Positions 1 to 38,742 of a DNA stretch of 38,742 nt are shown here, in pieces. This stretch comes from Sphingobacteriaceae bacterium (GTDB taxonomy: Bacteria > Bacteroidota > Bacteroidia > Sphingobacteriales > Sphingobacteriaceae): contig JAIEMU010000216.1 in assembly GCA_019751895.1 (NCBI GenBank), forward strand, positions 1 to 38,742, in the 5' to 3' direction. The position numbers were made by a program, and so were the translations under genes. How positions within the stretch are numbered: the first letter of the stretch is position 1; every line of letters begins with the position of its first letter. The notes beneath the pieces were generated by a model. That model was not told where the DNA came from and did not search any database. It was given only the letters and a program-made list of their open reading frames with translations.

Positions 1-1
1 A

Positions 2-715
2 GTGTTTGATGATTTTGCGAATGTAAGTCGTCTAATTACCGACCCAAAGGATGTGAACTATGGTAAAATTGAAAGCTCATTTGTAAACGTAAAAGGAAAT
101 TACAGCGGTCGTTTTTTTACGAGCATCGGACAACCCATCATTAAAGGAAACAAGCTAGCGCTTAATATTGGCGGAGGTGCTTCGTATTCAAAAAACACGG
201 CTTTTATCAATGCTACTGAAAATATAAACAATAGCTTGGGCTTGAGTGGTAATTTTAAATTAACCAGCAGCATGGATAAATTGGATATGATTGTTGGGGT
301 GAATGGAAGAATGGATAAATCTGAGTTTTCGGCGAATAAAAGCTCAAATACTCAATATTATACCTTAACACCTAACGTTGATGTAAGTTATTTATTGCCT
401 GGAAAGATTAGAATTCAAACCGATATATTTTACAATCAAATCACTGGAAGGGGAGCAGGTTTTGATACCAACTTTACCTTGATGAATGGCTATGTAAGTC
501 GTCAGTTTTTTGACAATAAAGGCACTTTTAAGTTTTCGGTAAATGATATTTTGAACCAAAACACGGGCGTAACCCGAACTTCAACAGGGACAACTATTCA
601 GGATAGTAATTTTAATGTGTTGAAACGCTATTATATGCTTTCATTCACCTATTCATTGAGCAAACAGCCTGCCAAACAAAACAACATGATGATGATGGGC
701 GGACACAGAGGCTAG
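2..715 (+). CDS. Outer-membrane beta-barrel protein (TonB-dependent receptor type), C-terminal part
   Basis: The frame is open from the left edge, so this is the last 237 or so codons of a larger gene. It shows the alternating polar and hydrophobic strands of a large outer-membrane barrel, with segments such as FKFSVNDILNQNTG and YYMLSFTYSLSK that are typical of the last strands of the Bacteroidota outer-membrane beta-barrel family related to TonB-dependent receptors. The N-terminal carboxypeptidase-like and plug domains would lie upstream and cannot be seen. After the last barrel strand there is a short tail rich in Met and Gly (MMMMGGHRG). A hairpin terminator follows 25 nt after the stop. 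The neighbour feoAB suggests but does not prove a link with iron. Family assignment is fairly sure; the substrate is unknown. Confidence 0.75.
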   Translation: MFDDFANVSRLITDPKDVNYGKIESSFVNVKGNYSGRFFTSIGQPIIKGNKLALNIGGGASYSKNTAFINATENINNSLGLSGNFKLTSSMDKLDMIVGVNGRMDKSEFSANKSSNTQYYTLTPNVDVSYLLPGKIRIQTDIFYNQITGRGAGFDTNFTLMNGYVSRQFFDNKGTFKFSVNDILNQNTGVTRTSTGTTIQDSNFNVLKRYYMLSFTYSLSKQPAKQNNMMMMGGHRG

Positions 716-740
716 TTTAAGTATATAAAAATTTTATAAA

Positions 741-769
741 GCAGGTTGTAACCACAACCTGCTTTTTTT
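741..769 (+). terminator. Rho-independent terminator after the beta-barrel gene
   Basis: A perfect 9-bp stem (GCAGGTTGT at 741-749 pairing with ACAACCTGC at 754-762) with a 4-nt loop is followed by seven T residues. It ends the upstream outer-membrane gene and separates it from feoAB. Confidence 0.9.
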
Positions 770-842
770 GTAAATATGATTTCCGTCACCTTATTTGGAT
801 TTAATATAAATAAAGTATAAATTGCGGCTTAATTTAAACAAA

Positions 843-1058
843 ATGAAACTTTCGGATTTAAAAATAGGCGAACGAGGCACGATTTCATTTTTTACAGACG
901 TAGAAATGTCAGTGAAATTGATGGAAATGGGGTGTTTGCCAGGCGAAGTGGTGGAGGTGGAGCGTTTTGCGCCTTTTGGAGACCCCATCGCTATTCGAGT
1001 TTCAGGCTACCAGCTTTGTTTGCGCAAAAGCGAAGCTTCGATGATCATCATAGAATAA
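843..1058 (+). CDS. feoA: Ferrous iron transport protein FeoA
   Basis: A 71-residue SH3-like FeoA domain. It is a small cytoplasmic protein thought to assist FeoB in Fe(II) uptake. Visible hallmarks are the start MKLSDLKIGERGTI, the LMEMGCLPGE turn, and the RVSGYQLCLRKSEA strand near the C terminus. I chose the ATG at 843 because it gives the normal family length; an in-frame TTG at 822 would add seven residues that the family does not need. feoB follows after 7 nt, so the two are co-transcribed. No clear Fur box could be recognised in the short upstream region. Confidence 0.9.
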   Translation: MKLSDLKIGERGTISFFTDVEMSVKLMEMGCLPGEVVEVERFAPFGDPIAIRVSGYQLCLRKSEASMIIIE

Positions 1059-1065
1059 AATAAAA

Positions 1066-3180
1066 TTGGCACGTCGTATAAAAATTGCTTTAGTAGGTAA
1101 TCCAAATACAGGAAAATCTACTTTGTTTAACCTACTTACAGGTTTAAACCAAAAGATTGGCAACTTTCCAGGAATAACAGTAGATAAAAAAATTGGTCAA
1201 TGTAAGTTGGCACAAGATATCCATGCCGAAGTAATTGATTTGCCGGGTACATATAGTTTGTATCCTAAAAGCAAAGATGAAAGTATTGTTTTTCAGGTAT
1301 TGGCAAATTCCGAAGAAGTTAATTACCCCGATTTAGTGGTTTTGGTGGTTGATGCTACCAATTTACGCCGTAATTTGTTGTTGTTTACGCAAGTTGCCGA
1401 TTTAGGTTTGCCTATTATTTTGGCATTAAACATGACCGACATCGCCCAAAAAGAAGGGATTGATTTGGATGTAGATTTGTTGTCGCAGCGCTTAGGAGTG
1501 CAAATTGTATCCATTTCGGCTCGTAACAACTTGGGTTTAGAAGAATTGAAAAGCGCCATCGTGAATAGCAATTCAATTTTAACACAACAAGAATCCGTAG
1601 AGGTAAGTTTATTTGCGCCAAAGGCAATTGCTGCGGTAAAAGAAAAATTGAATTGCAAACAAGATTATGTTGCGCTGCAAATTTTACATCAATACGAAAG
1701 CCTAAATAATTTATCTCCTTCCGACAAACAAGCCGTTAGTGATATTGTTTTGCTTACGCAGTTTGATACCAACGAAATACAAACCAAAGAAACCATTGCC
1801 CGTTACAGGTATTTGAGTGGAGCTTTGTTGGGGGTAACGAAAGATACCAGCGCCAACAAAAAATTTGCTTTAAGCGATAAAATAGATACCATCGTGACCC
1901 ATAAAATTTTTGGTTTTGCGATTTTCTTTTTCATTTTGTTTTTTGTTTTCAACGCTATTTTTACTTGGGCATCTTACCCAATGGAATGGATTGAGAATGC
2001 TTTTTTAGCCATCAGTAATTTTGGACACGAACATTTGCCGGCAGGTGTGATGACCAATTTAGTTTTAGATGGAGTGCTGTCTGGCTTGGGTGGGATTTTT
2101 GTTTTTATCCCTCAAATCGCCATTTTATTTGCATTTATTTCTGTTTTAGAGGATACAGGTTATATGGCTCGAGTGACGTTTATGCTCGATAAAGTGATGC
2201 GCAAGTTTGGTTTGAGTGGAAAATCGGTAGTGCCTATTATTGGCGCTTTTGCTTGTGCAGTGCCTTCTATTATGAGTGCTCGAAACATCGAAAACTGGAA
2301 AGATAAAATCATTACCATCATGGTTACACCTTTAATAAGTTGTTCGGCAAGATTGCCTGTTTACATTTTATTAATTTCGATGGTGGTGCCTAAAACTTTA
2401 TATTTTGGTTTTTTGAGTTTGCAGAGCATCACCTTAATGGCGATGTATTTGATTAGCATTTTGGCAGCTATATTGGTTGCCATGGTTATGAAATTTTTTA
2501 TCAAGGTAAAAGAAAAATCATATTTCATTATGGAATTGCCCGTTTACCGCATGCCAAGGTGGAGCAATGTTTTTTATACGATGTACGAAAAATCTAAAAC
2601 CTTTGTGTTGGAGGCAGGTAAGGTAATTATTGCCATATCAGTAGTGTTGTGGGTGATGGCAACTTACGGACCTACGCAAAAATTTACAGCCATTGAACAG
2701 AAATACGAGCAATTAAAAACAAAAAATCCGCAAGCGAAAATAGAACTAGAGCGTAGCGAGGCAGCCGAAAAGCTAGAAAACTCTTATGCAGGTATTTTGG
2801 GGAAAAGTATTGAGCCTATGATTAAACCTTTGGGTTTTGATTGGAAAATTGGCATAGCCTTAATTACCTCCTTTGCAGCTCGGGAAACTTTTGTAGCCAC
2901 CATGGCAACTATTTACAGCGTAGATGCCGAGGAAGGTGAATCGGAAACCCTGAGAGTGAAAATGAGCAAGGCAATGAACCCTGAAACTGGTTTGCCTGTG
3001 TTTACTTTTGCAACGGCTTTTTCGTTGATGTTGTTTTATGCCTTTGCTATGCAATGTATGAGTACCATTGCCGTGGTATATCGCGAAACCAAAACTTGGA
3101 AATGGCCAATGATTCAATTGGTGTATATGACTGCCTTGGCTTATGCGGCTAGTTTTATAGCTTACCATTGTTTTAAGTAA
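1066..3180 (+). CDS. feoB: Ferrous iron transporter FeoB
   Basis: A 704-residue inner-membrane Fe(II) transporter with a GTPase domain at its N terminus. G1 is GNPNTGKST (11-19), G3 is DLPG (58-61) and G4 is NMTD (122-125). The membrane part contains the two Gate repeats, the first around GKSVVPIIGAFACAVPSI with its conserved Cys, the second around ITSFAARETFVATMATIYS. The length is normal for a Bacteroidota FeoB without a fused FeoA domain. The start is a TTG at 1066, since no ATG lies near the required N terminus and the G1 loop begins ten residues later. It follows feoA by 7 nt. Its last codons lie inside a direct repeat that reappears 1,700 bp downstream. Confidence 0.95.
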   Translation: MARRIKIALVGNPNTGKSTLFNLLTGLNQKIGNFPGITVDKKIGQCKLAQDIHAEVIDLPGTYSLYPKSKDESIVFQVLANSEEVNYPDLVVLVVDATNLRRNLLLFTQVADLGLPIILALNMTDIAQKEGIDLDVDLLSQRLGVQIVSISARNNLGLEELKSAIVNSNSILTQQESVEVSLFAPKAIAAVKEKLNCKQDYVALQILHQYESLNNLSPSDKQAVSDIVLLTQFDTNEIQTKETIARYRYLSGALLGVTKDTSANKKFALSDKIDTIVTHKIFGFAIFFFILFFVFNAIFTWASYPMEWIENAFLAISNFGHEHLPAGVMTNLVLDGVLSGLGGIFVFIPQIAILFAFISVLEDTGYMARVTFMLDKVMRKFGLSGKSVVPIIGAFACAVPSIMSARNIENWKDKIITIMVTPLISCSARLPVYILLISMVVPKTLYFGFLSLQSITLMAMYLISILAAILVAMVMKFFIKVKEKSYFIMELPVYRMPRWSNVFYTMYEKSKTFVLEAGKVIIAISVVLWVMATYGPTQKFTAIEQKYEQLKTKNPQAKIELERSEAAEKLENSYAGILGKSIEPMIKPLGFDWKIGIALITSFAARETFVATMATIYSVDAEEGESETLRVKMSKAMNPETGLPVFTFATAFSLMLFYAFAMQCMSTIAVVYRETKTWKWPMIQLVYMTALAYAASFIAYHCFK

Positions 3181-3211
3181 TTTGAAAAAACCCAAAAAAA
3201 GGGGTTTGTAT
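3167..3211 (+). repeat. Direct repeat, copy 1 (3' end of feoB plus flank)
   Basis: The first 22 bases (3167-3188), covering the last feoB codons and stop, are identical to 4867-4888. The match continues imperfectly to 3211 through an A-tract, a G-run and TTGTAT. In copy 2 that G-run is the left arm of the fabV terminator; here it is no longer followed by the right arm. The two copies bracket the island that carries the lipoprotein gene. Confidence 0.85.
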
Positions 3212-3262
3212 CAGTCTAAAACGGAAAGGAAATTAGTGATTATCAGTTTTTATCCGTGTTCT

Positions 3263-3372
3263 TCAGCGAAATCAGCGTGCTATCTTATCAGCGTGAAACA
3301 AAAGAAAACAAAATCGCCCCTTTGCATATATAAAACAAAGAGGCGGTTTTTTAAAAAAAGGATAGGTTTTTC
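3263..3372. repeat. Duplicated downstream block, copy 1
   Basis: This segment (TCAGCGAAATCAGCGTGCTA onward, then the CGCCCCTTTG hairpin and GGATAGG) matches 3723-3822 closely, including hairpin arms and spacing to the stop codon of the lipoprotein reading frame. It is the 3' flank of the broken paralogue, so gene tail and flank were duplicated together. Confidence 0.8.
3315..3352. terminator. Hairpin terminator of the broken paralogue, possibly also used by feoB
   Basis: CGCCCCTTTG (3315-3324) pairs with CAAAGAGGCG (3336-3345) with one mismatch. It is followed by six T residues on the plus strand, and the minus-strand side is also T-rich. It can work in either direction: for the minus-strand remnant or as a distal terminator for feoAB. 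Confidence 0.65.
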
Positions 3373-3555
3373 TTATTGAGAAATGATTTTAGTTGAAAAA
3401 GCTTTCCATTCGTTATGTGTTTGGTAAGCTCCCACCGAACCCGAAGGTACTTTTATTTGTAAACTAGGGATGCCATAAAAAATATATTCTCCTAAATCAG
3501 GTGGTGTAGTAGCGTTTACGATTATCTCTGTTAAATTACTGCAATTTTCCGCCCT
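3373..3555 (-). pseudogene. 3' remnant of a BspA-like lipoprotein gene (paralogue of 3823-4614)
   Basis: Reading the minus strand from about 3555 to the stop at 3373-3375 gives some 60 codons without a stop. They encode CSNLTEIIVNATTPPDL, then IKVPSGSVGAYQ and a final STKIISQ. The intact neighbour ends with the matching pieces LTLVTINATSPPSL, IKVPADKVSDYQ and SNKIISQ. So this is the last LRR_5 repeat and C terminus of a paralogue whose 5' part is gone. The similarity stops exactly where a perfect palindrome begins (3554). There is no start codon or signal peptide, so it is most likely dead. Confidence 0.85.
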
Positions 3556-3578
3556 TGTTGGTGTTATCCACCAACAAG
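3554..3578. repeat. Perfect palindrome at the breakpoint of the broken gene
   Basis: CTTGTTGGTG, a TTATC loop, then CACCAACAAG: a 10-bp perfect stem. No T-tract follows on either strand, so it is not a standard terminator. It resembles a REP-type palindrome and marks the point where the remnant loses similarity to its paralogue. Confidence 0.65.
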
Positions 3579-3631
3579 TATTTATATCCGTCTGATTTGA
3601 GATTTATATCTTTCTATATCCTATCGTTTAG

Positions 3632-3651
3632 ACCCTTCGTATCCTCAGGGT
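3632..3651. repeat. Short palindromic repeat-like element
   Basis: ACCCT at 3632-3636 pairs with AGGGT at 3647-3651 around TTCGTATCCTC. From memory it resembles the ACCCTTCG...CTCAGGGTGACA palindromes scattered between genes in many Bacteroidota; this cannot be confirmed from one window. Confidence 0.35.
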
Positions 3652-3722
3652 GACAAAAGGGATAAAAATCTGTTTTTATTCGTTTCTTCCGTTCAATCTG
3701 TGTTCCCTCTTATCTGCGTTTC

Positions 3723-3822
3723 TCAGCGTAATCAGCGTGCTATCTTATCAGTGTGAAACAAAAACAAAACCGCCCCTTTGTGTGCTACAAAGAGGCGGTT
3801 TGAAAGAAAGGATAGGCTTTGC
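3723..3822. repeat. Duplicated downstream block, copy 2
   Basis: The partner of 3263-3372, with the same ATCAGCGTGCTATCTTATCA core, hairpin and GGATAGG just before the stop codon of the lipoprotein gene. The two blocks begin 460 nt apart. Confidence 0.8.
3760..3800 (-). terminator. Terminator of the InlB/BspA-like lipoprotein gene
   Basis: AACCGCCCCTTTGT (3768-3781) pairs with ACAAAGAGGCGGTT (3787-3800) with one mismatch in 14. Read on the minus strand, the stem is followed by a T-rich run (TTGTTTT), as expected 22 nt after the stop of the minus-strand gene. Confidence 0.8.
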
Positions 3823-4614
3823 TTATTGAGAAATAATTTTATTTGATAAATTACTCCAGTTGGGAGCTTTTTGGTAATCAGAAACTTTATCAGCAGGAAC
3901 TTTTATTTTAAAATTAGCATCAGCTCCGTCAAAAATTGAACTAGCACTCAAACTAGGTGGCGAAGTAGCGTTTATAGTTACTAATGTTAATTTTGGACAA
4001 AAGCCGAAAGCATGTTTTCCAATATTGGTTACCGAAGCAGGAATCGTAATACTCGTTAAAGCTTCGAATGATAGGAAAGTATTATCTCCTATTTTTTTTA
4101 AACCTTCTGGCAAAGTTACTTTTTTTGTAATCGTATTCATACCGATAAAACCGCTATATGAATCGATTTCTACCACTTGTTTGCCATTTATGATTGCGGG
4201 TACTATCATTTCTTCTTGTAATGAGTCCATATCCGCTATTTTAATCTCCGTAGTACTGATATTTGTTATGTTAAAGGTTATCCATTTGGCATAAAGTGTA
4301 GTATTGGCATTGATGGCTTGGGTGGGATCAAACTTGGTGGTTGTGCCAGCATCAGTGTACCAACCTTGAAAACCACTATCTGTTTTGGTAGGAGTAGGAA
4401 TAGAACTTAGCTTTGCACCTTTAGGGATTGAAAGGGTTGTTGGAATGCCTGTTCCTCCATTAATGTTAAAGCTCACAGTGTACATCTTTGTGGTAGGCGT
4501 AGTAGGGTCTTCTGTTGAGGATTTAGTAGGAATAACGTTGTCGTTTTTGCAACTCGCAAAACCTAATGCAACTAAGAATAATACTACACTCATTAATTTA
4601 GTCATGTTTTTCAT
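3823..4614 (-). CDS. Surface lipoprotein with an InlB-type repeat and a BspA-like leucine-rich repeat
   Basis: A 263-residue predicted lipoprotein. The N terminus has a hydrophobic signal peptide ending in GFASC, with Cys22 as the likely lipidation site, then a Thr/Pro-rich linker (about 23-43). Residues 44-111 form a Listeria-Bacteroides (InlB B-type, Flg_new) repeat: YTVSFNINGGTG, GWYTDAG and TTLYAKW. The rest resembles the BspA-type LRR_5 fold (VTLPEGLKKIGDNTF, ITIPASVTNIGKHAF). Such proteins are usually exposed on the cell surface and bind other proteins or glycans; the ligand is unknown. An ATG at 4605 is an alternative start. The gene stands alone between feoB and fabV, with a broken copy of its 3' end downstream. 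It is probably a variable accessory gene. Confidence 0.8.
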   Translation of the reverse strand: MKNMTKLMSVVLFLVALGFASCKNDNVIPTKSSTEDPTTPTTKMYTVSFNINGGTGIPTTLSIPKGAKLSSIPTPTKTDSGFQGWYTDAGTTTKFDPTQAINANTTLYAKWITFNITNISTTEIKIADMDSLQEEMIVPAIINGKQVVEIDSYSGFIGMNTITKKVTLPEGLKKIGDNTFLSFEALTSITIPASVTNIGKHAFGFCPKLTLVTINATSPPSLSASSIFDGADANFKIKVPADKVSDYQKAPNWSNLSNKIISQ

Positions 4615-4634
4615 GTGGGGTTTTTGTTTTATTA

Positions 4635-4677
4635 TTTTTATAAAGTCGCTAAGGTATAGCTATTTTTTTATAAAGTC
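4635..4677 (-). promoter_or_regulatory. Two 13-bp direct repeats upstream of the lipoprotein gene
   Basis: On the minus strand GACTTTATAAAAA occurs twice (4665-4677 and 4635-4647), 30 bp apart, about three helical turns, within 65 nt of the lipoprotein start. A TACCTTAG sequence between them is one base from the Bacteroidota -7 box TAnnTTTG. This could be the promoter with a regulator site, but the repeats are AT-rich and may be chance or duplication. Confidence 0.35.
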
Positions 4678-4726
4678 CGTGTTTTCTATGTTTTTTTTGT
4701 GTGAAGGATCAATCTACCGACTAGAT

Positions 4727-4865
4727 TCCCCGCTCTTCGACATTTGTAATGTCGAAGGATTATCATTGGGTCTGTGACCCAAAACAAACACAAAACGTTA
4801 TTATTTGAAACGATTTGCAAAACCTACGATTTGGATTCGAGATTACAAATGTCGAACAGCGAGGA
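4727..4865. mobile_element. 139-bp non-coding element with 24-bp terminal inverted repeats (MITE or paired-REP like)
   Basis: The 24 bases at 4727-4750 match the reverse complement of 4842-4865 at 22 positions. The left end itself forms a hairpin, CTTCGACATT-TGT-AATGTCGAAG (4735-4757). A second hairpin, TTGGGTC-TGT-GACCCAA (4766-4782), lies inside. There is no coding capacity. This is the shape of a MITE or of two REP sequences in inverted orientation, of the type moved by IS200-like (Y1/RAYT) transposases elsewhere. The mobiliser is not in this window. Confidence 0.65.
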
Positions 4866-4866
4866 G

Positions 4867-4908
4867 ATTGTTTTAAGTAATTTGAAAATCCAAAAAAAGG
4901 GCTTGTAT
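4867..4908 (+). repeat. Direct repeat, copy 2 (feoB-end sequence)
   Basis: Identical to 3167-3188 over its first 22 bases, then imperfect. It begins one base after the right inverted repeat of the 139-bp element. It contains a second copy of the end of the feoB reading frame and runs into the fabV terminator. Confidence 0.85.
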
Positions 4909-4931
4909 TTTTAAAATACAAGCCCTTTTTT
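4892..4931. terminator. Bidirectional terminator, serving fabV
   Basis: GGGCTTGTATTTT (4899-4911) pairs perfectly with AAAATACAAGCCC (4913-4925), flanked by an A-tract on the left and six T residues on the right, so it can stop transcription from either side. It lies 18 nt after the fabV stop. Before the island arrived it probably served feoB as well. Confidence 0.9.
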
Positions 4932-4948
4932 GTAATGATATCTTTTGC

Positions 4949-6139
4949 TTATTGCAAACCGCTGATGGCTACCATCTCGTTGGTATCTTGGGTATAATCT
5001 ACTTGAGGAAAACCAAAACCAAACAAGCTTGAGAAATCGGATTTATAACCCGCTAAGTCGCCCAATTGACCTAAATTTTCGGTGGTTGATTGCTCCCAAA
5101 GCTCAGCAATTTGTTGTTGCACATCAGCACGCATTTCCCAATCGTCAATTCGTATTCTGCCTTGCTCGTCGGTCTCTATTGCCTTGTTGGTATATAAACG
5201 GTCTTTAAACAAACGTTGAATTTGTTCGATACAGCCTTCGTGAATACCTTTTTCTTTCATGATTTTATACAACAAAGAAATGTAAAGTGGGATTACAGGA
5301 ATGGCAGAACTGGCTTGAGTAACCAAAGCTTTGTTTACCGAAACATAAGCTTTCCCGTTTAGGGCTTTTAGTTTTTCTGTGATTTTAAAAGCGGTAGCTT
5401 CCAAATGATCTTTGGCACTGCCGATGGTACCTTTGCGATACACCGCCTCGGTAAGTGAAGGGCCGATGTAAGAATAAGCTACTGTCATCGCGTTGTCGCT
5501 CAAAACGCCAGCTTTTGTCATTTCATCTATCCACATTTCCCAATCCTCGCCACCCATTACGGCAACGGTATTTTCTATATCCTCGGCAACGGCAGGTTCA
5601 ATACTTACGTTTGAAACCACACCTGTGTGAAAATCTACTGTTTTATTGGTGAAAGTACTGCCAATTGGCTTTAAAGTAGAACGATGCAACACGCCCGTGG
5701 TCGGATGCATTCTTACTGGAGAGGCCAAACTGTAAATAATTAAGTCTATTTTGCCTAAGTCGGCTTTAATCAAGTCGATGGTTTGTTTTTTGATTTCATT
5801 TGAGAAAGCATCACCGTTGATACTTTTGGCATAGATACCTGCTTTGTCGGCTTCAGCTTGAAAAGCAGCACTGTTGTACCAACCTGGAGAGGCGGTTTTG
5901 CCTGCCTGTGGTTCTTTTTCAAAAAACACGCCAATGGTGGCTGCGTTTGAACCGAAAGCACTCGTAATTCTTGATGCCAATCCAAAACCCGTAGAGGCGC
6001 CAATTACCAAAACATTTTTAGGGCCTTCAATATTCCCTTTTGATTTTATAAAATCGATTTGATTTTTTACATTTTGCTCGCAGCCTTTTGGATGTGCTGT
6101 TAAACAAATAAATCCTCGCATTCTTGGTTCTATAATCAT
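4949..6139 (-). CDS. fabV: Trans-2-enoyl-ACP reductase (NADH), FabV
   Basis: A 396-residue enoyl-ACP reductase of the FabV type, which reduces trans-2-enoyl-ACP in the last step of the fatty-acid elongation cycle; relatives include the trans-2-enoyl-CoA reductases TER. The N terminus MIIEPRMRGFICLTAHPKGC is diagnostic. The dinucleotide-binding loop GASTGFG is at 48-54. The catalytic Tyr-X8-Lys pair is Y234 and K243 (YRKGTIGSAK), the spacing specific to FabV. Length matches the family. A -7 box TACATTTG lies 22-29 nt upstream and a strong terminator follows. FabV enzymes are generally poorly inhibited by triclosan. The window also contains a FabK-like gene. Confidence 0.95.
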   Translation of the reverse strand: MIIEPRMRGFICLTAHPKGCEQNVKNQIDFIKSKGNIEGPKNVLVIGASTGFGLASRITSAFGSNAATIGVFFEKEPQAGKTASPGWYNSAAFQAEADKAGIYAKSINGDAFSNEIKKQTIDLIKADLGKIDLIIYSLASPVRMHPTTGVLHRSTLKPIGSTFTNKTVDFHTGVVSNVSIEPAVAEDIENTVAVMGGEDWEMWIDEMTKAGVLSDNAMTVAYSYIGPSLTEAVYRKGTIGSAKDHLEATAFKITEKLKALNGKAYVSVNKALVTQASSAIPVIPLYISLLYKIMKEKGIHEGCIEQIQRLFKDRLYTNKAIETDEQGRIRIDDWEMRADVQQQIAELWEQSTTENLGQLGDLAGYKSDFSSLFGFGFPQVDYTQDTNEMVAISGLQ

Positions 6140-6160
6140 ATTGTTTTTTTTTGTTCAAGG

Positions 6161-6168
6161 CAAATGTA
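6161..6168 (-). promoter_or_regulatory. -7 promoter box of fabV
   Basis: On the minus strand TACATTTG matches the Bacteroidota -7 consensus TAnnTTTG exactly, 22-29 nt before the start codon. No TTTG -33 element at good spacing is evident. Confidence 0.55.
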
Positions 6169-6304
6169 TGAAAAATTGTGAGTATTTATTTCATACAAAT
6201 AATTGTATAACGAAAACAAGTAATCAAATTCCCAAACATTCAGCCTTTAATTCTTTTTTACAAGCGAATGTGTTTGAAAACCGAGTGCTTTTGCAATCAA
6301 TTTA

Positions 6305-6312
6305 TATCTTTG
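6305..6312 (+). promoter_or_regulatory. -7 promoter box of the ABC/DUF3299 operon
   Basis: TATCTTTG matches TAnnTTTG exactly, 20-27 nt before the ATG of the ATPase gene. The TTTG at 6290-6293 is too close to be a normal -33 element. Confidence 0.55.
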
Positions 6313-6331
6313 TTGCGGATAATAAAAAGAT

Positions 6332-6961
6332 ATGATTGTAATCGAAAACCTTGCCCAGCATTATGCAAATGGTTTGGAAATAAAATTCAAAAACTGGGAA
6401 TTGGCTGCGGGCGAACAATGTTTGCTTTTGGGCAATTCGGGAAGTGGTAAAACCACTTTAATGCACATTTTATCTGGCATTTTAGCGCCTACACAGGGCA
6501 AAGTAAGCATAAAAGAAGTTGATATTTATGCTTTATCGGCTAAGGAACTCGATAAATTTAGGGGGCAAAACATTGGTTTGGTTTTTCAGCGTCCGCATTT
6601 GATAAAAAGCCTAACGATAGCCGAAAACTTATTTCTTGCCCAATCCTTGGCGCAATTGCCCAAAGATGCTAAAAGGGTAGAAGAGGTACTGAATGCTTTG
6701 GCTATTGCCGATAAAGGCAACAACTACCCAAGCCAACTGAGCGAAGGACAATTGCAAAGAGTTTCAATTGCAAGAGCGGTATTAAATAAGCCTACTTTGT
6801 TAATTGCCGATGAACCCACAGCAAGTCTAGACGATGAAAATGCACAATCGGTATTGAATTTATTGCAACAACAATCAAAAATTTATGGTGCCACCTTGTT
6901 GGTAGCTACCCACGACAAACGGGTGAAAGAAGCCTTTACGAACACTTATTTATTAGCATGA
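6332..6961 (+). CDS. ABC transporter ATP-binding protein (MacB/LolD-like)
   Basis: A 209-residue ABC ATPase. Walker A is GNSGSGKT (34-41), the Q-loop Q is 86, the signature is LSEGQ (136-140), Walker B is LLIADE with D160-E161, and the switch His is H194. The size and sequence place it with the short ATPases (LolD, MacB, YbbA) that pair with FtsX-type permeases. Such complexes usually drive mechanical movements in the periplasm rather than classic substrate translocation. It overlaps the permease gene by 4 nt (ATGA). It is the first gene of a five-gene operon whose third member is DUF3299-like; in Vibrio a comparable ATPase/permease/DUF3299 set has been linked to zinc uptake (recalled, not checked). 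Confidence 0.9.
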   Translation: MIVIENLAQHYANGLEIKFKNWELAAGEQCLLLGNSGSGKTTLMHILSGILAPTQGKVSIKEVDIYALSAKELDKFRGQNIGLVFQRPHLIKSLTIAENLFLAQSLAQLPKDAKRVEEVLNALAIADKGNNYPSQLSEGQLQRVSIARAVLNKPTLLIADEPTASLDDENAQSVLNLLQQQSKIYGATLLVATHDKRVKEAFTNTYLLA

Positions 6962-8142
6962 CCGCATTGTACATTAGCTTTAAAAGCATAAAAGCCAAAA
7001 AACTTTCCGCCGCTTTGAGCGTGTTGTTGGTTGGTTTTGGAACTACCATTTTTACCGTTTTGATGTTGGCAAGCACACAGATAGAAAATAAATTGAGCAG
7101 CAATGCCAAAAATATCGATCTGGTGGTGGGTGCCAAAGGCAGTCCGCTACAATTGATACTGAGTAGTGTGTATCACATTGATTTTCCAACGGGAAACATT
7201 CCTTTGAAAGCCGCCAACGAGCTAGCAAACAATCCTTTTGTGAAACGGGCAACCCCATTGGCATTGGGCGACAACTATCAAGGTATTCGCATTGTAGGTA
7301 CCGATAGTAATTTTGTAGCGATGTATGAATTGAAACTACAAAAAGGAAAATTTGCAGGGCAAAAGATGGAAGCCACCTTGGGAGCGGAGGTAGCCAAAGG
7401 CAAAGGTTTAAAGATTGGCGATACTTTTTTTGGCGCTCATGGTTTGAGCGATAGCAAAGACCCACACAAAGACCATCCATATCAAGTAGTAGGAATATTA
7501 GCTCCCCAAGGCAATGTTTGCGATCAATTAATTCTCACTTCCTTGGCAAGTGTATGGAGCAGTCACGGGGATGAACCTCATAGCCATTCCGAAACGGAGG
7601 AGCAAGACATCACTTCTTTGTTAATTCAATACCGTTCACCGATGTCGGTGGCGATGTTTCCACAAATGGTCAATCAAATGACCAATTTGCAATCTGCATC
7701 ACCTGCGGTAGAAAGCACCCGATTGTTTGCTTTGGTGGGCGTGGGTGTTGAAACGCTACAATATTTTGCTTTGCTGATGATGGGGATTGCTGCTTTGAGC
7801 GTGTTTGTGAATTTATACAATTCGCTCAAAGAAAAGAAATACGACCTAGCGATTATGCGTACTTTGGGCGCTTCTAAAAGCAAACTGTTTTTAATCGTTT
7901 GGTTTGAAGGTGTAATTTTAACCTTTGTAGGTGCAATTATTGGCATTGCTACTGGGCATTTGGCGCTGCAAATTATAGGGCACTACCAAGAAAGCGAACA
8001 AGCAAAACTTACGGGTTTGGTTTTTGAATTTGGCGAACTTTATTTGTTGTTGGCTAGCATGGCGATAGGATTTTTAGCCTCTCTTATTCCCGCTTGGCAG
8101 GCTTATAAATCAAATATTTCGAATATATTAGCAAAAAATTAA
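6958..8142 (+). CDS. FtsX/MacB-type ABC permease with periplasmic His clusters
   Basis: A 394-residue permease with four predicted membrane helices (about 17-40, 267-290, 308-335, 359-382) and a large periplasmic domain between the first two. The cytoplasmic YDLAIMRTLGASKSKLF segment (295-311) is the conserved FtsX coupling region. The periplasmic domain contains two His/acid-rich stretches, H161-H170-H173 and HGDEPHSHSETEEQD (203-217), suggesting binding of a metal such as zinc. It overlaps the ATPase by 4 nt, and the DUF3299-like gene follows after 3 nt. The exact substrate is inferred, not shown. Confidence 0.85.
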   Translation: MTALYISFKSIKAKKLSAALSVLLVGFGTTIFTVLMLASTQIENKLSSNAKNIDLVVGAKGSPLQLILSSVYHIDFPTGNIPLKAANELANNPFVKRATPLALGDNYQGIRIVGTDSNFVAMYELKLQKGKFAGQKMEATLGAEVAKGKGLKIGDTFFGAHGLSDSKDPHKDHPYQVVGILAPQGNVCDQLILTSLASVWSSHGDEPHSHSETEEQDITSLLIQYRSPMSVAMFPQMVNQMTNLQSASPAVESTRLFALVGVGVETLQYFALLMMGIAALSVFVNLYNSLKEKKYDLAIMRTLGASKSKLFLIVWFEGVILTFVGAIIGIATGHLALQIIGHYQESEQAKLTGLVFEFGELYLLLASMAIGFLASLIPAWQAYKSNISNILAKN

Positions 8143-8145
8143 TTT

Positions 8146-8583
8146 ATGAAATATACTTTATTATTGATGGTTATGTGTCTGGGACTTTTTGCAAAAGCAC
8201 AACACGACCCCGACGACCAAATTTTATCCGAAAATTGGGATTTGATAGGTGATATCACCTTTAAAAAAGAAAAAGGATTGGATACTTACCCTATATATAC
8301 ACCTCAACTGAAAAAACACGAAAATAAACCATTTGAATTGGAAGGTTACATTGTGCCTATAAAAGATGGCATGAAACAATCAAAGTTTATGCTGGCTACT
8401 TTGCCCATCAATCAATGTTTTTTTTGTGGCAAAAACGGTGTGCCGATTATGGTGTTGGTTGAAATGGCAGAGCCGATTAAGTTTGGCTACCGAACCATTA
8501 AGGTGAAAGGGAATTTAAAACTCAGTACCTTAAATATGATGGACACACCGCCCGTAAGTTTGATAAACGCTAAACTTTTGTAA
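8146..8583 (+). CDS. DUF3299-like periplasmic protein
   Basis: A 145-residue protein with a signal peptide (MKYTLLLMVMCLGLFAKAQ). The core reads LEGYIVPIKDG, then FMLATLPINQCFFCG, which fits DUF3299: a single beta-rich domain with a CxxC pair (C91, C94). Members are commonly found next to short ABC ATPase/FtsX permease pairs in metal-regulated loci. It may hand on or chelate a metal ion, or act as an accessory to the permease; no biochemical role is known to me. Gaps to its neighbours are 3 and 5 nt, so it is part of the same transcript. Confidence 0.75.
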   Translation: MKYTLLLMVMCLGLFAKAQHDPDDQILSENWDLIGDITFKKEKGLDTYPIYTPQLKKHENKPFELEGYIVPIKDGMKQSKFMLATLPINQCFFCGKNGVPIMVLVEMAEPIKFGYRTIKVKGNLKLSTLNMMDTPPVSLINAKLL

Positions 8584-8588
8584 GCCTT

Positions 8589-9152
8589 ATGTCTTCGCAT
8601 CATATTGTAAAAGAAAAGCAAGAACCTGCTTTGTACATCCATCAATTTGGAGATTTTGAGGAAGAATATCTTGGGCAACTGCTTGAATGGAGTCCTACAT
8701 TGTTGGCTGGTGCCATGGCTTATGAGAAAATCAATTCTTTGGGTATTAAAGTAGATATTTTGCTCGCCAATGAAACCGATTTTGCTTTGCAAGAGCATCT
8801 AAAAGTTATTCCGATTGTTGAAAACGAAGTGCATACGGCATTAAGCTATTTGATAGAAAATGGTTTTCCTGCGGTTAATATCATTTGTCTATCGGTAGAA
8901 GATTTGGCGGTGGAGGCTTACAGCACACAGCTTAATATTTTACTTTTAGATAGCAAATACAAAAAATATCGCATTGTGTCGGGCTATTCGGTGTGGAAAC
9001 CTGCGGGTTTATGCTTTTTAATCGCACATACAGCGGATTTAATATACACCAATTTACAACACAAAGGTGGAAATGAATATGAAGTAATTGCCGATGGATT
9101 GGTTAGTTTTCAATTTGATGCCAAACATTTATTTATAACCGAAAAAATATGA
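8589..9152 (+). CDS. Thiamine pyrophosphokinase-like protein, catalytic motifs apparently lost
   Basis: A 187-residue protein that starts MSSHHIVKEKQEPALYI, a beginning I associate with Bacteroidota thiamine-pyrophosphokinase family proteins. LGQLLEWSPTLLAG, an NSLGIKVDILL strand and a C-terminal beta domain (WKPAGLCFLIAH, ADGLVSFQF) fit the fold. True enzymes carry acidic motifs (GDxDS and a later D..KTD) for Mg-ATP. Here the first position reads LLANETD (58-64) and the second VENEVHTALSYLIENG. It therefore looks like a diverged, perhaps non-catalytic, homologue. It follows the DUF3299-like gene by 5 nt and overlaps the GNAT gene by 4 nt. Family assignment from memory is moderate. Confidence 0.55.
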   Translation: MSSHHIVKEKQEPALYIHQFGDFEEEYLGQLLEWSPTLLAGAMAYEKINSLGIKVDILLANETDFALQEHLKVIPIVENEVHTALSYLIENGFPAVNIICLSVEDLAVEAYSTQLNILLLDSKYKKYRIVSGYSVWKPAGLCFLIAHTADLIYTNLQHKGGNEYEVIADGLVSFQFDAKHLFITEKI

Positions 9153-9643
9153 TCACTTTACGCACAGCAGAAAAAAAAGACATCGCTAGCATTAGCCAAC
9201 TGGCTGAATTGATATGGCCTCAAACCTATAGCGAATACATTAGCGAAACGCAATTGCGCTACATGTTGGCATTGATGTATAATGCAGATGAATTGACCCG
9301 ACAATTGGAAATGGGTTATGTGTTTCACATTGCCAGCGAAGACGGAGTGGATGTTGGCTTTTCGTGTGTGGCAGCTTTGGATGTTGAAAACCAAGTTTTT
9401 AAATTACACAAACTCTACATTCTACCCACCATGCAGGGCAAAGGATTGGGTAAGTTGATGATTGACAATGCCAAAAAAATAGCAAAAAACAACGGCGGTA
9501 AATTGTTAATTCTGAATGTAAACAAAAACAATGTTGCCAAAGATTTTTATGCAAGGGTAGGTTTCACCATACAAAAAGCCGAAGTACTAGAAATTGGCAA
9601 CGGCTTTGTGATGGACGATTATGTGATGGAGATAAAACTATAA
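9149..9643 (+). CDS. GNAT family N-acetyltransferase
   Basis: A 164-residue single-domain GNAT protein. The acetyl-CoA pyrophosphate loop is QGKGLG (96-101) after the LHKLYILPTM strand, and the C-terminal NVAKDFYARVGF motif is typical. The substrate could be a small amine or a protein N terminus; it cannot be told from sequence. It overlaps the preceding TPK-like gene by 4 nt and is the last gene of the operon that begins with the ABC ATPase. Confidence 0.85.
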   Translation: MITLRTAEKKDIASISQLAELIWPQTYSEYISETQLRYMLALMYNADELTRQLEMGYVFHIASEDGVDVGFSCVAALDVENQVFKLHKLYILPTMQGKGLGKLMIDNAKKIAKNNGGKLLILNVNKNNVAKDFYARVGFTIQKAEVLEIGNGFVMDDYVMEIKL

Positions 9644-9733
9644 GGCATCTTTTAAAGAATTTAATGTTTTTTGGTGTTTGTCATTCGGATAAAAAAAATA
9701 TCTATGAAAATCGGTTTCATCCATCTTCTTCAT
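9638..9733 (-). CDS. Possible small protein (31 residues)
   Basis: A minus-strand reading frame starts at an ATG at 9733 (or in frame at 9760, inside the end of the M28 gene, giving 40 residues) and stops at 9638-9640, inside the 3' end of the GNAT gene. It encodes MKKMDETDFHRYFFYPNDKH, followed by 11 more residues. Composition is protein-like, and AGGATG precedes the start only weakly as a ribosome site. It would be read through from the M28 peptidase transcript. It may be a remnant or chance. Confidence 0.25.
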   Translation of the reverse strand: MKKMDETDFHRYFFYPNDKHQKTLNSLKDAL

Positions 9734-9746
9734 CCTATAAAAAAGA

Positions 9747-11072
9747 TTAATTCTTAGCATTTAGTTTAGGGATACGTGTTGGGGTATCTTCTCCTTTTAC
9801 GATAGAGATGGCACTAAGGGCAATGCCTTTAATGGTCGCCAATATGTTTTCGGCATTCAAACTGCTGTATTCGTCTTTCACGGTGTGGTACAGTTTGTCG
9901 TCTTCTATCTGCACGGTGCTGATGGTGTGCGCAGGTACACCCAAGGCGGCTAGGGTAGCATTGTCGCTGCGGTAAAATAAATTTTGTTTTGGGTATGGGT
10001 CAGGATGAAAACTAAAAGCACTGCCCTCAAGGTTTTTTTGTAATATCTTACCAAAATCCGATTTGTCGAAGCCTGTAATGTAAGCCGTGTTTGGGCCAAA
10101 TTTAGCATCTTTACCAATCATTTCGATGTTAAACATTGCCACTACTTGGTCGGGATTTAGTTGTTCAGAAAAATATTTAGCGCCAAAACCACCCATTTCC
10201 TCGGCAGTGAAGGCTACAAAAATAAGCGTACGTTGGTTGTTGTTTAGTTTTTTATAGTATTTGGCGAGGGCAATTACGGCAGTAGTTCCTGAGGCATCAT
10301 CATCGGCTCCGTTCATAATGCTATCTTGGTCAATTGCATTTTTGGCAATGCCAAGATGGTCGTAATGTCCCGAAAATATCACCAATTCTTTTTCTTTTGA
10401 TTTGCCGGGCAGCACACCTGCCACATTAAACAGCGGCATTTTGGTTGCTTTACTGGCAATAGAAACCGTAAAATTGCTTATGCTATCACTTGCCAAGACA
10501 AAGACCATCGCATTTTTTTGTGTCAAATCTTTTTCATCCACAATACTCGTACGAAGGGAACTTTCTTTTGATTTTTTAAATTGTTCGCTAAATTTAGCAT
10601 CCACCAAAACCAATTGTTTTTTTCCACTTCTTGCCAAAGCTCTGTATTGGGGTAAATATTCTTTGTTGGGGTCGAGCTTCGTCCAGCTCAAGCTGTCGCT
10701 ATATTTAAAATCTATTTGGGTAGCTTTTGCACCTGTAAAGAAAACATTTTCGGCAGCAATCTCTTTTCCGTTTATGGTTAAAACCACCTTTTCGGGTTTT
10801 AATTCGTATTTATTAAAAGTTTGTCTATAACTTTTGGCATTGGGAAGATATTGTAAACCAATTTTTGAAAATTCTTGTTCGATAAACGAAGCCGCTTTGT
10901 CTATACCAGTGGTGAAAGGTCTTCGTCCCTGCATCTCGTCGCCACTTAATACCTTAATAAGATTGTCAACATAATTTTTACTGATGATTTTGTCGATGTG
11001 CTGCGCCGAAGCAAAGCCGATGCAATTGCAAAGTAATAGGCAAGCGATTATCTTTTTGGTTTTAATATTCAT
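9747..11072 (-). CDS. M28 family metallopeptidase, secreted
   Basis: A 441-residue zinc aminopeptidase-like protein with a signal peptide (MNIKTKKIIACLLLCNCIGFASAQ). The N-terminal half carries a PA-like insert; the M28 catalytic domain starts near residue 228. Expected metal ligands and catalytic residues are visible: H236 (SGHYDHLG), D258 (GADDDASGT), E291-E292 (TAEEMGG), E317 (NIEMIG) and H396 (LYHTVKDE). It probably removes N-terminal amino acids from peptides in the periplasm or outside the cell. It is transcribed alone, divergent from the DUF5686 gene. A TACTTTAG sequence 42-49 nt upstream is one base off the -7 consensus. Confidence 0.9.
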   Translation of the reverse strand: MNIKTKKIIACLLLCNCIGFASAQHIDKIISKNYVDNLIKVLSGDEMQGRRPFTTGIDKAASFIEQEFSKIGLQYLPNAKSYRQTFNKYELKPEKVVLTINGKEIAAENVFFTGAKATQIDFKYSDSLSWTKLDPNKEYLPQYRALARSGKKQLVLVDAKFSEQFKKSKESSLRTSIVDEKDLTQKNAMVFVLASDSISNFTVSIASKATKMPLFNVAGVLPGKSKEKELVIFSGHYDHLGIAKNAIDQDSIMNGADDDASGTTAVIALAKYYKKLNNNQRTLIFVAFTAEEMGGFGAKYFSEQLNPDQVVAMFNIEMIGKDAKFGPNTAYITGFDKSDFGKILQKNLEGSAFSFHPDPYPKQNLFYRSDNATLAALGVPAHTISTVQIEDDKLYHTVKDEYSSLNAENILATIKGIALSAISIVKGEDTPTRIPKLNAKN

Positions 11073-11240
11073 TTTATTTTGTTTAATTTACGGTTTAATA
11101 GTTTTTGTGCGCACTAAAGTATCAATTTTAGTCGAATTGTAGCTTTAAATGTTTTTTTATTTGCGTAAAGAAACAAAGAACCAATGCCAAACTCTAAAGA
11201 CGTATATTCGCATTTGTTTTTTAAAAATTTAATTTCATCT

Positions 11241-13700
11241 ATGTTTAAAGTAGTGTTTTGGTGTTTTTTGTTTTGTGTGCCTGTTTTGGGTTTTGGGCAA
11301 CAAACCATTGAAGGTAAGGTGGTGGATGCCGAAACGCAAGCCGATATGCCTTTTGTGACCATTAAAATTTTGGGTACGCAGAAAGGCACGAGCACCAACG
11401 CCAGTGGTAATTTTAAACTTTCCTATTCACAAAGGATTGTTGCCGTTCAGGTTTCTTCAATGGGCTACGAAACCCAAGAAATAAAAATTGAAAGCAACGA
11501 AAAACGGGTAGAGAATTTGGTTTTTAGAATGCAAAATTCGTCGTTTATGATGAATGAAATAAGAATTGTACCTGGTGAAAATCCCGCTTTGCGGATTATG
11601 CGCAAGGCGATAGGCAACAAAAAACAAAACCATCCCGATTATATTTCTTCATACACCTGCCAAACGTATAACAAAGTAGTTTGCGACCTTACTAAAAACA
11701 AAGATGCGGTGGCAAAACCGAACACTTTTGAATATAAAATGGCGCAAAAATTATTGAAGATGAGCAAGGGAAAGCACTTTATGATTACCGAATCGGTTAC
11801 CGAGCGCAAAAGCAAAGCTGTGGGTAAGTTGGTAGAGAAAGTAATCGCAACCCAAGTGTCGGGTTTAAGTGACCCTTCGTTTTCGGTAGTGCCCAGCACC
11901 ACACAGCCTTTTAGCATTTACGATGATTATTTCAAAATCGTGAACCAAAGATATTATAGTCCCTTGGCAGATGGCGGTGTAGGTAAATATTTTTACAACC
12001 TTGAGGATACTTTATACAATGAGGTAGATACTGTGTTTGTGATTTCGTATCGCCCCTTGCGTAAATCAAATTTTTTAGGACTCAAAGGCGTGTTGCACAT
12101 CAATACCAACCAGTATGCGGTGCAAAAAGTAACCGTTAGCCCCGCTATCGAATCGCCAAATATTGGCAAAGTATATTATGAACAAGAATATACTCTGTTA
12201 GACAACAAGCAATGGTTTCCTTCTCGCTTTTTATATGAGGCAAACTACCAGAGTTTCCCTTCCGAATACATCAATGCCAAGGTGAAAATGAACACCAATG
12301 TGTCGAAAGTGAAGTTGAATGTTCCTTTTGAGTTTGAAGACAATGCACACATACAAGTTCAAATTAACGAAGATGCCTCCAAGAAAGATAAATTGTTTTG
12401 GAAAAACCATCGTCCCGATACCTTGGCAAAAGAGGAACAAGAAATCTATGTGAGAATGGACAGTGTGCGCAAGGCGGAACACTTGGACGAGAAGTTGAAA
12501 TTGGCGCAATCTTTTGTTTCGTGGCGCTATCCTGTGGGTTGGGTAGATGTAAACATGAACAGGCTAGTCGATTTGAACCGACACGAAGGTTTGCGCTTGG
12601 GTCTGGGCTTGCATACCAACAATGAGTTGTCAAAATATTTTAGTGTGGGTGGTTATTTTGCTTATGGCAAAAGAGATAAGGTGCTGAAATATGGCGCCGA
12701 CATTAAGTTTTTCTTAAACAGGGAGCATGAGTTGGAACTTAACTATTCCTATATGAACGATGTGGTAGAACCTGCCAATTCGCAATATTTTTATCCACGA
12801 CCACCCGTTTTGCATAATCTAACTATGGATAGGGCAGATGCCGTAATTAGAAATGAGATTGAACTGCATGGGCGATTTTTTAAATACCTCACCGCCGATT
12901 TGAGCATAAGAAGAGAAACCCGAGACCCACTCTATCCTTATACCTACGAAAAAATAGACAATGAGGGCTTGATGCACAATAGTGAAATTAGGCTAGAGGG
13001 AAGGTATGCCTATAAAGAAAGATTTGTACAGGCTTTGGGTAAAGTGGTATCTAAGGGTACCGATTATCCTGTTTTGTGTTTTGCCTATATCAAAGGACTG
13101 AACGCTTTGGGTGGAGATTATGATTATCAAAAATTTTCGCTTGGGGTAGAGAAAAGACTAAGAAACATTCGTTTGGGCGAAACACTTTTTGCTTTAGAGG
13201 GCGGTGTGGTCAATGGCGAAACGCCTTACTTTACTTTGTTTAATGGGGTGGCGAGTTACAACAAAACGCAAATATTTTATATCGTAAAAACTTTTCAAAC
13301 CATGCGCCCCTACGAATTTGTATCGGATAGGTATGCCGCTTTTTTTATGCGCCACAAGTTTAGGGCTTTGTTTCATAAATTTGAATCTCAGATTTCTAAA
13401 CCCGAACCTGTTTTGTATCTAAGTTATGGCATGGGGAGCTTAAGTGAATTAAACAAGCAACAACATGTGCCTAGATTTAATCGTTTTGGTAAACAAACCA
13501 TAGGTGGCGAATTTAGAACCATGGAAAAAGGTTTTTGTGAAGTAGGTCTTGGCTTTGATAATTTGTTGCGCTTCAATTATGGCAATTTGTTTTATCTAGG
13601 TTTGGGTACCAGTGTTTTTGCCCGAGTGGGAAATTATACTTTCCATAAACCTTACGATAATTTTGTGCATAAATTGATGATTACCATGTCTTTTAATTAA
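11241..13700 (+). CDS. DUF5686 outer-membrane protein with an N-terminal carboxypeptidase-like regulatory domain
   Basis: An 819-residue protein. I set the start at the ATG at 11241 because it gives a clean signal peptide (MFKVVFWCFLFCVPVLGFGQ); the longer frame from 11184 would put 19 polar residues before it. The CarboxypepD_reg-like beta sandwich follows at about 22-107 (IEGKVVDAETQADMPFVTIK, GYETQEIKI). The rest is the DUF5686 family: a linker domain and a C-terminal barrel, with repeated motifs such as ELNYSYMN and KFSLGVEKRLRN. The family is confined mainly to Bacteroidota and its function is not established. It is probably an outer-membrane protein without a plug domain. The amidohydrolase gene follows after 15 nt. 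Confidence 0.85.
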   Translation: MFKVVFWCFLFCVPVLGFGQQTIEGKVVDAETQADMPFVTIKILGTQKGTSTNASGNFKLSYSQRIVAVQVSSMGYETQEIKIESNEKRVENLVFRMQNSSFMMNEIRIVPGENPALRIMRKAIGNKKQNHPDYISSYTCQTYNKVVCDLTKNKDAVAKPNTFEYKMAQKLLKMSKGKHFMITESVTERKSKAVGKLVEKVIATQVSGLSDPSFSVVPSTTQPFSIYDDYFKIVNQRYYSPLADGGVGKYFYNLEDTLYNEVDTVFVISYRPLRKSNFLGLKGVLHINTNQYAVQKVTVSPAIESPNIGKVYYEQEYTLLDNKQWFPSRFLYEANYQSFPSEYINAKVKMNTNVSKVKLNVPFEFEDNAHIQVQINEDASKKDKLFWKNHRPDTLAKEEQEIYVRMDSVRKAEHLDEKLKLAQSFVSWRYPVGWVDVNMNRLVDLNRHEGLRLGLGLHTNNELSKYFSVGGYFAYGKRDKVLKYGADIKFFLNREHELELNYSYMNDVVEPANSQYFYPRPPVLHNLTMDRADAVIRNEIELHGRFFKYLTADLSIRRETRDPLYPYTYEKIDNEGLMHNSEIRLEGRYAYKERFVQALGKVVSKGTDYPVLCFAYIKGLNALGGDYDYQKFSLGVEKRLRNIRLGETLFALEGGVVNGETPYFTLFNGVASYNKTQIFYIVKTFQTMRPYEFVSDRYAAFFMRHKFRALFHKFESQISKPEPVLYLSYGMGSLSELNKQQHVPRFNRFGKQTIGGEFRTMEKGFCEVGLGFDNLLRFNYGNLFYLGLGTSVFARVGNYTFHKPYDNFVHKLMITMSFN

Positions 13701-13715
13701 ATAGCTACACATTTT

Positions 13716-14876
13716 ATGATACGTTACTTTTCTGCCGATGAGGTTTGTTTGGTTTCTGCGCCACCTATGCCCAATGGGGTGTTGGGTTTTGATGCCTCGA
13801 ATAACCTTGTAGAAATATGGAGCGCCAGTCAAGCGAAAGAAAAACAATTGCCCAACATTCAATACTTTGAAGGCGTGTTGGTGCCAGGTTTTGTAAATAC
13901 GCATTGCCATCTGGAGTTGTCGCATTTGAAAGATAAAATTGCTCAAAAAACTGGAATTGTGGGTTTTGTGAGTGAAATAATGCAAAGCCGTCAAGCTGGC
14001 GAAGTCGAAATTATAGCTGCCATGCAAGCCGCCGATGCTTTGATGTTTGAAAATGGAATAATTGCCGTGGGTGATATTGCCAACCAAAGCATTTCGAAAA
14101 CAATCAAATCTAAAAGTTTAATTTATTACCACACCTTTGTGGAAATTGCAGGTTTTAATCCTGCCAAGGCAAAGGAAATGATGCAACAAGCACAGCAAGT
14201 AAAGCAAAATTTTGTGCCCTTGCTTTGTTCTATTGTGCCACATGCACCTTATTCGGTGTCCGATGCTTTGTTTGAGGAGATAAAATCCTTAGCAGACAAC
14301 GCAGTTTTGAGTATTCACAACCAAGAAAGCAAAGCAGAAAACGATTTTTTTGAATCCAAAACAGGAAATTTTTTGTCGCTATACCAACGTCTGGGATTAA
14401 ACATTGACTTTTTTCAGCCAATGGCTAAAAGTTCGTTGCAAAGTTTTTTACCTAAACTAGCAAAAACACAAAATTTGCTTTTGGTACACAATACCTTTAG
14501 CCATGCCGAAGATATAGACTTTGCTACCGCCCAGCATCCCCATTTGTATTGGTGCTTGTGTGCAAATGCCAATTTATACATCGAAAACCAATTGCCAGAT
14601 GTAAATTTGTTGCGCCAAAAAGAGGTGAAAATCACTTTAGGTACAGATAGTTTGGCAAGCAACACTACTTTGAGTGTGTTGGCAGAGATGCAAACCTTGA
14701 AAAAACATTTTCAAATTCCTTTTGAGGAAATCTTGCAATGGGCAACTTTAAACGGGGCGCAGTTTTTGCAAATTGATAAGCAGGTAGGGAGTTTTGAAAT
14801 TGGGAAAAAGCCAGGTTTAAACCTCCTTTCAAACAAAAATATAGACGAACAAACAATTTTAAAAAGAATAATTTAA
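13716..14876 (+). CDS. Amidohydrolase (cytosine deaminase / ATZ-TRZ-like)
   Basis: A 386-residue metal-dependent hydrolase with the TIM-barrel ligand set of the deaminase branch: H63-x-H65 (VNTHCHLELSH), H201 (LSIHNQES) with E204, H258 (LLVHNTFSH) and D311 (LGTDSLASN). PHAPYS at 175-180 is a conserved substrate-loop motif in this branch. It probably deaminates or hydrolyses a nucleoside-like or aminated ring compound; related enzymes act on S-adenosylhomocysteine, aminofutalosine or guanine. The substrate cannot be fixed from sequence. It lies 15 nt after the DUF5686 gene and 14 nt before the FabK-like gene. Confidence 0.8.
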   Translation: MIRYFSADEVCLVSAPPMPNGVLGFDASNNLVEIWSASQAKEKQLPNIQYFEGVLVPGFVNTHCHLELSHLKDKIAQKTGIVGFVSEIMQSRQAGEVEIIAAMQAADALMFENGIIAVGDIANQSISKTIKSKSLIYYHTFVEIAGFNPAKAKEMMQQAQQVKQNFVPLLCSIVPHAPYSVSDALFEEIKSLADNAVLSIHNQESKAENDFFESKTGNFLSLYQRLGLNIDFFQPMAKSSLQSFLPKLAKTQNLLLVHNTFSHAEDIDFATAQHPHLYWCLCANANLYIENQLPDVNLLRQKEVKITLGTDSLASNTTLSVLAEMQTLKKHFQIPFEEILQWATLNGAQFLQIDKQVGSFEIGKKPGLNLLSNKNIDEQTILKRII

Positions 14877-14890
14877 GCTATTAGAACCTT

Positions 14891-15829
14891 ATGAATGCAA
14901 TTTGTAAACTTTTCGACATCAAGTATCCTATTATTCAGGCAGGAATGATTTGGTGTAGCGGTTGGCGTTTGGCGGCTGCGGTTTCCAATGCGGGTGGTTT
15001 AGGAATTATTGGCGCTGGGTCTATGTATCCCGAGGTGTTGCGAACGCATATACAAAAATGCAAGGCGCATAGCGACAAACCTTTTGCCGTAAATGTGCCT
15101 TTATTGTATCCCAACATTCAAGAATTGATGGATATTATTGTTGCCGAAGGCGTGAAAATTGTTTTTACCTCGGCAGGTAATCCTGCTACGTGGACTAATT
15201 TTTTGAAACAAAATCATATTGTGGTGGTACACGTGGTATCGAATACTAAGTTTGCTTTGAAAGCGCAACAAGCAGGTGTTGACGCCATTGTGGCGGAAGG
15301 TTTTGAGGCTGGCGGACACAATGGACGAGAGGAAACCACTACTTTGTGCTTGTTGCCGATGGTTAAAGAAGCGGTTCATATTCCCATCATTGCTGCCGGA
15401 GGTATTGCCAGTGGCAAAGCCATGTTGGCAACGATGGTGTTGGGTGCCGATGCGGTGCAAATCGGTTCGGCTTTTGTGTTGGCAGAAGAATCTTCGGCAC
15501 ATAGCCACTTTAAAGCTAAAATTATTGCTGCCAAAGAGGGTGAAACTCATTTGAGAATGAAAAAAACTGTACCCGTTCGCTTATTAAATAATAACTTTGC
15601 CGACAGCATTGCTCAAGCGGAAGCACAAGGCGCATCTGCTGAGCAACTAAGCGAAATTTTGGGTAAAGGAAAAGCCAAAAAAGGAATGTTTGAAGGCGAT
15701 GTGCAAGATGGGGAGTTGGAAATAGGTCAGATTTCGGCTTTGCTAAAGGAAACAAAATCTGCTGCGGAAATTGTAAACGAGATTTGGAATGATTTTATAG
15801 CCGCTAAAAACAATATCATTAATCTTTAA
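14891..15829 (+). CDS. FabK-like enoyl-ACP reductase II / nitronate monooxygenase family flavoprotein
   Basis: A 312-residue FMN-dependent TIM-barrel protein of the FabK/NMO family. Visible pieces are YPIIQAGM at the N terminus, VSNAGGLGIIGAG (31-43), the phosphate-binding IIAAGGIASGKA and GADAVQIGSAFV. VAEGFEAGGHNG holds the conserved His143. Resemblance to FabK is strong (EGVKIVFTSAGNP, the EAGGH loop, and the C-terminal GDVQDGELEIGQISALL), so an enoyl-ACP reductase role is plausible. A nitronate monooxygenase cannot be excluded, and the window already encodes FabV. Acylphosphatase follows after 10 nt. Confidence 0.75.
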   Translation: MNAICKLFDIKYPIIQAGMIWCSGWRLAAAVSNAGGLGIIGAGSMYPEVLRTHIQKCKAHSDKPFAVNVPLLYPNIQELMDIIVAEGVKIVFTSAGNPATWTNFLKQNHIVVVHVVSNTKFALKAQQAGVDAIVAEGFEAGGHNGREETTTLCLLPMVKEAVHIPIIAAGGIASGKAMLATMVLGADAVQIGSAFVLAEESSAHSHFKAKIIAAKEGETHLRMKKTVPVRLLNNNFADSIAQAEAQGASAEQLSEILGKGKAKKGMFEGDVQDGELEIGQISALLKETKSAAEIVNEIWNDFIAAKNNIINL

Positions 15830-15839
15830 AAAAAATAAA

Positions 15840-16112
15840 ATGAAACACATCAATATAACCATCACAGGAAAAGTGCAAGGAGTGTTCTTTAGGGCAAGTA
15901 CCAAAGCTGTAGCTGACCAAATGGGCGTGAAAGGAACCGTAAAAAACCTGAAAGATGGTTCTGTATATGTGGAAGCCGAAGCCACTGAGGTTTTGTTAGA
16001 TTTGTTTTTAGAATGGTGCAACGAAGGACCTGATAAGTCACAAGTTGAAAGCGTGGAGGTAGAAAATGGGGAGCTGAAAAACTTCCGTAATTTTGAAATT
16101 ATTAAAAAATAA
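15840..16112 (+). CDS. acyP: Acylphosphatase
   Basis: A 90-residue protein with the complete acylphosphatase fold signature. GKVQGVFFR holds the catalytic Arg18, which binds the phosphate, and GTVKNLKDGSV holds Asn36, which orients the water. It hydrolyses acyl phosphates such as 1,3-bisphosphoglycerate or carbamoyl phosphate in the cytoplasm. Length is normal. It sits between the FabK-like gene and the flippase gene with gaps of 10 and 12 nt, so it is probably co-transcribed. Confidence 0.95.
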   Translation: MKHINITITGKVQGVFFRASTKAVADQMGVKGTVKNLKDGSVYVEAEATEVLLDLFLEWCNEGPDKSQVESVEVENGELKNFRNFEIIKK

Positions 16113-16124
16113 AAGCAAATACTT

Positions 16125-17615
16125 GTGTCGGTAATTAAAAAATTTTTAGGTCAAACAGCAATTTATGGGGTCAGTACCGTATTTTCTCGGCTGTTTAATT
16201 TTATTCTTACGCCTATTTTTACAAAAGTGTATGCCAAAGCTACCTACGGTATTTTTACCAATATGTATGCCAATGCAACCTTAATCAATGCCTTGCTGGC
16301 TTTTGGTATGGAGACTACTTATTTTAGGTATTTGAATAAGTTTGAAGACAAAAAACAATCGGTTTACAACAATTCTTTTTTATGTATCGCCGCTTTGGCG
16401 ACCATTTTTTTGGGCTTAGGACTTTCTTTTTCCGACACCATTGCCGCTTATCTAGCCAGCAATGCAAGTCAACTGAACGATTACAAACAATTTGTGCGCT
16501 ATTTTTTATGGATTTTGTTTTTAGATGCCATTTGCATCATTCCCTTTGCCAAACTCCGTGCCGATGGCCGACCTTTTAAATACAGTGTAGTCAAATTTGT
16601 AAATATTGGTTGCTTTGTGCTTTGCAATTTATGCTTTCTTTTTGCCTTGCCTTATCTTATCCAACACAATGTTTTGGGCGCAGGTGCTTTCTCCTCGTGG
16701 TATGTGCATCAGTGGATAGGCTATGTTTTTGTTTCCAATCTCATTGCCAGTGTGCTTACTTTTGCACTTCTTTTGCCCGAATTTTTAAAAGTTCAATTTA
16801 AGTTTGACAGATATTTGTTTGCAAGCATGTTGGGCTACAGTTGGCCTATTCTAATCGCCAATTTATCTTTTATCGTGAACGAGAATTTAGATAAAATAAT
16901 GCTCAAAAAGATGTTGCCCGCCCAACTTGCCGATGGAGATGTGGGTGTGTATGGTGCGGTTTGTAAAATTGCGGTTTTCATGAGCATCTTTATCACCGCC
17001 TTTCGCTTAGGTGCTGAACCTTTCTTTTTTAGCTATGCCAAAAACGAGAATGCCAAAAAAGTGTATGCGCTTATCTTACGTTATTTTGTAGTCGCTTTGT
17101 CGGTTTTGTTTGTGGCTTTGGTAGCCAATATCGAAATGCTAAAGTTTTTCATCAGCAAACAAGAGTATTGGGTAGGCTTGCCTGCCGTTCCTTTCTTGTT
17201 GTTTGGATATGTGTGTTTGGGTATTTATATGAATTTGTCGGTATGGTATCGCCTGTCCGATCAAACCCATTTTGGTTTGTATATTTCCCTCATTGGGGCG
17301 GTGTTGACCATTGTGTTTAATATTTTATTGATACCACATTTTAGTTATATGGGCTCGGCTTGGGTGAGTATGTTCGCGTATTTTGTGATGATGGTGGTCT
17401 CTTACCTCCTCGGACAAAAACATTATCCAATCCCTTATCAGCTAAACAAAATTCTAGCTTATCTGTTGTCGTCGGTGGTGTTGGTGGTGCTTTCGTTTTG
17501 GGTGTTCAATCGCAATATCTATATCGGCAATGCTTTGTTGTTGGCTTTTCTAGGCGCAATATTCTATTTTGAGAAAGCAGAGTTAAAACAATTGTTTTTT
17601 AGAAAAAAGGATTAG
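16125..17615 (+). CDS. Polysaccharide/lipid-linked oligosaccharide flippase (Wzx-like, MOP superfamily)
   Basis: A 496-residue polytopic membrane protein with about 12-14 hydrophobic helices throughout. The N terminus (FLGQTAIYGVSTVFSRLFNF, then ILTPIFTKVY) is typical of Bacteroidota polysaccharide-biosynthesis flippases of the MOP superfamily, and SVWYRLSDQTHFGLYISLIG is typical of their central part. It probably flips an undecaprenyl-linked sugar unit across the inner membrane. The start is a GTG at 16125, 12 nt after acyP; no ATG gives the conserved N terminus. No glycosyltransferases are nearby, so this is not a full O-antigen locus. Confidence 0.85.
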   Translation: MSVIKKFLGQTAIYGVSTVFSRLFNFILTPIFTKVYAKATYGIFTNMYANATLINALLAFGMETTYFRYLNKFEDKKQSVYNNSFLCIAALATIFLGLGLSFSDTIAAYLASNASQLNDYKQFVRYFLWILFLDAICIIPFAKLRADGRPFKYSVVKFVNIGCFVLCNLCFLFALPYLIQHNVLGAGAFSSWYVHQWIGYVFVSNLIASVLTFALLLPEFLKVQFKFDRYLFASMLGYSWPILIANLSFIVNENLDKIMLKKMLPAQLADGDVGVYGAVCKIAVFMSIFITAFRLGAEPFFFSYAKNENAKKVYALILRYFVVALSVLFVALVANIEMLKFFISKQEYWVGLPAVPFLLFGYVCLGIYMNLSVWYRLSDQTHFGLYISLIGAVLTIVFNILLIPHFSYMGSAWVSMFAYFVMMVVSYLLGQKHYPIPYQLNKILAYLLSSVVLVVLSFWVFNRNIYIGNALLLAFLGAIFYFEKAELKQLFFRKKD

Positions 17616-17621
17616 GTAAAG

Positions 17622-17654
17622 CCTATATAAATGCTAAACTTGCGTTTATATAGG
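17622..17654 (+). terminator. Hairpin after the flippase gene
   Basis: CCTATATAAA (17622-17631) pairs perfectly with TTTATATAGG (17645-17654), extendable inward by three pairs. There is no T-tract after it, so it is an mRNA 3'-end structure rather than a textbook terminator. Confidence 0.5.
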
Positions 17655-17700
17655 TGTTATCGGTAATCGCAAAAAAAATCGAAATCCACATGTATTACGC

Positions 17701-17737
17701 CCTAAATTTATATATTTGTACGTATAAATATTTTAGG
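17701..17737 (+). promoter_or_regulatory. Toxin-antitoxin promoter with palindromic candidate operator
   Basis: TATATTTG at 17711-17718 matches the -7 consensus TAnnTTTG, 22 nt before the antitoxin ATG. It lies in an inverted repeat: ATATTTGTAC (17712-17721) pairs with GTATAAATAT (17722-17731) at nine of ten positions, and outer arms CCTAAA (17701-17706) and TTTAGG (17732-17737) pair as well. Such symmetry over the promoter is what an autoregulating antitoxin dimer would need. Confidence 0.55.
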
Positions 17738-17739
17738 TT

Positions 17740-17988
17740 ATGGATACTAAACTTACATTAAAGCTTGATCAAGAGGTAATTGAAAAAGGTAAACGTTATG
17801 CGTCTGAAAAAAAAGTAAGCTTATCTCGAATTATAGAAAATTATCTTAATTCTTTGACTTCAGAAAAAACAAATAATGAAATACAAATTTCGCCGTTTGT
17901 AAAAAGTCTTTCTTCAGGAATTAAAATTCCAGCTGATTATGATTATAAAAAAGATCGTGGTGATTATCTAGAACAAAAATACAAATGA
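17740..17988 (+). CDS. Antitoxin, DUF6364 / ribbon-helix-helix-like
   Basis: An 82-residue protein. Residues 1-45 (MDTKLTLKLDQEVIEKGKRY, then the SLSRIIENYLNSL helix) have the strand-helix-helix pattern of a ribbon-helix-helix DNA-binding domain. The remaining C-terminal tail (IPADYDYKKDRGDYLEQKYK) is charged and Tyr-rich, as expected for a flexible part that folds onto a toxin. It overlaps the PIN toxin gene by 4 nt (ATGA). It probably neutralises the toxin and represses the operon. Confidence 0.8.
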   Translation: MDTKLTLKLDQEVIEKGKRYASEKKVSLSRIIENYLNSLTSEKTNNEIQISPFVKSLSSGIKIPADYDYKKDRGDYLEQKYK

Positions 17989-18398
17989 GCAGGGTGTTTT
18001 TAGATACCAACGTAATATTAGATTTGTTGGGAGAACGAGTTCCTTTTTTTGATTCAATTGCTAAGGTTGCTACTTTGGCAGACCAAAAAAAGATTACGCT
18101 AATTGCCTCACCTCTTTCATTAACGACAATAAATTATGTTTTAAATAAATATGAAACAACCGAATCTGTTTTGAATAAACTTCGAAAGTTTAAAATAATC
18201 TGTGAAGTTTGTGAGGTCAATGAGGAAACAATTGACAAAGCACTTAATTCGAGTTTTAAAGATTTTGAAGATGCTGTTCAATATTTTTCTGCTTTACAAT
18301 CTAACTGCTCAATCATTATAACCAGAAACGGAAAAGACTTTAAGCATGCTACAATTCCAATTATGACAGCTGAGGAGTATTTAAGCAGTATTTTATAA
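17985..18398 (+). CDS. PIN-domain ribonuclease toxin (VapC-like)
   Basis: A 137-residue PIN domain. The N-terminal FLDTNVILDLL holds Asp7, and DFEDAVQYFSA (93-103) holds the second acidic cluster (D93, E95, D96). IITRNGKDF (111-119) brings the last conserved Asn/Asp. The mid-domain Glu of classical VapC is not evident (SLTTINYVLNK instead), a pattern I also associate with other Bacteroidota PIN proteins. It would cleave RNA, tRNA in several studied VapCs. Its translation is coupled to the antitoxin through a 4-nt overlap. Confidence 0.85.
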   Translation: MSRVFLDTNVILDLLGERVPFFDSIAKVATLADQKKITLIASPLSLTTINYVLNKYETTESVLNKLRKFKIICEVCEVNEETIDKALNSSFKDFEDAVQYFSALQSNCSIIITRNGKDFKHATIPIMTAEEYLSSIL

Positions 18399-18520
18399 AG
18401 CGACTACAGTCAACAATATTTTTGTAAAAGTGGCGGTTCGGTGCTTTGCATCAATATTTACACTTCCAAAATCCCCGCCTTCGCAAAATCCCAAAGCGTT
18501 AGCGTGTACATTATTTAGAA

Positions 18521-18555
18521 AAAGCCACGAATATTTTAAATACTCGTGGCTTTTT
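18521..18555. terminator. Bidirectional terminator between the PIN toxin and the TonB receptor gene
   Basis: AAAGCCACGA (18521-18530) pairs perfectly with TCGTGGCTTT (18544-18553). T-rich runs follow on both strands, so it can end the minus-strand receptor gene (stop at 18572) and also catch transcripts from the toxin gene. Confidence 0.85.
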
Positions 18556-18571
18556 AAATAATTAAGGAATC

Positions 18572-20992
18572 TTAAAACTCCCAAATAAATCCAAATTGAG
18601 GGATAAAGGAAGCCGTAGCATCTGTGAATATAAAAGGTGTTCCATTTGCACCATCGGCTCTTAATGGGTTTCCGTCGGTGGTTACAAAAGCTGTGTTTTC
18701 TTCGTTGCGTTTAAACGAGTAACGAGGGGTTTCAGGATTTACAGTTTGCAATACATTGGTAAAATCGAAGTAAAGATTGAAACTACTTTTGTTGAAATTC
18801 CATTTTTTATCTATGCGCATATCTACTTGATTAAAAGCGCCCAATCTTCTGTTGTTGAGCTGAGCGAAATCAGGCTGTCCTTTTCCCGATTGCATATAAA
18901 AAGCTTTTGCTGTTGCACTATCTTCGGGCGTTACAAATGGCGTATAAGGTGCGCCGCCTGCCATTCTATATTTCAAACCCAATTCCCAGCCTCTGCCTAG
19001 TTTTTGACCTAAAATAATCGACACTAGATGTCTATTGTCCCATGCTGAGGCTACATATTTGCCATCAAGACCCGAAAATTGACTTACATAAAAAGTGTAG
19101 GAAGCGGTAACGAAAGTATTTTTCACTAATTTTTGTTGTGCAAAAAGCTCCACACCATAACTGCGTCCTTTTCCATTGGTGCTTACTTTTTCGTTTCCTA
19201 TGGCGCCAAAGTCTCCACCTTGGTTGGCCAACGATAAACCATCTCTTTCCGATACGGCATAGTTTTCATACGTTTTGTAAAAACCCTCTGCCGTAAACCT
19301 TAATGCAGAAGTTGGATTGTATTCCACACCCGTTACATAGTGGTTAGACATTGTATAATCTGTGTTTTTATTTACGAAGTCAGCTCCTTGTTTATATCCC
19401 AAAATGGTGTAAATAGGAATTTTAGAATAACGACCCACACTGGCGTTGAGGTTAAATCCATTAAATAAGCTATACGATAAACCCAATCTTGGAGATAATG
19501 TTTTGAGCAAATGTGCCCCCGACATAAAAGTATTGTCGTCGGCTCTAAGTCCAAAGGTTGTAGAAAGTTTTTCGTTTAAAAAACGAGCGCTTCCTGAAAC
19601 AAACAAACCATATTTAACAAAGTTAATGTCGGTATTAAAAACACTGCGAATAGGTGTCAGCACATTGCCTGTAATTCTATTTCCTACAATTCCGTCAAAA
19701 TCATTGCTGTAAGCAACTTGTTGAACCGAAACACCATAGTTTAACGTAAAGCCATCTAAAAGGTGTTTGCTTTCTACTCGCAATTTAGTTTCTCTTTCTT
19801 TCGAATTGCTCAATAAAGTTCGCTCCTCAGCCACAGGCTTGTTGTTGTCGGCAAAACGCTCTAATTGATTGCTAAACATATTTTGACTCAATACAGCTTG
19901 CCAATAGCCACCGCTAAATAAGTGTTTGAAATTGGCGCCAACCGTATAATTCCATTGATTGATGCTTGGGCTCGAACGCAATGCATATTCTTTGTCGGGT
20001 GTAGATTTTTTTGGCGTACTGAAAGTAAACTCGTCAATAGCACCCACACCGATTAAATTTAAACTGTTGTTCTTGTCAAAATCGTGTTTTACCTTGTATT
20101 GAAAATCCCAATAGTTTGGTCGGATAGGTAAATCAATCGCTTGAAATAAATATTGCAGGTAAGATCTTCGGGCAGATGCCAAATAGGTGGTTTTTTTTGA
20201 AAGCGGACCTTCGATGGTTAGTGCAGCCTCCGAACTCGACAATCTAATGTTGCTTTGAAAAGCGTTTGGGTTTCCATTTCTTTGTTTAAACTCTAAAACA
20301 GAAGACAGTGCATTGTCGAATTTGGCAGCAAAACTACTCGAACTCAAGGTCACATCTTGAATAAAGGAAACGTTTAAAATCCCCTGCGGACCACCTGCAC
20401 TACCTTGCGTAGAAAAGTGATTGATTTGCGGAATTTCAACGCCATCTAAATAATACACGTTTTCGTTGGGTGCGCCACCTCTAATGATGATGTCGTTTCT
20501 GAAACCTCCAGCACCCGTTGTACCAGCCACACCGGGCAAAGCCTGTATCACTCTCGAGATGTCAAAATTTCCTCCTGGATTGCTTTTTATTTCTTCAATG
20601 GTCAGGTTTTGAACTGATAACGGGGTTTCTAGTTTTTTGCCAAAGCTGTTGCTTTTAATTTTCACTTCCTGAAGGGTGTTTGTCGCTTTGTCGAGCTCTA
20701 CATCCATCACCACCGCATTTCCATTGTTTACCACCACATTGTATAAAGTTTTGGAGGTGTAGCCCAGCAATTGGATTTTAATATTATAGGTTTTAGGAAC
20801 GATGCCACCAATAGAAAACTTCCCTTCGTTGTTGGTTGTCGTTGAAAGTTTTGTGCCTTCAAGGCTAACAATGGCGCCCACAATAATTTCTTGACTTGCG
20901 GCGTCTTTAATTGTTCCAGTTAATTTTGCGTTTTGCGCTTTGCTTATTTGTATGCAACAAAGTGCAATAAATAGATAGGTGATTAATTTCAT
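18572..20992 (-). CDS. TonB-dependent receptor with a carboxypeptidase-like N-terminal domain
   Basis: An 806-residue outer-membrane receptor. The signal peptide is MKLITYLFIALCCIQISKAQ. A CarboxypepD_reg-like domain follows (about 22-100, LTGTIKDAASQEIIVGAIVS). The plug domain is at about 110-225 (RVIQALPGVAGTTGAGGFRN, IIIRGGAPNENVYYLDG). The rest is the 22-strand barrel, ending in FIPQFGFIWEF with a C-terminal Phe, as barrel insertion usually requires. It takes up an unidentified substrate with TonB energy. It stands alone, with no SusD partner, and diverges from gap. A -7 box TAGATTTG lies 26-33 nt upstream. Confidence 0.95.
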   Translation of the reverse strand: MKLITYLFIALCCIQISKAQNAKLTGTIKDAASQEIIVGAIVSLEGTKLSTTTNNEGKFSIGGIVPKTYNIKIQLLGYTSKTLYNVVVNNGNAVVMDVELDKATNTLQEVKIKSNSFGKKLETPLSVQNLTIEEIKSNPGGNFDISRVIQALPGVAGTTGAGGFRNDIIIRGGAPNENVYYLDGVEIPQINHFSTQGSAGGPQGILNVSFIQDVTLSSSSFAAKFDNALSSVLEFKQRNGNPNAFQSNIRLSSSEAALTIEGPLSKKTTYLASARRSYLQYLFQAIDLPIRPNYWDFQYKVKHDFDKNNSLNLIGVGAIDEFTFSTPKKSTPDKEYALRSSPSINQWNYTVGANFKHLFSGGYWQAVLSQNMFSNQLERFADNNKPVAEERTLLSNSKERETKLRVESKHLLDGFTLNYGVSVQQVAYSNDFDGIVGNRITGNVLTPIRSVFNTDINFVKYGLFVSGSARFLNEKLSTTFGLRADDNTFMSGAHLLKTLSPRLGLSYSLFNGFNLNASVGRYSKIPIYTILGYKQGADFVNKNTDYTMSNHYVTGVEYNPTSALRFTAEGFYKTYENYAVSERDGLSLANQGGDFGAIGNEKVSTNGKGRSYGVELFAQQKLVKNTFVTASYTFYVSQFSGLDGKYVASAWDNRHLVSIILGQKLGRGWELGLKYRMAGGAPYTPFVTPEDSATAKAFYMQSGKGQPDFAQLNNRRLGAFNQVDMRIDKKWNFNKSSFNLYFDFTNVLQTVNPETPRYSFKRNEENTAFVTTDGNPLRADGANGTPFIFTDATASFIPQFGFIWEF

Positions 20993-21017
20993 GCGAATTA
21001 GTTTTTTAAAAAGTTTG

Positions 21018-21025
21018 CAAATCTA
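21018..21025 (-). promoter_or_regulatory. -7 promoter box of the TonB-dependent receptor gene
   Basis: On the minus strand TAGATTTG matches TAnnTTTG exactly, 26-33 nt before the start codon. No well-spaced -33 TTTG is apparent. Confidence 0.5.
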
Positions 21026-21142
21026 TGTAAAAGTAGGACTATGAATTTTGAAACAAAGTTAAAATTACATTTTTTTGAGAATGTGAAGGGACTATTTCCG
21101 TGTTCATTTTTAATTTCCCTTAAAATGTTCTAATAATATAGG

Positions 21143-21150
21143 TATTTTTG
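21143..21150 (+). promoter_or_regulatory. -7 promoter box of the gap operon
   Basis: TATTTTTG matches TAnnTTTG exactly, 27-34 nt before the gap start codon. Confidence 0.5.
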
Positions 21151-21176
21151 TTTTCTTTAAATTTTGAAAATAAAAA

Positions 21177-22169
21177 ATGAAAATAGCAATCAATGGATTT
21201 GGAAGGATAGGTAGAACGTTTTTAAGAAATGCCTTGATGAAAAATATTGAGGTAGTTGCCATCAACGACCTAAGCGATTCGGATACTTTGGCGCATCTTT
21301 TTAAATACGATTCGATACACGGTGTTTTTTCGGGAACGGTTTCATCTTCGCCAACTTCTATTTTAATTGAAGGCAAGGAAATTGCGGTTTTTGCCATCCA
21401 AGATGCTGAAAATTTACCTTGGGCGGAATTAGGTGTGGATTTAGTAATCGAATCGACGGGAAAAAATTTAAGCAAAACCAATGCAAATAAACATTTGTTG
21501 GCAGGCGCCAAACAAGTAATTATTTCGGCACCTGCCGAAGACGATATTGCGATGGTGGTGTTAGGTGTAAACGACGAAAAAGTAAATTTGTCAGAAAAAA
21601 TACTTTCCAATGCATCTTGTACCACCAACAACATTGCGCCAATGATAAAAATATTGGATGAAAATTGGGGCGTTTTGGAGGGATACATCACCACCGTTCA
21701 CTCGATGACAGGCGACCAAAACCTACACGATGCGCCACACAAAGATTTGCGAAGAGCAAGAGCAGCGTCTTCGTCTATTATTCCCACCACCACAGGAGCG
21801 GCAAAAGCAATCACTCGAATTTTTCCGCATTTGAATGGTAATTTAGGCGGTGCGGGTATCCGTGTGCCAGTTTTAAATGGATCTCTAACAGATTTCACCT
21901 GTACGCTAAAAAACAAAGCTACCGTAGCACAAATAAATGCAGCTTTTAAAATCGCTTCTGAAAATAAAATGAAAGGGATTTTGCAATACACCGAAGCGCC
22001 AATTGTTTCTGTGGACGTAATTAATAATCCACATTCTTGTGTTTTTGATGCACAACTTACTTCTATCGTAGGTGGTTTGGTAAAAGTGGTGGGCTGGTAT
22101 GACAACGAATTTGGATATGCCAGTCGCTTGGTAGATTTGGTCTTGAAAATTGAAAACAAAAATGGTTGA
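21177..22169 (+). CDS. gap: Glyceraldehyde-3-phosphate dehydrogenase
   Basis: A 330-residue GAPDH that oxidises glyceraldehyde-3-phosphate to 1,3-bisphosphoglycerate in glycolysis. INGFGRIGR (5-13) is the NAD loop, and Asp31 (AINDLSD) after the second strand suggests NAD preference. SNASCTTNNIAP (144-155) contains the catalytic Cys148, paired with His175 (TTVHSMTGDQ). WYDNEFGYA lies near the C terminus. All key residues are present. It is first in an operon with a GNAT gene (8-nt overlap) and pgk, the next enzyme of the pathway. Confidence 0.97.
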   Translation: MKIAINGFGRIGRTFLRNALMKNIEVVAINDLSDSDTLAHLFKYDSIHGVFSGTVSSSPTSILIEGKEIAVFAIQDAENLPWAELGVDLVIESTGKNLSKTNANKHLLAGAKQVIISAPAEDDIAMVVLGVNDEKVNLSEKILSNASCTTNNIAPMIKILDENWGVLEGYITTVHSMTGDQNLHDAPHKDLRRARAASSSIIPTTTGAAKAITRIFPHLNGNLGGAGIRVPVLNGSLTDFTCTLKNKATVAQINAAFKIASENKMKGILQYTEAPIVSVDVINNPHSCVFDAQLTSIVGGLVKVVGWYDNEFGYASRLVDLVLKIENKNG

Positions 22170-22593
22170 TTTCGTTTCCATTGATCAAGTTTTACCTATT
22201 CGCAACGTGGTGTTGAGAAACAACAAAGGCATTGAATTTGCTCGCTTTGCGGAAGATAAACTGGTCGATACTTTTCATTTGGCCTATCTGTTAAATGATA
22301 AAGTGGTGAGCGTGTCCACATTTTTACCTGCTAACTTGCCCGATATTTCATTGAAAGGTTTTCAACTTCGTGGCATGGCAACATTGATTGAATGCGCTGG
22401 AAATGGTTTTGGAAAAGCAATTGTCAACTTTGCAATAAGTTATTTAAAAACAAAAAACGTTAACTATATTTGGTGCAATGCCCGCCAAAGCGCCTTAGGG
22501 TTTTATCGCAATTTAGGCTTTGAAATAAATTCTCAACCTTTTGAAATAGAAAATATAGGCACACATTATAGAATGATTTTACAATTAAATTAA
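22162..22593 (+). CDS. GNAT family N-acetyltransferase between gap and pgk
   Basis: A 143-residue GNAT protein. I chose the ATG at 22162, which overlaps the end of gap by 8 nt; an upstream TTG at 22150 is less likely. The acetyl-CoA loop region is [12 protein letters not shown] after [12 protein letters not shown], and [18 protein letters not shown] is the typical C-terminal motif. The relative order matches small housekeeping GNATs, and the substrate is unknown. pgk starts 4 nt after its stop, so it is translated with two glycolytic enzymes. Confidence 0.85.
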
Positions 22594-22597
22594 AAAT

Positions 22598-23788
22598 ATG
22601 AAAACAGTAGATTCGATTAATTTTGCAGACAAAAAAGCATTAGTTAGAGTAGATTTTAACGTTCCTTTGGATGCAGATTTCAACATTACCGATAACAAAA
22701 GAATGATAGCTGCTTTGCCAACCATCCAAAAAATATTAAAAGATGGTGGTTCAGTTGTTTTAATGTCGCACCTTGGAAGACCAAAAGGTGGTCCAGATGC
22801 AAAATATTCATTAAAACATATTTTAGGTGATTTGTCACGAATGTTAGATATTGAAGTGAAATTTGCGAACGATTGCATTGGAGAAGAAGCCGTTTTAAAA
22901 GCTAATAATCTTTTTCCAGGTGAAGTTTTATTAATAGAAAATTTGCGTTTTCATAGTGAAGAGGAAAAAGGCAATATTGAATTTGCAGAGAAATTAGCGA
23001 AATTAGGCAATGTGTATGTAAACGATGCTTTTGGTACTGCACACAGAGCACATGCCTCAACAAGTATTATTGCTCAGTTTTTCCCTCAAGAAAAATATTT
23101 TGGCTATCTGATGGCTGCGGAGTTAAACAATGCTGAAAAAATATTAAACCATGCCGAAAGACCTTTTACCGCAATTATGGGTGGCGCTAAAGTTTCCGAT
23201 AAACTTTTATTAATCGAAAGCCTTTTAGATAAAGTTGATAATTTGATTATAGGCGGAGGAATGGCTTATACTTTTGCAAAAGCACAAGGTGGAGAAATAG
23301 GAACTTCGTTGTTAGAGGCAGATAAAATGGATTTGTGTTTGCAGCTTTTAGAAAAAGCAAAAAGCAAAGGTGTTAATTTGATTCTGCCAATTGATACCGT
23401 AATTGCCGATAAATTTGCAAACGATGCTCAAAAACAAAATGCGGATTCAGGTCAAATTCCTGCCAATTGGATGGGCTTAGACATTGGCCCAAAAACGAAT
23501 GAACTTTTTAAAAAAACTATTTTAGCGTCGAAAACCATTTTATGGAATGGTCCAATGGGTGTTTTTGAAATGAAAAACTTTGAACAAGGAACTAAGGCTG
23601 TGGCAGATGCTGTAGTGGCGGCGACTCAAAAAGGAGCTTTTTCGTTAATTGGCGGTGGAGATTCAGCAGCAGCAATTGCTAAGTTTGGAATGGAAGCTGG
23701 TGTAAGTTATATTTCTACAGGTGGAGGTGCTTTGTTGGAGTATATGGAAGGAAAAGAACTGCCAGGTGTAAAAGCAATAAATGATTAA
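22598..23788 (+). CDS. pgk: Phosphoglycerate kinase
   Basis: A 396-residue PGK that makes ATP and 3-phosphoglycerate from 1,3-bisphosphoglycerate. Diagnostic motifs are RVDFNVPLD (17-25), SHLGRPKG (57-64), [10 protein letters not shown], the [14 protein letters not shown] hinge strand, [18 protein letters not shown] and the nucleotide loop GGGDSAAA. Full normal length. It follows the GNAT gene by 4 nt. The next gene's conserved start lies 67 nt downstream, although its frame is open through that gap. Confidence 0.97.
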
Positions 23789-23855
23789 TTGCTTGATAAC
23801 TTTGTTATATCGCTCTAAATGGAGTGAAATAAAAAATATCATCACTTTAAACAAT

Positions 23856-24881
23856 ATGAAAATGAGAAAATTAATAATACTTTTTGCTTGTTTGCCTTTA
23901 GTGTCTCTCGGACAAATTTTTAGAATGGAGAGTTTGGCAAGTATAGAGATGACCAGTTTAAGGGGGCTTTCTGTAGTTTCTAATGAAGTAGCTTGGGTTA
24001 GTGGCAGTAACGGCATGATTGGTAAAACCGAAGACGGAGGTCAAAATTGGGAATGGACTCAACCTAAAGGTTTCGAAGAATTGGATTTTAGAGACATTGA
24101 AGCTTTTGACGAGAAAAAGGCAATTGTGATTAATGCAGGCTCACCAGCGTATATTTTGATGACCGAAGATGGGGGAGGGAAGTGGAAAAAAGTGTATCAA
24201 AATTTAGACACAGCGATTTTTTTAGATGGAATGTCTTTTTGGGATAAAAAAAATGGCTTGATTTTTGGCGACCCTATTAAAAATAAAATGCAACTATTGA
24301 AAACTACCAATGGAGGTTATAACTGGACCGAGGTTGAAACAGATAGTTTATCTTTAGTTTTAGCTGAAGATGAAGCAGGTTTTGCAGCTAGTGGTTCTAC
24401 CATCAAAACACTAGATGGAGGATATACTTGGATTGCAACTGGAGGCTCAGAATCAAATATTTATTTTTCAAATGATTACGCTGAAACTTGGAATAAGTAC
24501 CCTTGCCCGATTTTACAAGGAGAAGCCAGTCAAGGTGTTTTTTCTATCGATTTTATTGACGAGAAAAATGGAATTGCTGTGGGTGGAGACTATACTAAGG
24601 AAAAAGAAAGTAAAAATAATGCATTGATAACCACAGATGGAGGACAGAGTTGGTTTAAACCTACTAAATCGGTTTTGGGCTATCGTTCTGGGGTGGCATA
24701 TTTAGACCGCGAAACCTGTTATGCAACAGGAGTTTCAGGTACAGATTATTCTAAAGATGGAGGTAAAACTTGGCGAAGAGTGAGTTTGCAAAGTTTTAAT
24801 GCGATTCAAAAAGCTAAAAAAGGAAATTTGATTTTGCTGGTCGGCAATAAAGGACAAATTAGTAGGCTTATCGAAGAGTAA
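23856..24881 (+). CDS. Ycf48-like / BNR-repeat secreted protein
   Basis: A 341-residue predicted beta-propeller. I chose the ATG at 23856 because it gives a signal peptide (MKMRKLIILFACLPLVSLGQ); the reading frame is open further upstream into pgk. Repeated blades carry the motif T-x-DGG-x-x-W: KTEDGGQNWEW, MTEDGGGKWKK, KTTNGGYNWTE, KTLDGGYTWIA, TTDGGQSWFK and YSKDGGKTWRR. This is typical of BNR and photosystem II stability factor (Ycf48)-like propellers. It is probably an exported scaffold or glycan-binding protein; Bacteroidota have many of unknown role. A strong terminator follows 21 nt after the stop. Confidence 0.8.
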   Translation: MKMRKLIILFACLPLVSLGQIFRMESLASIEMTSLRGLSVVSNEVAWVSGSNGMIGKTEDGGQNWEWTQPKGFEELDFRDIEAFDEKKAIVINAGSPAYILMTEDGGGKWKKVYQNLDTAIFLDGMSFWDKKNGLIFGDPIKNKMQLLKTTNGGYNWTEVETDSLSLVLAEDEAGFAASGSTIKTLDGGYTWIATGGSESNIYFSNDYAETWNKYPCPILQGEASQGVFSIDFIDEKNGIAVGGDYTKEKESKNNALITTDGGQSWFKPTKSVLGYRSGVAYLDRETCYATGVSGTDYSKDGGKTWRRVSLQSFNAIQKAKKGNLILLVGNKGQISRLIEE

Positions 24882-24902
24882 CATTAGAAAATATTTATGT
24901 TG

Positions 24903-24934
24903 AAACCACCTATTGGAAAATAGGTGGTTTTTTT
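24903..24934 (+). terminator. Strong terminator closing the gap-pgk operon
   Basis: AAACCACCTATT (24903-24914) pairs perfectly with AATAGGTGGTTT (24919-24930) around a GGAA tetraloop, followed by more T residues. It insulates the glycolytic operon from the dcw cluster. Confidence 0.92.
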
Positions 24935-24974
24935 GTGCGTTTTTATTTCTTTTTTTTCTGTTGAAAACTTTTTT

Positions 24975-25000
24975 GTGGTAAAAAGTGGGAGGTTGTGGGA
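24975..25000 (+). promoter_or_regulatory. MraZ operator: three GTGG(G/T)A direct repeats
   Basis: GTGGTA (24975), GTGGGA (24985) and GTGGGA (24995) lie at exact 10-bp spacing, with 4-nt spacers, 45-70 nt before the mraZ start. MraZ of other bacteria binds tandem TGGG-type repeats of this period upstream of its own gene, so this is very likely the autoregulatory site of the dcw cluster. A TACTTTTA sequence at 25010-25017 is one base off the -7 consensus. Confidence 0.8.
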
Positions 25001-25044
25001 AATCTTATTTACTTTTACACTACATAAAATGTGTAGATACTAAA

Positions 25045-25512
25045 ATGTTACAACTGTTAGGAGAATTTGATTGTAAGTTAGATGCTAAAGGCCGGATGAT
25101 GGTTCCTTCTAGCCTTAAAAAGCAATTGCCTAATGTTGAGCAAGAAGGATTGGTTGTGAACCGAGGTTTTGAGAAGCATTTGGTTATTTACCCAAAGAAA
25201 GTATGGCAAGAAATTGTAGATGAATTAAGTAAGTTAAATCAATACGAGAAAAAAACAAGGGAATTTATTCGCTTTTTTACACGAGGTGCAACAGAGTTGA
25301 CCTTGGATGCTTCGGGTAGAGTTTTGTTGCCAAAATCGTTAATGGAATTTGCAGGGGTAGAAGGAGAAGTTGTTTTGGCTTGTCAATTTAATAAAATTGA
25401 AGTTTGGTCTAAAGCGGCTTATGACGCATTGTTGGATAATGAACCTGAGAACTTTGCAAATCTTGCCGAAGAAGTAATGGGTACTAAAAACAGAGTTGAA
25501 GATGGAAAATAG
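25045..25512 (+). CDS. mraZ: Transcriptional regulator MraZ
   Basis: A 156-residue protein with two SpoVT/AbrB-like swapped-hairpin domains, marked by DAKGRMMVPSSLK (13-25) and DASGRVLLPKSLM (88-100). It is a ring-forming DNA-binding protein that represses or tunes the division and cell-wall cluster. I chose the ATG at 25045 over the longer frame from 24985, because MLQLLGEFDCKLDAKGR is the conserved N terminus and the longer start would lie inside the operator repeats. It overlaps rsmH by 11 nt. Confidence 0.95.
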   Translation: MLQLLGEFDCKLDAKGRMMVPSSLKKQLPNVEQEGLVVNRGFEKHLVIYPKKVWQEIVDELSKLNQYEKKTREFIRFFTRGATELTLDASGRVLLPKSLMEFAGVEGEVVLACQFNKIEVWSKAAYDALLDNEPENFANLAEEVMGTKNRVEDGK

Positions 25513-26407
25513 TTACCACATACCTGTTATGTTGCATGAGTGCTTAGAGGGTTTAGCTATAAAACCTGATGGCGTATATGTAGATGTTACTTTTGGAGGA
25601 GGAGGACATTCTAAAGAAATATTGAAAAAACTTAGTGATAAAGGTGTTTTAATTGCTTTTGATCAAGATCCTGATGCGCAAAGAAATAAAATTGAAGACG
25701 CTCGTTTTCATTTTGTAGATCAAAATTTCGCTTTTTTGAAAAATAATTTGCGTTTGTTGGGTTACAAAAAAGTGGATGGTATTTTGGCAGATTTGGGCGT
25801 TTCTTCGCATCAATTTAATGAAGCTGATAGAGGTTTTTCGATACGCTTTGATGCTGATTTGGATATGAGAATGGATAAACAACGTCCATTAACAGCGGCG
25901 CTAGTACTGAATACTTATGCGGAAGATAAATTGCATAAGATTTTCGGAATTTATGGTGAGGTGAAAAATGCAAAATCTTTGGCACACACCATTGTTTCGG
26001 CTAGATTGTTATCGCCAATACAAACTTTAAATGCCTTTAAAAAAGTAATCGATAAACACATTCCAAAAGGAAAAGAAAATAAATATATGGCTCAGGTTTT
26101 TCAAGCCTTACGTATTGAAGTAAATGCCGAAATAACTGTTTTAGAGTCTTTTTTAATGCAAACTGCTGAGGTTTTAAATCCTGGAGGTAGATTGGTTGTG
26201 ATGTCTTATCATTCTTTGGAAGATAGGCCTGTTAAGAATTTCATTGCCAAAGGTAAATTTAGTGGAGAAGTTGAGAAAGATTTTTTTGGCAACCAACAAA
26301 AACCTTTTAATGCAGTAACGAGAAAAGCGATAGTTGCAGGAACGGTAGAGTTGGCACAAAATAGCCGTGCTAGAAGTGCAAAATTGCGAGTTGCCGAAAA
26401 AATATGA
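25502..26407 (+). CDS. rsmH: 16S rRNA (cytosine(1402)-N(4))-methyltransferase RsmH
   Basis: A 301-residue SAM-dependent methyltransferase, formerly MraW. The opening YHIPVMLHECLEGL, the SAM loop VTFGGGGHS (29-37), DLGVSSHQFNEADRGFS and MSYHSLEDRPVKNF are all diagnostic. It modifies C1402 in the decoding centre of 16S rRNA. I chose the ATG at 25502 over the TTG two codons earlier. It overlaps mraZ by 11 nt and ftsL by 4 nt (ATGA). Confidence 0.96.
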   Translation: MENSYHIPVMLHECLEGLAIKPDGVYVDVTFGGGGHSKEILKKLSDKGVLIAFDQDPDAQRNKIEDARFHFVDQNFAFLKNNLRLLGYKKVDGILADLGVSSHQFNEADRGFSIRFDADLDMRMDKQRPLTAALVLNTYAEDKLHKIFGIYGEVKNAKSLAHTIVSARLLSPIQTLNAFKKVIDKHIPKGKENKYMAQVFQALRIEVNAEITVLESFLMQTAEVLNPGGRLVVMSYHSLEDRPVKNFIAKGKFSGEVEKDFFGNQQKPFNAVTRKAIVAGTVELAQNSRARSAKLRVAEKI

Positions 26408-26838
26408 ACCATTTTAAAGAAAATATAACGTCTTCAGAATCTGAAGTTGGAAAGGAACCTTTTTTAAAAAAAGAGCCTTTGCAGAAGCAGGCAACGGAAC
26501 CATCTTCAGCGGAGTCGAATAATTTTCTGAAAACCTTTCTTTCGGAAGGGATAATGACAAAAGAAAAGGCAACGGATATTTTGCCGTTTGTAATTTTCTG
26601 TACGGTTTTAGGGATGATTTATATTGCGAACAGCCACATGGCGGTTAGGAATATTTATAAAATCGACAAATTAGAAAAAGAAGTAAAAGATTTAAAAGCA
26701 GATTACCAAAGTTTAAATGCGGAACTTTCTTTTAAAAGTCAGTTTTCGGAAGTAGAAAAAAAGGTGGATACGTTGGGGATAAAAGAGTTGGTAGAACCAC
26801 CACAAAAAATTATTGTTGAGCAAGTAGATGAACATTAG
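26404..26838 (+). CDS. ftsL: FtsL-like cell-division protein
   Basis: A 144-residue bitopic membrane protein in the ftsL position. A charged cytoplasmic N terminus of about 57 residues is followed by one membrane helix (about 58-77, ILPFVIFCTVLGMIYIANS), then a coiled-coil-like periplasmic part (84-125, KIDKLEKEVKDLKADYQSLN). This matches the Bacteroidota FtsL-like family, which is longer than E. coli FtsL at its N terminus. It would bridge FtsQ and the FtsW/FtsI synthase. It overlaps rsmH by 4 nt and ftsI by 11 nt. Naming rests on topology and position more than on sequence. Confidence 0.8.
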   Translation: MNHFKENITSSESEVGKEPFLKKEPLQKQATEPSSAESNNFLKTFLSEGIMTKEKATDILPFVIFCTVLGMIYIANSHMAVRNIYKIDKLEKEVKDLKADYQSLNAELSFKSQFSEVEKKVDTLGIKELVEPPQKIIVEQVDEH

Positions 26839-28924
26839 AGCAAACATAGTATTACGTGTTTATTTAGCATTCGGCTTAATCGTGCTTTTTGCGATTGTTG
26901 TTTTGCTGAAATTGGCTAGTGTGCAATTTATTGAAGGTAAAAAGTGGAAAGATTTGGCCAGTAAACTTTCAACACGTGTATTTGATATAGAGGCAACTCG
27001 AGGGAATATTTACTCTGTTGATGGGAGCTTATTGGCAACCTCAGTGCCTGAATACGAATTGCGTATGGATATGTATGCTGGTGGTATTGAAGATGAGGAT
27101 ATTTTCGATAGTAAGGTAGATTCTTTGGCGATGAGCTTGGCGAATTTTTTTAAAGATAAAACAGCAAACGAGTATGCTCGATATTTACGTGTTGCTAGGC
27201 AAGATAGCGCTCGTTATCTGCTGATTAAAAGAAATGTGTCGTATCAAAATTTGAAAGTAATACGAAAATTTCCTTTGTTTAATTTAGGTAAATTTTCTGG
27301 GGGGTTGATAGCAATACAGCAAAATAAGCGCTTATTACCATTTAAAGATTTAGCAGCAAGAACGATAGGTTATAAAAATAAGAACGTTAAAAATGGAGTG
27401 GGTTTAGAGGGAGCTTATGGAGAATATATTAATGGTGAAAACGGAAAACAGCTTAAGCAACGTATTTCGGGAGGGGTTTGGGTACCTATTGGCGATGATG
27501 CGGAGGTAGCATCTAAAGAAGGTGCTGATATTATTTCAACGATTGATGTAAACATACAAGGATTGGTGCAAAGTGCTTTGAAAAAACAATTGATTAAAAG
27601 TCAAGCCGACCATGGTACCGTGATTTTGATGGAAGTAGAAACTGGAGAAGTAAGAGCAATAGCGAATTTTAGCAAGGTAGAAGAAGGAGTGTATAAAGAA
27701 ATATTTAATTATGCGATTGCGGGTAATCAAGACCCTGGTTCAACATTTAAGTTGGCCTCGTATATGGCTTTGCTACAAGATAAATTGGTAGATACGAACA
27801 CGATGGTAGGGACTGGAAAATATTATATTCCTGGTCATACGATTACAGATTCGCATGGAAGTATAGGCGTGGTTACGGTTAAAAAAGCATTCGAGCAGTC
27901 GTCTAATGCGGCAATAGCAGAGCTGATAGATAAGAATTATAGAGCGGATCAATTTAAGTTTACTAACCATCTTTATAATTGGCATTTGAACGAGAAAATG
28001 GGTTTGCAAATTCCTGGAGAGGCACAACCCGTTGTAAAAAATCCGAATAATAAAAGTTGGAACAAGCGAATGACCTTGCCTCAAATGGCGTATGGTTATG
28101 AAATGCAGTTAACACCTTTGAAAATGTTGTCTTTTTACAACGGTGTAGCTAATAACGGCAAATATATAACGCCAATTTTTGTAAAAGAAATTAGAAGATT
28201 GGGTAATCCAATTGAGCAATTTAAGGCACGTGTTGTGAACGAGCAAATGTGTGACGAGGAAACTTTGAAAAAAGTAAAAAGTATGTTGGAGGGTGTGGTT
28301 TCGTCAGGTAGTGGAAAACAAATTGTATATAATCCGTTGTATAAAATTGCAGGTAAAACAGGAACTGCACAAGTGGCAGATGCCAATAAAGGATACGGAG
28401 AGAAAAAGCAATACCAAGCTTCTTTTGTAGGTTATTTCCCTGCAGATAAACCAAAATATTCAATGATTGTGGTTATTAATGACCCAAAAGGTGCTTATTA
28501 TGGAGCTTTGGTTTCAGGTCCGGTTTTTAGAGAGGTTGCGGATAGAATTTATGCTCGTGATTTGAAAATTGAACACGAAAGTAAGGTGGTAAAAGCAATT
28601 GTAAAATCACCAAAAATACAAGCAGGAGAAATAAAATCAATTAGAAAAATTTACAGCGCTTTGGGGGTGGTTTCAGAACTTCCTGTTTTAGAAAATTACT
28701 TTACAGTAAAAGATAGCTCAGGTAGTGTGGCATTTAAAAGTCAAGCTTTAGAGAAAGGGAAAATGCCTAATTTACAAGGTATGGGTTTGAAAGATGCACT
28801 TTATTTAGCAGGAAACTCGGGATTGAAAGTGAAGGTAAAAGGCATGGGTAGGGTAGCCAATCAGTCAATCGCCTCTGGCAGTCGCATTGCCAAAGGCTTA
28901 ATGGTAGAATTACAATTACGATGA
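26828..28924 (+). CDS. ftsI: Division transpeptidase FtsI (class B penicillin-binding protein 3 type) with a C-terminal PASTA domain
   Basis: A 698-residue monofunctional D,D-transpeptidase anchored by one N-terminal helix (about 9-30). The dimerisation (pedestal) domain comes next, with the RGNIYSVDGSLLATS motif. The transpeptidase domain shows all three active-site motifs: S305-x-x-K308 (GSTFK), S358-S359-N360 and K510-T511-G512. The last 60 or so residues (MPNLQGMGLKDALYLAGNSG onward) form one PASTA repeat. It crosslinks septal peptidoglycan together with FtsW, encoded further down the cluster. It overlaps ftsL by 11 nt and murE by 4 nt. Confidence 0.95.
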   Translation: MNIRANIVLRVYLAFGLIVLFAIVVLLKLASVQFIEGKKWKDLASKLSTRVFDIEATRGNIYSVDGSLLATSVPEYELRMDMYAGGIEDEDIFDSKVDSLAMSLANFFKDKTANEYARYLRVARQDSARYLLIKRNVSYQNLKVIRKFPLFNLGKFSGGLIAIQQNKRLLPFKDLAARTIGYKNKNVKNGVGLEGAYGEYINGENGKQLKQRISGGVWVPIGDDAEVASKEGADIISTIDVNIQGLVQSALKKQLIKSQADHGTVILMEVETGEVRAIANFSKVEEGVYKEIFNYAIAGNQDPGSTFKLASYMALLQDKLVDTNTMVGTGKYYIPGHTITDSHGSIGVVTVKKAFEQSSNAAIAELIDKNYRADQFKFTNHLYNWHLNEKMGLQIPGEAQPVVKNPNNKSWNKRMTLPQMAYGYEMQLTPLKMLSFYNGVANNGKYITPIFVKEIRRLGNPIEQFKARVVNEQMCDEETLKKVKSMLEGVVSSGSGKQIVYNPLYKIAGKTGTAQVADANKGYGEKKQYQASFVGYFPADKPKYSMIVVINDPKGAYYGALVSGPVFREVADRIYARDLKIEHESKVVKAIVKSPKIQAGEIKSIRKIYSALGVVSELPVLENYFTVKDSSGSVAFKSQALEKGKMPNLQGMGLKDALYLAGNSGLKVKVKGMGRVANQSIASGSRIAKGLMVELQLR

Positions 28925-30384
28925 AAGTACAATTAAACGACATCTTAAAAGGAGTAGAAATACAGCAAATCATTGGAGAAAATCAAATGTTGGTTTCGGT
29001 ATTGGTTTTTGACTCTAGAAAAATTGAAGCAGATTGTGTGTTTTTTGCTATTAAAGGCACACTTGTAGATGGCCATGATTTTATTGAACAAAGTATTTCA
29101 AACGGCGCAACTGTGATTGTATGCGAAAATTTACCAAAAGAAATCAATGCGAATGTTACGTATATAAAAGTAGAAAACGCGGCTTCAGTTTTGGGTATAA
29201 TGGCCGCAAATTTTTATCAAAATCCGTCTCATAAATTAAAATTAGTAGGTATTACAGGTACAAATGGCAAAACCACCATTGCTACATTGCTGTTTAAATT
29301 GTTTAGAAAATTAGGCTATAACGTAGGTTTAATTTCAACGGTTGAAAACCAAATAAACGACCAAATTATTCCTTCAACACATACCACGCCCAATCCATTG
29401 GCATTAAATAGTTTGTTGAACGAAATGGTGAATCAGGGTTGTACGTATTGTTTTATGGAAGTGAGCTCTCACTCGGTTGTTCAGCAACGCATTAGCGGTT
29501 TAGCGTTTGTTGGGGCTGTTTTTTCAAATATCACACACGACCATTTAGATTTTCACGAGACTTTTGATAAATATATAAAAGCTAAAAAAGGGTTTTTTGA
29601 TATGCTTCCAGCTTCAGCTTTTGCATTGACAAACTTGGACGATAAAAATGGAATGGTGATGTTGCAAAACACCAAGGCTGTTAAAAAAAATTACGCTTTA
29701 AAACAATTAGCAGATTATAAAGCGAGTGTGATAGAGAATAATTTTAATGGCTTGTTGTTGGATATTGATGGCATGGAAGTGTTTTTTAAATTGATTGGCT
29801 CGTTTAATGCCTATAACTTATTAGCCGTTTATGGTTCAGCTATTTTATTAAATCAGGATAAAATGGACGTTCTTACCGCTTTAAGTTCTTTAACAGGTGC
29901 AGAAGGAAGGTTTGATTACATTACTTCAGCTCAAAATATAATCGGTGTAGTAGATTATGCGCACACGCCAGATGCGGTTCAAAACGTGTTGAGTACCATC
30001 AATGATATTAAAAAAGGGAACGAACAAATAATCACCATTATTGGTTGCGGAGGAGATAGAGATAAAACCAAGCGCAAAGTAATGGCGAAAGTAGCTTGTG
30101 AATGGAGTGATAAAGTGATTCTTACTTCAGATAATCCAAGAACAGAAAACCCTCAAACTATTATTGAAGAAATGGAAGAGGGCGTAACACCGAGCAACAA
30201 ACGAAAAACCATTTCGATTTTAGATAGAAAAGAAGCGATTAAAACGGCATGTCATTTGGCAAAACCTGGCGATATTATTTTGCTGGCAGGCAAAGGACAT
30301 GAAAAATACCAAGAAATAAATGGCGTAAGAAACCATTTTGATGATAAAGAAATATTGTTGGAACAATTTAAATTGATGAACTAA
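28921..30384 (+). CDS. murE: UDP-MurNAc-tripeptide synthetase MurE (meso-diaminopimelate-adding)
   Basis: A 487-residue Mur ligase. [10 protein letters not shown] (110-119) is the ATP loop. [15 protein letters not shown] and [18 protein letters not shown] are family motifs. DNPR at 404-407 is the motif that selects meso-diaminopimelate rather than lysine, so the peptidoglycan should be of the A1-gamma type. It adds the third residue of the stem peptide in the cytoplasm. It overlaps ftsI by 4 nt, and mraY starts within the stop codon. murF is not in the window. Confidence 0.96.
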
Positions 30385-31628
30385 TGTTGTATTTACTATT
30401 CGAATATTTGCATAAAAATTATGATTTCCCAGGTCTAAGATTGTTTCAATACATCACCTTTAGAACCTCTTTGGCGGTTATTCTTTCGCTGATTGTAACT
30501 ACTGTTTATGGCAGAAGATTGATTGATTATTTGCAAAAAAAGCAAGTTGGAGAAACGGTGCGTAATTTGGGGCTAGACGGGCAAATGCAGAAACAAGGAA
30601 CGCCTACTATGGGGGGTATTATTATTCTTTTAGGGATTTTAGTTCCAACCATTTTATTTGCTAAAATCACAAATGTGTATGTGATTTTGATGATTGTAAC
30701 CACCATTTGGATGGGGACTATCGGTTTTATAGACGATTATATAAAAGTATTTAAAAAAAACAAAGAGGGTTTAGCAGGAAGATTTAAAATTGTTGGACAA
30801 GTAGTCTTGGGCTTAATTGTAGGTTTAACCATGTATTTTAATCCAAATATAGTAGTAAGAGAAACGGTTACGAAAGCCACTGCTGATCCTTCAAAACAAA
30901 TTGTAGAACGAAAAAAAGGTACAGAAACTTATTATACGCAAGATGTAAAATCGAATATGACTAATGTTCCATTTTATAAAAACAATCAAATGGACTATGC
31001 CAAGGTGATGAAATTTATGGGCGATGGCTATGAAAAGTATGCATTGTTTGTGTTTTTGTTTGCCGTTGTTTTTATTGTTACGGCGGTTTCAAATGGTGCC
31101 AATTTAACCGATGGAATAGATGGCTTGGCAACGGGAACATCAGCTATTATTGGGGTTACTTTAGGTATTTTGGCTTATGTGTCTGGAAATACAGTGATTG
31201 CAGATTATTTAAACATCATGTACATTCCTCATTCGGGTGAGTTAATGATTTTTGCAGGTGCTTTTGTGGGTGCTTGTGTAGGTTTTTTGTGGTACAATTC
31301 GTATCCAGCTCAAGTTTTTATGGGCGACACAGGAAGTTTGGCAATTGGAGGTATTATTGCCGTTTTTGCGGTTATGATTCGTAAAGAATTGTTGATTCCA
31401 ATTTTATGTGGAGTGTTTTTGGTTGAGGTTTTATCTGTGACCATTCAAGTAGGCTATTTTAAATATACAAAGAAATTTTTTGGAGAAGGCAAACGTGTTT
31501 TCTTAATGTCCCCATTACATCATCATTATCAAAAAAAGGGATACCATGAGGCTAAAATTGTTACCCGATTTTGGATTGTAGGAATATTTTTAGCCATTGC
31601 AACCATCATCACATTAAAATTAAGATAA
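30384..31628 (+). CDS. mraY: Phospho-MurNAc-pentapeptide transferase MraY
   Basis: A 414-residue polytopic membrane enzyme that moves phospho-MurNAc-pentapeptide onto undecaprenyl phosphate to give lipid I. Motifs are KQGTPTMGG, the GFIDDYIK double Asp, [22 protein letters not shown] and [16 protein letters not shown]. It is about 50 residues longer than E. coli MraY because of an insert around [20 protein letters not shown] and the following residues, which I believe is usual for the phylum. It overlaps murE by 1 nt and abuts murD. Confidence 0.96.
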
Positions 31629-32969
31629 ATGAAGCAAAAGAGAATAGTTATTTTAGGAGCAGGAGAAAGTGGAGTGGGTGCTGCGCTTTTGGCTCAAAAA
31701 CAAGGCTTTGATGTTTTTGTATCTGATTTTGGTGGCATAGCCGAAAGATATAAAAAGCAATTGCTTGACTTAGGGATTCCTTTTGAGGAAAAAAAGCATA
31801 CCCCTGAGTTGATTTTTAATGCAGATGAAGTAATTAAAAGTCCAGGTATTTCTTCAACGGTACCTATCGTGTCTGCATTGCAGTTGAAAAAAACGCCAAT
31901 AATTTCAGAAATTGAATTTGCGAAGCGATATACAAATGCAAAAGTAATTTGCATTACAGGTTCAAATGGAAAGTCAACAACGACTTTATTGACCTACCAC
32001 ATTTTAAAAAATGGAGGTTTGAATGTAGGTTTAGCTGGAAATATAGGACATAGTTTTGCTGCGCAGGTGGCAACCGAAAATTTCGATTTCTATGTGTTGG
32101 AAATTTCAAGCTTTATGCTCGACGACATGTACGATTTTAAAGCAGATGTAGCTGTATTGTTGAACATTACCCCTGATCATTTAGATAGATACGAATATAA
32201 AATAGAAAAATATGCGGCTTCCAAAATGCGTATTATTCAAAATCAAACACCAGAGGATGTGTTTATTTATTGTCAGGACGATGAAGAAACCATTAAAGCC
32301 TTACAAAATGTAGGGATTAAAGCCAAAAAATATACTTTTTCTATAAAAGAAGAAGTTGAAGCTGGCGCATTTTTAGAAAAAGAAAACAAAATTCAGTTTA
32401 ATTTACCAAAACCATTTACCATGGCACTTTCAGATTTAGCCTTGCAAGGCAAACATAATATTTACAACTCAATGGCTTCGGGTATTGTAGCTAAAGTTTT
32501 AGAACTTCGCAACGAAACGATTAGAGAAAGTATGGGCACCTTTCAAAACATTCCGCATCGTTTAGAGTTGGTTGCTAAAATTTCAGATGTTACCTATATC
32601 AACGATTCAAAAGCAACCAATGTAAATGCAACTTGGTATGCTTTGGAAAGTATGACCGCTCCAGTTGTGTTGATACTTGGAGGGGTTGATAAAGGAAATG
32701 ATTACGAAATGTTACGTGATTTAGTTAAAAATAAAGTTAAAGCAATCATTTGTTTGGGTAAGGATTGTAAACGTATTCATGATGCTTTTGAAGATGAGGT
32801 AGAGGTAATTGTAAATACTTTTACAGCACATGAAGCCGTACAAATGGCCTATCATATTGCTAAAAAAGGCGATACTGTTTTATTGTCGCCAGCTTGTGCA
32901 AGTTTCGATTTGTTTAAAAACTTTGAAGATAGAGGCGATCAATTTAAAACAGCCGTTAAAGAATTATAA
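31629..32969 (+). CDS. murD: UDP-N-acetylmuramoylalanine-D-glutamate ligase MurD
   Basis: A 446-residue Mur ligase. The N-terminal UMP-binding region is VILGAGESGVGAALLA (7-22), and the ATP loop is ITGSNGKSTTT (109-119). LNITPDHLDRY, IPHRLELVAKI, YINDSKATNVNATWYAL and LSPACASFDLFKNFEDRGDQF are all characteristic. It adds D-Glu to UDP-MurNAc-L-Ala. It starts directly after mraY, and ftsW follows after 9 nt. Confidence 0.96.
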   Translation: MKQKRIVILGAGESGVGAALLAQKQGFDVFVSDFGGIAERYKKQLLDLGIPFEEKKHTPELIFNADEVIKSPGISSTVPIVSALQLKKTPIISEIEFAKRYTNAKVICITGSNGKSTTTLLTYHILKNGGLNVGLAGNIGHSFAAQVATENFDFYVLEISSFMLDDMYDFKADVAVLLNITPDHLDRYEYKIEKYAASKMRIIQNQTPEDVFIYCQDDEETIKALQNVGIKAKKYTFSIKEEVEAGAFLEKENKIQFNLPKPFTMALSDLALQGKHNIYNSMASGIVAKVLELRNETIRESMGTFQNIPHRLELVAKISDVTYINDSKATNVNATWYALESMTAPVVLILGGVDKGNDYEMLRDLVKNKVKAIICLGKDCKRIHDAFEDEVEVIVNTFTAHEAVQMAYHIAKKGDTVLLSPACASFDLFKNFEDRGDQFKTAVKEL

Positions 32970-32978
32970 TCTGATTTT

Positions 32979-34154
32979 ATGTTCGATGTAAACGCACTTC
33001 TTAATAAAACCAAAGGCGATCGATGGATTTGGCTCATCATTTTGATGTTGTCGATTATTTCATTGATGTCGGTTTATAGTGCGACAGGTAGTATGGCTTT
33101 TCGTCAAGGCAAAACCGTAGAGCGTATTTTGTTGACCAAGCATTTGATTTTTGTGATTATGGGTATTGCAATGATTTATATTGCTCACCTTTTGGATTAT
33201 AAATATTACGCAGGGATTTCTAAAGTGTTGATGATTATTACGATACCCTTGTTGTTTTACACGGCAGCGTTTGGGGTAAACGTAAACGATGCTTCGCGTT
33301 GGGTAAAAATACCCATTATTGGAATGACTTTTCAAACTTCCGATTTAGCAAAGTTGGCTTTAATTACTTTTTTGGCACGAATACTTACCAAAAAACAGGA
33401 AAATATTAAAGATGTTAAAGAAGCATTTATCCCTATAATGGGGTCTGTTTGTGCAGTTTTTGTATTAATCGCTTGGGCAAATATGTCAACGGCTATTATG
33501 TTGTTTGGGGTGAGTATTTTGGTTTTAATTATTGGTAGAATAAGTATCAAACAAATTATTTTTGTGTGTTTAGGAGTTGGTTTGTTGTTGACATTGGTTG
33601 TTTTTTTTGGACCAAGACGAAAAACCTACATGTCGAGAGTCAATTCTTTTATGCATCCTGAATTGCAGCATGCGGATAAAACCTACCAAGCCGACCAATC
33701 AAAAATAGCATTGGCAACGGGTGGTTTTTTTGGTAAGGGTCCAGGAAATAGTACGCAGCGAAATTTTTTACCGCATTCTGAGTCGGATTATATCTTCTCA
33801 ATTATTGTAGAAGAATATGGAATGATAGGAGCGATTGTGGTGGTTTTGCTCTATCTCACATTGCTCTATCGATGCGTGTTGATTGTAAATAAAAGTCCGA
33901 AAGCATTTGGAGCACTTTTGGCGGCAGGGCTGAGTTTTAGTTTAACCATTCAGGCTTTTGCCAATATGGCGGTTTCTGTAGGCTTAGGGCCTGTAACAGG
34001 CGTTCCTTTGCCTTTGGTAAGTATGGGTGGAACGTCTATGATTTTCACAAGCATCGCTTTTGGAATTATATTAAGTGTGAGCAAAGACGTGGAAAAAAAC
34101 GAAAATAAAAGTGAAAAAATTATAGTAGGAACAATACCAGCAATGGAAGATTAA
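32979..34154 (+). CDS. ftsW: Septal peptidoglycan glycosyltransferase FtsW
   Basis: A 391-residue SEDS-family polytopic protein that polymerises lipid II at the septum with FtsI. Around ten hydrophobic helices are visible. Motifs are SVYSATGSMAF after the first helix, the large periplasmic loop with GGFFGKGPGNSTQRNFLPHSESDYIFSI (containing the conserved acidic and Arg-adjacent positions) and VTGVPLPLVSMGGTSM near the C terminus. The loop motif is close to that of RodA too; the dcw context favours FtsW. murG follows after 4 nt. Confidence 0.95.
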   Translation: MFDVNALLNKTKGDRWIWLIILMLSIISLMSVYSATGSMAFRQGKTVERILLTKHLIFVIMGIAMIYIAHLLDYKYYAGISKVLMIITIPLLFYTAAFGVNVNDASRWVKIPIIGMTFQTSDLAKLALITFLARILTKKQENIKDVKEAFIPIMGSVCAVFVLIAWANMSTAIMLFGVSILVLIIGRISIKQIIFVCLGVGLLLTLVVFFGPRRKTYMSRVNSFMHPELQHADKTYQADQSKIALATGGFFGKGPGNSTQRNFLPHSESDYIFSIIVEEYGMIGAIVVVLLYLTLLYRCVLIVNKSPKAFGALLAAGLSFSLTIQAFANMAVSVGLGPVTGVPLPLVSMGGTSMIFTSIAFGIILSVSKDVEKNENKSEKIIVGTIPAMED

Positions 34155-34158
34155 GAAC

Positions 34159-35253
34159 ATGGCGATTAAAATAATCATATCTGGAGGAGGTACAGGAGGA
34201 CATATTTTTCCTGCTATTTCTATTGCGAATGCTTTGAAACAGTTGCAACCAAATTGCGAAATTTTGTTTGTGGGTGCCGAGGGTAAAATGGAAATGGAAA
34301 AAGTGCCTGCCGCAGGCTACAAAATTGTAGGCTTGCCAATTAGCGGTTTACAAAGAGGTTCTATTTTTAAAAACTTAGGCTTGCCTTTTAAGATATTGAT
34401 AAGTGTTTATAAAGCCTTCAAATTATTATCTACTTTCAAACCAGCAGTTGTTGTGGGGGTAGGAGGCTATGCTTCGGCGCCACTTTTATATGCTGCATCG
34501 ATAAAAAAAATCCCATATTTAATACAAGAACAAAATTCTTATGCGGGAATTACGAATAAATTTTTAGGTAAAAATGCCAGTAAAATTTGTGTTGCATTTG
34601 ATGGGATGGATAAATTTTTCCCTTCAGAAAAAATTCTAAAAACAGGAAATCCAATTCGTAAACAAGTGGTGGAAATTGAAGGTAAAAGAGTTGCGGCACT
34701 TCAGTTTTTTAAGTTGTCAGAAAACAAAAAAACAATTTTGATAACAGGGGGAAGTTTAGGAGCAGGTACTTTAAATAGAAGTGTTGAGCAATCTTTAGCG
34801 AAGTTAATAGAAGCAGATGTTCAAATTGTTTGGCAAACAGGAAAATCTTACTACAATGGAGTTATCAATCGATTGGGAGAGAATTATCATCCAAATATTT
34901 GTATTGTAGAGTTTTTAACGCAAATGGATTTTGCGTATGCCGCCGCTGATGTGATTATTAGCAGAGCGGGTGCAGGAACGATAGCAGAGCTTTGTTTGTT
35001 GAAAAAACCTGTTGTTTTGGTTCCTTCGCCTAATGTTGCGGAAGATCATCAAACCAAAAACGCAAACGAGTTGGTGAAAAACAATGCGGCGATTTTAGTT
35101 GAAGACATGAATGCAGAAACGGAATTGATAAGTAGGACTTTAGCCTTGCTTAATGAAAATTCTATATGCGAGAAACTGAGTCAAAATATCGCCTTGATGG
35201 CCTTGGTTGATGCAGATAAAGTAATTGCAAACGAAGTATTAAAATTGGTGTAA
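34159..35253 (+). CDS. murG: UDP-GlcNAc:lipid I N-acetylglucosaminyltransferase MurG
   Basis: A 364-residue GT-B glycosyltransferase acting on the inner face of the membrane to make lipid II. The N-terminal GGGTGGHIFPA (9-19), the VGVGGYASAPLLYAA segment, ILITGGSLGAG and the sugar-nucleotide region ADVIISRAGAGTIAEL with PSPNVAEDHQTKNA are diagnostic. Full length. It lies 4 nt after ftsW and 1 nt before murC. Confidence 0.97.
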   Translation: MAIKIIISGGGTGGHIFPAISIANALKQLQPNCEILFVGAEGKMEMEKVPAAGYKIVGLPISGLQRGSIFKNLGLPFKILISVYKAFKLLSTFKPAVVVGVGGYASAPLLYAASIKKIPYLIQEQNSYAGITNKFLGKNASKICVAFDGMDKFFPSEKILKTGNPIRKQVVEIEGKRVAALQFFKLSENKKTILITGGSLGAGTLNRSVEQSLAKLIEADVQIVWQTGKSYYNGVINRLGENYHPNICIVEFLTQMDFAYAAADVIISRAGAGTIAELCLLKKPVVLVPSPNVAEDHQTKNANELVKNNAAILVEDMNAETELISRTLALLNENSICEKLSQNIALMALVDADKVIANEVLKLV

Positions 35254-35254
35254 A

Positions 35255-36607
35255 ATGGAGTTAGGAAATATAAAAAACGTATATTTTGTGGGTGTTGGTG
35301 GCATTGGAATGAGTGCGCTTGCTCGCTACTTCGTAAATAGAGGTTGCTCAGTTTCGGGATACGATAAAACCAAAACAAAGCTTACCGAAAGTCTAGAGGC
35401 TGAAGGGATTTCGATTACCTATAATGATGATTTAGATAAGCTTCTTCCTGTATTTTTAGAAAAAAACATCCATACGTTAGTAGTTTATACACCAGCAATT
35501 CCTAAACAATCGGTCATACTTAATCATTTTATTAATCAAGGTTTTGAACCCAAAAAACGTTCGCAAGTATTAGGAATTATTAGTGCAGGTATGTTTTGCA
35601 TCGCCGTTGCGGGTACGCATGGCAAAACCACAACTTCATCTATTTTAGCGCATATTTTAACAGACACAGGCTACGGTTGTACTGCTTTTTTGGGTGGAAT
35701 TACCGCTAATTACAATTCGAATATGCTGTTGGGAAAAAATAATGTAGTGGTCATTGAAGCCGATGAGTACGATCGTTCGTTTCTTACCTTACATCCCGAC
35801 ATTGCGATTGTAACTTCAATGGATGCCGACCATTTGGATGTTTACGGAGACGAAAACCATCTTCAGGATTCTTTTCAAATGTTTGTTTCACAGTTAAAAA
35901 ATAACGGAAAATTATTTTTTAAACAAGGTTTGCCATTAAGTGGAATTAGCTACAGCTCAACTGAAAAAGCGATGGTGGAAGTCAAAAATATCAGGGTTGA
36001 AAATTCAAAATTTGTATTTGATTTTAAGGATGGATTTACCAAAATTGATGCTTTACAATTGTCATTGCCAGGACGACACAATGTAGAAAATGCAACTGCC
36101 GCAATTTCGGTAGCTTTAAGTTTGGGTATTTCGCCAAAGGCGATTAAAAAAGCTATCGCAAGTTTTAAAGGGGTGAAACGAAGATTCGAAACCATTTTTG
36201 AAAGCAAAAAAACTGTTTATATTGATGACTATGCGCATCATCCGGAGGAATTAAGAGCTTGTTTTGATGCGGTTCGACAATTGCATCCAAATAAAAAAAT
36301 GACGGTAATTTTTCAACCACATTTGTTTTCACGTACGAGAGATTTTGCGGATAATTTTGCAGCGGTGTTGAGCACTGCCGATACATTGATTTTATTGCCA
36401 ATTTACCCAGCAAGGGAATTGCCTATTGATGGGGTAAACTCAGATATGTTGTTGCAGAAAGTTACTAGCGCAGAAAAAATGATTTGTGAAAAGGAAAATT
36501 TGTTAGCTGAAATTGAAAAAATAAAACCCGAATTGTTGCTCACCGTGGGCGCAGGAGATATTGATACTTTAATAGAACCATTAAAAAAACTTTTATCAAA
36601 TGCTTAA
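35255..36607 (+). CDS. murC: UDP-N-acetylmuramate-L-alanine ligase MurC
   Basis: A 450-residue Mur ligase that adds L-Ala to UDP-MurNAc. The N-terminal VYFVGVGGIGMSALAR (9-24) binds UMP, GTHGKTTT (120-127) is the ATP loop, and IEADEYDRSFL, VTSMDADHLDVYGD, VKRRFETIFE and DDYAHHPEELRA follow. Its position after murG, away from murD and murE, is the normal dcw order. It overlaps ftsQ by 8 nt. Confidence 0.97.
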   Translation: MELGNIKNVYFVGVGGIGMSALARYFVNRGCSVSGYDKTKTKLTESLEAEGISITYNDDLDKLLPVFLEKNIHTLVVYTPAIPKQSVILNHFINQGFEPKKRSQVLGIISAGMFCIAVAGTHGKTTTSSILAHILTDTGYGCTAFLGGITANYNSNMLLGKNNVVVIEADEYDRSFLTLHPDIAIVTSMDADHLDVYGDENHLQDSFQMFVSQLKNNGKLFFKQGLPLSGISYSSTEKAMVEVKNIRVENSKFVFDFKDGFTKIDALQLSLPGRHNVENATAAISVALSLGISPKAIKKAIASFKGVKRRFETIFESKKTVYIDDYAHHPEELRACFDAVRQLHPNKKMTVIFQPHLFSRTRDFADNFAAVLSTADTLILLPIYPARELPIDGVNSDMLLQKVTSAEKMICEKENLLAEIEKIKPELLLTVGAGDIDTLIEPLKKLLSNA

Positions 36608-37622
36608 TAAAATAAATTGGCATAAAGTGTTTTACGGATTTGCTTGGGTGGTTTCACTCAGCGGATTGGTGATTTTAATGAGCTTTATTGAAGTTAAAAA
36701 GCAAGAGCAAAAATGCGAAAAAATACAGGTCATTATACCTGGGGCGCAAAATTTTGTGGAACGAGAGGAAATAGACCTAATTCTTAAAAGAGGATGTGGT
36801 GTATTGATAGGTGAAAATTTATCGGAAATAAATACCGAACACATTGAAAAACAAATTAAAACCAATCCTTATATCAATTTTGTGAAAGTTTATATAGATA
36901 TGGATGGTGTTTTGAATATTAAAATAAAACAACGACAACCCATTTTAAGAGTGATTAACGCCGCAAATCAAGATTATTATATTGATAGAGATGGTTTTAA
37001 AATGCCTACATCCGCTAATTTTACAGCAGATGTGTTGGTGGCTTCGGGAAATATATTTGAGTATTTTTCAGGAGGCAAAGAAGTGTTGAGTACAAAAATG
37101 GCAAAAGATTTATTTAAAATGGCAGCCTTAATTGAAGCTGATGCTTTGTGGAATGCGCAAATACAGCAAATTTTTGTAACCCCTACAAATGATATTTTAT
37201 TAGTACCTACCGTAGGCAAGCAGCGAATTATATTTGGGAATGCCGATTCGATAGAAGTGAAATTTAAAAACTTAGGAGGGTTTTATAAAAATGTTATTCC
37301 TAAATATGGGTGGGAGATGTATAAAACAGTTAATTTGAAATATATAAATCAAATTGTTTGCGAAAAAAACAAAGCAGACTCTAATTTTGTGGATATACAA
37401 ATTGATAAAGAAACAGATACAACAACGAAAGTTGAAAAAATTGAAGTTGTTGAAAAAATACTCGAAAATGAAGCGGTAAAAAAAGCTAAATTTGCGGAAG
37501 TTAAAAAAGAAGTACAAAAACCAAAACCAAGCCCTTTAAAGCAAGAAAAGAAAGAGTTGAAAAAGGAGAAAAGCACAGATAATGAGCTTAAAAAGCTGAC
37601 TAAATCAACAAAAAATAATTAA
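36600..37622 (+). CDS. ftsQ: Cell-division protein FtsQ with a long Lys/Glu-rich C-terminal tail
   Basis: A 340-residue bitopic protein with a short cytoplasmic N terminus, one membrane helix (about 10-31), a POTRA-like domain (about 42-115, VIIPGAQNFVEREEIDLIL, INFVKVYIDMDGVLNIKI, RQPILRVIN) and the FtsQ beta domain. The conserved part ends near YINQIVCEK (residue 256). After it comes a tail of about 85 residues, low in complexity and very rich in Lys and Glu (KKEVQKPKPSPLKQEKKELK). It joins FtsL to the rest of the divisome. It overlaps murC by 8 nt; ftsA starts 19 nt later. Confidence 0.92.
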   Translation: MLNKINWHKVFYGFAWVVSLSGLVILMSFIEVKKQEQKCEKIQVIIPGAQNFVEREEIDLILKRGCGVLIGENLSEINTEHIEKQIKTNPYINFVKVYIDMDGVLNIKIKQRQPILRVINAANQDYYIDRDGFKMPTSANFTADVLVASGNIFEYFSGGKEVLSTKMAKDLFKMAALIEADALWNAQIQQIFVTPTNDILLVPTVGKQRIIFGNADSIEVKFKNLGGFYKNVIPKYGWEMYKTVNLKYINQIVCEKNKADSNFVDIQIDKETDTTTKVEKIEVVEKILENEAVKKAKFAEVKKEVQKPKPSPLKQEKKELKKEKSTDNELKKLTKSTKNN

Positions 37623-37641
37623 TAACAAAAAATATCCAGTC

Positions 37642-38742
37642 ATGAGCAATGAAACACCTAATCAAAATCCAATCGTAGTAGGTTTAGATATTGGTACAAC
37701 TAAAATTTGTGCGATTGTAGGGCGTAGAACGCTACACAATAAAATTGAAGTTTTAGGTATCGGTAAAACAGATTCATCAGGAGTAGCCCGTGGTGTAGTT
37801 TCTAATATTCAAAAAACTGTTCAAGGCATTGTTGCAGCTGTTGACATCGCAAGTAGTCAATCCAATGTGAATATTAAATGGGTAACTGTTGGGATTGCAG
37901 GTCAGCACATTAAGAGCTTGCAACACAGAGGTATTTTAACACGTAAAGATCAAAGTACAGAGATTTCTAAAAAGGATATTGATAGACTTGTAGAAGATAT
38001 GTATAAGTTGGTAATGCCACCGGGCGAACAAATTATCCATGTATTGCCGCAAGAATTTACGGTTGATAATGAAACAGGTGTAAAAGACCCAGTGGGCATG
38101 GCGGGTGTAAGGATGGAGGCTAATTTCCACATTATTACAGGTCAAGTAGCCGCGATAAAAAATATAGTAAAATGTGTTGAAACTGCTGGATTGTTTCCGC
38201 AAGAAGTGGTTTTAGAACCCTTAGCTTCTTCAGAAGCTGTTTTAAGTGACGAAGAAAAAGAAGCAGGCGTTTGTTTGGTTGACATTGGTGGAGGAACAAC
38301 AGATGTTGCTATTTTTCACGAAAACATTATTCGTCACACTGCCGTAATCCCTTTGGGCGGAAACAGCGTAACAGAAGACATTAGAGAAGGTTGTTCGGTG
38401 ATGCGCAGTCAGGCCGAATCTTTGAAGGTTCAATTCGGATCGGCATTAGCCGAAGAAAACAAGGAAAATGAAATTATTGTTGTTCCTGGTTTAAGAAATA
38501 GAGAGCCGAAAGAAATTTCGGTTAAAAATTTGGCATACGTGATACAAGCTCGTATGGAAGAAATTATCGAACATGTATATTACGAAATTAAAGCTTCTGG
38601 CTACGAAAAAAAATTGATTGGCGGTATCGTAATTACAGGTGGTGGAGCCTTGCTAAAACACTTATTGCAAGCGGTAGAATATGTAACTGGATTGGAATGT
38701 AGAATTGGTTATCCAAATGAATACCTAGCTAAATTTGATGGC
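37642..38742 (+). CDS. ftsA: Cell-division protein FtsA (N-terminal part, runs off the window)
   Basis: The frame is open from the ATG at 37642 to the last base, 367 codons, so the end of the gene is missing. It is an actin-like ATPase that anchors FtsZ to the membrane. The phosphate-1 loop is VVGLDIGTTKICAIVG (12-27). The 1C (SHS2) domain follows (VPPGEQIIH-like motif here as MPPGEQIIHVLPQEF, then DPVGMAGVRMEANFHIITG). Phosphate-2 is CLVDIGGGTTDVAIF, and the adenosine motif is GGIVITGGGALLKHLL. The C-terminal membrane-binding helix lies outside the window. ftsZ would be expected next. Confidence 0.96.
   Translation, partial: MSNETPNQNPIVVGLDIGTTKICAIVGRRTLHNKIEVLGIGKTDSSGVARGVVSNIQKTVQGIVAAVDIASSQSNVNIKWVTVGIAGQHIKSLQHRGILTRKDQSTEISKKDIDRLVEDMYKLVMPPGEQIIHVLPQEFTVDNETGVKDPVGMAGVRMEANFHIITGQVAAIKNIVKCVETAGLFPQEVVLEPLASSEAVLSDEEKEAGVCLVDIGGGTTDVAIFHENIIRHTAVIPLGGNSVTEDIREGCSVMRSQAESLKVQFGSALAEENKENEIIVVPGLRNREPKEISVKNLAYVIQARMEEIIEHVYYEIKASGYEKKLIGGIVITGGGALLKHLLQAVEYVTGLECRIGYPNEYLAKFDG

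What the first reader, a model, noticed from the sequence alone, without database searches (positions are those of the whole stretch)
3167..4908. 1.7-kb island inserted at the end of feoB, flanked by direct repeats of the feoB tail
A 22-bp identical sequence (about 43 bp imperfect), including the feoB stop codon, occurs at 3167 and again at 4867, exactly 1,700 bp apart. Copy 2 continues into the intact bidirectional terminator shared with fabV, while copy 1 keeps only a mutated left arm. The likeliest history is an ancestral feoB-terminator-fabV arrangement split by arrival of the island, with duplication of the junction. All repeats, the remnant gene and the lipoprotein gene lie between the two copies.
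Basis: partly seen in the sequence, partly recalled or inferred. Interest (0 to 1): 0.7.

Follow-up and report, generated by a model that had tools for sequence, protein, structure and literature searches.

The report
Lipoprotein gene pasted beside feoB
A small lipoprotein gene block seems to have been inserted at the very end of an iron-transporter gene in a way that copied the gene's last bases, so the gene was not broken, and several other places in this bacterium's genome show the same build.

Summary
A 42-45 bp direct repeat (first 22 bp identical) holding the feoB stop codon lies at 3167-3211 and 4867-4908. It matches nothing else well in the held genome and is beyond chance. Between the copies lie one Flg_new/LRR_5 lipoprotein gene, the remnant of a second, and dispersed repeats; no transposase or integrase was recognised.

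The case is not isolated. In 55% of this metagenome-type draft genome, similar low-copy direct repeats of 53-167 bp flank extra genes at gldD/MBL, holin-like/MKSKIETL, a DUF4403 gene and an AAA-ATPase gene. The first two sites are empty in 29 of 29 relative loci each. A relative, G005, shows the same at accC around a toxin-like gene; another, G016, shows none in 400 kb.

No relative examined has feoB next to fabV, so the empty feoB-terminator-fabV site is inferred, not seen. How the DNA goes in (patching of a staggered break is my guess) is unproven.

The parts
1066..3180 (+). feoB, intact; target gene whose 3' end is duplicated
   Evidence: FeoB_N, Gate, FeoB_C; relatives mostly align to residues 702-704, so the tail in copy 1 is native
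3167..3211 (+). direct repeat copy 1: last codons and stop of feoB plus left arm of the terminator
3188..3207 (+). short stem-loop AAACCC/GGGTTT in copy 1; no T-run follows
   Evidence: RNAfold -8.8 kcal/mol for 3177-3215
3230..3308 (.). fragment of dispersed repeat family B
   Evidence: matches on C41, C2, C89, C114; second copy at 3710-3768
3312..3350 (-). hairpin, terminator-like sequence after the remnant gene
   Evidence: sequence; twin of 3766-3801 (D6/D9)
3376..3543 (-). remnant of the 3' end of a second lipoprotein gene of the same family
   Evidence: 46% identity to residues 206-263 of the intact one, E 7e-6; D1/D3
3542..3772 (.). dispersed repeat family B
   Evidence: 62 further match rows at E<=1 in this genome to 3170-3830, most of them to this part
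3766..3801 (-). hairpin, terminator-like sequence of the lipoprotein gene
   Evidence: sequence
3823..4614 (-). lipoprotein gene, 263 aa, lipobox-like GFASC (by eye), Flg_new and LRR_5 domains
   Evidence: paralogs on C39, C41, C62, C36, C185
4532..4738 (-). 5' end and upstream region of the lipoprotein gene, 88% like that of the C39 paralog
4729..4866 (.). dispersed palindromic element A; its right end abuts direct-repeat copy 2
   Evidence: inverted repeat I1
4867..4908 (+). direct repeat copy 2 (feoB tail without feoB)
4893..4931 (.). 19-bp perfect inverted repeat, bidirectional terminator-like hairpin between the insertion and fabV
   Evidence: I3; fold -22.8 kcal/mol
4949..6139 (-). fabV (trans-2-enoyl-CoA reductase), convergent neighbour
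   Evidence: PF12241, PF12242, PF07055

Best explanation
[quoted passage not shown] Shown: two diverged copies of a unique 42-45 bp target (the feoB 3' end plus the left arm of a terminator) flank a block with a lipoprotein gene, a remnant of another and dispersed repeats; the same anatomy with other targets and cargo occurs elsewhere in this genome and in one genus relative; two of the sister sites are empty in relatives. Inferred: the block came in as one piece (or grew by tandem duplication afterwards) at a break within the feoB 3' end, and repair copied the target to both sides, so feoB kept its last codons and fabV kept its terminator. My guess for the molecular step is patching of a staggered double-strand break, or a replication template switch, by end joining without any transposase.
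For: Unique repeat, not chance, not dispersed. No transposase or integrase recognised between the copies (ORFs; Pfam run on the lipoprotein only; the other ORFs there have at most 130 aa). Same-style islands in G000: C9 (55 bp, 94.5%; gldD end and MBL-fold gene start; two paralogous lipoprotein-like genes without Pfam match); C4 (167 bp, 99.4%; end of a holin-like gene and start of the next; SLFN_AlbA_2 gene); C60 (53 bp, 90.6%; DUF4403 gene end; VIT1 and DUF2231-like genes); C47 (64 bp, 92%; AAA-ATPase/PDDEXK_9 gene end; ORF6N gene). The holin and DUF2231 matches are below Pfam's cut-off. Empty sites: gldD and MBL 7-133 bp apart in 29 of 29 relative loci (the 30th relative searched, G006, had no match); the two C4 target genes side by side in 29 of 29 loci (a 30th relative, G005, had a match but no locus). 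G005: 114-bp duplication of the accC end around a toxin-like gene (names by eye); accC and tatC 45-106 bp apart in 16 of the 19 genomes where both could be read, G005 among the three exceptions. Low-copy direct against inverted pairs: 10 to 2 in G000, 7 to 1 in G005, 0 to 1 in G016. Duplication lengths vary (45-167 bp) and six targets share no word longer than 10 bp, against a site-specific enzyme.
Against: No genome with an empty feoB-terminator-fabV site was found, so for this locus the target order is inferred from the repeat alone. Empty sites were not tested for C60 and C47. G016 shows no such pair in 400 kb, so the process is not uniform in the genus. Not all 10 G000 pairs are of this kind: C7 is an IS200-like gene between its own repeats, C61 looks like tandem paralogs, C67 is ambiguous, C20 and C45 are unclear. 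G046 has the same toxin-like gene between accC and tatC, and G004 has 555 bp there, without an exact direct repeat of 12 bp or more. A Ku gene was not found in G000 (assembly about 80% complete), which weakens the end-joining guess there. The source is a draft assembly, although diverged copies cannot easily be an assembly artefact.
Confidence: 0.72

Rival explanations
1. Site-specific genomic island: a tyrosine recombinase integrated a small element at an att site in the 3' end of feoB, leaving attL and attR; the integrase was lost later or acts in trans.
For: Direct repeats covering a gene 3' end and terminator are the classic look of such islands (recalled).
Against: No recombinase recognised in the block. 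Sister islands in the same genome use unrelated targets of different length (45-167 bp) with no shared core.
Confidence: 0.08
2. Homologous (Campbell-type) integration of a circular DNA that carried the feoB tail, for example picked up by earlier excision between the repeats in another cell of the species.
For: A single crossover in a shared segment also gives target-cargo-target. The Arabidopsis work on transposed genes proposes such a route for genes with flanking repeats (PMC2869330, passages).
Against: It needs a donor already carrying the same feoB tail beside the cargo; no third copy was found in the held genome. It explains spread within a species, not the first insertion. Repeats of about 45 bp are short for such recombination (recalled).
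Confidence: 0.12
3. Recombination between dispersed repeats or tandem duplication: the feoB tail was copied during a rearrangement that brought fabV next to feoB, and repeats A and B together with the lipoprotein array filled the gap.
For: feoB-fabV adjacency was seen only in this genome and the block is full of dispersed repeats; element A abuts copy 2 exactly. B also lies just outside the left copy at C60.
Against: C9 and C4 have the same duplication with unchanged neighbours. Whole-genome searches with the two ends of the block list no match on C4 or C47 (40 of 93 and of 94 candidates scored).
Confidence: 0.08

Closest known systems
Insertion with long target duplication (Nobusato et al. 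2000, Gene 259:99; restriction-modification genes of Helicobacter pylori 26695/J99)
   Same: Gene inserted with a long, variable (order of 100 bp) direct duplication of the target, not linked to a known mobile element, as described in CGAT (PMC1643837, passages), PMC3031569 (passages) and PMC3874152 (passages). The original paper was not looked up in the library and not read; it is known here only as cited.
   Different: Here Bacteroidota; cargo of lipoprotein, SLFN_AlbA_2, VIT1, ORF6N and toxin-like genes, no restriction-modification gene among the cargo scanned; duplications of 45-167 bp; targets at gene ends or seams with the neighbours left intact.
Genes with flanking repeats in Arabidopsis (PMC2869330, passages)
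   Same: Non-transposon genes with >30-bp flanking repeats; 13 of 18 such had the repeat at the orthologous site of A. lyrata.
   Different: Plant, whole transposed genes; circle-and-recombination model proposed there.
Intron gain by repair of staggered breaks in Daphnia (PMC4202315, passages)
   Same: Insertion with direct repeats of the target attributed to staggered double-strand break repair.
   Different: Repeats of 4 to 12 bp, eukaryote, introns.

Membership tests
insertion with long target duplication | insert flanked by direct repeats derived from host target sequence | tested here: met
   repeats are the feoB 3' end
insertion with long target duplication | the repeat is present once at the unoccupied site in relatives | tested here: inconclusive
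   feoB site: no relative examined has feoB beside fabV. Sister sites C9 and C4: target genes directly adjacent in 29 of 29 relative loci each
insertion with long target duplication | long and variable duplication length, unlike a transposase | tested here: met
   45, 53, 55, 64 and 167 bp at five sites
insertion with long target duplication | no mobile-element enzyme in the insert | tested here: met
   ORFs of the block and Pfam of its one gene (smaller ORFs not scanned); sister cargo
insertion with long target duplication | cargo is a restriction-modification gene (usual in the H. pylori reports) | tested here: not met
   cargo is a Flg_new/LRR_5 lipoprotein; I take this association as usual, not as defining
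integrase-mediated genomic island | integrase gene, or a shared att core between insertions | tested here: not met
composite or simple IS transposon | IS ends or transposase, short fixed target duplication | tested here: not met
   duplication 42-45 bp; IS ends were not searched for as such

The most novel reading that the evidence does not exclude
Members of this Bacteroidota genus carry a recurrent, transposase-free route by which small cargo genes (lipoproteins, toxin-like genes, Schlafen-AlbA, VIT1, ORF6N) settle exactly at the seams of conserved genes, with a 40-170 bp duplication that re-makes both neighbours, possibly by Ku-dependent patching of staggered breaks (Ku was found in 18 of 21 genus genomes, though not in G000).
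Probability: 0.25. Interest if true: 0.7.

Novelty: new variant of a known kind. Interest (0 to 1): 0.5.

Why it matters
How small cargo genes such as toxin-antitoxin or surface-lipoprotein genes enter and stay in chromosomes without a recognisable mobile element is poorly explained; a toxin-antitoxin review calls the fixing of acquired systems not yet understood (PMC2654758, Conclusions section read). Here several insertions of different apparent age (copies 99% to 89% identical) can be read in one genome, with clean empty sites in relatives for two of them, so the rate, target preference and repair pathway become testable in a group other than Helicobacter. The duplication would explain why insertions into tightly packed genes are tolerated: both neighbouring genes are regenerated.

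Tried and rejected
Looked for an empty feoB site: fabV in 99 and then 145 genus genomes, feoB in 99; none seen adjacent. SprT-like neighbour of feoB: no match in G000 (the tool warns that an empty answer shows little, and the assembly is incomplete). Element A as the cause of insertion: rejected as a general cause, because A lies at one junction of C5 and of C9 but the whole-genome search lists no match on C4, C60 or C47 (40 of 94 candidates scored). Shared recognition core of targets: none. Rfam: no match at gathering score in the window. Tandem Repeats Finder: none. Rows dropped before the count of 10: a laxer scan gave 144 direct pairs, 30 with low copy number; the 85% identity and copy filters left 10. 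Literature (listings, open-access library only): 'long target site duplication' with Bacteroidetes gave 0 papers, Pedobacter with 'target duplication' gave 0; the listings (19 of 19; 12 of 26; 12 of 31) showed no title on Bacteroidota. (repeats, staggered ends, paired nicks) gave nothing on bacteria that I used; PMC4202315 came from the listing. PMC3077401 held the term only in its reference list.
Full report
What is there. The window is contig C5 of a 2.32-Mb, 217-contig draft genome, G000, about 80% complete, probably a metagenome assembly. feoA and feoB (1066-3180) are followed by a 42-45 bp direct repeat, a block of about 1.65 kb, the second repeat copy, a strong bidirectional hairpin (4893-4931) and the convergent gene fabV (4949-6139). 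The repeat copies are identical over 22 bp and 89% identical over the gapped length. In the held genome they match each other at E 1e-8 and the next match has E 0.14. None of 100 first-order shuffles of the window gave a direct repeat of 22 bp or more.

What the block holds. Read on the minus strand it carries an intact lipoprotein gene with a Flg_new and an LRR_5 domain, its terminator-like hairpin, a dispersed repeat (B), the 3' remnant of a second gene of the same family with its own hairpin, and more of repeat B. At the feoB-distal end lies a palindromic dispersed element (A, 4729-4866). Family B: 62 further match rows at E<=1 to 3170-3830, most within 3542-3772. Family A: 29 rows outside C5, on 14 contigs, fall in element A, some being both strands of one palindromic place. 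Paralogs of the lipoprotein lie on C39, C41, C62, C36 and C185 (E about 1e-27 or lower). Those of C39 and C41 have B repeats on both sides, and C39 shares 88% identity over the 5' end and promoter region. So the content is a local, amplified gene-and-repeat family; the flanking direct repeat is unique.

Relatives. In 99 genus genomes (own included), feoB was found in 98 and fabV in 90. By eye from those tables, 88 relatives have both and none shows them adjacent (nearest on one contig about 25 kb, G049; pairs on different draft contigs cannot be fully judged). Within 1.5 kb of fabV no feoB was found in 31 relative loci. After feoB, 21 of 29 relatives have a gene with a QYMP-type start that I recall as SprT-like, for which no match was found in G000. 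The best fabV identity listed among 145 genus genomes is 79%.

The same build elsewhere in this genome. A scan of 1,276,375 bases of G000 (79 contigs) for low-copy direct pairs (300-8,000 bp apart, at least 85% identity) gave 10 pairs, against 2 inverted. Five, by my reading, share the anatomy of the finding. C5 is the finding itself. On C9 the end of gldD and start of an MBL-fold gene are duplicated (55 bp) around two paralogous lipoprotein-like genes and an A element. On C4 167 bp (99.4%) spanning the end of a holin-like gene and the start of the next are duplicated around an SLFN_AlbA_2 gene. On C60 the end of a DUF4403 gene is duplicated (53 bp) around VIT1 and DUF2231-like genes. On C47 the end of an AAA-ATPase/PDDEXK_9 gene is duplicated (64 bp) around an ORF6N gene. 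C67 is possible. C7 (IS200-like transposase gene between repeats) and C61 (tandem paralogs) are not of this kind, and C20 (not looked at further) and C45 are unclear.

Empty sites. For C9, gldD and the MBL gene lie 7-133 bp apart in 29 of 29 relative loci. For C4, the two target genes lie side by side in 29 of 29. In both, the occupied G000 site has complete neighbours: the left gene ends in copy 1 and the right gene starts in copy 2. It succeeds for these sister sites, was not run for C60 and C47, and could not be met for feoB.

Controls and spread. The same scan gave 0 pairs in 400 kb of G016 and 7 in 400 kb of G005 (six of the seven inspected; gene names by eye). In G005 the accC end (114 bp) is duplicated around a toxin-like gene and the gcvH start (38 bp) around three ORFs; two short pairs (33 and 47 bp) around small ORFs are unclear, one pair is paralogous genes and one a palindromic repeat. 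accC and tatC are 45-106 bp apart in 16 of the 19 loci, of 30, where both could be read; G005, G004 and G046 have something between. No exact direct repeat of 12 bp or more was found in the G004 and G046 loci, although G046 holds the same toxin-like gene there; so not every occupied site has, or keeps, the mark.

How it most likely works. Targets differ in sequence and length and share no core, and no transposase or integrase was recognised in the cargo. This speaks against a site-specific or transposase route and for capture of a DNA piece at a break with copying of the target on both sides. Ku was found in 18 of 21 genus genomes but not in G000, so end joining is plausible for the genus and unproven here. 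Selection would keep only insertions whose duplication re-makes the hit gene, which would explain the bias to gene ends. This step is inference.

Known kind. The pattern matches 'insertion with long target duplication', described for restriction-modification genes of Helicobacter pylori (Nobusato et al. 2000; seen only as cited in PMC1643837, PMC3031569 and PMC3874152, passages). The phylum and the cargo differ here. Two searches for the pattern in Bacteroidota or Pedobacter returned no paper (open-access library only).

Noticed in passing
window 3188-3207: The two substitutions that separate copy 1 from copy 2 (T->C and C->T) give copy 1 a 6-bp stem AAACCC/GGGTTT (-8.8 kcal/mol for the stretch), as if feoB had re-made a small hairpin after losing the right arm of its terminator; no T-run follows.
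   Followed up: partly
window 4729-4866; C168, C172, C66, C9, C104, C1, C42 of G000: Element A is a family of linked palindromes (TTCGACATTTGTAATGTCGAA, GGGTCTGTGACCC, GGTTTACAAAACC types), in full or half copies; no Rfam match at gathering score (window only).
   Followed up: partly
G000 C1:32528-34656 (L157): An HTH_3 gene and a HepT-like gene with a neighbour that looks like a nucleotidyltransferase (by eye) sit between direct repeats that contain halves of element A: toxin-antitoxin-like modules bracketed by repeats.
   Followed up: no
G000 C7:15937-16855 (L208): An IS200-like (Y1_Tnp) transposase gene lies between 172-bp direct repeats rich in small palindromes, like a REP-associated transposase (the comparison is recalled).
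   Followed up: no
genus g1, 21 genomes searched: A Ku gene is found in 18 of 21 genus genomes; not in G000, G006 and G014.
   Followed up: partly
G016:C3:227766-228656 (L401): The tatC match of G016 shows one TAA inside the match.
   Followed up: no
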